Below the pieces are notes generated by a model. The model worked only from the letters and a program-made list of their open reading frames with translations. It was not told the DNA's origin and did not search any database. This document shows positions 1 to 64,000 of a DNA stretch of 64,000 nt, one piece after another. Where the stretch lies: the NCBI GenBank assembly GCA_949292785.1, contig CASFBK010000002.1, positions 285,728-349,727 of the forward strand, given 5' to 3'. Source of the stretch: an uncultured Eubacteriales bacterium. Lineage in GTDB: Bacteria; Bacillota; Clostridia; Lachnospirales; Lachnospiraceae. The first letter of the stretch is position 1; each line of letters opens with the position of its first letter. Position numbers and translations under genes: made by a program.

Positions 1-936
1 GAAGCGGGCATTTTTGGTTTCACAACCGGGAATCGGGGCGGTGTGAATAAAGGGAATATTTTTAACCAGTGCTTCTGTGCTGGTAAGTCCACCGGGCTTG
101 GTATAGAGAAGGTCTGCACTGTCCATGTAGAGACTGACCTGGTCGGTGAAGTCCAGAACTCGTACCTGAGGTTTGGCTGCAAACTTTTCCCGCAGGGAGC
201 TTTTTAGTTCTTCGTTATTTCCTCCCATTACCACGATAGTGGCTTTTTCCTCTGTTTGTTTCAAAAAAGAACGAATCAGCGGAGCCAAGTGTCCAAATCC
301 CATACTGCCGGACATAATTAATACCACAAAGGAATCCAGAGGCAGTCCGGTAAGCTTTCGGGCTTCGGACTTTGGAACTTTTGTAAGAAAGCTGCCGGAA
401 ACCGGAATCCCAAGGGGCAGCAGTTTTTTCTCCGGAATTCCTTTTTTGCGAAACTCCGGAATCAAATCAGGATGTCCAATGACATAGTAATCCAGGTTCG
501 TTTCTTCCCAAAACGGAATAGACGTATAATCTGTCGCAATGGCAACGGTCAGAATATCCAGTTTATATTTCTTCTTTATGTAAGTAAGAGTCTGTGCCGG
601 AAACAGATGGGAAGTGATGACGATATCATAGTGATTTTCTGTAATATAATGATACATCTGTTTCGCATATCGGCAGTTGGCAAAGTACACCGGGGATTTT
701 GTTTTGGTGTTGCTGATAAAGCCACCGGCGCGATAGGCAAGTCCGAAAATGTGCGGAGTCTTGCTTGCTACGTTGATGTAGGTCTTACTTACTGCATGAG
801 AGGTACGCTTTCCTGCAAAAAGCAGTGCGTCCATAAATTCACATGTTACATTATGAGAACAAAGATTTTCATAAACTGCAAGAGCGGCGGAGTTGTGCCC
901 CTGTCCGGTATTGCAGGATAAGATTAATACTTTCAT
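1..936 (-). CDS. Partial glycosyltransferase, MGDG synthase / diacylglycerol glucosyltransferase family
   Basis: The reverse strand is open from an ATG at 936 to the left edge, giving 312 N-terminal residues; the C-terminus lies outside the window. A Shine-Dalgarno GGAG stands before the ATG. The N-terminus MKVLILSCNTGQGHNSAA is the glycine-rich GxGHxxAA loop of the monogalactosyldiacylglycerol synthase N-domain, and TKPGGLTSTEA near the visible end is the nucleotide-sugar binding signature of the GT28 C-domain. Family members add sugar from UDP-glucose or UDP-galactose to diacylglycerol at the inner face of the membrane, making glycolipids. No signal peptide is seen. The acceptor and sugar cannot be read from the sequence. 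Confidence 0.9.
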   Translation of the reverse strand, partial: MKVLILSCNTGQGHNSAALAVYENLCSHNVTCEFMDALLFAGKRTSHAVSKTYINVASKTPHIFGLAYRAGGFISNTKTKSPVYFANCRYAKQMYHYITENHYDIVITSHLFPAQTLTYIKKKYKLDILTVAIATDYTSIPFWEETNLDYYVIGHPDLIPEFRKKGIPEKKLLPLGIPVSGSFLTKVPKSEARKLTGLPLDSFVVLIMSGSMGFGHLAPLIRSFLKQTEEKATIVVMGGNNEELKSSLREKFAAKPQVRVLDFTDQVSLYMDSADLLYTKPGGLTSTEALVKNIPFIHTAPIPGCETKNARF

Positions 937-966
937 AAAATTTACTCCTTTCATAATAGTATACCG

Positions 967-995
967 CAAAAAAGGAGCTGCGTCAAAGCAGCCCC
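967..995 (-). terminator. Rho-independent terminator of the cellobiose phosphorylase gene
   Basis: On the reverse strand GGGGCTGC (995-988) pairs with GCAGCTCC (981-974) around a 6-nt loop, followed by a T run (973-968). It lies between the phosphorylase stop and the downstream glycosyltransferase start, so the two genes on this strand are probably separate units. Confidence 0.8.
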
Positions 996-1030
996 CGTTT
1001 ATAAGAAGGAAGTAAATATGAAACCTGTGT

Positions 1031-3472
1031 TTAACCCATAACAGCTACTACATGAACGGATTTTTCGGTCATGCTGCTATTGTAAGGAATGATATTTCCG
1101 GAAATTTCCATTCCGTCTACGGTGAGTTTGGTAATGCCTTTTTCTACCTGTTTTGGATTTAATACTTCAATGTGATAGTCAATACCGCGGAACGTCCGTG
1201 TTATCTCAAAGCCTTTTAAGTGCTTTGGAATACATGGGTCAATCATCAGTCCGTCATAATCCGGTCGGATACCCAGAATGTACTGGGAAACATTTAAGAA
1301 TGTCCATGCCGCGGTTCCGGTCAGCCAGCTGTTTTTCGCCTCTCCAAAGTTTGGCGCATCTTTTCCGGCTATCATCTGGGAGTATACATAGGGCTCGGTT
1401 CTGTGAACCTCGCTGATTTCCTCTAAGTAAGCGGGACAGGTTCTGGTGTATACCTGCCATGCCCGGTCTCCGCGTCCAATCACTGTTTCCGCAATGGAAA
1501 TCCATGGATTATTGTGGCAGAAAATACCTGCATTTTCTTTGTAGCCGCCCGGATAGGAGGTGATTTCTCCAAGCTCCACATGATACTTAGTGTAGCATGG
1601 CTGCAACAGTACAATACCGTATTTCGTATCCAGATATTTTTCAACGGATTCCATAGACTTCTGGCACAGTCCCTGGTCTTTTCCGATTTCAGCCATAACA
1701 CAGAACCCCTGTGGCTCAATAAAGATTTTTCCTTCCTCACAGTCCTTAGAGCCTACTTTATTGCCATAAGCATCATAAGCACGCATGAACCATTCGCCGT
1801 CCCAGCCAGCATGGATAACAGCCTGCTCCATGTCTGCGATTGCCTCTTCGGCTTCGTCGGCATCTGCATCAAGTCCCTGATGGCGGCAAATCTGCACGTA
1901 ATCCTTACCATAGCGGACAAACATACCTGCGATAAAAACAGATTCTGCCACAGGCCCTTCGGATGGACCAAAGGTCTGGAAGGATTCGCCCGGTTCTTCG
2001 GAAAAGCAGTTTAAGTTCAGACAGTCATTCCAGTCTGCGCGCCCAATTAATGGGAGCTTGTGCGGTCCAAGATGTGTCATAGTGTAGCGGAAGGAACGAC
2101 GTAAATGTTCCATAAAATCGGTTGCTTTGGAGGCGTCGCTGTCATAAGGAGTGATTTCCTCTAAAATAGAGTAGTCTCCGGTTTCTTTGAGATAAGCAGC
2201 CGCAGCGGCAATGAGCCACAACGGGTCATCGTTAAAACCGCTTCCGATATCAGCATTTCCTTTTTTGGTCAAAGGCTGATACTGATGATAAGCGCTTCCG
2301 TCTTCAAACTGGGTAGCGGCAATATCTAAAATACGTTCTCTTGCACGGTCCGGAATCAGATGTACGAAGCCCAGTAAGTCCTGACAGGAATCACGGAATC
2401 CCATGCCTCTTCCGATACCGGATTCAAAGTAGGAAGCGGAACGCGACATATTAAAGGTCACCATACACTGATACTGATGCCAGATATTTACCATACGGTC
2501 TAACTTCTTTTCCTCGGAAGATACGCTAAAGTGTGACAGCAGGTTCTCCCAATAGGAGGCAAGCTCCGTTAATGCAGCGTCAGCCTTTTCGGCAGTGTTG
2601 AACTTATCCAGCAGAGCCAGAGCGGGGGCGCGGTTTATCTGGTTTAATCCCACCCATTTTTCTTCCGGCTTGTTTTCGATGTATCCCAAAACGAAAACAA
2701 GGGTTCTGGATTCACCTGGCGCAAGCGTGATTTTCAGATGGTGAGAGCCAACAGGAGCCCATCCGCTTGCAATGGAATTACCGGATGTTCCGGCAGCTAC
2801 AACAGCGGGAGCAGAGTTCTCTCCGTAAGCCCCAAGGAAAGTGTCGCGGTCCGTATCGAAGCCTTCAACGGGTGCATTTACTGCGAAAACAGCATAGTGG
2901 TTCCGGCGTTCCCGGTATTCTGTTTTATGGTAGATTTCAGAGCCATGTACCTCTACTTCTCCAGTGTTGAAATTACGCTGGAAATTAGTCATATCATCCA
3001 TGGCATTCCAGAGACAGAATTCTACATAAGAGAATAAGTCAATTTCTTTTAAGGTTTTCGAAGTGTTGGTTAAGGTCAGTTTGTTTACCTCGCAGGAAGC
3101 GCCAACCGGAACGAAATTAGTTAAAACAGCAGAAAGACCGTTTTTACTGCCTTCAAAAACAGAGTAGCCAAGCCCATGGCGGCAGCAATAAGTATCAAGC
3201 TCTGTCTTGCATGGCATCCAGCCGGGATTCCAGACAGTATCGCCGTCTTTGATGTAATAATAATGTCCATTGCTGTCATAGGGTACATTATTGTAACGAT
3301 ATCTGGTCAGACGCAGAAGCTTTGCATCCTTGTAAAAGCTGTATCCGCCGCAGGTATTAGAAACCAGAGAAAAGAAACTTTCGCTTCCAAGGTAATTAAT
3401 CCACGGCAGCGGCGTTTTCGGTGAAGTGATGACATATTCTTTTCTTGTATCATCGAAATATCCAAATTTCAT
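1031..3472 (-). CDS. cbpA: Cellobiose phosphorylase (GH94)
   Basis: 813 residues, the usual length for GH94 cellobiose phosphorylases. It reversibly splits cellobiose with phosphate into glucose 1-phosphate and glucose in the cytoplasm; no signal peptide is present. The N-terminus ([33 protein letters not shown]) and the catalytic region [12 protein letters not shown] with general-acid Asp at about residue 483 match characterised cellobiose phosphorylases over the whole length. FCHNNPW and GTAAW near the C-terminus line the phosphate site. The gene is transcribed divergently from a LacI regulator and a sugar ABC importer, which fits uptake of cellobiose followed by energy-saving phosphorolysis. 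A LacI-type operator lies just downstream of its promoter. Specificity for cellobiose rather than a close disaccharide is inferred from similarity. Confidence 0.93.
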
Positions 3473-3546
3473 AAATAAGTCCTCCTGAAAAATATAATTG
3501 ATAAAAGAATATCAAAAGTCGTAATTGTTGCAAAAATTCCAACTAT

Positions 3547-3563
3547 TACGAAAACGATTAAGT
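3547..3563. promoter_or_regulatory. LacI-type operator 1 (cellobiose phosphorylase side)
   Basis: The 17-mer tacgaaaacgattaagt occurs here and again at 3847-3863, identical and exactly 300 bp apart. It lies about 20 bp downstream of the -10 box of the reverse promoter at 3583-3611, a typical repression position. The central CG flanked by A and T tracts is typical of LacI-family operators; the adjacent LacI gene (3901-4926) is the obvious partner. Confidence 0.75.
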
Positions 3564-3582
3564 GAATTAAATTTATGAATAG

Positions 3583-3611
3583 AGTATAGAGCAAAAAAAA
3601 CGGAAAATCAA
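3583..3611 (-). promoter_or_regulatory. Sigma-A promoter of the cellobiose phosphorylase gene
   Basis: Reading the reverse strand, TTGATT (3611-3606) and TATACT (3588-3583) are separated by 17 bp. Operator 1 follows downstream. The region 3473-3900 holds nothing else except the divergent promoter, both operators and an AT-rich spacer. Confidence 0.65.
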
Positions 3612-3812
3612 TAAAAAAGCCTTTAAAATAAGCAAAATCAGCGGTTTAAACAAAAAAAGCAAAAAGAATATGGGCAATATGCTGGGAAAGAAGAAAGGGG
3701 TGAAAATAAGAGCATTTATATTTAATAAGGAAAATTTGTTTTGGATAATATGAAAAATGCACAAAAAACACATGCAAAAAATGGCAATAATGTTAGAAAA
3801 ACAAAAAATAGG

Positions 3813-3841
3813 TTGATTTTTTCCACCAAAGGGAATATAGT
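3813..3841 (+). promoter_or_regulatory. Sigma-A promoter of the lacI-ABC importer operon
   Basis: TTGATT (3813-3818) and TATAGT (3836-3841) are 17 bp apart, and operator 2 starts 5 bp after the -10 box, so a bound repressor would block the start site. The LacI gene would thus regulate itself and the importer. Confidence 0.65.
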
Positions 3842-3846
3842 AAAAG

Positions 3847-3863
3847 TACGAAAACGATTAAGT
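3847..3863. promoter_or_regulatory. LacI-type operator 2 (lacI/importer side)
   Basis: Second identical copy of tacgaaaacgattaagt, located at the expected transcription start of the lacI operon. See operator 1 at 3547-3563. Confidence 0.75.
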
Positions 3864-3900
3864 AACACAAACGCAGTTACAGAAAAAGGGAGAGTGAAAC

Positions 3901-4926
3901 ATGGTTTCGTTAAAAGATATAGCACAGAAATGCGGAGTATCGGCTGCTACTGTGAGTAAGGCACTAAATAATCAAAAAGATATTGGAGAAGAGACCAGGG
4001 AGAAGATTAAGAAGACAGCAGAGGAAATGGGGTATCTTCCCAACTCTGCAGCCAGAGCCTTGAAGACAAAACGTTCTTACAATATCGGCGTACTGTTTCA
4101 GGATGCTGCCCGCAGTGGTCTGACGCATGAATATTTCTCCGGTGTGCTGGACGGAATCATGGTAGAGGCAGAAAGGCGTGGGTATGACATCACTTTTATC
4201 AACACACATTCCGAGAAACGGCAGATGTCTTATCTGGAACATTGCCGTTACCGTAACTTTGACGGAGTCGTTATTGTATGCGTGGATGATTTTAATAATC
4301 CAACAGTACAGCAGTTGATGAATAACAGCAAGATACCGGTGGTCACTATCGACTATCTTCATCAGAACTGCACGGCAGTAAGTTCTAATAATGTCAAAGG
4401 AATAGAAGAACTGGTGCATTATATTTATGAAAAGGGACATAGAAGGATTGCTTATATCCATGGACAGGATTTTTCCTTTGTTACCCGAGAACGTCTGACA
4501 AGTTTTTACCGGGTGGTAGAGGAGCTTGGATTGGAGATTCCGGATGAATATATCCGGGAAGCCAATTACCTTGAGACAAAGGACACTGCCAGACAGACCA
4601 GAGAGCTGCTTAAATTAAAGAACAGACCTACCTGTATTCTTTATCCGGATGATACATCCTTAATCGGTGGAATGAATGTCATTAACGAGGCGGGATTGAG
4701 GATACCAGAGGATATTTCTGTGGCGGGATATGATGGAACGAAGATATCACAGCAGCTTTGCCCGAAGCTGACTACCATTCGCCAGAATACGGCAATGATT
4801 GGAAAAACAGCGGCGGACCATCTTATATTCCAGATTGAAAAACCGAAAACGGCTCTTATTGAAAGAGTTGTTATAGATGGGGAACTTCTTACAGGAAATT
4901 CTGTAGGAAATGCACCTGAGCAATAA
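3901..4926 (+). CDS. LacI-family transcriptional regulator of the cellobiose unit
   Basis: 341 residues, standard LacI/GalR length. The N-terminal helix-turn-helix is VSLKDIAQKCGVSAATVSKAL and the hinge helix is NSAARALKTKRS; residues from about 60 on form the periplasmic-binding-protein-like effector domain, with the typical VAGYDGTKISQQLCPKLTTI segment near the C-terminus. It should repress the divergent cellobiose phosphorylase gene and its own operon through the paired operators at 3547-3563 and 3847-3863. The importer binding protein starts 33 bp after its stop, so regulator and transporter share a transcript. The inducer, probably cellobiose or a related sugar, is inferred only from context. 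Confidence 0.92.
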   Translation: MVSLKDIAQKCGVSAATVSKALNNQKDIGEETREKIKKTAEEMGYLPNSAARALKTKRSYNIGVLFQDAARSGLTHEYFSGVLDGIMVEAERRGYDITFINTHSEKRQMSYLEHCRYRNFDGVVIVCVDDFNNPTVQQLMNNSKIPVVTIDYLHQNCTAVSSNNVKGIEELVHYIYEKGHRRIAYIHGQDFSFVTRERLTSFYRVVEELGLEIPDEYIREANYLETKDTARQTRELLKLKNRPTCILYPDDTSLIGGMNVINEAGLRIPEDISVAGYDGTKISQQLCPKLTTIRQNTAMIGKTAADHLIFQIEKPKTALIERVVIDGELLTGNSVGNAPEQ

Positions 4927-4959
4927 TATAACTTTATAAATGTTAAGGAGGATTTTACC

Positions 4960-6351
4960 ATGAAAAAGAAATTAGTAAGCGTATTGTTATGTCTCAGTAT
5001 GGCTTCCGCTATGTTGGCAGGATGTGGTTCTGGTAATGGAACAACAAACACAGACGCGCAGAAAGAAGAGGGGAATGGAGAAACATCAGATGGTGGAGAA
5101 GCATCTGACAGTGAGGAAGGAAAGGTATTAAACATTTACTGCTGGAATGAAGAATTTAAGTCCCGCATTACCGACCATTATCCAAGCTATGAGGTAGTAG
5201 ATGCAACAACAGGTAAGATTGGTGATGTAACGGTAAAATGGAACATTACTCCAAATGATGACAATGCATATCAGAACAATCTGGATGCTACCCTGTTAAA
5301 ACAGGCAGATGCAGCAGCAGACGATAAGATTGATATCTTCTTAGTAGAAGCTGACTATGCATTAAAGTATGTAGATACAGATTATACAATGCCGGTAGAA
5401 GATTTGGGAATTACCGAAGCTGATTTAGCAAATCAGTATCCGTATACCAAGGATATCGTAACGGATTCTAACGGGGTATTAAAAGGAGTTTCCTGGCAGG
5501 GATGCCCTGGTGCATTGTTCTATAACCGCGAAGCTGCAAAGGAAGTGTTAGGAACAGATGACCCAGCAGCAGTACAGGAATATGTAAAAGACTGGGATAC
5601 CTTTAGAGAAACTGCAAAAACCATGAAGGAGGGCGGATATTCCATTATGTCTTCCGTAAATGACAGTTATCGTGTATATTCCAACAATGTATCTTCCAAA
5701 TGGGTAGAAGATGGAAAAATCAACATTGATGATAATATTATGAAATGGGTAGATGATTCGAAAGAGCTGGTAGATGCAGGCGAAACAGGAACCCATGAAC
5801 TGTGGAGCGACGACTGGAGCAAAGGATTCTATCCGGAAGGAAAGGTATTCTGCTACTTTGGACCTGCATGGCTTATCAACTTCAGTATGGCTGCTGACAC
5901 CGAAGGAAGTATCGGATATGAAGGCGGCTGGGGTGCAACGGAAGGACCACAGGGCTTCTTCTGGGGCGGAACATGGATTTGTGCAGCAACCGGTACCGAT
6001 AACCCAAGCATCGTAAAAGATATTATGTATCAGATGACATGCAAAGAAGACATTATGACAGAAATTGTAAAAGATGATGATGATTTTGTAAATAATAAAC
6101 CTGCAATGGATAACATGGCAGCAGACACCAGCTATTCCAGTAAGATACTGGGTGGACAGAATCCGCTGAGCATTTACTGTGCCGGCGTAGAAGACCTTGA
6201 TTTGGGCAATCTTTCTGCATATGACCAGGGATGTAACGAAGAATTCCAGAATGCAATGAAAAACTACTTCGAGGGTAACGCCACAAAGGAAGAGGCATTA
6301 GACCAGTTCTATAAAGCAGTAGTAGAAAAATATCCGGAATTAACATATTAA
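4960..6351 (+). CDS. Sugar ABC transporter substrate-binding lipoprotein
   Basis: 463 residues. A signal peptide ends in the lipobox LAGC with lipidated Cys22, followed by an acidic Ser/Glu/Gly linker (about 24-52) and a family-1 extracellular solute-binding domain. Motifs such as CPGALFYNREAAKEVLG and GPAWLINF are typical of this family. The protein is anchored outside the membrane and delivers sugar to the two permeases encoded downstream. The ATG is preceded by a strong AAGGAGG. Neighbourhood (cellobiose phosphorylase, LacI) suggests cellobiose or short cello-oligosaccharides as substrate. A hairpin with a T run follows the gene and may keep binding-protein mRNA more abundant than permease mRNA. 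Confidence 0.9.
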   Translation: MKKKLVSVLLCLSMASAMLAGCGSGNGTTNTDAQKEEGNGETSDGGEASDSEEGKVLNIYCWNEEFKSRITDHYPSYEVVDATTGKIGDVTVKWNITPNDDNAYQNNLDATLLKQADAAADDKIDIFLVEADYALKYVDTDYTMPVEDLGITEADLANQYPYTKDIVTDSNGVLKGVSWQGCPGALFYNREAAKEVLGTDDPAAVQEYVKDWDTFRETAKTMKEGGYSIMSSVNDSYRVYSNNVSSKWVEDGKINIDDNIMKWVDDSKELVDAGETGTHELWSDDWSKGFYPEGKVFCYFGPAWLINFSMAADTEGSIGYEGGWGATEGPQGFFWGGTWICAATGTDNPSIVKDIMYQMTCKEDIMTEIVKDDDDFVNNKPAMDNMAADTSYSSKILGGQNPLSIYCAGVEDLDLGNLSAYDQGCNEEFQNAMKNYFEGNATKEEALDQFYKAVVEKYPELTY

Positions 6352-6388
6352 GAAATACTGACATTTGGAAGCGTGAGCTTTCAGAAAG

Positions 6389-6429
6389 ACCGTGCCTGTC
6401 AGGCAAGAAGAGGGGCAGGCATGGTTTTT
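6389..6429 (+). terminator. Intercistronic hairpin-T tract after the binding-protein gene
   Basis: accgtgcctgtc (6389-6400) pairs over 12 bp, with two G-U pairs, with ggcaggcatggt (6414-6425) and is followed by five T. It sits inside the operon, 37 bp after the binding-protein stop and about 105 bp before the first permease, so it probably acts as a leaky terminator and 3' stabiliser. A second pair, ggtacagtg (6444-6452) with cactgtacc (6497-6505), could form a larger stem further down. Confidence 0.7.
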
Positions 6430-6534
6430 CTATCTTAGCAGTGGGTACAGTGCTGACAGCAGCTCTGCCGTGGATGGTAGGAAGATATGCTGTGAACACT
6501 GTACCAAGAGTAGAAGGAAAAGGAGGTTTAAGGT

Positions 6535-7446
6535 ATGAAAAAGAATGCAAAAGCAGTCAGATATAATAAATGGGGCTATATCTTTCTGATACCATTTATT
6601 GTGGTTTTTGTAGTATTTCAGTTAATACCGCTGGTTACGACCATTTATAACAGCTTTTTTGAAAATTATATGTCAGGACTGACTCAGGTAGGTCCGAATT
6701 TTGTGGGAATGGAAAATTATAAAAAGCTGTTCACAGGAGGAGATGTCTGGATATATGCCAAAAATACCATGGTGATGTGGATTTTATGTTTTATCCCGCA
6801 GATTCTGTTATCCCTGCTGCTGGGCGCATGGTTTTCCGATGTGCAGTTAAAATTGAAAGGCTCCAGATTTTTTAAGACCGTTATCTATTTGCCAAATCTG
6901 ATTATGGCATCTGCATTTGCAATGTTATTCTTTACCCTGTTCTCTGATGGGGGACCTATCAATTCTATGTTGATGCAGATTGGATTTATTGACACACCTT
7001 ATAAATTCCTTTCCAATACAGGAAGCGCCAGAGGGTTGATTGCATTCATGAACTGTCTGATGTGGTTTGGAAATACCACAATACTTCTGATGGCAGGAAT
7101 GATGGGAATTGACACGTCTCTGTTTGAGGCAGCAGAAGTGGATGGAGCAACCTCCACCCAGGTATTTTTTAAGATTACCTTACCGCTGCTTCGTCCAATC
7201 CTGGTATATGTAATGATTACATCATTACTTGGCGGCTTGCAATTATTTGATGTTCCGCAGATTTTAACCAATGGAACCGGTGACCCGATGCGTACCACCA
7301 TGACCCTGATTATGTTCCTGAACAAACATCTGTACAGTAAGAACTATGGTATGGCAGGTGCATTATCTGTAATCCTGTTTATTATCAGTGCAATTTTAAG
7401 CTTTATTGTGTTTAAGGTAACTGGTAATGATAAGAGAAAGGGGTAA
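6535..7446 (+). CDS. Sugar ABC transporter permease, MalF-type
   Basis: 303 residues with about six membrane segments (first at about 14-38). The cytoplasmic EAA loop, FEAAEVDGATSTQVF then LPLLRP, is the docking site for the ATPase and identifies an inner-membrane binding-protein-dependent permease. AGGAGG stands 8 bp before the ATG. It pairs with the MalG-type permease that follows after 5 bp. No ATPase gene is present in the unit; members of this group commonly share one MsmX-like ATPase encoded elsewhere. Confidence 0.92.
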   Translation: MKKNAKAVRYNKWGYIFLIPFIVVFVVFQLIPLVTTIYNSFFENYMSGLTQVGPNFVGMENYKKLFTGGDVWIYAKNTMVMWILCFIPQILLSLLLGAWFSDVQLKLKGSRFFKTVIYLPNLIMASAFAMLFFTLFSDGGPINSMLMQIGFIDTPYKFLSNTGSARGLIAFMNCLMWFGNTTILLMAGMMGIDTSLFEAAEVDGATSTQVFFKITLPLLRPILVYVMITSLLGGLQLFDVPQILTNGTGDPMRTTMTLIMFLNKHLYSKNYGMAGALSVILFIISAILSFIVFKVTGNDKRKG

Positions 7447-7451
7447 TTACT

Positions 7452-8309
7452 ATGGAAAATCAGAAAAAGCAAAAGGGCATGAGCATACATGCAAGACGAA
7501 GCGTCGCCTATATTGTACTTGTAATGATTTCATTTTTCTGTCTGTTTTGGTTTTATGTCCTGTTTATCAATGCAACCAGATCAAACGGAGAATTGCAGAA
7601 AGGATTTACATTAATTCCAAGTACCAATCTTCTTACAAACTGGAAGAATCTGGTGAGCGGTACACTTCCAATCTGGTCAGGAATGTTGAACAGTTTAATC
7701 GTATCAGCTTGTAGTGCGGTATTATGCGTATACTTTTCTACCATGACCGCATACGCAATCCATGCTTATGAATTTAAACTGAAAAAATTTATCTATCCGT
7801 TTATTCTGATGATTATGATGATTCCGACGCAGGTAACGGCGCTTGGATTTGTTAAGCTGGTATCTAATATGGGACTTGAGGATTCCCTGATTCCATTGAT
7901 TGTGCCATCTGTTGCATCACCGGTTGTTTTCTTCTATATTAAACAATATATGGAAAGTTCCCTGCCGTTGTCTCTGATAGAAGCCGCCCGTATTGACGGT
8001 TCCGGAGAGTTTAAAACCTTTAATGCGATTGTGCTGCCGTTGATGAAGCCGGCGATTGCAGTACAGGCAATCTTCACTTTTGTAAGCAGCTGGAACAATT
8101 ATTTTACACCTGCATTGATTCTGCATAATGATAAAAAGAAGACCCTGCCAATTCTCATTGCACAGCTTCGTTCGGCAGACTGGCTGAAGTTTGACATGGG
8201 GCAGGTATATGTCATGATTGCATTTTCCATTTTTCCGGTTATCATTGTATATCTGATACTGTCCAAACACATTGTCCAGGGTGTTGCCTTAGGAAGTGTA
8301 AAAGGATAA
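7452..8309 (+). CDS. Sugar ABC transporter permease, MalG-type
   Basis: 285 residues, six predicted membrane segments, with the EAA loop IEAARIDGSGEFKTF and LPLMKP and the usual short C-terminus ending GVALGSVKG. It forms the translocation channel with the preceding permease. It is the last gene of the cellobiose unit, ending 21 bp before a strong terminator. Confidence 0.92.
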   Translation: MENQKKQKGMSIHARRSVAYIVLVMISFFCLFWFYVLFINATRSNGELQKGFTLIPSTNLLTNWKNLVSGTLPIWSGMLNSLIVSACSAVLCVYFSTMTAYAIHAYEFKLKKFIYPFILMIMMIPTQVTALGFVKLVSNMGLEDSLIPLIVPSVASPVVFFYIKQYMESSLPLSLIEAARIDGSGEFKTFNAIVLPLMKPAIAVQAIFTFVSSWNNYFTPALILHNDKKKTLPILIAQLRSADWLKFDMGQVYVMIAFSIFPVIIVYLILSKHIVQGVALGSVKG

Positions 8310-8330
8310 AGCGTAGAGAGCGTGAAAAAG

Positions 8331-8358
8331 GCTGACGTATGTTCGTCAGCTTTTTTTT
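8331..8358 (+). terminator. Rho-independent terminator of the cellobiose importer operon
   Basis: gctgacg (8331-8337) and cgtcagc (8344-8350) form a perfect 7-bp stem with a 6-nt loop, followed by eight T. Confidence 0.92.
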
Positions 8359-8501
8359 CGTCTATCACAGAAGGAAAAATAAGGAAACAGTTTCGTAAGA
8401 AATTCACAAAAATTATCTCTTTTTCAATATAACCACCCAAAATATATGAAAAATGCATAAAATACAACTAAAATACTGGCTGATTTATAGTAAAAATAAG
8501 G

Positions 8502-8515
8502 GAAAACGGTTACGC
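8502..8515. promoter_or_regulatory. Possible LacI/CcpA-type site upstream of the maltodextrin promoter
   Basis: gaaaacggttacgc resembles LacI-family and catabolite-response elements (A-tract, central CG) and lies 10 bp upstream of the -35 box at 8525. Which protein binds is not clear. Confidence 0.4.
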
Positions 8516-8524
8516 AAATTCAAA

Positions 8525-8554
8525 TTGACCGTTTCTTAACACATGCCATATAAT
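8525..8554 (+). promoter_or_regulatory. Sigma-A promoter of the starch/maltodextrin operon
   Basis: TTGACC (8525-8530) and a perfect TATAAT (8549-8554) are 18 bp apart. The interval 8359-8620 holds this promoter, the operators on each side, and an AT-rich leader. Confidence 0.75.
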
Positions 8555-8567
8555 CATCTTATCAAAA

Positions 8568-8585
8568 GCAAAAGCGCGCGTTTGC
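8568..8585. promoter_or_regulatory. Palindromic LacI-family operator of the starch/maltodextrin operon
   Basis: gcaaaagcgcgcgtttgc is an 18-bp palindrome with one mismatched pair, centred on CG, 13 bp after the -10 box. It resembles MalR-type operators (GCAAACG half sites). The LacI gene at the end of the operon (14590-15627) is the likely ligand. Confidence 0.65.
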
Positions 8586-8620
8586 CGGTGATGTCAGAAT
8601 TAAGATAGGAGGAAGGATTT

Positions 8621-9781
8621 ATGAGGAAAATGTTTAAGAAGCTGTCATTTTTACTGGCGGCGGTAATGATGATGATAACGGTATTTCAAATACCGGTGAT
8701 GGCGGCACCAGCAGAGGATATGACAATTATTTATGCACAGGTTCCACAGGATTGGGAGGCTCCCTGTATCTGGGCGTGGGACGAGGATGGAAATAACGCT
8801 TTTGCAGCATGGCCTGGCGGAAGCATGGAGGCAGATGCTGATAATGAAGGTTGGTATTATGCATGGATTCCAAGCTGGGCAAATCATGTAATCATCAATG
8901 GAAATGAAGGAGATGTACAGACCGGGGAACAGGTGCTGGAAGGGAAAAATGCATGGATTACGGTTGCATCCCCAGAAGAAGTTACCATTTCCTATGAACA
9001 GCAGACTACTGGTGAGATACCGGAATATGTAGAAACTTTTACGGTACATGCAAAGGTAGCGGATAGCTGGAGCGAACCGAATCTGTGGGCGTGGTCCGTA
9101 CCGGATGGAACCAATGTGTATGAAGCATGGCCGGGAGAACCGATGACAATGGGAGAAGACGGATGGTATACCATGGAAGTTCCGACCTGGGTCAATTCGT
9201 TGATTGTTAATGCCAATGGAGGTGAGGTTCAGACCGAGGACCTTTCTGTAGATGCAGCAGAAGTATGGATTACCGTTGCAGAAGATGGAAGCTTTGAGTT
9301 TACCTATGATGACCCGGAACAGAAAGAAATCGGCACAATCATGGTAAGAGTAATAGCGCCTTCTGACTGGGAGGCTCCGAATCTGTGGGCATGGTCCGCA
9401 CCGGACGGAACAAATGTATTTACTACCTGGCCGGGAGAACCCTTAGAGGAGGGACTGGATGGCTGGCTCAAGAAAGAGGTTCCGGGCTGGGTAAACTCCC
9501 TGATTGTAAATGGAAACGAGGGAAGTGTTCAGACTACGGACATTTCTGTTGAGGCTGGAAAAGATGTGTGGCTTGTGGTAAAAGGTCCGGAAGAGGCAGA
9601 AGTATATTATGAAGAGCCGCAGATAGAACAGGAAACAGAGGAAGCAAAGTCCGAAAAAGCTGAAACAGAAAAACCGGCAGAAGAAAAAAGCGATATGACA
9701 ATGGTCTGGGTTATCATTGTAATTGTAGTTGCAGCAGCGGTGATAGCCGGAGTGGTAGTTATCAAAAAGAAGAAAAAATAG
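8621..9781 (+). CDS. Membrane-anchored surface protein with three starch-binding (CBM26-like) modules
   Basis: 386 residues with no catalytic domain. A signal peptide (about 1-29, ending PVMAAP) is followed by three repeats of roughly 75-80 residues starting near 33, 140 and 239, each carrying a D/SW..P.(L/I)WAW core, AWPG or TWPG, a W(Y/L)..(V/I)P.W segment and a (L)I(V/I)N.N.G.VQT ending. These aromatic patterns match starch-binding family 26 modules. An acidic Glu/Lys-rich stalk (about 327-356) leads to one C-terminal membrane segment (about 359-380) and a KKKKK stop. It probably holds starch or maltodextrin at the cell surface next to the binding protein encoded downstream. Family assignment is by motif recall. 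Confidence 0.78.
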   Translation: MRKMFKKLSFLLAAVMMMITVFQIPVMAAPAEDMTIIYAQVPQDWEAPCIWAWDEDGNNAFAAWPGGSMEADADNEGWYYAWIPSWANHVIINGNEGDVQTGEQVLEGKNAWITVASPEEVTISYEQQTTGEIPEYVETFTVHAKVADSWSEPNLWAWSVPDGTNVYEAWPGEPMTMGEDGWYTMEVPTWVNSLIVNANGGEVQTEDLSVDAAEVWITVAEDGSFEFTYDDPEQKEIGTIMVRVIAPSDWEAPNLWAWSAPDGTNVFTTWPGEPLEEGLDGWLKKEVPGWVNSLIVNGNEGSVQTTDISVEAGKDVWLVVKGPEEAEVYYEEPQIEQETEEAKSEKAETEKPAEEKSDMTMVWVIIVIVVAAAVIAGVVVIKKKKK

Positions 9782-9820
9782 CAAAGGCAAATTGGTTACA
9801 AGTTGCGAGGAGGAACAGAT

Positions 9821-11038
9821 ATGAAGAAAATACTTGCAGTATTGCTGTGTATGGGATTGACGGCTGGGATGCTTAGCGGATGTGGAAAAAGCGGGCAACA
9901 GGACAGTAAGACCGATGCGGCAACCATTACCATCTGGCATGACAAAGAGGATGAGGTGGCACAGGTTCTTCAAGAAGAACTAGAAAAACTAGAACCGGAG
10001 GTACATGTGGTTCTGGAGAAGAAAAGTGACTTGACAGAAGCGTTGAAGGTAGTTGGAAATGACCCCAATGCTGCGCCTGATATGTACTTTTTCGCTCATG
10101 ATAAGATTGGTGTTTATGCGGAAATGGGAATCCTCGCACCAATTACAGATATTATTCCGGAGGAAGAGCTGAACCGGTATATGGATATGACATTAGAGGC
10201 AGCAACCTATAAGGGTGAGATTTATCAGTTGCCTATCTATTATGAAACCCTGCTGTTTTTGTACAACCGTCTTTATATGAGTGAGGAAGATGTGCCAAAG
10301 ACAACAGAGGAATTATATGCTTACATGCAGGAAAAAACCAAAGGTGGACATTATGGCTTTGTGGAGCAGCACAGCACGCCATATTATGCGGCCGGATGGA
10401 TTCATGGTTTTGGCGGTTATCTCATTAATGAGGATGGAGAACCGGGACTAAACAGCCCGGAGACAATACAGGCATTAGAATATCATAAGAAGTTTGTAGA
10501 CCTGATGCCGGGAGAAACGGAATATGCCACGGTCAATACTTTATTTAATGAAGGGAAAGCCCATGCAACCATTGCAGGCCCATGGCTGATTCCGACCGTT
10601 AAGGCAAGTGGTATGGACGTAGGAGTAGCATCCATGCCGGTAATTGATGAAACGGGCGCGCCTGTCTCACCTTATACCGGTGTTCAGGGAATTCAGGTAT
10701 TAAAATATGCTGCAGAAAATAAAAGTGAAGCAGTGGAAAAGATACTGCGCCAGCTGATGGAGCCGGATATTGGTGTAAAGCTTGCACAGGCAAGTGGCTG
10801 TGCTCCGGCAAATGAAGCTTGCTATGAGATGGAAGCGGTTACCGGTGATGAAGTGGTAATGGCGATGAAGGAAACAGCAGAAAATGCGGTACCGATGCCA
10901 AATATACCGGAAATGGATGTGATGTGGACGGTAGCCGGAAATCTTTTGACGGATGTAAATATGAGCGGTAAGGATGTTACGGAAAGTGCCAATGAGGCAC
11001 AGAAAGAAGCAGAGCAGCTCATTGAAAGTATGAAATAG
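9821..11038 (+). CDS. Maltodextrin-type ABC transporter substrate-binding lipoprotein
   Basis: 405 residues from the ATG at 9821, chosen because GAGGAGG (9807-9813) lies 7 bp upstream; an in-frame TTG at 9803 precedes that site and is unlikely to be used. Lipobox LSGC with lipidated Cys21. The mature part shows ITIWHDKEDE at its start, PITDIIPEEEL, and the GPWLIPTVKASG segment typical of MalE-like family-1 binding proteins. It captures malto-oligosaccharides outside the membrane. Substrate is inferred from the adjacent starch-binding protein and GH13 enzyme. Confidence 0.9.
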   Translation: MKKILAVLLCMGLTAGMLSGCGKSGQQDSKTDAATITIWHDKEDEVAQVLQEELEKLEPEVHVVLEKKSDLTEALKVVGNDPNAAPDMYFFAHDKIGVYAEMGILAPITDIIPEEELNRYMDMTLEAATYKGEIYQLPIYYETLLFLYNRLYMSEEDVPKTTEELYAYMQEKTKGGHYGFVEQHSTPYYAAGWIHGFGGYLINEDGEPGLNSPETIQALEYHKKFVDLMPGETEYATVNTLFNEGKAHATIAGPWLIPTVKASGMDVGVASMPVIDETGAPVSPYTGVQGIQVLKYAAENKSEAVEKILRQLMEPDIGVKLAQASGCAPANEACYEMEAVTGDEVVMAMKETAENAVPMPNIPEMDVMWTVAGNLLTDVNMSGKDVTESANEAQKEAEQLIESMK

Positions 11039-11056
11039 GATGGAAGGTGACAGAAG

Positions 11057-11959
11057 TTGGATAACAAGAAAAAGAAATGGACAGAGGTAGTATTTTCCTA
11101 CCTCTGGTCCGCACCATCCCTGATATTGATTCTGTTGATTGTTATTTTTCCCATTCTCTATACAGGATATATTTCTTTGACCAATATGAATGTATATCAC
11201 TGGAATAATTACAGAATCATTGGATTGGAAAATTATAAGAATGCATTGCTGGTATTGGATAATGGGTTTCTGACAGCATTGCTGCTTACGGTTCTATGGA
11301 CCATTGTAAATATGGTATTGCAGTTAGTCATTGCATTTCTTCTGGCAAGTGTGCTGAATTTAAAAGGTTTAAGACTTCGTAATATTTACCGGACTCTTTT
11401 AATTTTTCCATGGGCAATGCCCGGATATGTGTCTATTTTACTGTGGAAAACAGGAATGTTCAATTCCCAGTTTGGTCTGCTGAATCAGTGGATGGCAAAA
11501 TTGGGATTAGAGCCCGTAAGATGGCTGGGCGGAGATGTTTCCGCATTCTTAAGCTGTACCGTGGTGAATCTCTGGCTGGCACTGCCTTTTATGATTACCA
11601 TCATAGATGGCGCTTTGCAAAGTGTAGATAAAAGCTACTATGAAAGTGCACTGTTAGATGGAGCCGGATGGATAAAGCGAAATTTCTACATTACCATTCC
11701 GCTGATTAAGCCAATTATTGCGCCTTCTGTGATAATCACCACATTTACCACATTTAAGCAGTTTGATGTGATTTACCTTTTGACACAGCAGGTAGGAGCA
11801 AAAACGGGAGCGAATATCCATACCATTCTGACTTATGCCTATGAAAAGGCATTTATTACGAATAATTACGGATACAGCTCTGCCATTTCAATTATTATTT
11901 TTATCATATTGATTGCTTTTTCTGCGGTAACGAATATGAAACCAAAGGAGGAACGGTAA
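11057..11959 (+). CDS. Maltodextrin ABC transporter permease, MalF-type
   Basis: 300 residues starting at a TTG (11057) with AAGGTGA 6 bp upstream; no in-frame ATG fits. About six membrane segments, the first at about 13-37, and the EAA loop ESALLDGAGWIKRNF with IPLIKP. Length is short for MalF because the large periplasmic loop of the enterobacterial protein is absent, as usual in Gram-positive members. Its stop overlaps the next gene's start in TAATG, indicating coupled translation. Confidence 0.9.
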   Translation: MDNKKKKWTEVVFSYLWSAPSLILILLIVIFPILYTGYISLTNMNVYHWNNYRIIGLENYKNALLVLDNGFLTALLLTVLWTIVNMVLQLVIAFLLASVLNLKGLRLRNIYRTLLIFPWAMPGYVSILLWKTGMFNSQFGLLNQWMAKLGLEPVRWLGGDVSAFLSCTVVNLWLALPFMITIIDGALQSVDKSYYESALLDGAGWIKRNFYITIPLIKPIIAPSVIITTFTTFKQFDVIYLLTQQVGAKTGANIHTILTYAYEKAFITNNYGYSSAISIIIFIILIAFSAVTNMKPKEER

Positions 11960-12813
11960 TGAGTGGGTCATCCAGAAGAAAGAGAAAAGAGAGAGCAGGA
12001 CTTTTGGCAGCAAATGTGTTTTTGATATTGCTTTGTTTTGTGGTACTGATTCCTGTTTTATATGCGGTTTCTGTTTCTCTAAATGCGGAAAATAGTCTGT
12101 TAAGCTCAAATTTTTCCTTTATTCCAAAGAAGTTTACCTGGAATAATTACCGGGCAGTGTTTTTAGAGGAGCCGGTGCTTCGCTGGTTGAAAAACAGTCT
12201 GATTCTTGCAGTAGCCACAGTATTCATTTCCCTTGGAACCGGAATCCCGGCAGCTTATGTGTTTTCGAGAAAGAATTTTCCGGGAAGAAAGGTCATATTA
12301 CAACTGTTGATTTTATTGTATGCCTTTCCTTCTCTGCTGTCTATGACAGCGTTGTATCGTCTGTTGACGCCAATGGGATTGCTGAATACAAGAACAGGAT
12401 TGATTATTGTGTATACCGGAACGATGGCAGTATTTGCTCTTTGGAATATGAAGGGATATTTTGATACCATTCCCGTGGAAATCGAAGAGGCTGCCCGGAT
12501 GGATGGAGCATCTAATATACAGCTGGTGACAAGAATCGTATTGCCGCTGGCAAAGCCTACCATTGCGGTAACTGCTATGATGGTATTGATTTATGTATGG
12601 AATGAATATATTTTTGCAATTAACTTTATGACGGGAAGTGACACCTATACGCTGGCAGCAGGACTTTATTCCCTGCAGGCAACAGAAATGAGCGGAAGCT
12701 GGCCTATCTTTGCAGCTGCCTCTATGGTAGTATCAATCCCTATATTGCTGGTATTTTTTGCACTGCAGAAGAATATGCAGACAGGTCTCACATCAGGCGG
12801 TGTGAAGGGCTAA
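11959..12813 (+). CDS. Maltodextrin ABC transporter permease, MalG-type
   Basis: 284 residues, six membrane segments, EAA loop EEAARMDGASNIQLV with LPLAKP and C-terminus GLTSGGVKG typical of MalG. Its start overlaps the previous stop by one base. As in the cellobiose unit, no ATPase gene is present, so energy coupling must come from a shared ATPase. Confidence 0.92.
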   Translation: MSGSSRRKRKERAGLLAANVFLILLCFVVLIPVLYAVSVSLNAENSLLSSNFSFIPKKFTWNNYRAVFLEEPVLRWLKNSLILAVATVFISLGTGIPAAYVFSRKNFPGRKVILQLLILLYAFPSLLSMTALYRLLTPMGLLNTRTGLIIVYTGTMAVFALWNMKGYFDTIPVEIEEAARMDGASNIQLVTRIVLPLAKPTIAVTAMMVLIYVWNEYIFAINFMTGSDTYTLAAGLYSLQATEMSGSWPIFAAASMVVSIPILLVFFALQKNMQTGLTSGGVKG

Positions 12814-12838
12814 AAAATAAGAATAAGGATGTGAGAAA

Positions 12839-14569
12839 ATGAATAAAAGTGCAGTATTACATATCCCCATGTCTCAGGATGCCTTTGGAACAGATGAAGA
12901 GCATGTGACCATTCGTCTGCGGACAGGAAGAGATGATTGTAAGAGCTGTGTGTTGTATTATGGTGACAGGGCATGCAGACTGACACCGGTCATTTTTACG
13001 GAGGCAGTCATGAATGTTGTAGCACAAAGCGAACTGTTTGATTATTATGAAGTACAGCTGGAAAGAACTTATAAGCGGTTGTGTTATTACTTCAAATTAG
13101 AGGATGGAGCAGAATCCGTACTCTATTATGGAGATGAATTCCATTCGGGTCCGGTAGATGACCGTTCGGAATATTACCAGCTGCCTTTCCATCACCGGGC
13201 TGACATTGTAAGACCACCGGAATGGGCAAAGGATACCATTATCTATAATATCTTTCCGGACAGCTTTGCCACTTCGAAAGGGTATATCAGCAAGTGTGGT
13301 ATGGAAAAAGAGTTCGAAGGAAAGAAAGTGCGTGGAAAGCTTGGCGGAACCATTCGGGGAATTATGGAAAATGTGGAATACTTAGAAGAACTCGGCGTCA
13401 ATGCTGTTTATATTAACCCGATTTTTGCAGCAGGCGAGTATCATAAGTATGATTTGCTGGATTATTTTCATATCGACCCATGTTTTGGAACCAACGAAGA
13501 ATTTAAAAATATGGTAAACTTATTTCATGCACATGGAATCCGTGTTATCATAGATGGTGTGTTCAATCACTGTGGATGGCAGTTTCATGCCTTTGAAGAT
13601 GTTGTGGAAAAAGGAGAAAAATCAGAGTATAAGGACTGGTTCTATCGGTTGGAATATCCGGTGGTGCGTCCTGAAGACCCGGAGACGTATCCCGATTACG
13701 AATGTTTTGGTTATGAGCGAATGATGCCGAAATTAAATACACAAAATCCGGAGGTAGAAGAATATTTTTGTAAAGTGTGCCGGTACTGGCTGGAGGAGTT
13801 TGATATTGATGGCTGGCGTCTGGATGTGGCAAGTGAGGTAAACGACCATTTCTGGAGAAAATTTGCAGAAACAGCAAAGTCCGTAAAAAAAGACGCGATT
13901 TTGATTGGGGAGGTCTGGGAAACGGCGTCCCACTGGTTAGACGGAACCATATTTGATTCCACGATGAACTATGATTTTCGCAAGCATTGTAGAAGATTCT
14001 TTGGAGATGCCTCCATTGATGCGGCAGAGTTTGACGGAAGGATTACCAATATGCGAATGCGTTACCGGAGCCAGACCGTGTATGCCCAGCTGAACCTGCT
14101 GGACAGTCACGATGTAAGTCGTTTTCTATCTCTCTGTAGTGGAGACCGGGAGCGCTATCAGCTGGCAGTGCTTTTTCAGATGACCTTTCCGGGAATGCCA
14201 TCCGTATTTTATGGAGATGAGCAGGGAATTGAGGGAATCTTGGAGGAGGAATACCGCCATCCGATGATATGGAATCAAGAGGACGATTTGTTTGCTTTTT
14301 TTAAAAAAGCAATTTCATTGCGAAAGAATGAGAAGATTTTACGCCAGGGAACGTATCGAACCATTTTAGCAGAAAAGAAAAGCAGGCTTTATGTGTATGA
14401 GCGGGAACTGGATGGAGAGAAAATCAGAATTTTCCTGAATATGGATGAAAAGGAGCAGAATATTTCTGGCTTATGTGACGGAACGGAGATACTCTGGCAA
14501 GAAGGAAAAAGCGGGGACAGGCTTATGCCAAAGGGATTTTTGGTAGAGCGTGTCACGGAAAAAATCTGA
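12839..14569 (+). CDS. Alpha-glycosidase, GH13 (neopullulanase / maltogenic amylase type)
   Basis: 576 residues, no signal peptide, so cytoplasmic. Residues 1 to about 120 form a CBM34-like N-domain; the catalytic barrel follows with GH13 regions DGVFNHCG, GWRLDVASE (nucleophile Asp329), IGEVWE (acid/base Glu358) and LDSHDVSRF (transition-state Asp425). N-domain plus these motifs match the neopullulanase/cyclomaltodextrinase subgroup, which cleaves maltodextrins, pullulan or cyclodextrins. Placed directly after the importer, it would degrade imported maltodextrins to maltose and glucose. The exact product pattern cannot be read from sequence. Confidence 0.9.
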   Translation: MNKSAVLHIPMSQDAFGTDEEHVTIRLRTGRDDCKSCVLYYGDRACRLTPVIFTEAVMNVVAQSELFDYYEVQLERTYKRLCYYFKLEDGAESVLYYGDEFHSGPVDDRSEYYQLPFHHRADIVRPPEWAKDTIIYNIFPDSFATSKGYISKCGMEKEFEGKKVRGKLGGTIRGIMENVEYLEELGVNAVYINPIFAAGEYHKYDLLDYFHIDPCFGTNEEFKNMVNLFHAHGIRVIIDGVFNHCGWQFHAFEDVVEKGEKSEYKDWFYRLEYPVVRPEDPETYPDYECFGYERMMPKLNTQNPEVEEYFCKVCRYWLEEFDIDGWRLDVASEVNDHFWRKFAETAKSVKKDAILIGEVWETASHWLDGTIFDSTMNYDFRKHCRRFFGDASIDAAEFDGRITNMRMRYRSQTVYAQLNLLDSHDVSRFLSLCSGDRERYQLAVLFQMTFPGMPSVFYGDEQGIEGILEEEYRHPMIWNQEDDLFAFFKKAISLRKNEKILRQGTYRTILAEKKSRLYVYERELDGEKIRIFLNMDEKEQNISGLCDGTEILWQEGKSGDRLMPKGFLVERVTEKI

Positions 14570-14589
14570 TAACAGGGAGGCAGGAAAAT

Positions 14590-15627
14590 ATGGCAGCGAC
14601 AATAAAGGATGTGGCAAAGCTTGCAGGGACCTCTGCCGCTACCGTATCAAAGGTAATGAATGGGTCTTATTCCATTTCCAGAGAAACGGTAGAGCGCGTG
14701 GAGCAGGCAATGAAGGAACTGAATTACCATCCTAATATGCGGGCACGGAATTTTGCAAGGCAGTCTGGAAGAAATGTGATATTTGTGACTTCTTTAGGAA
14801 AGGATGCCGGATTTTTAAATCCCCATATGTTTGAAATCATGTCGGGGCTGGAAGCGGCCCTTTCGGAAAAGGAATATGCTTTGGGAATCAAGAGCCTGTC
14901 TGCCAAAGAAGCCTGCACCTATGTAAAGCATGTGATAGATACGAAGCTGGCAGATGGTCTGGTGATTCATGCCTCTGTAATATCCAGAGAACTGGATGAA
15001 ATGGTGGAGGAATATAAGATTCCCCATATTGTGATAGGAATGCCGGATTTTCCGAATCATTTTTGCTGGATTGATATTGATAACTGTTTGGCTGGTGAAA
15101 TGGCAGCAAAATACTTGTTGGAATGTGGGTATCAATCGCTTGCTTTTATTGGAGGAAGGGAAGAGGATAAGATTTCTATGCATCGTTTGAATGGCGTGCT
15201 GTCTGTGCTGAATGAGCATGATGTATTGATTCCGAAGGCATATGTGCAGCAGGGGGATTCTGTCTGTGACAGTGGATATGCCATGATGAAGGAGGTACTC
15301 CTGCAAAAGGAGCAGCCGGATGCCATTATCTGTGCCAATAATTATATAGCGTATGGATGTGTGAATGCGCTTCATGATAATAATATCGAGATTCCAAAGC
15401 AGATGGGAGTCATCACTTTTGATGAGTATCCTTTTTCCCGAATTTTAAAACCCATGTTATCGGTAGTCAACATTGACGTGTACGATATGGGATTCCAGAC
15501 CGGAAAATATATTCTGATGAAGATAAAAAAGCCGAATCTGCATGTACAGTCTTATATAACATTACCTTCGCTGATTGTGAGGGATTCTACCAAGAGAAAG
15601 GAAGAACCGCCGTTGTATCTGTATTAG
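14590..15627 (+). CDS. LacI-family regulator of the starch/maltodextrin operon
   Basis: 345 residues. HTH ATIKDVAKLAGTSAATVSKVM and hinge NMRARNFARQSGRN, then the effector-binding domain (VIFVTSLGKDAGFLNPHMFEIM onward). It is the last gene of the maltodextrin run, 20 bp after the GH13 gene, and probably represses the promoter at 8525-8554 through the palindrome at 8568-8585, induced by maltose or maltodextrin. No terminator is visible after it. Confidence 0.9.
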   Translation: MAATIKDVAKLAGTSAATVSKVMNGSYSISRETVERVEQAMKELNYHPNMRARNFARQSGRNVIFVTSLGKDAGFLNPHMFEIMSGLEAALSEKEYALGIKSLSAKEACTYVKHVIDTKLADGLVIHASVISRELDEMVEEYKIPHIVIGMPDFPNHFCWIDIDNCLAGEMAAKYLLECGYQSLAFIGGREEDKISMHRLNGVLSVLNEHDVLIPKAYVQQGDSVCDSGYAMMKEVLLQKEQPDAIICANNYIAYGCVNALHDNNIEIPKQMGVITFDEYPFSRILKPMLSVVNIDVYDMGFQTGKYILMKIKKPNLHVQSYITLPSLIVRDSTKRKEEPPLYLY

Positions 15628-15663
15628 GTACAGCGGCAGTTGTATTTTGGAGAGATGGAGCGT

Positions 15664-15768
15664 GTGAATGATACAATACGAACAAAAATGGCGTTGTTTT
15701 TCTTATGTGGAATTGCTATAATTACAATGTATTTGAACGGTTATCATGATTTACAGGAAAGAGGATAG
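15664..15768 (+). CDS. Possible 34-aa single-span membrane protein
   Basis: GTG-started frame of 34 codons in the gap between the LacI gene and the Cys-rich gene. It would encode a basic N-terminus, one hydrophobic stretch (ALFFLCGIAIITMYL) and a short polar tail. GGAGAG lies 9 bp before the GTG, and its stop falls in the leader of the next gene. No family is recognised; its reality depends on conservation. Confidence 0.4.
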   Translation: MNDTIRTKMALFFLCGIAIITMYLNGYHDLQERG

Positions 15769-15771
15769 CAG

Positions 15772-16518
15772 ATGAAGGAAAAACTATATACCATCCCCAT
15801 TCAGGATGCATTTTCAAAGGATTGTGAGTGTCCGGTCTGTGAGATGTATCGAAAGTTAGAAGAAAATGCCATAAATTATACCGTCGGACCAGGCGCAAGC
15901 TACATGGAAGAGGATATCAGAGAACAGAGTGACAGAGAGGGCTTTTGTCAGAAGCATCTGAAACAACTTTATGCATATCCAAATAAGCTTGGAATTGCCA
16001 TGATGCTGAAAACCCATATGGACAAGACGATTAAGGATTTAGAAAAGGTGTCTAAGGTATCTCTGCCGCAGCCGAATTCTATGTTCAAAAAGAAGGAAGT
16101 GCAATCGCATCCCATTACGGATTACATTGCGCAATCCCAGGAGAAGTGTTTTGTATGTGGATATATCAATCAGACCTTTCAAAGCTATATGATGACAATA
16201 TTTTATCTATACGAGCGGGAAGAGGAGTTCCGTCAGCAGTTTGCTTCTTCCAAGGGATTTTGTGTCAATCACTATAAGATTTTATTTGAGCAGGCGCCAA
16301 GATATCTGAACAAGAAGTATTTAGAGACATTTCTGACTACGTTAAATCAGATTTTTATGGAGAACTTTAAACGGGTGCGGGATGACCTGGAATGGTTCAT
16401 TCGCAAAAATGATTACCGATATAAGGAAGAGCCATGGAAGAATGGAAGAGATGCGCTGCCAAGAGCCCTGACTAAAGTCGGCAGTATCTGGAACGGAGAA
16501 GAAGGAGGATTACAATGA
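15772..16518 (+). CDS. Conserved Cys/His-rich protein (DUF6062-like)
   Basis: 248 residues, no signal peptide or membrane segment. Two similar blocks each carry a CxxC followed by FCxxH: CPVC with FCQKH in the first half (about 20-63) and CFVC with FCVNH (about 124-168) in the second. This suggests an internal duplication with two metal- or redox-active sites. I recall the arrangement from the uncharacterised DUF6062 family of Clostridia but cannot confirm it. Its last codons overlap the start of the aminotransferase gene (ATGA), so the two are co-translated. Function unknown. Confidence 0.75.
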   Translation: MKEKLYTIPIQDAFSKDCECPVCEMYRKLEENAINYTVGPGASYMEEDIREQSDREGFCQKHLKQLYAYPNKLGIAMMLKTHMDKTIKDLEKVSKVSLPQPNSMFKKKEVQSHPITDYIAQSQEKCFVCGYINQTFQSYMMTIFYLYEREEEFRQQFASSKGFCVNHYKILFEQAPRYLNKKYLETFLTTLNQIFMENFKRVRDDLEWFIRKNDYRYKEEPWKNGRDALPRALTKVGSIWNGEEGGLQ

Positions 16519-17708
16519 TTAATCAAATGTATAAAGATATGTTAAATGGAAAATCCATTATCCGACAGCAGTCGGAATTTGCAACAGAGCTTGGGAAAAC
16601 AATCGGATATGAAAATGTTTTTGACTATAGTCTTGGAAATCCAAGTGTCCCGGTGCATGAATCCTATACAGCAGTCATGCAAGATTTACTGAATGATTTA
16701 GACCCGGCTAAGCTGCATGGCTACAGTCCGTCTCTGGGAAATACGGAAGTCCGCACCAAGGTGGCTGCAAGCTTAAAGCAGCGTTTTGGTCTGGATTACG
16801 AGACAAAGCATATTTTTATGACCAGTGGAGCAGCGGGCGCGCTCGCTCACGCACTGCGCTGTGTGACTCAGCCGGGGGATGAGGTCATTACCTTTGCACC
16901 GTTTTTTCCGGAGTATCATGAGTATGTAGGAAAGACGGGAGCAATTTTAAAGGTGGTTCCGGCGAATACAAAGGATTTTCAGATTAACTTTGATGCATTT
17001 GAAGAACTCCTGACAGAAAAGGTTCAGGCAGTTTTAATCAATACACCAAATAATCCATCGGGAATTGCCTATTCGGAAGAAACCATTATCAAAATGGCGG
17101 AGCTTATGAAGCGGAAGCAGGAGGAATACGGACACGATATTTTCCTGATTAGTGACGAGCCTTATCGGGAAATCGTATTTGATGGAAAAGAGACGGTCTA
17201 TCCCAGCAGATATTATGATAATTCTCTTTCCTGCTATTCCTTTTCTAAGAGCCTAAGCCTTCCGGGAGAGCGAATTGGTTATATTGCGGTAAATCCAAAG
17301 GCAACAGATGCAGATATCATTGCGGTGATGTGCGGGCAAATCAGCCGCGGTATCGGACATAACTGTCCTTCTTCCAGCGTTCAGCTTGCAGTAGCAGAGG
17401 TGCTGGATAAGACCAGTGACCTATCTGTTTACGAGAAAAATATGAATCTGATTTATGATGAACTGATAAAACTGGGCTTTGAGGTAGTAAGACCGGGCGG
17501 AACCTTTTATATTTTCCCGAAGGCATTAGAAGAGGATGCAACGGCATTCTGCCTGAAGGCAAGAAAATATAATCTGATTCTGGTGCCAAGTGACAGCTTC
17601 GGTGTGCCGGGATATTTCAGAATGGCATATTGTATTGATACCGAAAAGGTATTACGAAGTTTTTCCGCATTGGAGCAGTTTGTAAAGGAAGAATATGGAG
17701 TAAAATAG
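16515..17708 (+). CDS. Class I/II pyridoxal-phosphate aminotransferase
   Basis: 397 residues of the AspC/AAT fold-type I family. Visible motifs: HGYSPSLGN near the N-terminus, MTSGAAGALAHAL (phosphate-binding loop), NTPNNPSGIAYSEE, ISDEPYREIVFDG, and SFSKSLSLPGERIGY with the Schiff-base lysine. The start ATG overlaps the stop of the preceding gene as ATGA. Substrate cannot be fixed; homologues are usually annotated as generic aspartate/aromatic-type aminotransferases. A strong terminator follows. Confidence 0.9.
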   Translation: MINQMYKDMLNGKSIIRQQSEFATELGKTIGYENVFDYSLGNPSVPVHESYTAVMQDLLNDLDPAKLHGYSPSLGNTEVRTKVAASLKQRFGLDYETKHIFMTSGAAGALAHALRCVTQPGDEVITFAPFFPEYHEYVGKTGAILKVVPANTKDFQINFDAFEELLTEKVQAVLINTPNNPSGIAYSEETIIKMAELMKRKQEEYGHDIFLISDEPYREIVFDGKETVYPSRYYDNSLSCYSFSKSLSLPGERIGYIAVNPKATDADIIAVMCGQISRGIGHNCPSSSVQLAVAEVLDKTSDLSVYEKNMNLIYDELIKLGFEVVRPGGTFYIFPKALEEDATAFCLKARKYNLILVPSDSFGVPGYFRMAYCIDTEKVLRSFSALEQFVKEEYGVK

Positions 17709-17723
17709 AAAATGTAATTTTTC

Positions 17724-17765
17724 ATACTGCGTTAAATAGAAAATATTTAGCGCAGTATTTTTTTG
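17724..17765 (+). terminator. Rho-independent terminator of the aminotransferase operon
   Basis: atactgcgttaaat (17724-17737) pairs over 14 bp, with one G-U, with atttagcgcagtat (17745-17758) and runs into a T tract. Confidence 0.9.
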
Positions 17766-17908
17766 CTCTATAGGAAACACCGTGTTGCGTTAAAGCGTAA
17801 AATTGTGATTCCTATAGAGCAAAAAGCACTCCGTACAGGATGCGCACTCGCACAAGTGGAATTATGTCGCAAGCGACTGTGCTCGGCGCGGCAAAGTGTG
17901 TTCCGCTT
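17757..17908 (+). ncRNA. Structured intergenic element, copy 1
   Basis: A perfect 16-bp inverted repeat, ttttgctctataggaa (17761-17776) with its complement (17809-17824), is followed by aaaaagc and a nested stem. The stem is GCGC (17842-17845 with 17886-17889), GCACA with TGTGC (17850-17854, 17878-17882) and GTCGC with GCGAC (17866-17870, 17873-17877). aagtgga in the internal loop can pair with tccgctt at 17902-17908, a possible pseudoknot. The same plan with different bases occurs at 39205-39364. It lies just upstream of the PadR gene. Whether it is an RNA or a repeat element is unknown. Confidence 0.6.
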
Positions 17909-17955
17909 GATAGGTAATGTATATTCGCGAGAGTCGGAAAAGGGAAGAGAAACAG

Positions 17956-18282
17956 ATGGAAGATACACAATTACTAAAAGGTATTTTAGAAGGCTGCGTT
18001 CTTGGAATCATAAGAAGAGGAGAAACCTATGGGTATGAAATACTTTCTGTTTTAGGCGAATGTGGATTTGATAATGTAAGTGAGGGAACGTTGTATCCGG
18101 TACTTACCAGATTGGATAAGAAAGGATATATTACCTGCCGAAAGGAGCGTTCTCCGTTGGGACCTGTTCGGAAGTATTATCGTATTACGGCAGCAGGGGA
18201 AGCGCAATTTTATAGTTTTCAGAAGAATTATAAAAGGATTACGGAGTGCGCAAATATGATTTTGGCGGGAGGAGAAGAGTAA
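17956..18282 (+). CDS. PadR-family transcriptional regulator
   Basis: 108 residues from the ATG at 17956. The winged-helix PadR pattern is clear: LEGCVLGIIRRGETYGYEI, SEGTLYPVLTRLDKKGYI and GPVRKYYRITAAGE. Small PadR proteins repress genes beside them and respond to ligands or envelope stress. The partner is the membrane protein starting 1 bp after its stop, a common PadR/DUF1048-like pairing. An in-frame ATG 39 bp upstream has no matching Shine-Dalgarno. Confidence 0.92.
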   Translation: MEDTQLLKGILEGCVLGIIRRGETYGYEILSVLGECGFDNVSEGTLYPVLTRLDKKGYITCRKERSPLGPVRKYYRITAAGEAQFYSFQKNYKRITECANMILAGGEE

Positions 18283-18283
18283 T

Positions 18284-19336
18284 ATGGCAAGCTATATAAT
18301 GGAAAAGGATAAACTTACGGGAGAATACAAAGAGATTTTTGTCAGGGCAGAGACTTATGCTATGCTTCTGGGGATAGAGAATCAGGTTCAGGAGGATATG
18401 CTGATGAATCTGGTGGATATCCTATGCACGGCACAGGAGAAGAAAAAGCCGGCGGCTCAGATTATTGGAAATGATGTGGAACAGTTCTGCAAGGATTATT
18501 TCCAGGAACAAAGAGGAATTCTGGGAGCTATCCGGGGAATTCCAGGATGGTTATACCGGGTGAGCGCTGTAGTTCTGATTTTTGGAATTTTGGAAATTAT
18601 TTTTTGTGCCGGGGACCCGGCGGTTCAGATTTGGACTGTGACTATGGACATCAGCGGGTTTTTAGTGGGGCTTTTGGTTGGTGGTATCACCAGCTGTATT
18701 GCGCTTTGGGTGCTAAGACCTCTTCTGTTTCGGTTGAAAAAAGTGAATGCTACGGTAATTGCATTTCTGGTGTTAATAATTAATTTTTTGTTAATTGCAG
18801 TTGGCATAATAAAATTCGGGGAACAGACGCTTGCGGTTCCGATTCTTCCGGTGTTAATAGGAAGTGCCATGTTTGTGATTGCTTATAAGGGCTATCAGAT
18901 ATATCAGAGATATCAAAAGAACGGAAGCATAAAGAAGCCCCAAAAGGATGGCATTTTTCGTGAAATTTATCACAATACCGTAAAAACAGAGACACCGAAG
19001 CAGTTGAAAAAACGATTTGAGAAAATAAATAAACGGCGTAGGAAGAGAGGAAAAACGGAAATAACCAGTGAAGAATTTACCAGAAAAATGCAGATGGAAT
19101 ATAAAATGGCAAAGATAGCGATTTTGGTAATGTATGCAGCAATATGGGCGGGAAGCACGTTTTCCGACATTATGCGGGGGCAGTGGTGGCCGGATACGGT
19201 GATTCTTGCCGGAATTCTTCTGGTATGCTATAGATTGTTTTCACCGAAATATATGTTGAAACTGCTAAAACAATGTGAAAAACAGAAAGCAGATGTGATT
19301 GAAATGGCAGAGCGGATGGCAGAAGAGAGGCGTTAG
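18284..19336 (+). CDS. PadR-associated integral membrane protein
   Basis: 350 residues. An N-terminal soluble helical region (about 1-85, like DUF1048/DUF1129 domains) is followed by four hydrophobic segments between about 88 and 205, a basic stretch (about 205-260, many Lys/Arg), and two further hydrophobic segments (about 265-305). The GGAGGAG ribosome site lies in the end of padR, so expression is tied to the regulator. No transport or enzyme motif is seen. Function unknown; likely the regulated partner of the PadR protein. Confidence 0.75.
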   Translation: MASYIMEKDKLTGEYKEIFVRAETYAMLLGIENQVQEDMLMNLVDILCTAQEKKKPAAQIIGNDVEQFCKDYFQEQRGILGAIRGIPGWLYRVSAVVLIFGILEIIFCAGDPAVQIWTVTMDISGFLVGLLVGGITSCIALWVLRPLLFRLKKVNATVIAFLVLIINFLLIAVGIIKFGEQTLAVPILPVLIGSAMFVIAYKGYQIYQRYQKNGSIKKPQKDGIFREIYHNTVKTETPKQLKKRFEKINKRRRKRGKTEITSEEFTRKMQMEYKMAKIAILVMYAAIWAGSTFSDIMRGQWWPDTVILAGILLVCYRLFSPKYMLKLLKQCEKQKADVIEMAERMAEERR

Positions 19337-19430
19337 GAGAGAGATTAAATAGCCAAATAAAAGATTTGGAATAACGCAAAAAGAAGCAGAGAAGATGTTA
19401 AAATGCTTGAAAGAAGATGAAAATAAAAAA

Positions 19431-19466
19431 AGACGTGAATCAGATATTTGTGATTCGCGTCTTTTT
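19431..19466. terminator. Bidirectional terminator between the PadR unit and pta
   Basis: agacgtgaatca (19431-19442) pairs with tgattcgcgtct (19451-19462), with one G-U. A T run follows on the forward strand and an A run precedes it, so it can stop transcription from both sides. Confidence 0.88.
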
Positions 19467-19475
19467 CTATAGCGT

Positions 19476-20471
19476 TTAGTCCTCAACCAATGCAGCAGTA
19501 ATAATTGCCATAGAGTAAACCTCTTCCGCATTGCATCCACGGGACAGGTCATTGATTGGGGCATTTAATCCTAACAGGATTGGTCCGTATGCATCAAAGT
19601 TACCCATACGCTGTGCAATCTTGTATCCGATATTACCGGCGTTGATATCAGGGAAAATAAATACGTTTGCGTGACCTGCAACCTCGTTACCAGGGCATTT
19701 TGTTTTTGCCACACGAGGAGACACGGCAGCGTCAAACTGTAATTCTCCGGCGATTGGAAGGTCCGGTCTTAATACCTTTGCCTTTGCAGCCGCATTACGC
19801 ATTTTATCTACATCTTCGCCCTTTCCGGAACCAAGGGTGGAATAGCTTAAGAATGCGACTTTTGGATCAATACCGAAAATCTTACCGCAGTCAGCAGCTT
19901 CTGAAGCAATTTCAGCAAGTTCATCTTCATTTGGCTTAATGTTGATGGCACAGTCTGCCATTGCCAATACTTCATTTTCACCGGTAGCGGAAGGGCGTAC
20001 CAGGATGAAGCAGGAAGATACAATGTTGTGTCCCGGCTTTGTTTTGATTAACTGCAGTGCAGGACGCACGGTGTCAGCAGTAGAGTAAGTTGCGCCACCA
20101 AGCAATGAATCTGCAATTCCCATTTTTACCAGCATGGTTCCGAAATAATTTCCCTGTTTTAAGATTTTACGTGCTTCTTCCGGCTGCATGTTTTTGCTTT
20201 TACGAAGTTCGCAAAGGGCGTCTACCATTTCGTCCATTTTCTCATAATTTTCCGGGTCAACGATTTCTGCACCACGGATATTGTAACCATATTCCTCGCT
20301 GGCAGCTACTACCTTTTCCGGATTTCCGACCAGAATTGGTGTTAAGAAGTTAGATGCCAGAAGACGGGAAGATGCTTCTAAGATTCGTGGGTCAGTTCCT
20401 TCTGTAAAAACAATTTTTTTCGGGCTCTTCTTTAGCTTATCAATCATCATGCCAAAGCCTTGCATATTCAT
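19476..20471 (-). CDS. pta: Phosphate acetyltransferase
   Basis: 331 residues, the short single-domain Pta of Firmicutes. It interconverts acetyl-CoA and acetyl phosphate in the cytoplasm, for acetate formation with ATP gain. Motifs: IVFTEGTDPRILEAS, ADSLLGGATYSTADTVRPALQ, SSCFILVRP, FLSYSTLGSGKG, GELQFDAAVSP and ANVFIFPDINAGNIGYKIAQR. CCTCCT (20481-20486) provides the AGGAGG site. The usual partner ackA is not downstream: a terminator and an opposing gene lie there. Confidence 0.96.
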   Translation of the reverse strand: MNMQGFGMMIDKLKKSPKKIVFTEGTDPRILEASSRLLASNFLTPILVGNPEKVVAASEEYGYNIRGAEIVDPENYEKMDEMVDALCELRKSKNMQPEEARKILKQGNYFGTMLVKMGIADSLLGGATYSTADTVRPALQLIKTKPGHNIVSSCFILVRPSATGENEVLAMADCAINIKPNEDELAEIASEAADCGKIFGIDPKVAFLSYSTLGSGKGEDVDKMRNAAAKAKVLRPDLPIAGELQFDAAVSPRVAKTKCPGNEVAGHANVFIFPDINAGNIGYKIAQRMGNFDAYGPILLGLNAPINDLSRGCNAEEVYSMAIITAALVED

Positions 20472-20700
20472 AGTAAAATTCCTCCTAATCCTTAATAGTC
20501 TTTTTTGCTCTAACTATAATTTACCACGTTTCAAATTTTTTTCAACGGATAGAGTGTACAAAAACAGAAACAGAAAGGGGTTTTTTTGTTTTTTTTGAAG
20601 AACAGTGACCGTTATTGAAAAAAATATACTATTTACGTTAGCGCTCCGGATTCCGGAAGGACCACATTTTTCAATTTATAAAAATTTTATACTTTTACTC

Positions 20701-20729
20701 TTGTTTTTCCAAAATCCAATGACTATAAT
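20701..20729 (+). promoter_or_regulatory. Promoter of the RND exporter-tetR operon
   Basis: TATAAT (20724-20729) with a weak -35 TTGTTT (20701-20706) at 17 bp. A TetR-type palindrome follows 9 bp later. The rest of the 319-bp gap to pta is AT-rich and shows only the reverse pta leader. Confidence 0.6.
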
Positions 20730-20738
20730 GAGACCAGA

Positions 20739-20752
20739 ACCGACTGGTCGGT
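20739..20752. promoter_or_regulatory. TetR-type operator
   Basis: accgac-tg-gtcggt is a perfect 14-bp palindrome at the expected transcription start. Overlapping it, gaccag (20732-20737) pairs with ctggtc (20744-20749). ACCGACNNGTCGGT sites are typical of TetR-family regulators of exporters, and the operon ends with a tetR gene. Confidence 0.75.
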
Positions 20753-20790
20753 CGGAAAATGGTTTAGAAAAAACGGAGGATGAAAGAGTA

Positions 20791-23700
20791 ATGTCAAGAT
20801 TTAGCGTGAAGAAGCCTTATACCGTAATTGTGGGGATTGTGCTGGTAATTATTCTTGGCTTCGTATCATTGAGTAAGATGAGTACGGATTTGCTGCCAAG
20901 TATGAATATGCCGTATGCCCTGGTAATTACAAGCTATGCCGGAGCAAGTCCGGAGCAGGTGGAGAGCGTGGTAACAGAGCCTGTGGAGAGTGCGATGGCA
21001 AGTACCTCTAATATCAAAAATATCAGTTCCCGTTCCTCGAATAACCTGTCCATGGTTATTTTGGAATTCGAACAGACAGCAAATATGGACTCTGTTACCA
21101 TCGAAATGCGGGAGAGTTTAGACCAGATTAAGAGCTACTGGCCGGATGCAGTAGGAAACCCGATTATCATGAAAATCAATCCGGACATGATGCCGATTAT
21201 GATAGCCGCAGTAGATGTAGAGGGAATGGATACACTAGAAATCAGTGACTATACCAATAATGAACTGATAGCGGAGTTAGAGAGTGTAGAAGGTGTTGCT
21301 TCTGTATCTGCTACAGGTGTAATAGAAGAGTCCATCCAGGTCGTTTTAAATCAGGAAAAAATTGATGCCATCAATGAGAAAATCATGGCGTCTTTGGATG
21401 AAAAGTTTTCTGATGCAGAAAGCCAGATAAATTCTGCCAAGAGTGAGATAGCGAGTGGAAAAGATAAGCTGGAAAGCGGACAGGATGAGATGGCAGGCCA
21501 GATTGGTGATGCTCAGAATCAGTTGAATGATAAAAAAATAGAACTGTTTCAGACGGAGGCTGACTTAAATACCAAGCTGGCAGAGTTACAGGAAGCAAAG
21601 AGCACCACAGAAGCAGGAATTGCAAGTCTGCAGGAAGTGCAAAGTCAGGTACAGAGCCTGATTGAAAGTAAGGGTCAGTTGACTGCCGCCATTACAGGAA
21701 TGCAGCAGGCAGGACAGGATACCACAGAAATGGAAGCAAATCTTGCACAGATAGAAGCAGGGCTTTCCATGGTAAAGGCACAGTTGGCAGCACAGGAAGG
21801 AAGTACAGTATCAGAGGCATCCTCGGACGAAGAACTGACGGCTTATATTACAGCCACCCTTACGCAGGCACAGCAGGGACTGGTGCAGATTAATGGAGGC
21901 ATTGCAACCATCCAGACTGCCCTTGATAATATTGCAGCAGGAAAAGCGACCATAAATGAAACCCTTGCCACCCTGAACGAAAGCCAGATTGCGGGAGTCA
22001 TTGAAATGGGAAGTGCTTCTGCCCAGCTGGCAAGCGGAGAAGAAAAGCTGGAGGAATCCCAGAAAGAGTTCGAGGACACGAAAGAGCAGGCATATGATTC
22101 CGCAGACTTAAATCATATTCTTACTATGGATACCTTGAGCGGAATTCTTACCGCCCAGAATTTCTCCATGCCGGCAGGTTATATTACGGAGGATGGTATT
22201 CAGTACATGGTTCGTGTAGGAGATGCCGTTGATAACGTAGATGCATTGGAGGATATGGTACTGATGGACCTTGGTATGGAGGGAGTAGACGTCATTCATC
22301 TTTCTGATGTAGCGGACATTACGGTGGTAGATGATTCCGAGGATACGTACGCAAAGGTAAATGGGAATCCGGGAATTATGCTTTCGATTGAAAAACAGAC
22401 GGGATATTCCACCGGAGATGTGACGGACCGTGTATATGAGAAATTTGAGTCCATGCAGAAGAATAACGAAGACCTTCATGTTTCCGTTTTAATGGACCAA
22501 GGAATTTACATAGATATGATAGTGGATTCCGTTTTAAATAATATGATTTACGGAGCTGTATTGGCAGTAATTATTCTGGTGTTGTTTTTAAAGGATATTA
22601 AGCCGACACTGGTAATTGCCGTATCGATTCCGATTTCTGTTATTTTTGCCATTGTGCTGATGTATTTCAGCGGAGTTACCCTGAATATGATTTCACTGTC
22701 AGGACTGGCACTGGGAATCGGTATGCTGGTGGATAACTCTATCGTAGTCATTGAGAATATATATCGTATGCGAAGTGAAGGTGTGCCTGCAAGAAAGGCA
22801 GCCGTGGAAGGAGCAAAACAGGTAAGCGGTGCTATTGCAGCTTCCACACTGACAACGGTATGTGTATTTGCTCCGATTGTATTTACCGAAGGAATTACCA
22901 GACAGCTGTTCGTGGATATGGGACTGACGATTACTTATGCATTGCTGGCGAGTCTGATTGTAGCGTTGACCTTTGTGCCGATGATGGGCTCTAAGATGCT
23001 AAAGAAAACAAAGGAAATCAAGCATCCATGGTTTGACAAATTCCAGAATGTGTACGGGGCAGTTCTGGAAAAACTATTGCATGTAAAACCATTGGTATTA
23101 CTGGTAATGGTAGTACTTCTGGTAGTCAGTGCTTATGCTTCTGTCTCCAAGGGAACGGCATTCTTCCCGGATATGGAAAGCACTCAGATGACAGTGACTA
23201 TCACACCGCCGGAGGACTATGAATTTGAAGAAACATGCGAACTGGCAGATAAAGTGACAGAGAAGATTCAGGAAATTGAGGATGTAGAATCCATAGGAGC
23301 CATGGCAGGCGGCGGGACCATGATGTCAATGGGCAGTGGTGATGACCAGGTGACCTTGTACCTTATCCTGAAAGAAGACAAGGAACACAGCAATGAAGAG
23401 ATTGCAGCCATGGTTGCGGATATGACAAAGGATATGGAGGGGGAAATTACTGCCAATGCTTCCTCTATGGATATGACGTCCTTAATGGGAGAAGGACTTT
23501 CCATTCAGATAAAGGGAAGAGATTTAGATACCCTGCAGGAAATCGCAAAAGAGGTGTCAGAAATTGTAAAAGGCGTAGAGGGAACGACAGAGATATCGGA
23601 TGGTGTAGAAGAAACGACACCGGAATTTAGAATTACCGTAGATAAGGAAAAAGCGGCAAAATATGGAATGACAGTAGCTCAGATTTATCAGCTTGTGTAT

Positions 23701-24591
23701 GCACAGATGGAAAATACCACAGCAGATGCCACGATTTCTACCGATATAAAGGATTACGATGTATATCTGGAGTCTGTAGAGCAGAGCACGGCAAGTATTG
23801 ACAGCATTAAGAATATTACCTTTTCTTATACAGATAAAGAGACCGGAGAGGAATCAGAAATACCGTTAAGTGAAGTTGCCACTTTTGAAGAGACCGAAGG
23901 ATTAAGTTCTATTAACCGTGATGGACAGGAGCGTTATATCAACGTTACGGCAGCTATTGCAGATGGTTATAATGTAGGTCTGGTTGGAAATGATGTAGAA
24001 AAAGCAATGTCAGAATACGAGTGCCCGGAAGGATATTCCATAGAAATGGAAGGAGAAGATGAGATGATTAATGAGGCGATGGAACAGCTCTTATTGATGC
24101 TGTTGCTTGCCATTGCATTCATCTATCTTATCATGGTAGCACAGTTCCAGTCTCTAAAGGCGCCGTTTATTATCCTGTTTACCATTCCGCTGGCTTTGAC
24201 GGGAGGATTTTTGGCATTGTTCTTTACCAATAGTGAAATCAGTATCATTGCCATGATTGGATTTGTTATGCTGGTAGGTGTCATTGTAAATAATGGTATC
24301 GTAATGGTAGATTATATCAACCAGCTTCGCCGCGAAGGAATGGAGAAAAAAGAAGCCATTGTGACAGCTGGGAAAACACGTCTTCGTCCGATACTGATGA
24401 CAGCCATGACAACGATTTTAGCTATGTCTACCACAGCTTTTGGGCATGATATGGGTTCCGATATGTCAAGACCTATGGCGATTGTAACCATTGGCGGTAT
24501 GATTTATGGTACGTTAATGACCTTGGTTGTAGTACCGTGTATTTATGATTTATTCTATAGTAATAAGAGTATGGTAGAGGAAGAAATATAA
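20791..24591 (+). CDS. RND-family exporter with a coiled-coil insertion
   Basis: 1266 residues from the ATG at 20791 (CGGAGGA site); the frame stays open upstream but runs through the promoter. It is an AcrB/SwrC-like proton-driven exporter with 12 predicted membrane segments: one at about 13-32, then two blocks of five or six near 570-740 and 1080-1260. Motifs include TDLLPSMNMPYALV, GASPEQVE, GMLVDNSIVVIENIYRM and GVIVNNGIVMVDYINQLRREG. Residues about 195-440 are a Gln/Glu/Ala/Ser-rich coiled-coil insertion in the first extracellular loop, absent from AcrB, perhaps replacing an adaptor protein. It is coupled to tetR by a TAATG overlap. Substrate unknown. Confidence 0.92.
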   Translation: MSRFSVKKPYTVIVGIVLVIILGFVSLSKMSTDLLPSMNMPYALVITSYAGASPEQVESVVTEPVESAMASTSNIKNISSRSSNNLSMVILEFEQTANMDSVTIEMRESLDQIKSYWPDAVGNPIIMKINPDMMPIMIAAVDVEGMDTLEISDYTNNELIAELESVEGVASVSATGVIEESIQVVLNQEKIDAINEKIMASLDEKFSDAESQINSAKSEIASGKDKLESGQDEMAGQIGDAQNQLNDKKIELFQTEADLNTKLAELQEAKSTTEAGIASLQEVQSQVQSLIESKGQLTAAITGMQQAGQDTTEMEANLAQIEAGLSMVKAQLAAQEGSTVSEASSDEELTAYITATLTQAQQGLVQINGGIATIQTALDNIAAGKATINETLATLNESQIAGVIEMGSASAQLASGEEKLEESQKEFEDTKEQAYDSADLNHILTMDTLSGILTAQNFSMPAGYITEDGIQYMVRVGDAVDNVDALEDMVLMDLGMEGVDVIHLSDVADITVVDDSEDTYAKVNGNPGIMLSIEKQTGYSTGDVTDRVYEKFESMQKNNEDLHVSVLMDQGIYIDMIVDSVLNNMIYGAVLAVIILVLFLKDIKPTLVIAVSIPISVIFAIVLMYFSGVTLNMISLSGLALGIGMLVDNSIVVIENIYRMRSEGVPARKAAVEGAKQVSGAIAASTLTTVCVFAPIVFTEGITRQLFVDMGLTITYALLASLIVALTFVPMMGSKMLKKTKEIKHPWFDKFQNVYGAVLEKLLHVKPLVLLVMVVLLVVSAYASVSKGTAFFPDMESTQMTVTITPPEDYEFEETCELADKVTEKIQEIEDVESIGAMAGGGTMMSMGSGDDQVTLYLILKEDKEHSNEEIAAMVADMTKDMEGEITANASSMDMTSLMGEGLSIQIKGRDLDTLQEIAKEVSEIVKGVEGTTEISDGVEETTPEFRITVDKEKAAKYGMTVAQIYQLVYAQMENTTADATISTDIKDYDVYLESVEQSTASIDSIKNITFSYTDKETGEESEIPLSEVATFEETEGLSSINRDGQERYINVTAAIADGYNVGLVGNDVEKAMSEYECPEGYSIEMEGEDEMINEAMEQLLLMLLLAIAFIYLIMVAQFQSLKAPFIILFTIPLALTGGFLALFFTNSEISIIAMIGFVMLVGVIVNNGIVMVDYINQLRREGMEKKEAIVTAGKTRLRPILMTAMTTILAMSTTAFGHDMGSDMSRPMAIVTIGGMIYGTLMTLVVVPCIYDLFYSNKSMVEEEI

Positions 24592-25229
24592 TGGGAAGTT
24601 TGGGAAAAAGTGATGAAAAGAAGCCTTGGGCGGAGGAGTATCCGCCTAAGGTAAAGGCAATGTATGAGGCGGTGCTGGCGCTGTTCGCTTCCGGCAGGGA
24701 GCTTGGAAGCCTGAAGGTAGAAGAAATTACCAAAAAGGCAGGAATTGGAAAGGGCACCGCCTACGAATATTTTTCTACAAAGGAAGAGATTGTAATCGGA
24801 GCTTTAAATTATGAAGCGAAGCGCTACATGGAGATGCTGTTTCAGATTGTGGAACAGAAAAAAAGTTTTCGTGAAGTCGTGATGCAGGCATTGCTGCTTA
24901 TGGAGCAGGCAAGCGATACCTATCATGGACTTATGCTGATGCAGCGGATTGTTTCAGACCGGGAACTCACCGGGAAAGGAATTCTGGATGAATTAAAGAA
25001 GCATAAGGATAGCTGCCAGTGTGCAATCAAGCTGCGGGATTGTTTTGTAAAACTGGCATTAGAAGAGGAAGGTATTACACAGACCAATCACTATAAGATT
25101 GAAAGTGCAATTCTTTCCCAGTTTACAGCGTATGGTTTTTATCTGACACACAAGAATCTTTTCTCTGAGATTGAGCAGGCAAAGGCAAGAGAGTTTGCCT
25201 ATGAGAGTATTGTCAAAATTCTAAATTAG
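24591..25229 (+). CDS. TetR-family regulator of the RND exporter
   Basis: 212 residues. The HTH region SLKVEEITKKAGIGKGTAYEYFSTKEEIVIGAL is a standard TetR DNA-binding domain (about 30-75); the remainder is an all-helical ligand-binding domain. Its ATG overlaps the exporter stop. It probably represses its own operon at the palindrome 20739-20752 and is released by an exported compound. Confidence 0.93.
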   Translation: MGSLGKSDEKKPWAEEYPPKVKAMYEAVLALFASGRELGSLKVEEITKKAGIGKGTAYEYFSTKEEIVIGALNYEAKRYMEMLFQIVEQKKSFREVVMQALLLMEQASDTYHGLMLMQRIVSDRELTGKGILDELKKHKDSCQCAIKLRDCFVKLALEEEGITQTNHYKIESAILSQFTAYGFYLTHKNLFSEIEQAKAREFAYESIVKILN

Positions 25230-25234
25230 GACTT

Positions 25235-25540
25235 GACATTTCGGGAAACTGCTTTTAATATGGATTTATATTTTGATAAAGGTAGTGAGAAAGAGGAGTA
25301 CGCAAAGACTCTTATCAGAGAGAGCAGTCCATCGGCTGAAAGGCTGCTTGAAGAAAGATTTGCGGAAGGTAGCTTTTGAACCGGAGGGCTGAACCGACAG
25401 TAGGCTTTCACGACTCATCCCCGTTACAGGATAAGAGATATGCATGATATTGATATTACTTGCAATTATCATGCATGAATAAAGGTGGTACCGCGGATAT
25501 TCGCCCTTTACTGAGAAATCAGTAAAGGGCGCTTTCTATT
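25235..25540 (+). promoter_or_regulatory. T-box leader of valS
   Basis: The T-box sequence aaaggtggtaccgcgg (25481-25496) pairs with the tRNA acceptor end. It is followed by a terminator: cgccctttactga (25502-25514) with tcagtaaagggcg (25519-25531) and a T-rich tail. Upstream, Stem I elements (AG bulge region near 25310-25330 and GGCUG at about 25341-25345) are present. In the 3' side of the probable specifier loop, GAAG-GUA offers the valine codon GUA at 25369-25371; this assignment is tentative. Uncharged tRNA-Val would stabilise the antiterminator and allow valS transcription. Confidence 0.92.
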
Positions 25541-25591
25541 TATAATAGAAAGCGAATGAACTGCGTTAATAGAAGAAAAGGAGAGAATAAC

Positions 25592-28240
25592 ATGAGCAAA
25601 GAGCTTGCAAAGACCTATGACCCGAAGGACATAGAAGACCGTCTTTACCAGAAATGGGAAGAGAATAAATACTTCCACGCAGAAGTGGACAGAAGTAAGA
25701 AACCGTTTACCATTGTGATGCCTCCGCCCAATATTACGGGACAGCTTCACATGGGACATGCATTAGACAACACCATGCAGGACATTTTAATCCGTTATAA
25801 AAGAATGCAGGGCTATAACGCACTGTGGCAGCCGGGCACGGACCACGCGTCTATTGCAACCGAAGTAAAAGTTATAGAGTCCTTGAAAAAACAGGGAATC
25901 GATAAGGCAGACTTAGGAAGAGAAGGCTTTTTAGAGAAAGCCTGGGAATGGAAAGAAGAGTACGGCGGACGTATCGTAAAGCAGTTACGCAAGCTGGGCT
26001 CCTCCGCAGACTGGGACAGAGAGCGCTTTACCATGGACGAGGGCTGTTCTAAGGCAGTACAGGAAGTATTTATTAAATTATATGAAAAAGGTTATATTTA
26101 CAAGGGCTCCCGTATTGTCAACTGGTGTCCGGTATGTAAGACTTCTATCTCCGACGCAGAGGTGGAGCACGAGGAACAGGATGGATTCTTCTGGCACATT
26201 AACTATCCGGTAAAGGGAGAAGAGGGAAGATTTGTAGAAATCGCCACCACCAGACCGGAAACGCTGTTAGGAGATACCGCTGTAGCAGTAAATCCTGAGG
26301 ATGAAAGATATAAGGACATTGTAGGAAAAACATTGATTCTGCCGCTGGTTGGAAGAGAGATTCCGGTTGTTGCAGACTCCTATGTAGATAAAGAATTCGG
26401 AACCGGATGTGTAAAAATTACACCAGCCCATGACCCGAATGACTTCGAGGTTGGAAAGCGTCACAATCTGCCGGAAATCAATGTGTTAAACGATGACGCT
26501 ACCATCAATAAAAACGGTGGAAAATACGAAGGCATGGACCGTTACGAAGCCAGAAAGCTCATGGTAAAAGAGTTAGAAGAGCAGGGCTTATTAGTGAAGG
26601 TAGTACCACATTCTCATAATGTAGGAACCCATGACCGCTGTAAAACAACCGTGGAACCAATGGTAAAACAGCAGTGGTTCGTAAAAATGGATGAGTTAAT
26701 CAAGCCGGCAGTAGAGGCAGTAAAAAATGGAGACATCAAATTACTTCCGGAGCGTATGGACAAGACCTATTTCAACTGGACAGATAACATTCGTGACTGG
26801 TGTATTTCCAGACAGCTCTGGTGGGGACATCGGATTCCTGCGTACTACTGTGACGAATGTGGAGAATTCGTAGTTGCAAGAGAGAATCCGCATAAGTGTC
26901 CGAAATGTGGCTGCACTCATATGACACAGGACCCGGATACCTTAGATACCTGGTTTTCTTCCGCGCTGTGGCCTTTTTCCACACTGGGCTGGCCCGATAA
27001 GACCGAGGATTTGGATTACTTCTATCCGAATGATGTGCTGGTAACCGGATATGATATTATTTTCTTCTGGGTAATCCGTATGATTTTTTCCGGATATGAG
27101 CAGATGGGAGAAGCGCCATTTAAGACCGTATTGTTCCATGGTCTGGTACGTGACTCCGAAGGACGTAAGATGAGTAAATCCCTCGGAAACGGAATTGACC
27201 CATTAGAGGTAATTGATAAATACGGCGCAGATGCATTAAGACTTACATTGATTACCGGAAATGCGCCGGGAAATGATATGCGTTTCTACTGGGAGAGAGT
27301 AGAGGCTTCCCGTAACTTTGCCAACAAAGTATGGAACGCATCCCGTTTCATCATGATGAACATTGGTGATGAGAAATTAACAGCGCCTTCCATGGATGCA
27401 CTTGCACCGGAAGATAAGTGGATTCTATCCCGTGTCAATACTCTGGCAAAAGATGTAACAGAAAACATGGATAAGTTTGAACTGGGAATTGCTGTTCAAA
27501 AAGTATATGACTTTATCTGGGATGAATTCTGTGACTGGTACATTGAAATCGCAAAGACCAGAACCTTTAAAAAGGAAGAAGACCCGGAATCTGCTAAGGT
27601 TGCAATGTGGACCTTAAAGACCGTATTGATTCAGGCGTTGAAGCTGCTTCATCCATATATGCCATTTATTACAGAAGAAATTTTCTGTACTCTGCAGGAG
27701 GAAGAAAAGACCATTATGTTATCCCAGTGGCCGGAATATACCCAGGAGTGGAGCTTCCCGGCAGAGGAAGAGGCAGTAGAGCATGTCAAAGACTTAGTAA
27801 AAGGAATCCGTAATACCAGAACTGCTATGGAGGTTCCGCCAAGCAGAAAGGCAAAGGTATTTATCGTAACAGAAGATACAAAATTACAGGAAACCTTTGA
27901 GTCTATGAAGAGCGCATATGCCCTGCTTGCAAGTGCCAGTGAGATTCAGGTACAGGCAGACAAGACAGGAATCGGTGAGGACGCTGTTTCCGTTGTGATT
28001 CCGGGAGCAGTAGTATATCTGCCATTAGAGGATTTGGTAGACTTTGAAAAGGAAAAGGAGCGTCTGCTGAAAGAAAAAGAAAAGCTTACCAAGGAACTGG
28101 CACGTTCTAAGGGAATGCTTTCCAATGAGAAGTTCTTAAGCAAAGCACCGGAAGCAAAGGTGCGGGAAGAAAAAGAGAAGCTTGCGAAGTATGAACAGAT
28201 GATGGAGCAGGTAGAAGAACGTTTGGCACAGATGAAATAA
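25592..28240 (+). CDS. valS: Valyl-tRNA synthetase
   Basis: 882 residues from the ATG at 25592 (AAGGAGA site), the usual ValS length. It charges tRNA-Val in the cytoplasm. HIGH motif in [20 protein letters not shown] motif in [14 protein letters not shown], a connective editing domain between them ([30 protein letters not shown]), an anticodon-binding domain, and the ValS-specific C-terminal coiled coil (about 805-882, [15 protein letters not shown]). It is controlled by the T-box leader immediately upstream. Confidence 0.98.
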
Positions 28241-28274
28241 TATTAGATGAAATAAAATTATTAGCATGAAGAGA

Positions 28275-28317
28275 AAAGAGACTGATATGTGAGAAATCAT
28301 ATACAGTCTCTTTTTTG
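28275..28317 (+). terminator. Rho-independent terminator of valS
   Basis: agagactg-atatg (28277-28289) pairs with catat-a-cagtctct (28298-28311) with one bulged base, followed by a run of T. Confidence 0.88.
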
Positions 28318-28339
28318 GGGAAATTTTAGAGTGTAATTG

Positions 28340-28585
28340 TTATTGGATAAAATTGCGTTTTTTTCTGGTTGGTGGATAAGGAACAAAAACATTAGTGCGC
28401 CCGATTAAGTAATCTACACTTGTGTGGTGGAAATCTGCAAGTTGGGACAAGGTTTCAATCGGAATAGCACGTTCGTCATTTTCATATCTTGAGTATGCTC
28501 TTTGAGAAATATTCAGATGTTTTGCAATGTCTGTTTGGGTCAAGTCTTTATCTTCTCTTAGATTTCTAATTCGTTCATATTTCAT
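28340..28585 (-). CDS. Small XRE/Cro-family repressor
   Basis: 81 residues, essentially one helix-turn-helix domain: RIRNLREDKDLTQTDIAKHL with recognition part NISQRAYSRYENDERAIP and then ETLSQLADFHHTSVDYLIGRTN. A basic tail (PPTRKKRNF) follows. It reads divergently from the zinc-ribbon gene cluster. Two perfect 17-bp dyads in the 124-bp gap overlap the cluster promoter, so it most likely represses the cluster and itself. No protease or effector domain is present, so the induction signal must come from elsewhere. Confidence 0.92.
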   Translation of the reverse strand: MKYERIRNLREDKDLTQTDIAKHLNISQRAYSRYENDERAIPIETLSQLADFHHTSVDYLIGRTNVFVPYPPTRKKRNFIQ

Positions 28586-28613
28586 TTTTTCACCTCGTGA
28601 AAATAGTATATGC

Positions 28614-28630
28614 TAGACCGAATTGGTCTA
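28614..28630. promoter_or_regulatory. XRE operator 1
   Basis: tagaccgaattggtcta: perfect 6-bp half sites (tagacc/ggtcta) around 5 bp. It differs from operator 2 at one central base; centre-to-centre distance is 25 bp. It abuts the -35 box of the forward promoter and covers the start region of the reverse xre transcript. Confidence 0.85.
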
Positions 28631-28659
28631 TTGACTTCTAGACCAAATTGGTCTATATT
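28631..28659 (+). promoter_or_regulatory. Promoter of the zinc-ribbon cluster
   Basis: TTGACT (28631-28636) and TATATT (28654-28659) are 17 bp apart. Operator 2 fills the spacer between them and operator 1 ends at the -35 box, so bound repressor would exclude RNA polymerase. Confidence 0.75.
28639..28655. promoter_or_regulatory. XRE operator 2
   Basis: tagaccaaattggtcta: perfect half sites, lying between the -35 and -10 boxes of the cluster promoter. Confidence 0.85.
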
Positions 28660-28709
28660 GAGAGTGATAAGAAATTATTTTTCAAAAGAAAGGAAGGGAG
28701 GACAGGAAA

Positions 28710-29240
28710 ATGTTTTGTAAATTTTGTGGTAATGTGTTACAGAAGGAAGATGTATTCTGCGGGGAATGTGGAAAACGGGTGCTAAGTATGCCTGAGAACA
28801 ATGTACCCGTGAATAATCTGAATCATCAAAATGTCAGGGGCGATATATCGAGTCTCAATCCAAATGAGCCAAGATTAATTCTATGTGATATCTGTAAACA
28901 GCATATTAGCAGTCAGGCGGAAATCTGTCCCCATTGTGGACATAAGACAAAATATGGTGAAAGCGTTGAAAGAACAAAAGAGAAAAATCATGCAGAGAAT
29001 AATATGCAGTGGATTGTAGTAATTAATGCAATTTTAGGAATAGTAGGGATAGTAATGCTGTTTATTTCCCTGAGTGCAGTTACAGGTGACTTGAGAGTAC
29101 ATAGATACACATATGCACCGCCACTTACCGATCATGAACTGCATAATTTATATATGCTTGGTTTTGCAGTTGTTATGATTGGAGCAAGCATAGGAATCGA
29201 TATTGGAGTAATGATAAGAAGGAAAAAACAAAATAGATAA
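28710..29240 (+). CDS. Zinc-ribbon membrane protein
   Basis: 176 residues. An N-terminal zinc ribbon (CKFCG...CGECG, about 3-22) and a second ribbon at about 64-82 (CDIC...CPHCG) precede two hydrophobic segments (about 104-125 and 148-169). Both ribbons should face the cytoplasm. A GGGAGG site lies before the ATG. First gene of the XRE-controlled cluster. No enzymatic motif; function unknown. Confidence 0.8.
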   Translation: MFCKFCGNVLQKEDVFCGECGKRVLSMPENNVPVNNLNHQNVRGDISSLNPNEPRLILCDICKQHISSQAEICPHCGHKTKYGESVERTKEKNHAENNMQWIVVINAILGIVGIVMLFISLSAVTGDLRVHRYTYAPPLTDHELHNLYMLGFAVVMIGASIGIDIGVMIRRKKQNR

Positions 29241-29265
29241 TACACATACAGGAGAGGAAAAACAG

Positions 29266-29826
29266 ATGGCTTTTTTTGAAGATTTTGGAAAGAAAATTAC
29301 ACATACAGGACAGGAAGCAATGCAGAAAACAAGGGATTTCACAGAAACAACAAGATTGAACGGACAAAAGACGGAGTTACAGAAAAAGATAGAATTTTAT
29401 TATTCAGAAATTGGAAAGCGGTATTATGAACTGCACAATACAGAACCAGAAGAAGCATTGGCAGAATGGGTGGCAGCAGTCCACGATACACAGGAACATA
29501 TAGATCAGCTTGAGGAACAATTGCAGCAGTTAAAGGGCACAATCCATTGCCTGAATTGTGGTGCAGAATTACAGAAAGGAACCATGTTTTGTTCTGTCTG
29601 TGGAATAAAGGTGGTGGAAAATACGCCACAGAAAGTGGAAATTGCCGGAAATATATGCCCGAATTGCGGTGAAAGGATATCAAAAGATGCAGCATTTTGC
29701 CATAACTGTGGGGCAAAGATAATTCTTCAGAAAGTGCCGGAACAGAAAAAAACGATATGTTCCCATTGCGGCAGTATTGTTCCGGATGATGCACTGTTCT
29801 GTGCTAATTGTGGAACGAAAATATAG
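29266..29826 (+). CDS. Soluble protein with N-terminal coiled coil and three C-terminal zinc ribbons
   Basis: 186 residues. The first 90 are helical and coiled-coil-like (MAFFEDFGKKITHTGQEA...; ELQKKIEFYYSEIGKRYYEL). Then come three ribbons: CLNCG..CSVCG, CPNCG..CHNCG and CSHCG..CANCG (about 92-185). No signal peptide or membrane segment. The arrangement suggests a cytoplasmic adaptor that may contact the ribbons of its membrane-bound neighbours. It starts 25 bp after the previous gene with its own GGAGAGG site. Confidence 0.8.
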   Translation: MAFFEDFGKKITHTGQEAMQKTRDFTETTRLNGQKTELQKKIEFYYSEIGKRYYELHNTEPEEALAEWVAAVHDTQEHIDQLEEQLQQLKGTIHCLNCGAELQKGTMFCSVCGIKVVENTPQKVEIAGNICPNCGERISKDAAFCHNCGAKIILQKVPEQKKTICSHCGSIVPDDALFCANCGTKI

Positions 29827-29896
29827 CAAAGAGATTAGAGAATTCATTCGAAAGAGAAAGTATTTTTTTGATTTTATACCAGGAGGAGAAAGACAG

Positions 29897-30565
29897 ATGT
29901 TTTGTAGTAAATGTGGCGCGCAGATAAAGGATGGAGCAGCATTTTGCCAAAAGTGTGGAGTAGGATTATCAGGAGAAAACAAGAAGAATACAACAGCGAC
30001 AAATCAACAGGTATACTCATCAATGCCAAACAAAAATCAGCAGACAGGAAATCACCGATTAATTGGAATGATAGGAACAGCAGTGATTGCATTAGTGGCA
30101 ATCATAGTGATTGTTAAGGTTGTTGGTATATTTAATGGTGGATATGAAAAGGTAATAGAAAAATATCTTAAAGCAATACAGGAAGAAGATGGAGAACTGC
30201 TGTGTTCCATTTATCCACCGGAGTATATTGACTATTTAGTAGGACCCGGTTCTTTCTATTCAGATGAGGAAGATTTGGCAGAAGATTTTACAGAAGAGTG
30301 TAAAGACAGGCATGAAGACCTTTCGGGTGGAATTGAAAAGCATCCGGATATTGAATACGACATAGTAAGTGAGGAAAAACTGGAGAAAGAAGATTTGGAA
30401 TCATTAAACAGGAGTTTAAAAAATGATTACGATTTTGAAAGTACTGTAAGCGAAGCATATTATGTTACGTTCAAAGTATACATACCGGGAGGGAAAAAGG
30501 CATATACAGTTGAGCAATATTTACTTAAGATTCATGGAAAATGGTATATGGGTCGCGGAATATAA
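29897..30565 (+). CDS. Zinc-ribbon single-span membrane protein with extracellular domain
   Basis: 222 residues from the ATG at 29897, which has an AGGAGGA site; the open frame extends further upstream without one. A zinc ribbon (CSKCG...CQKCG, about 3-20), a Ser/Thr/Asn-rich linker, one membrane segment (about 55-77), then an acidic extracellular domain (about 85-222; EKYLKAIQEEDGELLCSIYPPEYIDYL) that resembles small NTF2-like or DUF4878-like folds. Topology puts the ribbon inside and the domain outside. Function unknown. Confidence 0.78.
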   Translation: MFCSKCGAQIKDGAAFCQKCGVGLSGENKKNTTATNQQVYSSMPNKNQQTGNHRLIGMIGTAVIALVAIIVIVKVVGIFNGGYEKVIEKYLKAIQEEDGELLCSIYPPEYIDYLVGPGSFYSDEEDLAEDFTEECKDRHEDLSGGIEKHPDIEYDIVSEEKLEKEDLESLNRSLKNDYDFESTVSEAYYVTFKVYIPGGKKAYTVEQYLLKIHGKWYMGRGI

Positions 30566-30589
30566 AAGTGAAAGTACGGAGGAAGAGAA

Positions 30590-31955
30590 ATGTTTTGTGA
30601 AAATTGTGGAGCGTCTTTAGCGGGAAATGAACAGTTTTGTCCGAAATGCGGGAATCGAATGATAAATCCTGCAAGCATGGAGGCAAACCCACCTATTGTA
30701 GAACAGCCTAAAAAACATAAAAAAGAAAAGAAGAAAAAATCTAAAGCGAAAAAAGTTTTTATTACGATATTATGTGTGCTGGTGCTGGTTGGAATTGCAG
30801 GCGGTGTCTTGGCATATATGTGGTATACCAGTCCGGAACAGAATATTCTTAGAGCTCTGGAGTCTGGTGATTATGATGAGGCAATATCCTTGTATACAGA
30901 CGATTATGAAGGAAGTAGCAAATCCATAGAGAGTGTACTACAGGACAGATTAGAGAAGATAAAAGATGACTATATCAACGGAGAAATGGAGCGCCATTAA
31001 AAAAATGGGAGTCAATGAAATAGAACAAGAGCTTAATGATACGAGAACCTATATCAATTCTTTAAATCAGTCCCGGACAGCATTTGAGACCGCAGAAAAG
31101 ATGTTTGCAGAAGGCGATTATGAAGGGGCTATTGAGCAATATCAATTAGTATCAGAGGATGATAGTAATTATGATACTGCCAAGGACAAGCTGGTAGACG
31201 CCATTGATAAATACCGGGAACAGGTGTTGTCGGAGGCAGAAACGCTTGCGGGAGAAGGCTCCTACCAAGAAGCAATGAAAAAAATAAAAACGGCATTGGA
31301 AGTTATTCCAAATGATACCAAATTACAGCCGGAATATGAGAAATATAGTGCCGATTATGTCAATAGTATTTTAACAGAAGTGGATGGACTTGTAGCAGAT
31401 GGCGATTATAATAGTGCTATTTCCAAAATAAATGAAGCGTTAAAGGTCGTCGGAACGAATGAAGAATTAGAAGCAAAATTAGAAGATGTACAAGGTAGTA
31501 AGCCGGTAGCGTTATCCAGCCTGACACCGATTAATGGAGGATGGACATGGAACGAGGGAACACCTACTGATTCCTTCGGGATAACCTATAGTAATGCGTC
31601 TGATTTTGTGGTTTTGAATAACCTGTCTGGTGAAGCGAAATATACAGGTGAAGAGGTACATGTAGATGGGTATTATGGAATATATGAGACATATGCAGAG
31701 TATCGTTTGTATGGTGAATATGCACAACTTACCTTTAATGTGGTACCGCACAGCTCTATTGAAGAAGAATTATATGGAACAGTAAAGGTATATGCAGATG
31801 ATGTGTTAGTATTTTCTTCACCTCAGATTACGAGAAAGACAGATTTACAGAACTATCAGGTTGATGTAAGCAATGCCGAATATATTAAAATTGTTGTAGA
31901 TACCGTAGGAGATAAAGATAGTGTTCTTTTGATGAATTGTATGTTGAGTAAATAG
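30590..31955 (+). pseudogene. Frameshifted zinc-ribbon / membrane / TPR-like / beta-sandwich protein
   Basis: Two overlapping frames look like one gene. The first (30590-31000, 136 aa) has a zinc ribbon CENCG..CPKCG, a Lys-rich stretch, a membrane segment (about 58-81) and the start of an extracellular helical domain, ending at TAA 30998-31000. The second (30966-31955) is open only from 30963 and continues with KKMGVNEIEQEL, TPR-like helices (MFAEGDYEGAIEQY, LAGEGSYQEAMKKI) and a beta-rich C-domain (about 185-329). Reading +1 within 30963-30999 joins them into one 450-residue protein. The second frame has no good ribosome site. Either a recent indel, phase variation or a sequencing error. Confidence 0.72.
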
Positions 31956-31996
31956 ACTGACATAGTAGTTTACAAAATAAACAGGAGGAAGAAAAA

Positions 31997-32482
31997 ATGT
32001 ATATTAAAGGAAAAAACAAAGAGTTACATGTAGCAAAAATGAATCCACAGAGAGAAAAAGCACTTTTAGTAACAGGCATAATCATGATTATATTGGGTAT
32101 TATTTTGGGAAGCGTAGGAATAGTAGCTTTGGATAAAATAAGATATTCGTCTGATAAACAGACTTTTTTGATTGGGATAGTTGTTATATTTTTGATTTGT
32201 GTAGAAATGGGAGGAGGTAGTCTGGTTAATTCCTTTGTTTTAAAGGCGGTTTCATTAACAATATATGATGAGGGAATATGTGGAACCTCGGCTAAAATCA
32301 ATCCAGTATGTGGCATGCTGTCAAAGACAAACGCATTTGATATAAAATACAGCGAGATTACGACGGTGCGTTTAGAAAATGGCATTTTGCTAATTAAAAA
32401 GAATGATGAAGAACATAATTTTCAGTTTAGTACAGCCGAGAGTCAAATGTGTTATCAATTGATTCTGGAGCGTTGTAAATAA
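31997..32482 (+). CDS. Small membrane protein with two membrane segments
   Basis: 161 residues with AGGAGG before the ATG. Two hydrophobic segments (about 23-45 and 58-82) form a hairpin, followed by a C-terminal cytoplasmic domain (about 83-161; LKAVSLTIYDEGICGTSAKIN, YSEITTVRLENGILLIKK) whose pattern resembles PH-like membrane-associated domains. Part of the zinc-ribbon cluster. Function unknown. Confidence 0.7.
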   Translation: MYIKGKNKELHVAKMNPQREKALLVTGIIMIILGIILGSVGIVALDKIRYSSDKQTFLIGIVVIFLICVEMGGGSLVNSFVLKAVSLTIYDEGICGTSAKINPVCGMLSKTNAFDIKYSEITTVRLENGILLIKKNDEEHNFQFSTAESQMCYQLILERCK

Positions 32483-32603
32483 AATGATGGAGATAAGGTT
32501 ATTGAAAGGGCAAATTTCATTGAACAAATTTCTTATAGAAACTAGATTGATGTTAATCAGAAAGAACTAAAACTTAAAAATAGGTGAACAGGAAAAAAAC
32601 ATT

Positions 32604-33095
32604 ATGAAAAAAATTAAAAAAAATTTGATGATAATATGCATTGGAATGGTAATCATTCTAAATGGATGTTCGAGTGGGAATACCGATTCAAAGGTATATA
32701 CCTATACTGATTTAGATAAAACGCAACAGCAAGTTGTCGATGGTGTATATGCAATGTATTCAGACTGGGAATTTGTATATGATTCGGGAGAAAATTTTCC
32801 ATGTACAAATGTTTCTTTTTTCTATGAAGATGATAAGTTAATATTTGCAACATATTATACGTGTAGTGATCCAAATGATGGTTTTGGAATTACAAAAGTT
32901 TTCGAAGTAAATCAAGAAAGTGGTGAGTTGAGTACGCATAGTTATAATTATCTTTTTGATGAAAGCGAAAATATAAAGCGGAAAGCAGCAACGGTTAAAG
33001 CAGCAAATGGAGGAGCTTTTCCGTCAGATGGAGAGAAAAATTCACAGAAGGATGCTTTAGCGAATGCTTTTTCTAAGGCAATTTCTAAAAAATAA
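32604..33095 (+). CDS. Small lipoprotein of unknown function
   Basis: 163 residues. Signal peptide with lipobox LNGC, lipidated Cys22; mature part about 140 residues, acidic and aromatic, with a Lys-rich C-terminus. The leader AGGTGAACAGG gives only a moderate ribosome site. AT-rich like its neighbours. No known domain recognised. Confidence 0.7.
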   Translation: MKKIKKNLMIICIGMVIILNGCSSGNTDSKVYTYTDLDKTQQQVVDGVYAMYSDWEFVYDSGENFPCTNVSFFYEDDKLIFATYYTCSDPNDGFGITKVFEVNQESGELSTHSYNYLFDESENIKRKAATVKAANGGAFPSDGEKNSQKDALANAFSKAISKK

Positions 33096-33224
33096 CGTTA
33101 GCGAAAAATTTTTATTAGTATTAAATTTTAATGATGAGCTTATAACAGGGTGCAATTTAACGGTAAGTACTTAGTTTGTATGCTTTATCTATGAATAGGA
33201 GTAGGAGACGAAGGAGAAACAGGA

Positions 33225-33833
33225 ATGTTTGGCACGTCAAATGAACCAGTAAAAAGAAAAAATAATTTAAAATGGCTACGATTCTTTTTGATAACCAGTC
33301 TGGGCTGTATATGGCTGACTGCCTGTGGAGCAGATAAAGAGATAAAAGAAGAAGCTGGAAAGATTGTTGATGCGGTTGAAAGCAATGATATAGAAACGTT
33401 GGAGCAACTGTTTTTTGGAACAGATGATATAGCAGTGGATGAAGAATTGGCAGATTTTTTTACATCTTCGGCTATGAATGAAAATGATGGTATCATCGCA
33501 AGAATTATCGTACAGGATTCTATAAAAGTCAAAAAGATTACAGATGAGACCATTGTATATGAAATTACAGCTCCAGACCTTAGCAATCTGCTTCAGGATG
33601 CCATGCAGGAAGAGAATTTGACAGCAGATAGTTTTGAGAATTATGTATACAGTTATATTAAAAAGGCAGATAAAACAAAGCTGGAAGTAGAAGTACCATA
33701 TACATACCAAAATGATGTATTTACAGCAGATTATACCACAGAGGAATTTGTGAATGGAATAACAGGAAATATGATGACCAGCTATCAGAAGCTTGTGGAA
33801 GAAGTGATTTCGGAAAAGGAGACTGCGGAATGA
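33225..33833 (+). CDS. Lipoprotein of unknown function
   Basis: 202 residues. An unusually long basic N-region (KRKNNLKWLR) precedes the hydrophobic core and lipobox LTAC, lipidated Cys34. The mature domain (about 35-200) begins with a helix KEEAGKIVDAVESNDIETLEQ like DUF4878/NTF2-type folds. Its ATG has AAGGAG upstream. The next gene starts within its stop (ATGA), so the two are co-translated. Confidence 0.72.
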   Translation: MFGTSNEPVKRKNNLKWLRFFLITSLGCIWLTACGADKEIKEEAGKIVDAVESNDIETLEQLFFGTDDIAVDEELADFFTSSAMNENDGIIARIIVQDSIKVKKITDETIVYEITAPDLSNLLQDAMQEENLTADSFENYVYSYIKKADKTKLEVEVPYTYQNDVFTADYTTEEFVNGITGNMMTSYQKLVEEVISEKETAE

Positions 33834-36583
33834 AGAGATTATTAAGTTTGATTTTATGTGTGGCAGTCTTGGTTTCTACAACAGTCACTGCACAAGCCAA
33901 AGAGGGTGAAGATGAAGCGTATCATACAATTAATGTTGAATTTTCAGATAGTGATGGAGCCATAGAAACGTTACAGGTCATGGTTAAAAATGATAATGTA
34001 TATGCCAATGCGGAAGAATTGGGAAAAAGATTAGGTTATCAGGTCAACATTTCAAAGGAATACGTTTCTATCTCTAATAAAGATGAAAGTGAAAATGTTC
34101 CGTATGGTCTGACCGTATTTTATTTTAATAGTACACAGATCAGCCACATGCTTTTCAACAAGATGGTGGATTATGAAGCGCCATTTGAAATTGTAAAGAA
34201 TGAGGAAGGTGCATGGATACCTTTAGAGCAGTCGTTGCTTTTGTTAAATAGCAGTATGCTAATTGTTGATAATGTGCTTATAATTGATATGCCGGAGAAA
34301 AATATTATAGACATATATATGGATATTTTAAAGAATAATAGTACTCTGTTATTTGATTGGAACTCGGACTTCGGATATACAGACTGGGATTGGAAGGTTA
34401 TTGGAAGTGCCAGTCATGTGGTGAATATGTTCAATGGATTGTTGAAAAAAGATGGAGATACATGGGTTCAGTTTGTTCAGATGTTTGCCATGAATACTTC
34501 GTCATATGATTCTAAGTATGGTGAAGCTATAGCAGAATTATTTTGTACATATTCAGACGAAGAATTAAGTCAAGAAGTTCAGAAAATGAAAAAAGTAATG
34601 GGATATTTTGATACGAGTGGAACGGTGGGAAAGACTTTAAAGACTTTGGAAAAAAGTGTCCCATCTGATGCAGATATTAAAACATTGCAGGAAACATGTA
34701 ATCAATTAAGAGAGAAAATAGATGGAAGTTCAACCAGTATAGCTGCTTATAATAGGGCATATCAGGCACTGGAAAATGCAACGGATGAGGCTACTCTATT
34801 CGCAGATAGCCTGGCGGGTAGCATATTGGAGGTAGAAAAAAATGTATCCAGTGCAACAGGTTTTATGGATAAGGTTTTTAAAATTGCAGAGGTAGTTGGA
34901 TATGCAAAAGAGTTTCAGAATCAGGATAAGTTTGCGGTGGAGGCATTAGATGAATATATTTCTAATTCAGATTCTCAAAGTTTAATGTCAAAGGCAATGA
35001 AATCAGGAATATCAGATTATATAACCATATTAAAAACAGATATAGTATCATATTCTGCTTTGAAATATTTGAATGAAAACTATGATAGTCTGATTACGGA
35101 AGCAACTGACTTGAGTTCTGCATTAGGTACACAAGCCAATCTGGAATTGATTGCATGGGATTTGATTCAATCAGCAAATATTTTGAATATAGGAGATAAG
35201 ATAAAGGCTGCTGATGAGTTTGAGTTAGCCTTGTATAGTTCTGTATTTCAGGGCGATGCGTTTGTGTCATATCAGAGCATAAGGGATTCCGTTTTTAGTG
35301 ATGTTTCTAATGTTACACCAGAAAAATTATATTCTGTTAGCCAGTATTGTTATACATATTTAAAATCCTGTTATATTACCCGTAATGCAGCAGTGGCATC
35401 ATTAAAAGGAAAAACAAAAGATGTGCAGGAACAAATACAACCGCTAATTGATTATGAGAATGGGATTAATGAAACAATTGCCAAATATCTTGTTTGTTTA
35501 AAGGATGCGGATAGAACAAATGAAAAATTGTGTTATGGATTTTTGCCAGAGGATAACAAGGAGTATCTGAAAAATTATAATAATAGTAAATTATGTGAAA
35601 TGTGCAAAAATATGGATAGTGTTTTTGATGTGATGGATTATTGTAGTGATTGGCGCGAGATTGTTACAATTTTAGATATGGAACAAGAGCCAAAAGAAAA
35701 TGGTGTTGATGAGAATTATGTAATTAGAGATTTTAGTATTAATTTTATTTGGGGAGAAAGTGTGGAATTAAGAAATGACGGATATCAGGATATAAGTATT
35801 AGTGGAGTTATTTTAGGAGAGGAGAAAAAAGATGCCAAAACAAAATTAGCAAATGATTTATGGATGTGTAACTATTCAGGAGAAGATTGTGACTGCTTTT
35901 TGACTAAGCGTAATGAGAAGTATTACTATCTATGGTTATATTCGCAAGGAAATGTTGTTAATTCTTGGTATTTAGCTAACTGGAATGATGGGGAATTTGT
36001 AAGCGAAATATGTGTAGGATATGACGCATTTGTAAGTATTTCTGAAGAATGGAAGAAAGCATATATACAATTTATAGTAGAAAATGGAATGATTTATGAT
36101 GGAATGAGAGATTCTTTCAAAGAGTGGTATAAACTTGTGGATATTAATGGTGATGATATTCCGGAACTTTATATTAATTTTAATAGCACTGCTGATGGAG
36201 ATGTGCTTTGCAGTTATTATGATGATATGGTAGTTTACCAATGGATGTGGAATTATGGTTTTTCCTATATAGAAGGGCAGAATTTATTCATGGATTCGGG
36301 AGGAAATATGGATGAATATTATAACAAAGTCTACAGTATAGATGATGGAGAGTTTGTTCTACGCTATGATGGTGAAGCGGGTGCATCAGATAATGCAAAT
36401 GTGCAAGTAGATTCCGAAGGATATCCAGTATATAATTATTATTGGAATGGCACGCAAGTATTATCCGAAGAAGAATACCAAAAATTACTTAATGATGTGT
36501 ACGATGTAAATCAGGCAAGTGATTTTTATAATGGAGATAAGTATAATTATCGCGAGATACTTGAAGCAATTATTAATTATTGA
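33830..36583 (+). CDS. Large secreted protein with N-terminal stalk-type domain
   Basis: 917 residues with a signal peptide (about 1-23, ending TAQAK). Residues about 30-165 resemble the copper-amine-oxidase N-terminal-like stalk domain (VKNDNVYANAEELGKRLGY; GAWIPLEQSLLLLN; VLIIDMPEKN). The middle (about 190-600) is helical and coiled-coil rich. The C-terminal third is beta-rich with acidic, Asp-rich turns (LVDINGDDIPELYINF), like calcium-binding secreted proteins. No membrane anchor or cell-wall motif is seen. Start overlaps the previous stop. Codon use is AT-richer than the metabolic genes around the cluster, suggesting accessory DNA. Function unknown. Confidence 0.75.
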   Translation: MKRLLSLILCVAVLVSTTVTAQAKEGEDEAYHTINVEFSDSDGAIETLQVMVKNDNVYANAEELGKRLGYQVNISKEYVSISNKDESENVPYGLTVFYFNSTQISHMLFNKMVDYEAPFEIVKNEEGAWIPLEQSLLLLNSSMLIVDNVLIIDMPEKNIIDIYMDILKNNSTLLFDWNSDFGYTDWDWKVIGSASHVVNMFNGLLKKDGDTWVQFVQMFAMNTSSYDSKYGEAIAELFCTYSDEELSQEVQKMKKVMGYFDTSGTVGKTLKTLEKSVPSDADIKTLQETCNQLREKIDGSSTSIAAYNRAYQALENATDEATLFADSLAGSILEVEKNVSSATGFMDKVFKIAEVVGYAKEFQNQDKFAVEALDEYISNSDSQSLMSKAMKSGISDYITILKTDIVSYSALKYLNENYDSLITEATDLSSALGTQANLELIAWDLIQSANILNIGDKIKAADEFELALYSSVFQGDAFVSYQSIRDSVFSDVSNVTPEKLYSVSQYCYTYLKSCYITRNAAVASLKGKTKDVQEQIQPLIDYENGINETIAKYLVCLKDADRTNEKLCYGFLPEDNKEYLKNYNNSKLCEMCKNMDSVFDVMDYCSDWREIVTILDMEQEPKENGVDENYVIRDFSINFIWGESVELRNDGYQDISISGVILGEEKKDAKTKLANDLWMCNYSGEDCDCFLTKRNEKYYYLWLYSQGNVVNSWYLANWNDGEFVSEICVGYDAFVSISEEWKKAYIQFIVENGMIYDGMRDSFKEWYKLVDINGDDIPELYINFNSTADGDVLCSYYDDMVVYQWMWNYGFSYIEGQNLFMDSGGNMDEYYNKVYSIDDGEFVLRYDGEAGASDNANVQVDSEGYPVYNYYWNGTQVLSEEEYQKLLNDVYDVNQASDFYNGDKYNYREILEAIINY

Positions 36584-36584
36584 A

Positions 36585-36680
36585 TTACAGGTTGGAGCAA
36601 GTATTTCGAATGGCAGTTGGAAATGGATAATTGGAGAAAAAGTTAGCTATCAAAATTGGGATTGTGGGGGTGAATCATAA
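36585..36680 (+). pseudogene. Remnant of a C-type-lectin-like domain gene
   Basis: Immediately after the stop of the large secreted protein, in another frame, about 31 codons read LQVGASISNGSWKWIIGEKVSYQNW and end in TAA at 36678. GxWxWxxGExxxYxNW is the core signature of C-type-lectin-like domains. There is no start codon or upstream domain, so this is the leftover 3' end of a deleted gene. The rest of the gap to 36936 holds the terminator at 36772 and no gene. Confidence 0.55.
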
Positions 36681-36771
36681 TAAAGAAGGAAGAGTAGCAG
36701 ATAGAAGAATATAACTGTGGTTTTATTTTTATAAAAAACCTTTGTGGTTTCTGTTAGGAATGAAATCAAAA

Positions 36772-36812
36772 ACCGCCATGTTAAATGCAGAGCTTGACAT
36801 GGCGGTCCTTTT
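36772..36812 (+). terminator. Rho-independent terminator at the end of the accessory cluster
   Basis: accgccatgt (36772-36781) and acatggcggt (36797-36806) form a perfect 10-bp stem followed by CCTTTTC. Confidence 0.85.
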
Positions 36813-36936
36813 CATATAATCAAATCATTTTTCTTTGTTACTTATACGAAAATCAGGTTGAGATAATCAAGTCCATGGTTTATAATTTAGAGGAAATATA
36901 ACAGGTGCGCAAATCATATTTAAGATAGGAAAAACA

Positions 36937-37230
36937 ATGAACCAGACAGGAATCAAACCGGAAGTAATAGAAGAAATCAGGAATATAGCCCAAAAATATA
37001 ATGTGGAAAAAGTCATTTTATTCGGCTCGAGAGCAAGAGGTGATTACAGCAGAGCCAGTGATATTGATTTAGCAATTCATGGGGGAGATATTACCCGCTT
37101 TTCCATTGAGGTAGACGAAGAGACTTCCACATTGCTGATGTACGATTTTGTTAATCTGGACACAGATGTGCAGAAAGAATTACTGGAATCTATCAATAGG
37201 GAAGGGGTTGTGCTTTATGAAAAAGTTTGA
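36937..37230 (+). CDS. MNT-type nucleotidyltransferase antitoxin
   Basis: 97 residues, a minimal nucleotidyltransferase. GSRARGDYSRASDIDLAI (about 31-48) is the GSxARG...SDxDL active site with the metal-binding Asp pair. In type VII toxin-antitoxin pairs such proteins AMPylate and silence a HEPT toxin. The HEPT gene follows with a 14-bp overlap, the normal order for this system. Confidence 0.9.
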   Translation: MNQTGIKPEVIEEIRNIAQKYNVEKVILFGSRARGDYSRASDIDLAIHGGDITRFSIEVDEETSTLLMYDFVNLDTDVQKELLESINREGVVLYEKV

Positions 37231-37621
37231 AAATTATGTTCGTAATCTTGAGGTGCTTTCCAGGGCGAAGGATGAAGATTTAGAAAATGAATTTATTATC
37301 AGCGGTATCATTGATAAATTTTTTGTCCAATTTGAGCTTGGATGGAAAGTGTTAAAAGAGCTGTTAAAATATGAGGGAAGAAGTGTTGCAAATACAGGCT
37401 CTCCAAGAGAAATTGTCAAGGCAGCTTATACAGTATATGAATTTATCGAGGAAGAAGTATGGATTTCCATGCTGAAAGATAGAAATGATATGACCCATAT
37501 TTATGATGGAAAGGCTGCTCAAAGACTGGCTTACCGGATTTTGGATAGTTATATTCCTGTATTTATTCGTATGCGTGAAGGAATTGAAACTTATTATCAG
37601 GGAGAATTAAGCAAAATATAA
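37217..37621 (+). CDS. HEPT-domain toxin
   Basis: 134 residues from the ATG at 37217, inside the end of the antitoxin gene, with AAGGGG upstream. All-helical HEPT protein with the RNase motif R-x4-H followed by Tyr in LKDRNDMTHIYDGK (about residues 92-100). HEPT toxins cleave RNA; the Tyr near the motif is the usual AMPylation target of the partner MNT protein. Complete, no sign of decay. Confidence 0.88.
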   Translation: MKKFENYVRNLEVLSRAKDEDLENEFIISGIIDKFFVQFELGWKVLKELLKYEGRSVANTGSPREIVKAAYTVYEFIEEEVWISMLKDRNDMTHIYDGKAAQRLAYRILDSYIPVFIRMREGIETYYQGELSKI

Positions 37622-37773
37622 GAGCATGCTATATTTGAGATAATGTAAAAAAATCGTGTAATATTTCATAAAAATTCGGCAAAATATCACAAAAAGATTG
37701 AAAAAAATAAAGAAAATTGTTAATATAAAATATATAGCTTTATTATACAGTGAGTGTGATTGGAGGGAAACAG

Positions 37774-39132
37774 ATGGCAGCATCAAAAGAGCCGAGAATA
37801 AGAATTAGCGATGATGACATGAAGGCATTTCTCTATATAGCAGATGACATAAAGGAAAAGTATGATAGTGAGGGAGCTGTCCGTCAGTTTTTAAAGGAAA
37901 AGGGAGTTACCTATGGAATCATAGAAGAAAATCTAAAAGAACTGTTAGAGAAGCAATTATATAATCGTGAAGTCCTTATTGCAGAAGGAATTCCGCCACA
38001 AAACGGTGTGGATGGATATTATGAATATAAGTTTAATCTTGACTTTAGCAAGAAACCAAAGATACGTCCGGATGGAACGGTAGATTACTGGAGTATCAAG
38101 ATGGTAGAGACCGTAGAGGAAGGTCAGGTAATTGCAATCTATCATAAAGCATATCAGGGTACAGATGGTATGAATGTAAAAGAAAAAATAGTCCTTGCAA
38201 AGCGTGGAAGAGATCAGGTTCCGTTACGAGGAAAGGGATTTGAGCGTTCCCAGGATGGAAATATCTATACCGCATTGATTAACGGAAAAATCGAAATGAT
38301 GAATGGAAGGATTACTATTCTTCCGGTTTATGAGATAAATGGCGATGTGGACTTATCTGTTGGCAATATTGATTTCAGAGGAGATGTCATTATTCATGGT
38401 GGAGTCTGCACGGGAGTCAGCATTAAAGCCACCGGAACAGTTACCATTGACGGCATTGTAGAAGGCGCTCAGATTGAGGCAGGAAAGGATGTCGTATTAA
38501 GAAGCGGTGTGATGGGAGCGTCCAGAGCTAGTATTACAAGCCGGGGAAATATTACAGCGAAGTTTTTTGAGTATACCAGAGTACATGCCAACGGTTCTAT
38601 TCAGGCGGATGTGTTCTTGAACTGTAAAGTTTCCTGTGGAGAAAGTATTACTCTGGATGGTAAGAAAGCCAGCATTGTAGGCGGAGATGTATGGGCGATT
38701 GAAAGTATTTCTGTACATACCCTTGGAAGTGACGGTGAGGTCAAGACCAAAGTAAAAATCGGAAATGATGCAGCAGTTGTGCGGCGCATTTCCATCCTGC
38801 GCAATAAGATAGAAGTAGAACAGGAAAATTTACGGAAGATAGAAGAAGGACTGAAGCTTTTGCAGGATGTGAAAAATGACCCTCGCCGGACCGAATTACT
38901 GCGTGTAAAGATTCGTGACAGCGCTTTGCTTGCAGACGATACCGCTGAACTCGAAAAGCTTGAAAATCAGGTGGAACGTGCAAAGGGAGGAAATATTGCA
39001 GTAAAAGGAAAGGTATATCCGGGAGTGTGCGTGGAAATGGATGACCTGCGGGTTCAGGTGAAAGAAGAACAGGAAAATCTGGAATTTATAAAGAATCAGG
39101 ATAAAATTATTATGTGTCAGTTAGAAATATAA
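37774..39132 (+). CDS. FapA-family (DUF342) protein
   Basis: 452 residues from the ATG at 37774 (GGAGGG site). An N-terminal region (about 1-165) precedes the DUF342 core of repeated short beta turns (GDVDLSVGNIDFRGDVIIHGGV, then ITSRGNITAKFFEYTRVHANG), a right-handed beta-helix like polymer-forming bactofilin-type repeats, followed by a long coiled coil (about 340-450). The family is widespread in Firmicutes; a role in surface or envelope organisation has been suggested, but no activity is established. No signal peptide. Confidence 0.85.
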   Translation: MAASKEPRIRISDDDMKAFLYIADDIKEKYDSEGAVRQFLKEKGVTYGIIEENLKELLEKQLYNREVLIAEGIPPQNGVDGYYEYKFNLDFSKKPKIRPDGTVDYWSIKMVETVEEGQVIAIYHKAYQGTDGMNVKEKIVLAKRGRDQVPLRGKGFERSQDGNIYTALINGKIEMMNGRITILPVYEINGDVDLSVGNIDFRGDVIIHGGVCTGVSIKATGTVTIDGIVEGAQIEAGKDVVLRSGVMGASRASITSRGNITAKFFEYTRVHANGSIQADVFLNCKVSCGESITLDGKKASIVGGDVWAIESISVHTLGSDGEVKTKVKIGNDAAVVRRISILRNKIEVEQENLRKIEEGLKLLQDVKNDPRRTELLRVKIRDSALLADDTAELEKLENQVERAKGGNIAVKGKVYPGVCVEMDDLRVQVKEEQENLEFIKNQDKIIMCQLEI

Positions 39133-39170
39133 GAAACTGTCGAAAAAACAATACAAAATATGCTTGCATA

Positions 39171-39208
39171 AAATCACCACTTTATTATAATAAAGAGTGG
39201 TGATTTTT
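39171..39208 (+). terminator. Rho-independent terminator of the FapA-family gene
   Basis: aaatcaccact (39171-39181) pairs with agtggtgattt (39196-39206) around an AT-rich loop; five T (39204-39208) overlap the arm end. The tract also begins the first stem of the structured element. Confidence 0.85.
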
Positions 39209-39364
39209 CATTCACCAAAAAGCCTGTGAATGAAAAAGCCCTACCGGGCGGGAGGCGCACTCGTGCAAGCGGAAGAGGTCACTTTGTGACTGCACTCGGC
39301 GCATAAGCGCAGCAAGTCCTTTCAGGGTGAAGGAAGTAAGGAGGCGAAGCGGACTTGTCCGCTT
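39205..39364 (+). ncRNA. Structured intergenic element, copy 2
   Basis: A first stem ttttcattcac (39205-39215) with gtgaatgaaaa (39226-39236) is followed by aaagcc and a nested stem: GCGC (39255-39258 with 39299-39302), GTGCA with TGCAC (39263-39267, 39291-39295) and GTCAC with GTGAC (39278-39282, 39286-39290). Compared with copy 1 at 17757-17908, single-strand blocks (cactcg, aag-gga, ctcggcgc, tccgctt) are kept while paired bases change together. It ends 5 bp before the folC ATG. Confidence 0.6.
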
Positions 39365-39369
39365 TATTC

Positions 39370-40683
39370 ATGAGAACATACGAAGAAATAATAGAAGAAA
39401 TAGCAGAGATACCAAAGTTTACGACGAAGCATCCGTTAGCACATACAAAGGATTTTTTGGCAAGACTGGGAAATCCGCAGGAGCAGTTTAAAGTGATACA
39501 TGTAGCAGGCAGCAATGGCAAAGGAAGCGTTTGTGCCTGCATTGCCAGTGTTTTACAAGAAAACGGGAAGTGTACAGGATTATTTACATCCCCACATCTG
39601 GTGGATATTGAAGAACGGTTCGTTATAGATGGAAAACAGTGTACAAAGGAAGCATTTGTTCAGGCAGTGGAAACAGTGCACTCTGTAGTAGAACAGATGG
39701 AACAGGAAGGGATACCACATCCTTCCTATTTTGAATATCTTTTTGCAGTGGGCATGGTAATTTTCCGGGAAAAGAAAGTGGAATATGCTGTGTTGGAAAC
39801 CGGACTGGGGGGCAGGCTGGATGCTACCAATGTGGTGGAGCATCCATTGCTTACAGTAATTACCTCTATCAGTCTGGAACATACAGAGATTTTAGGAGAT
39901 ACCATAGAAAAGATTGCAGGAGAAAAGGCAGGAATTATAAAGCCGCAGGTTCCGGTGGTATATGATGCATCAGATAAAACGGCAGCCGATGTGATTCGGA
40001 AGCGTGCAGAGCAGTTAAAGTGCAAAATGTTTCCGGTTTATCCGGAGAAAATTAAAATTTTATTAAACACTGGGAAAAAGATTGATTTTTCTTATGAATC
40101 TAGGTATGATGTTACTAAAGTTCAAATTCCATTTGGAGCGTCCTATCAGGCGCAGAATGCAGCCATTGCATTAATGGCAGTAAACTGTATTCAGGAAAAG
40201 GAAGCTATATCCAGTGAAGCAATTCTGGAAGGAATGCGTAAGGTGCATTGGAAAGGAAGAATGCAGGAAGCATTAGAGGATGTTTATTTTGACGGAGCTC
40301 ATAATGCGGATGGGATTCGGTGCTTTTTACAGGCGGTGCGGGAGATATCCGGGGAACCGTCGGTATTACTTTTTTCCATGGTGCAGGAAAAGGACTATAC
40401 AAATGCGATTCGGGAATTGTTACAGGAGGGAAGCTGGGAACAGATTTTTGTAACAACCATTTCCGATGCTCGTGGAATTGCATGTGGAACGTTGAAGCAG
40501 GTGTTTGAAAAGGAAGCGCTTGCAATGAATCAGAATATACAGATTACGCAGATAGATAATGTTGAGAAAGCCTTTGCAGAGGCAGTAAAAGCCAAAAGAA
40601 AAGGGCAGAAGCTGTTTTGTGCAGGGTCCTTGTATCTCGTTGGAGAATTAGAGCGAATAACAGGAGGTATGAAAAATGCTTAA
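39370..40683 (+). CDS. folC: Folylpolyglutamate synthase / dihydrofolate synthase
   Basis: 437 residues from the ATG at 39370. P-loop VAGSNGKGSVCACIASVL, TSPHLVDIEERF, LETGLGGRLDATNVV and AGEKAGIIKP are the FolC/Mur-ligase signatures. It adds glutamate to folates in the cytoplasm. The start is uncertain: AAGGAGG (39338-39344) is 25 nt from the ATG, but hairpin aagcgga-cttg-tccgctt (39347-39364) between them would shorten the distance to about 7 nt. A TTG at 39355, 10 nt from the AAGGAGG, is the alternative and would add five residues. Confidence 0.93.
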   Translation: MRTYEEIIEEIAEIPKFTTKHPLAHTKDFLARLGNPQEQFKVIHVAGSNGKGSVCACIASVLQENGKCTGLFTSPHLVDIEERFVIDGKQCTKEAFVQAVETVHSVVEQMEQEGIPHPSYFEYLFAVGMVIFREKKVEYAVLETGLGGRLDATNVVEHPLLTVITSISLEHTEILGDTIEKIAGEKAGIIKPQVPVVYDASDKTAADVIRKRAEQLKCKMFPVYPEKIKILLNTGKKIDFSYESRYDVTKVQIPFGASYQAQNAAIALMAVNCIQEKEAISSEAILEGMRKVHWKGRMQEALEDVYFDGAHNADGIRCFLQAVREISGEPSVLLFSMVQEKDYTNAIRELLQEGSWEQIFVTTISDARGIACGTLKQVFEKEALAMNQNIQITQIDNVEKAFAEAVKAKRKGQKLFCAGSLYLVGELERITGGMKNA

Positions 40684-40819
40684 TTTTGAAGAAGAATTAA
40701 AGAAGTTTAAACCAAGTCTTGAAGTAGAAGAGGCGGAAGATGCTATATATGACAGAGACCTTACCGATATGACTGACATCATGCAGGAAATTATCAAAGA
40801 AGCAAGAGAACAGAGATAA
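40676..40819 (+). CDS. Small acidic protein, 47 aa
   Basis: 47 residues, starting inside the end of folC (8-bp overlap) with AGGAGGT 7 bp upstream. Highly acidic and helical (FEEELKKFKPSLEVEEAED, then DLTDMTDIMQEIIKEAREQR), no Cys, no membrane segment. Strong ribosome site, coupling to folC and the close downstream gene support a real gene; no family recognised. Confidence 0.75.
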   Translation: MLNFEEELKKFKPSLEVEEAEDAIYDRDLTDMTDIMQEIIKEAREQR

Positions 40820-40838
40820 ACGGTGAGGAAGGGAAAAT

Positions 40839-42167
40839 ATGGATTCTTATAATAAAATTATTCGGTTGTCCAACACCTTATATAATGTTGGCTTAGAAAA
40901 GGCAAAGGTACGGGATTTGTCCGGAGCAGCAGACAGCCTTCGGAAAAGTCTTAGGTTTAATAAAGCAAATATACAGGCAAGAAATTTATTAGGATTAGTT
41001 TATTTTGAGATGGGAGAGACGGTTGATGCGTTAAGCGAATGGGTCATCAGCCGAAGCCTTCAGCCGGAGGATAATGTGGCGGAAGGGTATTTGAATTCCA
41101 TCCAGTCTAACAGAGCGAAGCTGAATACCATCAATCAGACCATTAAAAAGTATAATCAGGCATTATTGTATTGCCAGCAGGGCAGTCAGGATTTGGCGAT
41201 TATTCAGTTAAAAAAGGTGCTTTCCTTAAATCCAAATCTGGTTAAGGGACACCAGTTGTTAGCGTTACTTTACATGCAGGAGGGCAGATTCGACCAGGCA
41301 AAGAAAGAATTACGGGCAGCAGGGAGGATTGATGCCAACAATACCCTTACTTTGCGTTACTTAAAGGAAGCAAATGTACAGCTGCATGGAGAACAGCCGT
41401 CTCAAAAGAATAGCCGCAAGGAGAAGGAAGAACAGATTGCTTATCAAAGTGGAAATGAAACCATTATCCAGCCGGCACACTTTAAAGACAATTCAGGCAT
41501 CATGACCATCATTAATATTGTGATTGGAATTGCGATTGGTGTGGCAATTGCTTTTTTCCTGATTATGCCAAGTATTCGTCAGAGTGCTACCTCGGACGCT
41601 AAGAAAGCAGAAGTCGAGGCAAATAACAATTTGACTACGAAGAATCAGGAGATTAAGAAGTTAGAGGAACAGATAGAGAATTTGAATAGCCAGATAGATG
41701 CGCTGAATCAGCAGCAGGAGGGGGCGCAGCAGGTAACGGACACCTATGACAAGCTGATGGAAGGATATCATGCATTTGCCCAGGAAAATATTGAAGAGGC
41801 AGGAAATGTATTGGCAGAAGTAAATCCGGACTTATTATCAGACAGTGCGCGGGCTATTTACGATGAAATTAATGGAAAAGTAAATGAACAGTATATCGCC
41901 AGTGTATTTGAAAAAGGTGAGAAAGCTTACAACAGCCAGAATTTTGAAGAGGCAGTTACCGAGTTAGAAAAGGTGGTACAGATAGAAGAGGACTATGATG
42001 ATGGTAATGCAATCTATTATCTGGCACAGTCTTACCGCAGATTGGAAGATATGGAGAATGCTAAGAAGTATTATCAGAGAATGGTAGAGCTTCATCCGGG
42101 AACGGAGAGAGCCAGAACATCACAGAATTATCTGGATGAAATGGCACAGGACGGCACAAGTGAATAG
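40839..42167 (+). CDS. TPR-repeat single-span membrane protein
   Basis: 442 residues. N-terminal TPR repeats (about 1-185; ALLYCQQGSQDLAIIQLKKVL, LLALLYMQEGRFDQAKKEL) lie on the cytoplasmic side. One membrane segment follows (about 222-245, IINIVIGIAIGVAIAFFLIM), then a coiled coil (about 255-300) and C-terminal TPR repeats outside (about 360-430; KAYNSQNFEEAVTELEKV). Likely a scaffold joining complexes across the membrane. Location directly upstream of spoIIA is notable but a terminator separates them. Confidence 0.82.
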   Translation: MDSYNKIIRLSNTLYNVGLEKAKVRDLSGAADSLRKSLRFNKANIQARNLLGLVYFEMGETVDALSEWVISRSLQPEDNVAEGYLNSIQSNRAKLNTINQTIKKYNQALLYCQQGSQDLAIIQLKKVLSLNPNLVKGHQLLALLYMQEGRFDQAKKELRAAGRIDANNTLTLRYLKEANVQLHGEQPSQKNSRKEKEEQIAYQSGNETIIQPAHFKDNSGIMTIINIVIGIAIGVAIAFFLIMPSIRQSATSDAKKAEVEANNNLTTKNQEIKKLEEQIENLNSQIDALNQQQEGAQQVTDTYDKLMEGYHAFAQENIEEAGNVLAEVNPDLLSDSARAIYDEINGKVNEQYIASVFEKGEKAYNSQNFEEAVTELEKVVQIEEDYDDGNAIYYLAQSYRRLEDMENAKKYYQRMVELHPGTERARTSQNYLDEMAQDGTSE

Positions 42168-42208
42168 GGAACAGATAGGAAACAGCGAGGCTTTAGAGCA
42201 CATACAAA

Positions 42209-42241
42209 AGACGTCATGAGATTGATTCATGGCGTCTTTTT
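42209..42241 (+). terminator. Rho-independent terminator before spoIIA
   Basis: agacgtcatga (42209-42219) pairs with tcatggcgtct (42227-42237), one G-U, then a T run. Confidence 0.88.
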
Positions 42242-42281
42242 ATACATATTTACACATTGGTTATAGGAAAGGAAGGAAAAT

Positions 42282-42590
42282 ATGGAACATAAGTATGAAA
42301 AGGATTATGGGTGCCTGATACTGAAAATGCCCGAGGAACTGGATCATCATCAGGCAGAAGTGTTAAAGGAGGAGGCGGACGGATTGATTATGAAGTATCC
42401 GGTACGCAGTCTGGTGTTTGACTTTTCAAATACGCAGTTTATGGACAGCTCCGGAATTGGAGTGATTATAGGAAGATGTAAGAATGTGCGTTTTTCCGGC
42501 GGATATGTAAAGGCGGTTCACTTAAATGAGCAGATACAACGAATTTTTAAATTATCCGGCTTAATGAAAATCATAGAAATCGACAAATAG
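42282..42590 (+). CDS. spoIIAA: Anti-sigma F factor antagonist
   Basis: 102 residues, a STAS-domain protein. FDFSNTQFMDSSGIGVIIG contains the Ser phosphorylated by SpoIIAB. In the forespore its dephosphorylated form frees sigma F from SpoIIAB. First gene of the conserved spoIIAA-spoIIAB-sigF order, 21 bp before the next gene, with AAGGAAGG upstream. Confidence 0.96.
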   Translation: MEHKYEKDYGCLILKMPEELDHHQAEVLKEEADGLIMKYPVRSLVFDFSNTQFMDSSGIGVIIGRCKNVRFSGGYVKAVHLNEQIQRIFKLSGLMKIIEIDK

Positions 42591-42611
42591 AGGGATGGTA
42601 AGGAGGACTAT

Positions 42612-43043
42612 ATGGAATATTTAAAGAATGAGATGAAGATGGAATTTCAGGCAATATCTTCCAACGAAGGATTTGCCAGAGTGGCAGTGGGGGCTTTTAT
42701 AGCGGAATTGAATCCTACAGTGGACGAGCTTGCGGATATTAAGACAGCAGTCAGTGAAGCAGTAACGAATTGTATTATTCACGGATATGAACAAAAGGAA
42801 GGCAGTATCTGGATTCAATGTGTCATAGAAGGCAGCCGGGTGGAAATATCTGTCACAGATACCGGAAGAGGGATTCGCGATATTGAGCAGGCAAAGGAGC
42901 CCTTGTTTACTACCAAGCCGGAATTAGAGCGTTCCGGTATGGGCTTTGCATTTATGGAGGCATTTATGGATGAACTGGAGGTTCTTTCTAAGCCGGGGGA
43001 GGGAACCTGTGTCATTATGCGAAAAACCATAGGACAGGGGTGA
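42612..43043 (+). CDS. spoIIAB: Anti-sigma F factor / SpoIIAA kinase
   Basis: 143 residues, GHKL-type ATP-binding fold: [15 protein letters not shown] (N box), VTDTGRGI (G1) and [10 protein letters not shown] (G2). It holds sigma F inactive before septation and phosphorylates SpoIIAA. Lies between spoIIAA and sigF, 4 bp from the latter. Confidence 0.97.
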
Positions 43044-43047
43044 CAGA

Positions 43048-43803
43048 GTGGAGCTGCTGACAGAGAAGCCAGAACAGGAAAAGTCCAAGGATGAACAGGT
43101 GAGAGAACTGCTGGAACTGGCACACAGCGGAGATAAAACAGCACGAGATACTATGGTAAAAGAAAATATGGGATTAGTCTGGAGCATTGTACGAAGATTT
43201 GGGAACAGAGGGTACGAGTTAGAAGATTTATTTCAGATTGGAAGTATTGGACTTATGAAAGCCATTGATAAATTTGATATGTCTTTTGAAGTAAAATTCT
43301 CTACGTATGCCGTACCTATGATAACAGGAGAGATTAAGCGTTTTCTTAGGGATGATGGTTTAATCAAGGTAAGCAGAAGCCTCAAGGAAAATGGCGCCCG
43401 GATAAAGCAGGCAAGAGAACGGCTGCAGGCAAAATACGGACGGGATGTGACCTTGCAGGAGCTTACAGAAGAAACCGGAATAGAACGGGAAGAAATCGTG
43501 ATGGCATTAGAAGCCAATGGTGAAGTAGAGTCTATCGATAAGACTTATGCACCGGAAAATGGAAAAGAAACCAGTCTTGCAGACCGTCTGCCCCAGGAAA
43601 GGGACAGCCATGAGACACTCATCAACCATATGCTGTTAGAACAGCTGTTAGAAGAACTGGAGGCGGGAGAACGTCAGTTAATTAAAATGCGATATTTTGA
43701 AGAATGTACCCAGATGCAGGTGGCACAAGCAATGGGAATCAGTCAGGTGCAGGTAAGCCGGATGGAAAAAAAGATTCTGCTTTCCATGCGCAGAAAAATA
43801 TAA
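43048..43803 (+). CDS. sigF: RNA polymerase sigma-F factor
   Basis: 251 residues with a GTG start at 43048. Sigma-70 region 2 (NMGLVWSIVRRFGNRGYELEDLFQIGSIGLMKAIDKFD), region 3 and region 4 (YFEECTQMQVAQAMGISQVQVSRMEKK) are all present. First compartment-specific sigma factor of the forespore; the three-gene operon identifies it as SigF rather than SigG. Confidence 0.96.
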   Translation: MELLTEKPEQEKSKDEQVRELLELAHSGDKTARDTMVKENMGLVWSIVRRFGNRGYELEDLFQIGSIGLMKAIDKFDMSFEVKFSTYAVPMITGEIKRFLRDDGLIKVSRSLKENGARIKQARERLQAKYGRDVTLQELTEETGIEREEIVMALEANGEVESIDKTYAPENGKETSLADRLPQERDSHETLINHMLLEQLLEELEAGERQLIKMRYFEECTQMQVAQAMGISQVQVSRMEKKILLSMRRKI

Positions 43804-43811
43804 AAATCGGC

Positions 43812-43840
43812 GCATAAAATATAAAAATTACAACATACTA
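43812..43840 (+). promoter_or_regulatory. Probable forespore (sigma F/G) promoter of spoVA
   Basis: GCATA (43812-43816) and CATACTA (43834-43840) are 17 bp apart, matching the GNATA / CATNNTA pattern of sigma F/G promoters, 32 bp before the first gene of the spoVA run. Confidence 0.6.
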
Positions 43841-43871
43841 ACTTTCAAAGACATAAAAAGGAAGTGAGTAT

Positions 43872-44030
43872 ATGAGCCATACGAAAATCTACAGATTATG
43901 CCTTCTATCAGTGGTGATACTTACCATTATAGGAGGTATTTTCTATTATGTAAATTATGTAGAAAATGAAGCATCCATAAAGGAAGGAACACTGGTAAAA
44001 AGCGTAGAATTCCAGCAGGAAGCGGTATAG
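43872..44030 (+). CDS. Small single-span membrane protein, 52 aa, first in the spoVA run
   Basis: 52 residues from the ATG at 43872, with AAGGAAGTGAG upstream. One membrane segment (about 9-29, LLSVVILTIIGGIFYYV) and a short polar C-terminus (about 30-52). It ends 10 bp before spoVAA and shares the forespore-type promoter, so it probably belongs to the spore membrane or germination apparatus. No named family recognised. Confidence 0.7.
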   Translation: MSHTKIYRLCLLSVVILTIIGGIFYYVNYVENEASIKEGTLVKSVEFQQEAV

Positions 44031-44040
44031 GAGGCAGAAG

Positions 44041-44691
44041 GTGGCAGCTAATTCAGATACATTATATATAAAAATTGAACAGAATATTCTGGTAAAAGAG
44101 CCTTCTGTCGTATTAAAGGATATTGCAAAGCTTACCTCCACCAACCGGGAACTGGTAAATAAGCTAAAAACGTTGAAGATATATCAGTTTCATACACCAG
44201 CCAATCAGAATAAAAAGAAGAAGCAGTGTGAAGTATTTTCCGTATTAAAAATTATTGAATTGATTGGAAAGGAATATCCCAATGTTGATATTCAGAACAT
44301 AGGAGAAAAAGACTTTATTATAGAATATGAGCCGGTGCAGGAAGCAAAGTGGAAACAATATCTTAAGGTTGCCATATTGTGTGTATTTACGTTCTTTGGT
44401 TCGGCATTTACGATTATGACCTTCAATAATGACGTCGGAGTAGGAGAGGTTTTTGTAACCTTTTATAAACAGGTAATGGGAAAAGCATCTAACGGTTTTA
44501 CCATATTAGAAGTAAGTTATTCCATAGGATTGTCTCTTGGAATTCTTATATTTTTTAACCATATAGGAAGAAAGAAGATTACCCACGACCCGACTCCCAT
44601 TCAGGTGGAGATGCGTACCTATGAAAAGGATATTGATACCACTTTTATCGAAAACTGCGGAAGAAAAGGAACGAGTAACGATGTGGATTAG
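44041..44691 (+). CDS. spoVAA: Stage V sporulation protein AA
   Basis: 216 residues with a GTG start. An N-terminal soluble domain (about 1-100) and two membrane segments (about 107-128 and 155-178), as in SpoVAA. Last codons overlap spoVAB by 11 bp. SpoVA proteins form the channel that moves dipicolinic acid into the spore and releases it in germination; AA and AB are found only in part of the spore formers. Confidence 0.88.
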   Translation: MAANSDTLYIKIEQNILVKEPSVVLKDIAKLTSTNRELVNKLKTLKIYQFHTPANQNKKKKQCEVFSVLKIIELIGKEYPNVDIQNIGEKDFIIEYEPVQEAKWKQYLKVAILCVFTFFGSAFTIMTFNNDVGVGEVFVTFYKQVMGKASNGFTILEVSYSIGLSLGILIFFNHIGRKKITHDPTPIQVEMRTYEKDIDTTFIENCGRKGTSNDVD

Positions 44692-45106
44692 AGAATTGTT
44701 TTTGGGATTGGTAGGTCTGGCATCCGGATTTGCCGTATCGGCAGGTGTATTTGCCTTTATTATATCGGTTGGCGTGATACCAAGAATGATTGGTAAGACC
44801 CAGACGGCAAGTGATGTATTAATTTATGAAACGGTAATTTTGTTAGGAGGAACCTTTGGAAATCTGTTTTCTTTATTTGAGTGGAAGCTGTTGTGGGGCA
44901 CACCGCTGCTGATTCTATTCGGAGTATCGGCAGGCGTATTTACAGGATGTCTTGCCATTGCATTAGCAGAAATCCTGAATTCATTTCCCATTATGTTTCG
45001 AAGACTGCGAATCAAGGAAGGATTGGGATGGATGCTGTTTTTTATGGCAATGGGCAAGACATTTGGTTCTTTATATTTTTATGCAAATCATATGCAGAAG
45101 TTTTAG
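44681..45106 (+). CDS. spoVAB: Stage V sporulation protein AB
   Basis: 141 residues from the ATG at 44681. Mostly hydrophobic, four membrane segments, beginning LFLGLVGLASGFAVSAGVFAFI, with GCLAIALAEILNSFPI and a Lys/Arg-rich loop as in SpoVAB. Integral protein of the spore inner membrane. Confidence 0.88.
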   Translation: MWIRELFLGLVGLASGFAVSAGVFAFIISVGVIPRMIGKTQTASDVLIYETVILLGGTFGNLFSLFEWKLLWGTPLLILFGVSAGVFTGCLAIALAEILNSFPIMFRRLRIKEGLGWMLFFMAMGKTFGSLYFYANHMQKF

Positions 45107-45128
45107 CAAAGAAAGCGAGGAATAAAAA

Positions 45129-45608
45129 GTGGCACAGGAAACCATGGAACAAAAAGAAAAGAAAAATCAGGAATACAACGAGTATGTAAAACAGGTAACG
45201 CCGACTCATTCTCTGCCTGCGAATATGGCAAAAGCATTTGTACTTGGAGGTATTATTTGCCTTATCGGACAATTTATCTTAAATGTAGCAGTCAACAATT
45301 TTGGATTGGATAAAGAGACCGCAGGAAGCTGGTGCAGTATGATTCTGATATTGACCAGTGTGTTACTGACAGGATTTAATATTTATCCCTCTCTTGCCAA
45401 CTGGGGCGGTGCAGGTGCATTGGTTCCAATTACCGGTTTTGCCAACTCGGTAGCAGCACCAGCCATTGAATTTCAAAAGGAAGGTCAGGTATTTGGAATT
45501 GGCTGTAAGATTTTTACCATTGCAGGTCCGGTCATTTTGTATGGAATCTTTACCAGCTGGGTGCTGGGATTGATTTACTGGATACTGAAAATGTTTGGAA
45601 TCTGTTAA
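45129..45608 (+). CDS. spoVAC: Stage V sporulation protein AC
   Basis: 159 residues, GTG start with GAGGAA upstream. KAFVLGGIICLIGQFI, GFNIYPSLANWGGAGALVPITGFANSVAAPAIEF is the conserved SpoVAC core. In Bacillus SpoVAC acts as a mechanosensitive channel for dipicolinic acid. The expected next genes spoVAD and spoVAE are 9.6 kb away (55206, 56230) behind a terminator. Confidence 0.96.
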   Translation: MAQETMEQKEKKNQEYNEYVKQVTPTHSLPANMAKAFVLGGIICLIGQFILNVAVNNFGLDKETAGSWCSMILILTSVLLTGFNIYPSLANWGGAGALVPITGFANSVAAPAIEFQKEGQVFGIGCKIFTIAGPVILYGIFTSWVLGLIYWILKMFGIC

Positions 45609-45635
45609 GTGTAAAAAGAATATGGGTGTTTCGGA

Positions 45636-45675
45636 AGGACATTTTAGGAAAAAACTCTTAGAATGTTCTTTTTTT
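45636..45675 (+). terminator. Rho-independent terminator after spoVAC
   Basis: aggacatttta (45636-45646) pairs with tagaatgttct (45659-45669), two G-U pairs, followed by seven T. Confidence 0.85.
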
Positions 45676-45693
45676 AAAAATTTTTTATTTCCC

Positions 45694-45723
45694 TGCAACA
45701 TTTTGGTGAAACGCAAAGTGTTA
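45694..45723 (+). promoter_or_regulatory. ECF-type promoter motif, copy 1
   Basis: TGCAAC (45694-45699), 18 bp, GTGTTA (45718-45723). The block tgcaacatttt and the 18-bp spacing are repeated at 46506-46535. AAC in the -35 box is typical of ECF sigma factors; one is encoded at 49052. It precedes the lipoprotein gene at 45819. Confidence 0.55.
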
Positions 45724-45818
45724 TAAGTGAAAGAGATAAGTAAGAGAATGGCGCCAGTCCTTACTATAAGACTCAATAAGTGATATAAATAAGTTAAAAT
45801 AGTAGGAGACGATAAAGT

Positions 45819-46496
45819 ATGAAGAAAAAAATAATTATGATGATGCTAGCATTAACTGTAGTAACTAATGTAACTGCTTGCGGCACAAAGGAAGAAGCTT
45901 CAAATAAACAGGCAACTGCTGCAGAGGAACGTGCAGAGAGTGATAAAAAGGAAGAGAAAAGTGCAAAGAAACTGAAAACGGTAGATAGCAGAGTAGCACA
46001 GACACAGGTAGAACAGGATGAAGAGGAGCTTCAAGAGTATACAAAGAGACTGGACCAGGTGAAGGTAACCTATAGTGAGGGCGGAAGTATTACATTGAAT
46101 GTGCCGGAGGGATATAACTGGAATATTGGAAGTGAAGAAAATGAAAATGGCTGCTTTTTTGACCGGGAAGATGGAAAGGAAACTGTTTTTGTCGGATTCT
46201 GGGACAGATTAGTGGATATAGATGAAGCATATTGTAATGAAGACCTTCGTATTCCATATTATGCGACAGGAACAGAATCAGAAGTTATGACAGAAGAAAT
46301 TAACGGAAGAACCGTTTATTATAAACATATCCAATATGAATATGAAGAATATAATGGAACGGTATGCTATGAAACCGTAAAAGCCATGTGTGAAGTGGGA
46401 GACAATCGGATGTTGGTGGTAGAAACCTCAGGATTAAGTGGAGAAGAAGCTGACTTTGATGAAATTCGTGGGTTTTTCGAGTTTGCAGAGGAATAA
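45819..46496 (+). CDS. Lipoprotein of unknown function
   Basis: 225 residues. Lipobox VTAC with lipidated Cys21, a charged Glu/Lys linker (about 23-75), then a compact beta-rich domain (about 80-225; VTYSEGGSITLNVPEGYNW, GCFFDREDGKETVFVGF). GTAGGAGACG provides the ribosome site. It shares an ECF-type promoter motif with the next gene. No known family recognised. Confidence 0.75.
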   Translation: MKKKIIMMMLALTVVTNVTACGTKEEASNKQATAAEERAESDKKEEKSAKKLKTVDSRVAQTQVEQDEEELQEYTKRLDQVKVTYSEGGSITLNVPEGYNWNIGSEENENGCFFDREDGKETVFVGFWDRLVDIDEAYCNEDLRIPYYATGTESEVMTEEINGRTVYYKHIQYEYEEYNGTVCYETVKAMCEVGDNRMLVVETSGLSGEEADFDEIRGFFEFAEE

Positions 46497-46505
46497 AAAT
46501 TCTAC

Positions 46506-46535
46506 TGCAACATTTTTAAGGCGAGGGAAGTGTTT
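46506..46535 (+). promoter_or_regulatory. ECF-type promoter motif, copy 2
   Basis: TGCAAC (46506-46511), 18 bp, GTGTTT (46530-46535). Same elements and spacing as copy 1, upstream of the transglutaminase-like lipoprotein. Confidence 0.55.
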
Positions 46536-46574
46536 TAGATAGAAGTAAAAAACAAAAGGAAAGAGGAAGAGTAG

Positions 46575-48932
46575 ATGAAAAATGTTATGAAACGACTGGC
46601 TGTGTGCGGTCTTTGTGTGAGTATGCTGGCGGGATGCGGTAAAACGACAAATACCGCTAAAATGACAGATACCAAAAAAAATATTGATGTAGAAAGTTCC
46701 GCAGCAGGAAATCATGCAGGAGAGGCATCTAATCTGGATTCCATTTTAGAACTCCAGTTAAAATATGCAGACCAGGAACCATATGAATATGCCGAGCCAA
46801 TGTATAATCTTGAAAGTAATCATATCTTTACCTATGACATTGGGGAAAACTTTTATGAGATAAGTGAATATGATGCATTCAAGGTGTATAGTGACAGTGC
46901 CTTTGAAAACTCCGTAGATATTACGATAGAAGAAGATAGAGATACCAATACGCTGACAATTTCACCTAATCTGGTATTCAGTTATGAAAAGAAAGAAGAG
47001 ATTGGCTCTGATGGAACCTGGGGGAGCAGAAGCAAATTCTGGCTGGTACAGTATATGGATACTGAAACCGGAAAAGAGCTGGAAAAACCACTTGTAACTG
47101 TATTTTCCATTGCTCAGGAAATGAATACACCAACTTTAAAACAGTCTGTTGGAGGAGATGGATATTATAAATTGTCATGGTCATCCGTAGAGGGAGCGGA
47201 TTATTACGAAGTATATGAATATGATCCGGGATTTGACTATGCAGAACTTGTTGTGACGACAGAGAATCTGGAATGTTCCAATAATGATTTCTCTGATGTA
47301 CAGGATTATAGAGAAAGATTTCAGGAAAAATATAAGGACACAGAGATTGATGTTGATACCCAGCGTATCATGAATCATTTTCTGGATGATGGTTACACCT
47401 TTTTTGTAGTTGCAAAATCAAATGATGGAAAACATTCCGGTATGAGTAATGAATGTAATCCGGAGGACATTATGAATCAGATTCCGGTATCCCAAAACTG
47501 GGATTTTCAGACGGAGTATACAGGAAATGATATTCTGGCATTGCCGGCTTATGTAGATATAGACATGATGGACGGTTCCGTCGGAAAATATCTAATTGAG
47601 TATCATGGCGCAACTGTTAATCTTTTGGAAGACGGAACAATTATGGTTCAGCCAAGCATTAAAAATCTTCCGATTGCCATGTGGCCAGTGAAACTTACCG
47701 GCATGGATTATGATACCTTTATGGCGCAGGCAGATAAACTGACCCGGAGAGGTGATGATTTAGAGGCAAAGACCGGAACTGCTTCACAGGATATGGATAT
47801 TCCGTTCGTACCGGATAGTCAGGAGACTTCAGATGACATAGAAGACGATATTGAGGATGACATAGAAGATGATATCAAGGATGATATCGAGGACAACAAA
47901 GAAGAAAACGACAAAACAGTTACGACAGCAGGGATCGAACTGCCTGCAAATGTAGCAGAAACCGTATATGCTAATAGTTCCTTAAGCGAATGGATTGCAT
48001 GGAATCTGTTAGCGCATAACGAAACAATTTCATTAGAAGGATTTAACGAAGCATCCGATACGGATAGACTGGAAGATGCACTTTTAGAAGCCTATAAACA
48101 AAATCCGTTATGCGGAACACTAAGTACCGTTGCATATGATTATGAATCTAACAGCATCGTAGTGACGTATGTACAATCAAAGGAAGAACAGCAGTCCATG
48201 CAGCAGGCTTCTCTGAAAAAGGCAGCAGAAATTGCAGACGAAATTATTACAGAAAATATGAGTGACTATGAAAAAGAAGTTGCAATCAACCAGTATTTGT
48301 GTGACAATGCCGAGTATAATACTCAGATTATGGATTACATTAACGAGGATGGTACTATCTCACAGGAGGCGGTAGAAGAATTCGCCAATTCCTTTACTCC
48401 ATATGGTGTGCTGGTTGAGAACTTAGGTGTATGCGAATCCTATGCCGAGGCTTTTCAACTGGTTGCAAGGGAAGCAGGCTTGGAATCCATCATTGTGACA
48501 GGAACTTTGGATGGTATCAATCATGAATGGAACCGAGTTCTGTTGGATGACAAATGGTATACGCTGGATGTTACAAATAATGATAACGAATTTGTAAGCA
48601 ATGCACTGTGTAACTTATCCGATGAGGTGGCATCTGAAATACTTAAGCAGGATGATGTTACTCTTATCAATGATTACATTCATCTCTATACGGCAGATGA
48701 TATGAAGAACGAATATTATACGGTAAATGGACTGTATACGGAAGACGCTCAAAAAGCAAAGGAAATGTTGGCAGAGGCGTTAAAAGAAAATGGGAAAGCA
48801 GTAGTTCGTATGGACAGCAGCTTTGGGAATACTTCTGTAGAAGAAATTGTACAGGAAGCAGTAAATGACGCGCAGGTAAGCAGTGTAATGTATTATTCTT
48901 TTGCCAATGTGCTTGCGATTGTAGAACAGTAG
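46575..48932 (+). CDS. Lipoprotein with C-terminal transglutaminase-like domain
   Basis: 785 residues. Lipobox LAGC, lipidated Cys21. Residues about 180-300 look like a fibronectin-III-type domain (PTLKQSVGGDGYYKLSWSSV). An acidic linker of DDIE repeats lies at about 415-440. The C-terminal transglutaminase-like domain has GVCESYAEAFQLVAREAG (Cys620), NHEWNRV (His650) and YTLDVTNND (Asp665), a complete Cys-His-Asp triad. Such surface domains act as cysteine proteases or crosslinking enzymes; the substrate is unknown. The last about 60 residues (KAVVRMDSSFGNTSVEEIVQ) form a further small domain. Confidence 0.85.
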   Translation: MKNVMKRLAVCGLCVSMLAGCGKTTNTAKMTDTKKNIDVESSAAGNHAGEASNLDSILELQLKYADQEPYEYAEPMYNLESNHIFTYDIGENFYEISEYDAFKVYSDSAFENSVDITIEEDRDTNTLTISPNLVFSYEKKEEIGSDGTWGSRSKFWLVQYMDTETGKELEKPLVTVFSIAQEMNTPTLKQSVGGDGYYKLSWSSVEGADYYEVYEYDPGFDYAELVVTTENLECSNNDFSDVQDYRERFQEKYKDTEIDVDTQRIMNHFLDDGYTFFVVAKSNDGKHSGMSNECNPEDIMNQIPVSQNWDFQTEYTGNDILALPAYVDIDMMDGSVGKYLIEYHGATVNLLEDGTIMVQPSIKNLPIAMWPVKLTGMDYDTFMAQADKLTRRGDDLEAKTGTASQDMDIPFVPDSQETSDDIEDDIEDDIEDDIKDDIEDNKEENDKTVTTAGIELPANVAETVYANSSLSEWIAWNLLAHNETISLEGFNEASDTDRLEDALLEAYKQNPLCGTLSTVAYDYESNSIVVTYVQSKEEQQSMQQASLKKAAEIADEIITENMSDYEKEVAINQYLCDNAEYNTQIMDYINEDGTISQEAVEEFANSFTPYGVLVENLGVCESYAEAFQLVAREAGLESIIVTGTLDGINHEWNRVLLDDKWYTLDVTNNDNEFVSNALCNLSDEVASEILKQDDVTLINDYIHLYTADDMKNEYYTVNGLYTEDAQKAKEMLAEALKENGKAVVRMDSSFGNTSVEEIVQEAVNDAQVSSVMYYSFANVLAIVEQ

Positions 48933-49051
48933 CAGAGGTAAAAGCTTGTCAGATTTTCAAAATAATATTGCAAATACCACGAATTTCCATTATTCTTAAT
49001 AGGTAATGTCTGAAATAAGGAAGAGCTAAGTTTGACAGGTGGGAGAAGTTT

Positions 49052-49549
49052 GTGGAAATAATATGTGGAAATAGGAGATACCAGGCAGAAGAAGTCATCG
49101 AGCAGTACAGTGAGATGCTTTTTCGCCTGGCAATGGCTCGGATGCAGCATAAGGAGAATGCAGAAGAGGTAGTGCAGGATACATTTCTGCGATTAATAAC
49201 ATATGTAAAAAAAGGAAACATGTTTAACGATGATGAGCATTTAAAGGCATGGCTTCTGACCGTAGCGGTGAACCGGGGAAAATCCATACTGACGATGGCA
49301 TGGAACAAGCGGACAGAGGGCATGGACAATGTGGGGGAAGTGGCAGCACCAGAGGCGGAAACGGGATACGCGTATGAATATGTCAGCCGTTTACCGGAAA
49401 AGTACAGAGTAGCGATAGATTTGTTTTATTACGAAGAACTTTCGACCGAGCAGATTGCGCAGATTATGAAAACAAAACCGGCAACGGTGCGTTCTTATCT
49501 ACATCGCGGACGTGAGAAGTTAAAAGAAATGATGGAGGCAGATGCATAA
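49052..49549 (+). CDS. ECF RNA polymerase sigma factor
   Basis: 165 residues with a GTG start (GGGAGA upstream). Region 2: YSEMLFRLAMARMQHKENAEEVVQDTFLRLITYVKK; region 4: LPEKYRVAIDLFYYEELSTEQIAQIMKTKPATVRSYLHRGREKLKE. Stop and next start overlap in TAATG, so it is coupled to a membrane protein that is probably its anti-sigma factor. The two repeated promoter motifs upstream (45694, 46506) are candidate targets. Confidence 0.93.
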   Translation: MEIICGNRRYQAEEVIEQYSEMLFRLAMARMQHKENAEEVVQDTFLRLITYVKKGNMFNDDEHLKAWLLTVAVNRGKSILTMAWNKRTEGMDNVGEVAAPEAETGYAYEYVSRLPEKYRVAIDLFYYEELSTEQIAQIMKTKPATVRSYLHRGREKLKEMMEADA

Positions 49550-50172
49550 TGTGGGATGAAAAGAAATTTTTTGAAGATTATGTAGAAGAGTCTGAGAAAA
49601 TCAAGCCGGATGATCGCTTCGTGGAGCAGTTAAAGAATATGGCTGCCCAGGAAGAACGCAAGAAAAAGCCAATCCCAATGATGAAATATGCAGCCATTGC
49701 GGCATCTTTTGTATTATGTATCGGTCTTGGCGGTGTTGTATGGCATAATCAGAGTAAAACAGCAGAGGATAAGAATGCCGAAATTTCCATGGGGATTCAG
49801 GCAGGGAACTCTTCATTAGAGGAGGAGGGGCAGTTTTCAGACGGGGAACAAGCCTCAGATGAGAAATCAGCTTCGGACGAGGAACAAACTTCAGAGGAAC
49901 AGCAGTTCTCAGAGAAGTCGGGGGAAAGAGAACCTCTTACAGATGCGCTGAACAGCATGAAGCAGGGCGTAACAGTAAGGGATGAAGCAGGGAATGAAGT
50001 TTCCCAGAGTGAGCAGGAAGAATTATGGAACCTTTTAAAGAATGCAGAAGAGACGGAACAGCCAGAGGATGTAGTAAAGGAAGCCTCTTATTTTCTGGAG
50101 GGAGAGCAGACCATAGAGGTGACAGTATACGTAGACGGCTTTGTTCAGATTGATGGAAACTGGTATCGATAA
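49549..50172 (+). CDS. Probable anti-sigma factor, single-span
   Basis: 207 residues. Cytoplasmic N-domain (about 1-44; KKFFEDYVEESEKIKPDDRF), one membrane segment (about 46-66), a Ser/Glu-rich extracellular linker (about 84-125) and a small C-domain (about 126-207). There is no zinc-binding HxxxCxxC motif. Position and topology indicate an anti-sigma factor for the ECF protein; this is inference from context. Confidence 0.72.
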   Translation: MWDEKKFFEDYVEESEKIKPDDRFVEQLKNMAAQEERKKKPIPMMKYAAIAASFVLCIGLGGVVWHNQSKTAEDKNAEISMGIQAGNSSLEEEGQFSDGEQASDEKSASDEEQTSEEQQFSEKSGEREPLTDALNSMKQGVTVRDEAGNEVSQSEQEELWNLLKNAEETEQPEDVVKEASYFLEGEQTIEVTVYVDGFVQIDGNWYR

Positions 50173-50220
50173 AAGAAGAATACTATTTTTGATGAATTCG
50201 CAAAAAGCGTACTTTCCATA

Positions 50221-50250
50221 TTGACATCTCCAAAACCAATTTTTTATAAT
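50221..50250 (+). promoter_or_regulatory. Sigma-A promoter of the GGDEF-EAL gene
   Basis: TTGACA (50221-50226) and TATAAT (50245-50250), 18 bp apart; both boxes perfect. Confidence 0.8.
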
Positions 50251-50288
50251 AAACATAAGAGAGTTTGGTGGATAAAGGAGGACGAGGT

Positions 50289-51971
50289 ATGGGTGAGAAT
50301 GAACATGCAGCAAATTGGGAGAAATACTGTCGTTTTATTGAAGTTTTGAATCCATGTATGGATGATTATTTGTATATTTATGATATGCAGAAAGACTTTT
50401 ATCAAATATCACCGGGGGCATTGAAACGTTTTAAGATTCAGACGAATCCGTTTCACAATGTGGTAGATGGAATGCACAGATTTGTTTACCCGGAAGATAT
50501 GGATATGTTGGCAGAAGACATAGAGAAGTTGATTTCCGGTGAGAAAGAATTTCATAATCTTCAGTACCGTTGGCTGGATCATGAGGGAAAACCCATTTGG
50601 ATTAACTGTCGTGGACGTGCCCTGAAGGATGAACAGGGAAGACCGGAATTTTTAATCGGGTGTATCAATGAGATTGGTGAAAAACAGAAGGCAGATAATA
50701 CCAGCGGACTTTTGGGAGAATCCAGCCTTATGACATATATGCAGGAGTTTGCACCGAAGCTTCCGGATGGCTATATACTCCGAATGGGAATCGATAATTT
50801 CAAAGAGATTAATGAAAACAGAGGAATTGAATACGGAGATATGATTCTGCGAAAAACTGCTGAATGTATTGAGTCGGTAATTCTTCCGGGACAAAAGCTC
50901 TATCGAATGGTAGCAGATGAGTTTATTGTTGTAGATTTCCTTGGGGGCAGTACACGCAAGGCTTATAAATTATATAAAAAAATACAGCAGAAAATAGGCG
51001 AATTCATTGAGGATAATCAGTATGAAGCGGTATATACTATTTCCGGTGGAATCTTAAGCTGCAGTCAGATGGAGGATCATTCTTTTTCTACCATTATGAA
51101 GCTGTCAGAGTTTTCCTTGAATGAGGCAAAGCGCAAGGGAAAGAATAGGTCATATGTATTTGACGAAAAGGTTTATCAGGACTTTTTGGGAAAAAAGAGA
51201 CTTGTTAGTGTTATGCGGCAGGCAATATACAATAATTTCGAGGGATTTGAGGTATATTTCCAACCGATTGTAGATGCAGAAACCGGAAAGCTCAAAAGTG
51301 CGGAAACATTGCTGCGCTTTCAGTCAGAAGAAACAGGAACCATTCCACCGGTGGTATTTATTCCTCTTTTAGAGGAGACAGGATTGATTATTCCGGTTGG
51401 AAAGTGGGTACTAAAACAAGCATGTTTCAGATGTCAGGAGATTCAAAAGAATATTCCTGATTTTCGTGTTAGCGTGAATTTGTCCTATGTACAGGTGAAG
51501 AAGAGTAATGTTTTAAAAGAGATTATCTCGAATGTAGAAAAGTATGAATTAGAGCCTGGAAGTCTTATGATTGAATTGACAGAAAGTGGATTTTTGGAAT
51601 CGGATTCTAATTTTATCAAGCTTTGTGACGGATTAAAAGAGAACGGAATCGTATTGGCGCTGGATGATTTTGGAACCGGATATTCCAATTTCCATTATCT
51701 GTATGATTTAAGCCCAAATGTGATAAAGATAGACCGTTCCTTTACGGTAAAAGCATTGCAGAATACCTATGAGCATGCATTGCTGGAACATATCATTCAG
51801 ATGATTCACAGTATCAAGCTTAGAATATGTATTGAAGGCATCGAGACGGACGAAGAATTAGCGAAAATTAATGTTTTGGGACCGGACTTTATTCAGGGAT
51901 ATTTCTTTGGAAAGCCCTGTCCTTATGATGTATTTTATGAAAATCATGTCAGAACAGCCGGATTGGAATAA
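50289..51971 (+). CDS. PAS-GGDEF-EAL protein, probable c-di-GMP phosphodiesterase
   Basis: 560 residues from the ATG at 50289 (AAAGGAGGA site). PAS-like domain (about 10-130; QYRWLDHEGKPIWINCRGRA), GGDEF domain (about 140-300) whose active-site motif is degenerate (VADEF), and EAL domain (about 305-555). The EAL motif reads ETL within AETLLRF, but NLSYVQ, ELTESG, ALDDFGTGYSN, IKIDRSF, CIEGIET and QGYFFG are conserved, so hydrolysis of cyclic di-GMP is likely while synthesis is not. No membrane segment; the PAS domain is the probable sensor. Confidence 0.9.
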   Translation: MGENEHAANWEKYCRFIEVLNPCMDDYLYIYDMQKDFYQISPGALKRFKIQTNPFHNVVDGMHRFVYPEDMDMLAEDIEKLISGEKEFHNLQYRWLDHEGKPIWINCRGRALKDEQGRPEFLIGCINEIGEKQKADNTSGLLGESSLMTYMQEFAPKLPDGYILRMGIDNFKEINENRGIEYGDMILRKTAECIESVILPGQKLYRMVADEFIVVDFLGGSTRKAYKLYKKIQQKIGEFIEDNQYEAVYTISGGILSCSQMEDHSFSTIMKLSEFSLNEAKRKGKNRSYVFDEKVYQDFLGKKRLVSVMRQAIYNNFEGFEVYFQPIVDAETGKLKSAETLLRFQSEETGTIPPVVFIPLLEETGLIIPVGKWVLKQACFRCQEIQKNIPDFRVSVNLSYVQVKKSNVLKEIISNVEKYELEPGSLMIELTESGFLESDSNFIKLCDGLKENGIVLALDDFGTGYSNFHYLYDLSPNVIKIDRSFTVKALQNTYEHALLEHIIQMIHSIKLRICIEGIETDEELAKINVLGPDFIQGYFFGKPCPYDVFYENHVRTAGLE

Positions 51972-51977
51972 ATGCAA

Positions 51978-52012
51978 AACCACATTGGTATTTTTACTGA
52001 TGTGGTTCTTTT
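51978..52012 (+). terminator. Rho-independent terminator of the GGDEF-EAL gene
   Basis: aaccacattggt (51978-51989) pairs with actgatgtggtt (51996-52007), two G-U pairs, followed by a long T run. Confidence 0.88.
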
Positions 52013-52114
52013 TTTTTGAAATGTGGAAAATTATCTTGACATTAAAAAAAAGATTTCATATAGTGGCAAAGGGTAGAAAAGAAATTATAAAAAACAGAGA
52101 GAGGATAAGGCTTT

Positions 52115-53488
52115 ATGGCAAAGAGTGCAACAAAAGATATGACGGTGGGTTCACCAATGAAATTGATTTTGCAGTTTTGTGTACCATTATTTTTTGGAAT
52201 GTTGTTTCAGCAGTTCTACAATATGATGGATACCATGATTGTGGGAAAGTTTTTAGGGGTACATGCGCTGGCAGCGGTTGGAGCAACAGGCTCCATTAAC
52301 TTTATGATTATCGGATTTTGTATGGGAGTCTGTAATGGGTTTGCAATTCCGGTGGCACAGCGGTTTGGTGCAGGAGATTATCATTCACTGCGGAAGTTCG
52401 TAGCGAACAGTGTATGGCTTGCGATTGCGTTTGCGGCAGTGATGACGGTGACAGTCTGCCTGCTTTGTCGCCAGATTCTTCAGTGGATGAATACGCCCGG
52501 AGATATTATGGATGGAGCATATTCCTATATCTTTATTATTTTTATGGGGATTCCGGTTATTTATCTTTACAATCTGACTTCCGGAATCATACGTTCTCTG
52601 GGAGACAGCAGAAGTCCGCTGGTATTTTTGATTATTTCTTCCATATTGAATATTATACTGGATCTCGTAATGATACTGGTATTTCGTATGGGGGTGGCTG
52701 GTGCCGCATGGGCAACGGTGATTTCTCAGGGGGTTTCCGGCGTTGCCTGTTTGATTTATATGATGAAACGATTCGAGATTTTAAAAATTAAAAAAGAGGA
52801 GTGGAAGGCTGACAGCCGTTGCATTGGAACTTTGTGTAATATGGGAATTCCTATGGGATTGCAGTATTCCATTACTGCAATCGGAAGTGTAATATTGCAG
52901 ACCGCGGTAAATACGCTTGGTTCTATGTTTGTAGCAGCAGTTACGGCAGGAAGCAAGGTAAGTATGTTTTTCTGCTGTCCTTTTGATGCAATGGGCTCTA
53001 CCATGGCAACCTATGCAGGGCAGAATGTGGGGGCTGGGAAGCTGGAACGTGTTTCTAAGGGAATGAAGTCCTGCTGCCTGCTGGGACTGATTTATTCGGT
53101 GATTGCATGTATTGTGCTGGTGCTGTTTGGAAGCACCATTTCGCTGTTGTTCTTGGATGCGGGAGAAACCGTTATCGTAAAGGATGCAGGATTTTTCCTT
53201 ATGCTAAACAGCTTGTTTTATTTTCCGCTTGCTCTGGTAAATATTGTACGGTTTACCATTCAGGGACTTGGATTTAGCCGTCTTGCCATTCTGGCAGGAG
53301 TAGCGGAAATGGTGGCAAGAAGCATAGTAGCGCTGGGATTTGTACCGGTATTTGGTTACGCAGCGGCCTGCTTTGCCAACCCAATGGCATGGATATTCGC
53401 AGACTTGTTTTTGATTCCTGCTTATTGTTATGTTATGCGCAGACTATATCGAACCATTGGAAGGAAAGCGGCGGAAAATATTACCTGA
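52115..53488 (+). CDS. MATE-family efflux transporter
   Basis: 457 residues, 12 predicted membrane segments in two homologous halves. The start PMKLILQFCVPLFFGMLFQQFYNMMDTMIVGKFLG and the middle VTAGSKVSMFFCCPFDAMGSTMATYAGQN are typical of the DinF/NorM-type Na+ or H+ coupled multidrug and toxin exporters. The leader GAGAGGATAAGG gives an adequate ribosome site. Substrate unknown; a single-gene unit. Confidence 0.93.
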   Translation: MAKSATKDMTVGSPMKLILQFCVPLFFGMLFQQFYNMMDTMIVGKFLGVHALAAVGATGSINFMIIGFCMGVCNGFAIPVAQRFGAGDYHSLRKFVANSVWLAIAFAAVMTVTVCLLCRQILQWMNTPGDIMDGAYSYIFIIFMGIPVIYLYNLTSGIIRSLGDSRSPLVFLIISSILNIILDLVMILVFRMGVAGAAWATVISQGVSGVACLIYMMKRFEILKIKKEEWKADSRCIGTLCNMGIPMGLQYSITAIGSVILQTAVNTLGSMFVAAVTAGSKVSMFFCCPFDAMGSTMATYAGQNVGAGKLERVSKGMKSCCLLGLIYSVIACIVLVLFGSTISLLFLDAGETVIVKDAGFFLMLNSLFYFPLALVNIVRFTIQGLGFSRLAILAGVAEMVARSIVALGFVPVFGYAAACFANPMAWIFADLFLIPAYCYVMRRLYRTIGRKAAENIT

Positions 53489-53635
53489 GTTCTTAAAAAA
53501 AATTAAGAAAGTATTCGTCAAACTTTGATTGCTTTTCCCTCTTGTGCATAATATAATATGGGTTGAATTTAGTGTATATGGTATGAGAATAGAGAGAATA
53601 GAATAGTATAAGTTAAGATAGAGGGAGAAGGGAAT

Positions 53636-55078
53636 ATGAATGAGAAAAAGCAAGTACATAAGAAGCGAAGAAAACGGAAACAACAAAAGAGAGAACAATA
53701 CATAAAAATAGGAATCGGACTGCTGATTCTTTCTGTAATGATTGGGTTGGTGGTATTGGTAAAAAGCTGTAATAAGGAAAAGAAGGATTCTGATAAGGAT
53801 ACGATAGAAACTACTGCCCAGCCGGATGAAACTGCGGAAAAGGAAAGAGAAAAAAGGCAGCAGCTTTTAACGGAGTCAGATAGAATTGCAGCAGGATATG
53901 ATTATGATGGAGCAATATCACTGATACAGTCTTATCAGGATTATGAAGCATATCCGGAACTGACAGAAGCCATTTCCGGATATGAGACCAAAAAGGCAGA
54001 ATGTGTTCCGGTGAATATAGAAGAAGTAACACATATTTTTTATCATTCCCTGGTGGTAGACCCGGAGCGGGCATTTGCCAATCAGGAAAATGACCGTCAG
54101 GCAAAGGGTAACAATCAGTGGATGGCGACCATAGATGAGTTCAATAAGATTACGCAGTCTATGTATGATAAGGGTTATGTGCTGGTGAATCTTCACGATA
54201 TAGCGAAACAGACAGTGGATGAGAATGGAACGGTACATTTTTCCGAAGGAACCATTTTACTTCCTCCCGGGAAAAAAGCCTATGTATTATCCGTGGACGA
54301 TTTGTCTTATTACCATTGCTACGAGAATTACGGATTTGCCTCTAAGATGGTGTTAGATGAAAACGGAAAGCCAAAGTGTGAATATGTGCAGGCAGATGGA
54401 ACCACGGTGGTTGGAGATTATGATATTGTGCCTTTATTAGATAAGTTCATGGAGGAGCACCCGGATGGAGCATACCGGGGAGCAAGAGGTACCATAGCAT
54501 TGACCGGATATAATGGAATTCTTGGATATCGAACCGATATCAGCTATGAGACACGTCCTGCGGATATTTATAAGGATAAATTGCGATGGCTGGAGAAACA
54601 TCCGGAGTTTAATTTAGAAGAAGAACGAGCGAAGGCGAAGCAGGTAGCAGATGCACTGAAGGCAGACGGATGGTCCTTTGCCAGCCATACCTGGGGGCAT
54701 TTAAAGGTTGCTTCCATCTCCTTAGAACAGTTACAGGCAGATACGGTGCGTTGGAAGGAAAATATAGAGCCTATTGTGGGAAGCACCGATACCATTATTT
54801 TTGCCCATGGAGAGGATTTAGGAGACTGGAAGGATTATGACCAAAATGGTGCAAAGTTTCAATATTTGAAATCACAAGGCTATAATTTCTTCTGCAATGT
54901 AGATTCCCGTCAATACGGAGTACAGATTAGAGACAATTATGTACGCCAGACCAGAAGAAACATAGATGGTTATCGGATTTATCAAAATGTTATTGGAAAT
55001 GAAAATAACTTATCAGATTTGTTTGATGCGGCAGAAGTGCTGGATCCGAAGCGGCCACCGGTAATGCCGCTTGGATAA
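53636..55078 (+). CDS. Membrane-anchored polysaccharide deacetylase-like protein
   Basis: 480 residues. Very basic N-terminus (about 1-22) and one membrane anchor (about 24-44) put the rest outside. After a helical region (about 60-125) comes a NodB-type carbohydrate esterase 4 domain: VLSVDDLSYY with Asp221-Asp222 and SHTWGH with His351 and His355, the catalytic base and metal ligands. Spacing between the two motifs is longer than usual (about 130 residues), so the domain carries an insertion. Probably deacetylates cell-wall or surface glycans. Confidence 0.85.
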   Translation: MNEKKQVHKKRRKRKQQKREQYIKIGIGLLILSVMIGLVVLVKSCNKEKKDSDKDTIETTAQPDETAEKEREKRQQLLTESDRIAAGYDYDGAISLIQSYQDYEAYPELTEAISGYETKKAECVPVNIEEVTHIFYHSLVVDPERAFANQENDRQAKGNNQWMATIDEFNKITQSMYDKGYVLVNLHDIAKQTVDENGTVHFSEGTILLPPGKKAYVLSVDDLSYYHCYENYGFASKMVLDENGKPKCEYVQADGTTVVGDYDIVPLLDKFMEEHPDGAYRGARGTIALTGYNGILGYRTDISYETRPADIYKDKLRWLEKHPEFNLEEERAKAKQVADALKADGWSFASHTWGHLKVASISLEQLQADTVRWKENIEPIVGSTDTIIFAHGEDLGDWKDYDQNGAKFQYLKSQGYNFFCNVDSRQYGVQIRDNYVRQTRRNIDGYRIYQNVIGNENNLSDLFDAAEVLDPKRPPVMPLG

Positions 55079-55100
55079 AAAGGAATTATCTGGATAAAGT

Positions 55101-55130
55101 AGATCATACAGAAATGTATGGTCTATTTTT
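55101..55130 (+). terminator. Rho-independent terminator after the deacetylase-like gene
   Basis: agatcatac (55101-55109) pairs with gtatggtct (55116-55124), one G-U, then ATTTTTTATTT. Confidence 0.85.
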
Positions 55131-55205
55131 TATTTGTGCTTTTATCATAAAATTCTAATTTTTGTAAAAGCTATAAAAAGAATATGGAAATCAGGAGGAA
55201 ATATT

Positions 55206-56219
55206 ATGTCGCAGATGATTGGAACACAAAGCATCCAGTTTGACCAGGCACCCTATATTCAAAGCAGCGCCAGCATTGTTGGTTCCAAAGAAGGAGAAGG
55301 CCCTCTGGGAAAACTGTTTGATGTAATAGGGGAAGATGATAAGTTTGGAGAGGATAATTGGGAAGATGCAGAGAGTACTCTGCAAAAAGAAGCAGCAACC
55401 TTAGCAATAGGAAAAGCTGATTTAAAAAAAGAAGATATCCGTTATATTTTCGGAGGAGATTTACTGGGGCAGAATATTGCCACTACCTTTGGAATCATGG
55501 AACTGAATATTCCCTTGTTCGGATTATATGGGGCGTGCTCCACAGCGGGAGAATCCCTGTCTCTGGCATCCATGGCAGTGGCAGCCGGATATGGGGAGAA
55601 TGTACTGGCAGTTACTTCAAGTCATTTTGCCAGCGCAGAGAAACAGTTTCGTTTTCCCTTGGAGTATGCCAATCAAAGACCCTTATCAGCTACCTGGACG
55701 GTTACAGGAAGTGGTGCCTTTGTACTTGGGACAAAGCGAAGCCATGTGCGGATTACCGGAATTACCACAGGAAAAGTCGTAGACTATGGGGTAAAGGATT
55801 CTATGAATATGGGAGCAGCCATGGCACCGGCAGCCTGTGATACGATTTATCAGAATTTTTTGGATTTTAACAGAAGACCGGAGGATTATGATAAGATTAT
55901 TACCGGTGACCTTGGAACAGTGGGACAGGAAATTCTGATTGATTTATTAGAGAAAAAGGGATTTGACATTTCCAAGGTGCATATGGATTGTGGCATTGAA
56001 ATTTTTGATAGTGAGGCACAGAATACCAATGCGGGTGGAAGTGGCTGTGGCTGTTCTGCTGTAACCTTAAGCGCATTGATTTTGCCCAAGCTTCAAAAAG
56101 GAACCTATAAGCGTGTTTTGTTCGTGCCTACGGGAGCGCTGTTGTCTACGGTAAGCTTCAATGAAGGACAGAGTGTACCGGGAATTGCTCATGGAGTAGT
56201 TCTGGAGTATGCAGGATAG
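55206..56219 (+). CDS. spoVAD: Stage V sporulation protein AD
   Basis: 337 residues from the ATG at 55206 (AGGAGG site). Thiolase-fold protein: IRYIFGGDLLGQNIATTFG, LFGLYGACSTAGESLSLA with the Cys of the ancestral thiolase site, and VTSSHFASAEKQFRFPLEY. SpoVAD binds dipicolinic acid at the spore inner membrane. It is followed by spoVAE but parted from spoVAC by 9.6 kb; no clear forespore promoter was found in its leader. Confidence 0.96.
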   Translation: MSQMIGTQSIQFDQAPYIQSSASIVGSKEGEGPLGKLFDVIGEDDKFGEDNWEDAESTLQKEAATLAIGKADLKKEDIRYIFGGDLLGQNIATTFGIMELNIPLFGLYGACSTAGESLSLASMAVAAGYGENVLAVTSSHFASAEKQFRFPLEYANQRPLSATWTVTGSGAFVLGTKRSHVRITGITTGKVVDYGVKDSMNMGAAMAPAACDTIYQNFLDFNRRPEDYDKIITGDLGTVGQEILIDLLEKKGFDISKVHMDCGIEIFDSEAQNTNAGGSGCGCSAVTLSALILPKLQKGTYKRVLFVPTGALLSTVSFNEGQSVPGIAHGVVLEYAG

Positions 56220-56229
56220 GAGGAAGAAG

Positions 56230-56586
56230 ATGGATTATGTAAATGCATTCTGGGTTGGTGGACTTATCTGTGCCCTGGTTCAGATTTTAATGGAAAAAAC
56301 GAAATTGCTTCCGGGCAGAATCATGGTGCTTCTGGTATGCACCGGAGCAGTCTTAGGAGCCATTCAGATTTATGAGCCGTTTCAAAAATTTGCAGGAGCA
56401 GGAGCAAGTGTTCCCCTTCTTGGCTTTGGAAATGTGCTTTGGAAAGGTATCCAAAAGGCAGTAGATTCTGACGGATTTATTGGTATTTTTAAGGGTGGTT
56501 TTACAGCCAGTGCCGTAGGAATTTCGGCGGCGTTAGTTTTTGCGTATCTGGCAAGTATTATATTCCAGCCTAAAATGAAAAAGTAA
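56230..56586 (+). CDS. spoVAE: Stage V sporulation protein AE
   Basis: 118 residues from the ATG at 56230 (AGGAGG from the end of spoVAD). Four membrane segments; AFWVGGLICALVQILMEKTKLLPGRIMV and FAGAGASVPLLGFGNVLWKG are the SpoVAC/AE core signatures. Component of the dipicolinate channel in the spore inner membrane. An in-frame ATG at 56209 lies before the ribosome site and is not preferred. Confidence 0.95.
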   Translation: MDYVNAFWVGGLICALVQILMEKTKLLPGRIMVLLVCTGAVLGAIQIYEPFQKFAGAGASVPLLGFGNVLWKGIQKAVDSDGFIGIFKGGFTASAVGISAALVFAYLASIIFQPKMKK

Positions 56587-56607
56587 AAGAAAAAAATTTT
56601 GAAGAAT

Positions 56608-56637
56608 GTATAAATACAAAGGAAAGAGTTCATATTA
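56608..56637 (+). promoter_or_regulatory. Possible forespore-type promoter of the Asn/Thr-rich lipoprotein
   Basis: GTATA (56608-56612), 18 bp, CATATTA (56631-56637), resembling the spoVA promoter at 43812-43840. Weak evidence because the region is AT-rich. Confidence 0.45.
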
Positions 56638-56675
56638 ATAGGGACAAAATTATAAATAAAGAAGGAGATTTGATT

Positions 56676-57098
56676 ATGAAACAGTTAAAAAAGATTCTGG
56701 TATTATCCATGCTGGTATTAACATTATCTGCTATCACAGCCTGTGGAAATAATACAACAGATGACAACAATACTACAGAAGATGGTACCAATGGAACCGT
56801 GAATGATGCAAATGACAACGGAACAACCACTAACGGAACAACCACTAACGGAACAACTACCAATGGAACTACAAATAACGATACTACAGATAATCGTAAC
56901 GATAAGGGCGATGGTGTGGTAGATGATATTGGCGATGGCATTATTGACGGTGTAGAGGACATTGGAAATGGTGTAGAAAACGGTGTCGATGATTTGACAA
57001 ACGATAATGGAACCACCAACAACAATAACAATGATGTAACCAATGGAACTGATACGAACGGAACTACTACAAATAACAACAACAAAGCAAATCCATAA
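56676..57098 (+). CDS. Low-complexity Asn/Thr/Asp-rich lipoprotein
   Basis: 140 residues from the ATG at 56676 (GAAGGAGA site). Lipobox ITAC, lipidated Cys23. The mature part is almost only Asn, Thr, Gly and Asp, with NGTTT repeats (about 45-65) and a central segment of GDGI/VDDI/IGNGVENGV type (about 75-105). No fold expected. Position after spoVAE and the promoter motif suggest a spore-related lipoprotein. Terminator follows. Confidence 0.8.
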   Translation: MKQLKKILVLSMLVLTLSAITACGNNTTDDNNTTEDGTNGTVNDANDNGTTTNGTTTNGTTTNGTTNNDTTDNRNDKGDGVVDDIGDGIIDGVEDIGNGVENGVDDLTNDNGTTNNNNNDVTNGTDTNGTTTNNNNKANP

Positions 57099-57110
57099 GG
57101 TGAAAAAGAA

Positions 57111-57143
57111 AAGGAACATAGGCGTGTGCTTATGTTCCTTTTT
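57111..57143. terminator. Bidirectional terminator between the lipoprotein and guaB
   Basis: aaggaacata (57111-57120) and tatgttcctt (57131-57140) form a perfect 10-bp stem with a 10-nt loop. T follows on the forward strand, and an A-rich stretch precedes it for the reverse direction. Confidence 0.9.
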
Positions 57144-57167
57144 ACAGTTTAATTTGCGATACAAAGA

Positions 57168-58631
<1,464 letters not shown>

Positions 58632-58669
58632 TCACTTTCTTTTTGATTACTTTTGTTGTTATTCCCTCG

Positions 58670-58698
58670 ATTTTAACAAAAAGGAAAGGAACTGTCAA
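58670..58698 (-). promoter_or_regulatory. Sigma-A promoter of guaB
   Basis: On the reverse strand TTGACA (58698-58693) and TAAAAT (58675-58670) are 17 bp apart. No purine riboswitch sequence is seen in the short leader. Confidence 0.75.
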
Positions 58699-58871
58699 TG
58701 ACTGGCGGACACTTCCGAGGGAAAAAATTTATCATTTTTACTACTAAATAAGTAAAGAAATACTTATGACTGCAAAAATATACAGCCAGATAGAGATTTT
58801 ATGTTTTCATTTTTTTTTAAATGTGGTATTTTAATAAGGAAACAACAGGATAACAGAGTAAGGAGTTACAG

Positions 58872-59654
58872 ATGGAATTTCGACCATGCATAGATATTCA
58901 TAATGGAAAGGTGAAGCAGATTGTAGGAGGAAGCCTAAAGGATGAGGGAAATCAGGCGCAGGAGAACTTTGTTGCCACTCAGGATGCAGCTTTTTTTGCA
59001 AAATTATATCAGAAATATGGGATAAAGGGAGGGCATATTATACTTCTGAATCCCATAGGAAGTGAATATTATAATGATACAAAGGCTCAGGCAGTAAGTG
59101 CTTTGAAGTCCTATCCCGGAGGAATGCAAATCGGCGGGGGAATCACGGCAGAAAATGCAGCAGAGTTTTTAAGCGCAGGAGCAAGCCACGTCATTGTTAC
59201 TTCCTATGTGTTTAAAAATGGTCAGATTCATTATGAGAATCTGGAACGTCTGGTGAAAGAGACCGGAAGAGAACATCTGGTGCTGGACTTAAGCTGTCGG
59301 AAGCGGGAAGACGGATATTATATTGTTACAGACCGATGGCAGAAGTTTACAGAGGAGAAGGTCACAGAAGCATTGTTAGAAAAGCTGTCAGCGTATGCAG
59401 ACGAGTTTTTGGTTCATGCAGTAGATGTGGAAGGCAAGGCGGCTGGAATTGAAAAAGAGCTGGCAGTTCTTTTGGGAAAATGGAGAAAGATACCAATTAC
59501 TTATGCAGGCGGGGTCGGAAGCATGGAAGATCTCCTGGAATTAAAAGAATTGGGAAAAGACAGACTAAATGTAACGGTTGGAAGTGCATTGGATTTGTTT
59601 GGGGGAGCCATGGAGTTTGAGAAAGTATTATCATTTTGTGGAATTGACAAATGA
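58872..59654 (+). CDS. HisA-type isomerase of the eukaryote-like subfamily
   Basis: 260 residues, ProFAR isomerase of histidine biosynthesis (opens the ribose of ProFAR). MEFRPCIDIHNGKVKQIVGG, GGHIILLN, MQIGGGITAENAAEFL, HLVLDLSCRK and ITYAGGVGSMEDL match the yeast HIS6 / plant type better than the usual bacterial HisA, which has no such LD-S-C-R-K segment. Both phosphate-binding half-barrel loops are present. No other his gene is nearby. It lies 51 bp before glnA and may share its transcript. Confidence 0.85.
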   Translation: MEFRPCIDIHNGKVKQIVGGSLKDEGNQAQENFVATQDAAFFAKLYQKYGIKGGHIILLNPIGSEYYNDTKAQAVSALKSYPGGMQIGGGITAENAAEFLSAGASHVIVTSYVFKNGQIHYENLERLVKETGREHLVLDLSCRKREDGYYIVTDRWQKFTEEKVTEALLEKLSAYADEFLVHAVDVEGKAAGIEKELAVLLGKWRKIPITYAGGVGSMEDLLELKELGKDRLNVTVGSALDLFGGAMEFEKVLSFCGIDK

Positions 59655-59705
59655 TAGAACCGTTGTTATTATCAGAAACAGAAGAATGAAAAGGAGTGTT
59701 ACGTC

Positions 59706-61037
59706 ATGAGCAAGTATACGAAACAGGACATCATACAGATGGTAGAAGACGAAGATGTGGAATTTATCCGGCTGCAGTTTACGGATATGTTTGGAACACT
59801 GAAGAATGTGGCTATCACCAAAAGCCAGTTAGAGAAGGCATTGAACAATCAGTGTATGTTCGATGGTTCATCCATAGAAGGATTTGTAAGAATTGAAGAA
59901 TCGGATATGTATCTGTATCCGGATTTGGATACCTTTGTGATTTTTCCATGGCGTCCACAGCAGGGAAAGGTTGCAAGAATTATCTGTGACATTTACCGTC
60001 CGGATGGAAAGCCTTTTGAAGGAGACCCAAGATACATTTTAAAAAGAACCATTTCAGAAGCAGCAGAGCTGGGGTATCAGTTCAATGTAGGTCCGGAATG
60101 TGAATTTTTCCTGTTTCATACGGATGAAGACGGAAGACCCACAACGATTTCCCATGAGCGAGCAGGATATTTTGATTTAGGTCCGGTAGACCTGGGAGAA
60201 AATGCCAGACGTGATATGGTGTTGACACTGGAGGATATGGGATTTGAAATTGAAGCTTCCCATCATGAAGCAGCTCCGGCGCAGCATGAGATAGATTTTA
60301 AATATGATGAAGCATTGCGCACCGCAGATAATGTTATGACCTTTAAGCTGGCAGTAAAGACCATTGCAAAACGTTTCGGACTGTTTGCAAGCTTTATGCC
60401 AAAGCCAAAGCATGGAATTAATGGTTCCGGAATGCATATTAACATTTCTGTTTCTAAGGATGGAAAAAATATCTTTGATGACCCGTCAAATGAATTGGGA
60501 TTAAGCCAGGAAGCGTATTATTTCATTGGTGGAGTGATGAAGCATATGAAGGGAATGACAGCGATTACCAATCCGCTGATTAATTCCTATAAGCGCCTGA
60601 TTCCGGGATATGAGGCACCTGTTTACGTGGCATGGTCCGGAACCAACAGAAGTCCATTAATTCGTATTCCGGCAGCTCGTGGCGAAGGAACCCGTGTAGA
60701 ATTGCGTAGTCCGGATTCCGCAGCAAATCCATACCTTGCTCTGGCAGTATGCCTGGCAGCGGGATTAGATGGAATTAAGAATAAGATTACACCGCCGAAG
60801 GCCGTAGATGGCAACATTTTTGATATGTCAGCAGAAGAGATGGCGGCATTGGATATTCAGGCGCTGCCTGCAGATTTAAATGAAGCAATAGAAGAAATGG
60901 AAAAAGACAGTTTTATTCAGGAGGTATTAGGAAGTCACGTTTCCCGGAAGTATGCAGAAGCAAAACGGGAGGAATGGGCAGCATATCGCCAGCAGATTAC
61001 TGACTGGGAAATTAATGAATATCTTTATAAAATATAA
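59706..61037 (+). CDS. glnA: Glutamine synthetase, type I
   Basis: 443 residues, the GSI-alpha length of Firmicutes. Makes glutamine from glutamate, ammonia and [22 protein letters not shown] (N-domain), [10 protein letters not shown] (metal site), [30 protein letters not shown] and the substrate-binding [11 protein letters not shown]-like segment [12 protein letters not shown] are clear. The adenylylation Tyr loop of GSI-beta is absent, so control is by feedback. The next gene encodes an ANTAR regulator. Confidence 0.97.
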
Positions 61038-61055
61038 TTCCATGGAGGAATTGTT

Positions 61056-61601
61056 TTGATTAACGTAATAGTAGCGTTTCCTAAAATTGAAAATGGGAAA
61101 AGCATAAAAAACATTCTGATAAAGAGCGGATTTCAGGTTGGTTCAGTTTGTGTAACAGGTGCTCAGGTTTTGCAGAATACCGATATGCTGGGAGATGGCA
61201 TCGTTGTATGTGGGTATCGTTTGCAGGACATGATATATACGGAATTACATGAATATCTGCCGCGGCATTTTCAAATGCTGATGGTAGCATCCCCAAATCT
61301 GTGTGAGGAGAGGGAGGTAGAGGACATTGTGTGCCTTTCCATGCCGCTTAAGGTGCATGAATTGGTCAGCACAATGGAAATGATGACCTATGCCATGGAG
61401 CGGCAGAGAAAGAAGCGTAAATCTGCTCCAAGGGAACGTAGTGAAGAAGAAAAACAGATGATTCAGCAGGCAAAGGAACTGTTGATGGTAAGAAATAACA
61501 TGACAGAAGAAGAAGCCCATCGGTATATGCAAAAGACCAGCATGGACAGCGGAACGGGATTAGCAGAGACAGCGCAGATGATTATGAGCATGCTCAGTTG
61601 A
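61056..61601 (+). CDS. ANTAR-domain response regulator
   Basis: 181 residues with a TTG start at 61056 (GGAGG at 61044-61048). Receiver-like N-domain (about 1-110) lacking a clear phosphorylatable Asp pair, a linker, and a C-terminal ANTAR domain (about 125-181; QAKELLMVRNNMTEEEAHRYM, SGTGLAETAQMIM). ANTAR proteins bind paired RNA hairpins and prevent termination, often in nitrogen metabolism. It is 18 bp after glnA, so it is probably a nitrogen-responsive antiterminator. Confidence 0.9.
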   Translation: MINVIVAFPKIENGKSIKNILIKSGFQVGSVCVTGAQVLQNTDMLGDGIVVCGYRLQDMIYTELHEYLPRHFQMLMVASPNLCEEREVEDIVCLSMPLKVHELVSTMEMMTYAMERQRKKRKSAPRERSEEEKQMIQQAKELLMVRNNMTEEEAHRYMQKTSMDSGTGLAETAQMIMSMLS

Positions 61602-61630
61602 AGAGCAGAGCGTGGAATGGAGGTGACAGC

Positions 61631-62482
61631 GTGAAATTTACAAAAATGCATGGAATCGGAAATGATTATGTATATGTAAACTGTTTTCAGGAAGAAGTAA
61701 AGAACCCATTGGAAGTATCAAAGTATGTCAGTGACCGGCACTTCGGAGTTGGCTCTGACGGATTAATTTTGATAAAGCCATCTGATGTGGCAGATTTTAA
61801 GATGGATATGTATAATGCAGATGGTTCTCAGGGTGAAATGTGTGGCAACGGAATTCGTTGTGTGGCAAAATATGTTTATGACTATGGATTGACCGATAAG
61901 GAAAATATCAGTGTAGAGACATTGGCAGGCATTAAGTATCTGGAACTGACCATAGAAAATGGCAAGGTAGCTCTTGTAAAGGTAAATATGGGTTCTCCGG
62001 AACTTATTCCGGAAAAGATACCGGTTGTGGCAGAAGGGACTCGTGCGATAGATGTGCCTTTGGAGGTAAAAGGAAAGCAATATCAGATGAATTGTGTATC
62101 TATGGGAAACCCCCACTGTGTCATTTTTATGGAAGAAGATGTGCGAGGTCTCAATCTGGAAGCAATGGGACCTGATTTTGAGCATCATGAGCGTTTTCCA
62201 AAGCGAATCAATACAGAGTTTGTGAACGTATTGGACAATCATACACTGCGTATGCGGGTATGGGAACGTGGAAGTGGAGAGACGCTTGCATGTGGAACCG
62301 GAGCCTGTGCTACCGCAGTAGCAGCCATGTTAAATGGACATGTAGAAAAGGAAGTTACCGTACACTTGTTGGGCGGTGATTTGACGATACAGTGGGATGG
62401 TGGTGACGCACCGGTCTATATGACTGGTCCTGCGACTACAGTATTTGACGGCATTGTTGAATTGCCGGATGGAATAGATTAG
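61631..62482 (+). CDS. dapF: Diaminopimelate epimerase
   Basis: 283 residues from the GTG at 61631, which has a perfect GGAGGTGA upstream; a longer frame from 61598 lacks one. Converts LL- to meso-diaminopimelate. KMHGIGNDYVYVN at the N-terminus and the catalytic cysteines in GEMCGNGIRC and LACGTGACA are present. Forms a lysine/peptidoglycan pair with dapL 41 bp downstream. Confidence 0.97.
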   Translation: MKFTKMHGIGNDYVYVNCFQEEVKNPLEVSKYVSDRHFGVGSDGLILIKPSDVADFKMDMYNADGSQGEMCGNGIRCVAKYVYDYGLTDKENISVETLAGIKYLELTIENGKVALVKVNMGSPELIPEKIPVVAEGTRAIDVPLEVKGKQYQMNCVSMGNPHCVIFMEEDVRGLNLEAMGPDFEHHERFPKRINTEFVNVLDNHTLRMRVWERGSGETLACGTGACATAVAAMLNGHVEKEVTVHLLGGDLTIQWDGGDAPVYMTGPATTVFDGIVELPDGID

Positions 62483-62523
62483 ATGATAGAATAAACAGCC
62501 GAGAGGCAGAAAAGAGGAGCAAA

Positions 62524-63738
62524 ATGTATAAAATTAATGACAACTATCAAAAATTACCAGGCAGCTATTTATTTAGTACGATAGCAAAAAAAGTAAATGC
62601 ATTTACAGCAGCAAATCCGGATAAGAGCATTATTCGACTTGGTATTGGAGATGTAACTCAGCCCATAGCACCGGCTATTATTGAGGCTATGCATAAGGCA
62701 GTTGACGAGATGGGACAAGCTGAAACATTTCGCGGATATGCACCGGACTTAGGATATGATTTTTTAAGAAATGCCATTGTTGAAAATGATTATAAGTCCA
62801 GAGGATGTGACATTTCCGCAGATGAAATTTTTGTTTCAGATGGAGCAAAGAGTGATTCTGCCAATATTCAGGAAATCTTTTCTGTAGATAACAAAATTGC
62901 AGTTTGCGACCCTGTTTATCCGGTATATGTGGACTCTAACGTAATGGCAGGAAGAACCGGCGTCTATGATACCGAGAAAGAGACCTGGAGCAATGTAATC
63001 TATATGCCATGTACCAAGGAAAATGGCTTTGTACCGGAGTTCCCGAAGGAAACACCGGATATGATTTATCTCTGTCTTCCGAATAACCCAACAGGAACCA
63101 CTATTACAAAAGCGCAGTTACAGGAATGGGTAGATTATGCTAACAAGGTAGGCGCAGTTATTTTATATGATGCTGCATACGAAGCATATATTTCTGAAAG
63201 CGATGTAGCACACTCTATTTATGAATGTGAAGGTGCAAGAACCTGTGCCATCGAGTTAAAGAGCTATTCTAAGAATGCAGGATTTACCGGAGTTCGTCTT
63301 GGATATACGGTAGTTCCAAAGGATTTAAAATGCGGCGATGTTTCCTTAAATGCAATGTGGGCAAGACGCCACGGAACCAAGTTCAACGGAGCTCCATATA
63401 TTGTACAGAGAGCCGGAGAAGCAACCTATTCTCCAGAAGGAAAAGCGCAGTTAAAAGAGCAGGTAGCTTATTACATGAAGAATGCAGCGACTATTAAGGC
63501 AGGACTTCAGGATGCAGGCTATACCGTATTTGGTGGAGTAAATGCACCGTACATCTGGTTAAAGACACCGGAGAACATGACTTCATGGGAATTCTTTGAT
63601 TACTTATTAGAAAACGCAAATGTGGTAGGAACCCCTGGTTCCGGATTTGGACCAAGCGGAGAAGGATATTTCAGACTGACTGCATTTGGTACTTATGAGA
63701 ATACGGTGGCAGCGATTGAGAGAATTAAGAAGCTGTAA
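62524..63738 (+). CDS. dapL: LL-diaminopimelate aminotransferase
   Basis: 404 residues. Converts tetrahydrodipicolinate directly to LL-diaminopimelate with glutamate as amino donor, bypassing acylated intermediates. IRLGIGDVTQPIAPAI, AETFRGYAPDLGYDFLR, CLPNNPTGTTI, and SYSKNAGFTGVRLGY with the pyridoxal-phosphate lysine are typical of DapL. With dapF it completes the route to meso-diaminopimelate. Confidence 0.97.
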   Translation: MYKINDNYQKLPGSYLFSTIAKKVNAFTAANPDKSIIRLGIGDVTQPIAPAIIEAMHKAVDEMGQAETFRGYAPDLGYDFLRNAIVENDYKSRGCDISADEIFVSDGAKSDSANIQEIFSVDNKIAVCDPVYPVYVDSNVMAGRTGVYDTEKETWSNVIYMPCTKENGFVPEFPKETPDMIYLCLPNNPTGTTITKAQLQEWVDYANKVGAVILYDAAYEAYISESDVAHSIYECEGARTCAIELKSYSKNAGFTGVRLGYTVVPKDLKCGDVSLNAMWARRHGTKFNGAPYIVQRAGEATYSPEGKAQLKEQVAYYMKNAATIKAGLQDAGYTVFGGVNAPYIWLKTPENMTSWEFFDYLLENANVVGTPGSGFGPSGEGYFRLTAFGTYENTVAAIERIKKL

Positions 63739-63766
63739 TGCTAAATAGAATTTAATTAGGATATAG

Positions 63767-63812
63767 AAAAGCAGAAAGTACGAGATGAGTTCTTGAACTT
63801 TCTGCTTTTTTA
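63767..63812 (+). terminator. Rho-independent terminator after dapL
   Basis: aaaagcagaaagt (63767-63779) pairs with actttctgctttt (63797-63809), 13 bp perfect, followed by TT. Confidence 0.9.
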
Positions 63813-63866
63813 GCCGTAATTCTGCCATTGCCGGGAGGTTAGGGAAAAGCTTTTGATATGTTTTTA

Positions 63867-63895
63867 TTGACAATATATGACAAAACAATTATACT
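63867..63895 (+). promoter_or_regulatory. Sigma-A promoter reading off the right edge
   Basis: TTGACA (63867-63872) and TATACT (63890-63895) are 17 bp apart. A 7-bp hairpin ggttatc/gataacc lies at 63955-63972. No coding region is visible from 63813 to the end; the promoter probably serves a gene beyond the window. Confidence 0.7.
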
Positions 63896-64000
63896 TAAAA
63901 TCAGTTTGAGAGGGATAGGAAAAATAAGAGGGATTAGGGGGATTTATCATCATAGGTTATCATTCGATAACCACTAATTCAGTAAAATATCCGAAAAAAG

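What the first reader, a model, noticed from the sequence alone, without database searches (positions are those of the whole stretch)
17757..17908. Structured intergenic element with compensatory changes in a second copy
Two intergenic copies (here and 39205-39364) share a leading hairpin, aaaaagc, and a three-part nested stem closed by GCGC. Between copies the second helix is GCACA/TGTGC versus GTGCA/TGCAC (two compensated pairs) and the third is GTCGC/GCGAC versus GTCAC/GTGAC (one compensated pair). The leading hairpins have unrelated sequences yet both pair fully (16 and 11 bp). Loop and junction blocks (cactcg, aag-gga, ctcggcgc, tccgctt) are kept, and aagYgga can pair with tccgctt. This is the pattern of a conserved RNA or a folded mobile repeat, and I do not recognise it as a named family.
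Basis: partly seen in the sequence, partly recalled or inferred. Interest (0 to 1): 0.72.

Follow-up and report, generated by a model that had tools for sequence, protein, structure and literature searches.

The report
Mobile DNA hairpin targeting gene terminators
The two look-alike intergenic sequences are copies of a short jumping DNA element of one family of gut bacteria that lands just behind the "stop transcription" hairpins of genes, almost always on one strand of the replicating chromosome; it looks like folded DNA rather than a working RNA, and the enzyme that moves it is unknown.

Summary
In detail: both copies and their pairings exist. They belong to a dispersed repeat: 33 core matches in the window's genome, up to 77 per genome in relatives, 33 of 37 family genomes and 0 of 24 others of the order. 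No Rfam match. The unit is a 5' hairpin, usually an A-tract foot, a conserved three-helix core and a 3' hairpin. It sits directly behind the T-tract of intrinsic terminators (90 of 117 distinct left flanks; 164 of 1144 control T-runs, coding DNA included). Two copies have empty sites in a relative; the trpE leader terminator carries different subfamilies in different species. Orientation follows replication: 34 of 34 copies in one genome, 46 of 48 in another. The helices covary, but G-T mismatches are no commoner than A-C; in neighbouring terminators they are (47 against 5). So it is most likely a non-autonomous DNA element that inserts into single-stranded lagging-strand template, not a conserved RNA. 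The enzyme was not found: Y1, Y2 and group II intron (RF00029) searches are all negative in this genome.

The parts
17724..17764 (+). Target of copy 1: intrinsic terminator (hairpin plus T-tract) of the upstream aminotransferase gene (ORF 16515-17708)
   Evidence: sequence; ORF; Pfam PF00155
17766..17820 (+). Copy 1, 5' hairpin P1 (CTCTATAGGAA...TTCCTATAGAGC); left end inferred at 17766
   Evidence: left end from an empty site of a sister copy and tandem junctions
17821..17825 (+). Copy 1, A-tract foot, complementary to the T-tract of the target
   Evidence: 4 or more A's in a row there in 106 of 150 distinct elements
17826..17841 (+). Copy 1, linker with TCC triloop mini-hairpin (imperfect here) and GGAT
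   Evidence: arms of 2 or more pairs around such a triloop in 83 of 134 distinct linkers, with varying sequence
17842..17889 (+). Copy 1, conserved core, helices P2, P3, P4
   Evidence: CM R1 89.6 bits, match 17826-17889
17890..17934 (+). Copy 1, remnant of the 3' hairpin P5; 3' arm and TTTGTTC end missing
   Evidence: comparison with full copies such as L018 and L020
39170..39208 (+). Target of copy 2: intrinsic terminator behind the FapA gene (ORF 37750-39132)
   Evidence: Pfam PF03961
39204..39237 (+). Copy 2, 5' hairpin P1 of a different subfamily (12 pairs including the T/A tracts)
39239..39302 (+). Copy 2, linker and core P2-P4
   Evidence: CM R1 72.3 bits; the copy was one of the four rows of the model
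39303..39369 (+). Copy 2, 3' domain: CAAGTCC/GGACTTG helix, AAGCGGA/TCCGCTT hairpin, end TTTATTC, directly before the Mur-ligase-type gene (ORF 39355-40683)
   Evidence: similar layout in L023, L106 and L118; Pfam PF08245

Best explanation
A non-autonomous mobile DNA element of about 150-250 bp, found so far only in Lachnospiraceae and close, unresolved Eubacteriales. Shown: it is repetitive and modular; most copies lie right behind the T-tract (consensus TTTTTTR) of intrinsic terminators, in the sense of the terminated gene; its ends are hairpins, not terminal inverted repeats; at two sites a relative has the empty site and no target duplication of more than about 2 nt is seen; and copies lie almost always with their top strand as the lagging-strand template. 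Inferred: when the fork exposes the lagging-strand template, the terminator folds as a DNA hairpin with its T-tract free. A single-stranded form of the element, folded into its own hairpins, is joined there by an enzyme supplied in trans. The A-tract foot of the 5' hairpin pairs with the target T-tract, and the element's own 3' hairpin with its T-rich end resembles the target, which would explain tandem arrays. The most likely enzyme type is a single-strand (HUH-like) transposase; it was not identified.
For: Copy number and distribution. Target: 110 of 117 distinct left flanks have a run of 3 or more T within 8 nt of the left end and 90 of 117 a hairpin right before it; 164 of 1144 control runs of 4 or more T in the same loci do. 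Empty sites in G026 for two near-identical G000 copies. Of 18 trpE upstream stretches printed, the leader terminator carries different subfamilies in G000, G026, G027/G004, G011 and G017/G028, remnants in G005, G006 and G007, and looks empty in G018, G002, G012 and probably G019 and G021; three (G003, G010, G015) did not show the site. Strand: G000 34 of 34, G028 46 of 48 (plus one in the flip zone), and 8 of 9 in the eight G013 stretches fetched are in leading-strand sense, against gene-end terminators 70 of 92 in G000 and 15 of 24 in G028 (Fisher 0.0009 and 0.0005, there with 47 of 49, every copy of a tandem array counted). DNA-level structure: G-T no commoner than A-C in P1, P5 and core, 47 against 5 in the target terminators. 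Four related loci carry TATATAT instead of T6/A5/T-rich at left tract, foot and right end alike.
Against: No candidate enzyme: PF01797 absent from G000, G008, G011 and G017, PF04986 absent from 7 of 8 genomes. Genes between three pairs of nearby copies look ordinary. At one of the two empty sites G000 carries some 20 further nt that are unexplained. The mismatch test may only reflect decay after insertion. In the one leader scanned, the element's own 3' hairpin was not called terminator-like, and an unbroken run of 5 or more T follows it in only 24 of 147 elements, so its likeness to the target is loose. In the G000 stretches 351 of 414 ORFs are in leading-strand sense; with that as null, 34 of 34 has a chance of about 0.004, so selection or gene layout may explain part of the bias. 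Control T-runs include coding DNA. A conserved core between the two end hairpins is more than IS200/IS605-type mobility is known to need (recalled).
Confidence: 0.6

Rival explanations
1. A group IIC-intron-like retroelement, or a short RNA carried in trans by group IIC intron particles: the RNA reverse-splices into the single-stranded terminator region at the fork.
For: [quoted passage not shown] the group IIC E. rectale particle binds a DNA stem-loop and such proteins exploit lagging strands (PMC10190682, passages). Same target and same strand rule as here. Group II introns occur in several carrier genomes.
Against: No RF00029 match in G000, G015, G017, G006, G005 or G002, which carry 19 to 77 copies; G017 does have group II D1-D4 matches beside a split RT, and G015 and G005 are only 88% and 84% complete. 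The two RTs of G000 match a retron I-B model and DRT UG31, defence types. No Rfam intron match on the element. No G-T excess.
Confidence: 0.15
2. A conserved functional RNA (cis-regulatory or small RNA) copied to many places.
For: Strong covariation in the core; position upstream of genes and, at trpE, behind a T-box leader terminator.
Against: G-T pairs not favoured over A-C; presence/absence between relatives at orthologous genes; no promoter-like site in the one leader scanned. Neighbouring genes were not classified systematically and no transcript data were available.
Confidence: 0.1
3. An ordinary MITE moved by a DDE transposase that happens to like terminators.
For: Small, without a gene in the copies read, intergenic, repetitive.
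Against: By inspection no terminal inverted repeat over the whole unit; no target duplication beyond about 2 nt at two empty sites; the right end looks element-encoded (TTTGTTC in 59 of 151 elements); replication-strand bias. DDE transposase genes were not searched for.
Confidence: 0.1
4. Spread without any dedicated enzyme, by template switching of the lagging strand between hairpin plus T-tract sequences.
For: Element end and target both are hairpins with T-rich tails; tandem arrays; lagging-strand bias.
Against: A constant left end just behind the target tract in many subfamilies is hard to get by slippage.
Confidence: 0.05

Closest known systems
Group IIC (bacterial-C) introns
   Same: Insert right behind intrinsic terminators, into the template of lagging-strand synthesis (PMC8919778)
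   Different: No Rfam intron match on the element, 150-250 bp, no G-T tolerance; no RF00029 match in several carriers
IS200/IS605-type non-autonomous elements
   Same: Hairpins at the ends, no inverted repeats or long duplication, short fixed target, lagging-strand template (PMC6006769, passages; partly recalled)
   Different: Target includes a hairpin; conserved middle core; no Y1 transposase in four of eight carrier genomes; Y1 elements of G028 and G013 have other ends and sites (those of G015 and G031 not examined)
REP/REPIN elements with TnpA-REP
   Same: High-copy intergenic palindromic DNA moved in trans by an HUH enzyme (PMC6006769 passages)
   Different: Longer than the 20-40 bp of REPs (PMC3733652, abstract in listing), other layout, terminator-bound, no Y1 gene in G000
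BOX and SPRITE repeats of Streptococcus pneumoniae
   Same: Modular folded small repeats; SPRITE is terminator-like and enriched near gene 3' ends (PMC3049150, passages)
   Different: BOX has TIRs similar to ISSpn2; insertion behind terminators with replication-strand bias is not mentioned in the passages seen

Membership tests
Rfam RNA families (release 15) | Match at or above gathering score | tested here: not met
   none over the element; one search shows only sub-threshold hits to unrelated families
IS200/IS605-type non-autonomous element | Y1 transposase (PF01797) in a carrier genome, with the same ends | tested here: not met
   Absent from 4 of 8 carriers; in G028 and G013 the Y1 elements have other ends and sites; those of G015 and G031 not examined
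IS200/IS605-type non-autonomous element | No target duplication, no TIR, hairpin ends | tested here: met
   Inspection (two empty sites)
IS200/IS605-type non-autonomous element | Bias to lagging-strand template | tested here: met
IS200/IS605-type non-autonomous element | Single-strand circle intermediate | not testable with these tools
   Tandem right-left junctions seen fit but do not prove it
Group IIC intron | Ribozyme domains, D5 | tested here: not met
   No group II intron match of Rfam on the elements scanned
Group IIC intron | Insertion right behind intrinsic terminators | tested here: met
IS91-type (Y2) element | Y2 transposase PF04986 in carriers | tested here: not met
   Present in 1 of 8 carrier genomes, G011
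DDE MITE | TIRs and target duplication | tested here: not met
   By inspection, (two empty sites)
REP/REPIN | GTAG foot and TnpA-REP | tested here: inconclusive
   PF01797, taken (recalled) to include TnpA-REP, is absent from G000; the GTAG foot was not scanned for

The most novel reading that the evidence does not exclude
A new kind of single-strand DNA element, outside IS200/IS605, IS91 and group II introns, whose unknown enzyme recognises the shape 'hairpin plus free T-tract' at replication forks and reads the tract by base pairing with the A-rich foot of the element; the TATATAT subfamily shows that tract, foot and right end change together.
Probability: 0.3. Interest if true: 0.78.

Novelty: new variant of a known kind. 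Interest (0 to 1): 0.62.

Why it matters
It is an abundant repeat of a major gut family that neither the Rfam copy nor the paper searches made here turned up. It points to a second route, besides group IIC introns, to the same safe harbour (terminators on the lagging-strand template), gives a ready assay for finding the enzyme, and carries a general warning: covariation alone does not prove an RNA, and the ratio of G-T to A-C mismatches, with neighbouring terminators as control, helps to tell DNA from RNA structure. Inserted behind a leader terminator, as at trpE, it also puts further hairpins between a T-box and its gene.

Tried and rejected
Conserved RNA: rejected as main reading on the mismatch test and the empty sites. 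Autonomous copy with a gene inside: in the copies read, extra length is only a further hairpin of about 55 nt; the genes between three pairs of neighbouring copies look like housekeeping genes (recognised from recall, not searched); the further stretches were fetched but not analysed. Y1, Y2 and group II partners: not found consistently; DDE, serine and other transposases, TnpB and relaxases were not searched for. Universal pseudoknot: not supported, though such pairing is above chance. Phages and plasmids: one phage hit that lies outside the element, no plasmid hit. Viral contigs: one stretch, a chance match by its look (sequence). Papers: no description of this repeat in the listings; one search returned nothing; most subscription journals are not held.

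Weak points: P1 was detected by script in 155 of 191 pattern matches (36 left out, most of them chance matches by eye, some real copies with a decayed P1); still contains four chance loci, dropped; the 17 loci dropped as chance were picked by eye. The left-flank control used runs of 4 or more T anywhere in the loci, coding DNA included, while the flanks needed only 3. Strand counts treat tandem copies as separate. The G028 strand tally and its ORF total (210 of 277 in leading sense) were first added by hand and rechecked. The A3 alignment was fitted to the model. Names for flanking genes without a family call are recalled.

Full report
What is there. The two stretches (17757-17908 and 39205-39364) hold the helices described and fold better than shuffles. 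They are two members of a repeat: 44 blastn places for the commoner type in the genome, many partial or cut by contig ends, and 33 core matches at E up to 1 with a covariance model built from four copies, the two window types among them. The parts are a 5' hairpin P1 often containing TAGGAAA, usually an A-tract, a small TCC-loop hairpin whose arms differ between elements yet pair (2 or more pairs in 83 of 134 distinct linkers), a core of three helices with fixed GCGCACTCG and CTCGGCGC in most copies, and a 3' hairpin with a T-rich end, TTTGTTC in 59 of 151 elements. Subfamilies exchange parts: the same 5' hairpin start occurs with different 3' ends. Copy 1 in the window is truncated at its 3' end.

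Distribution. 33 of 37 genomes of the same family have matches, up to 77 per genome, and 0 of 24 from other families of the order. In a sample of the class 2 of 157 genomes match, both of the family; five family members are listed, and by the order of the listing the rest, 152, are outside it (stricter filters, 135 rows not shown). No Rfam family matches.

Target. Of 117 distinct left flanks 110 have a run of 3 or more T within 8 nt and 90 a hairpin of -6 kcal/mol or better ending at it; of 1144 other T-runs in the same loci, coding DNA included, 164 do. Positions -7 to -2 are T in 89, 101, 103, 95, 112 and 104 of 117, and -1 is a purine in 89 of 117. Two near-identical copies of this genome are missing from G026, whose sequence runs straight across the site; no duplication of more than about 2 nt is seen, but at one of the two G000 carries some 20 further nt that are not explained. 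G006 has a bare 5' hairpin at one of these sites. Upstream of trpE the leader terminator carries different subfamilies in different species and looks empty in others (18 stretches printed, three not showing the site; Rfam calls a T-box there in L115).

Replication strand. In G028, GC skew in 20 sampled stretches places the flips at 1.02-1.22 and 3.44-3.64 Mb. Of 49 core matches on that contig one lies in a flip zone; 46 of the other 48 have the element in leading-strand sense, so that its top strand is the lagging-strand template. In G000 34 of 34 agree, and 8 of 9 in the eight G013 stretches fetched, of 29 matches in that genome. Gene-end terminators outside elements are 70 of 92 and 15 of 24 in that sense in G000 and G028. 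ORFs are 351 of 414 in the G000 stretches and 210 of 277 in G028; with these as null the chances are about 0.004 and 0.0002.

DNA or RNA. Covariation is strong yet G-T pairs are not favoured. Counting mismatches with equal penalties, P1 has 49 G-T and 48 A-C, P5 14 and 13, the core 4 and 19 (seven of the 19 at one closing pair), while the upstream terminators have 47 and 5. RNA selection should give an excess of G-T. The caveat is that mismatches may be decay after insertion; but 4 G-T among 1237 core cells, against 47 of 788 in the terminators, also means that active copies carry hardly any. The core alignment was fitted to a model of Watson-Crick pairs, which may cost some G-T rows.

Mechanism. 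Shown: insertion right behind terminator T-tracts in most copies, polymorphism, strand bias, hairpin ends, no long duplication at two sites. Inferred: single-strand intermediate, trans enzyme, pairing of the A-tract foot (4 or more A's in 106 of 150) with the T-tract. The four TATATAT loci, in which left tract, foot and right end all differ together and no terminator is evident upstream, support pairing but are one lineage. Against a close likeness of the 3' end to the target: an unbroken run of 5 or more T follows it in 24 of 147, and the scan of one copy did not call it a terminator.

Comparison. Group IIC introns share target and strand rule (passages, and one section of PMC8919778), IS200/IS605 elements share hairpin ends and lagging-strand use (passages). 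Membership in either fails on tested features: no intron match on the element, no RF00029 match and no Y1 or Y2 gene in G000. Its two RT genes match defence models. I therefore file it as a new variant of small, trans-mobilised folded DNA repeats, enzyme unknown.

Noticed in passing
L154 (own genome C13, about 38.4-41.8 kb): Three-gene cluster: ATPase-Toprim protein and RT matching retron I-B models plus a NucC/PD-DExK-like protein of 303 aa; a similar cluster by its sequence in G008 (L156).
   Followed up: partly
L159 976-2115 (own genome C10): RT matching DRT model UG31, next to a separate 182-aa ORF.
   Followed up: partly
L300 1080-1500; L301; L303; L307; L313: Repeat inserted between the leader terminator and trpE in several species, twice in tandem in this genome; may change leader read-through.
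   Followed up: partly
L185, L232, L273, L286: Subfamily with TATATAT tracts at left flank, foot and right end and no evident terminator upstream.
   Followed up: partly
L057-L059, L061, L067 (own genome): Copies with an extra hairpin of about 55 nt at the start of helix P3; several contigs of this assembly end inside such copies.
   Followed up: no
L065, L070-L074; L410: Copies consisting of the 5' hairpin alone or little more, with variable right ends, also behind terminator-like sequence.
   Followed up: no
window 39338-39371: The 3' domain of copy 2 carries AAGGAGG and a TTG in frame with the following Mur-ligase-type gene, so its end may supply the ribosome binding site.
   Followed up: no
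G028:C1:186748-187399: Four elements in tandem with a period of about 196 bp.
   Followed up: no
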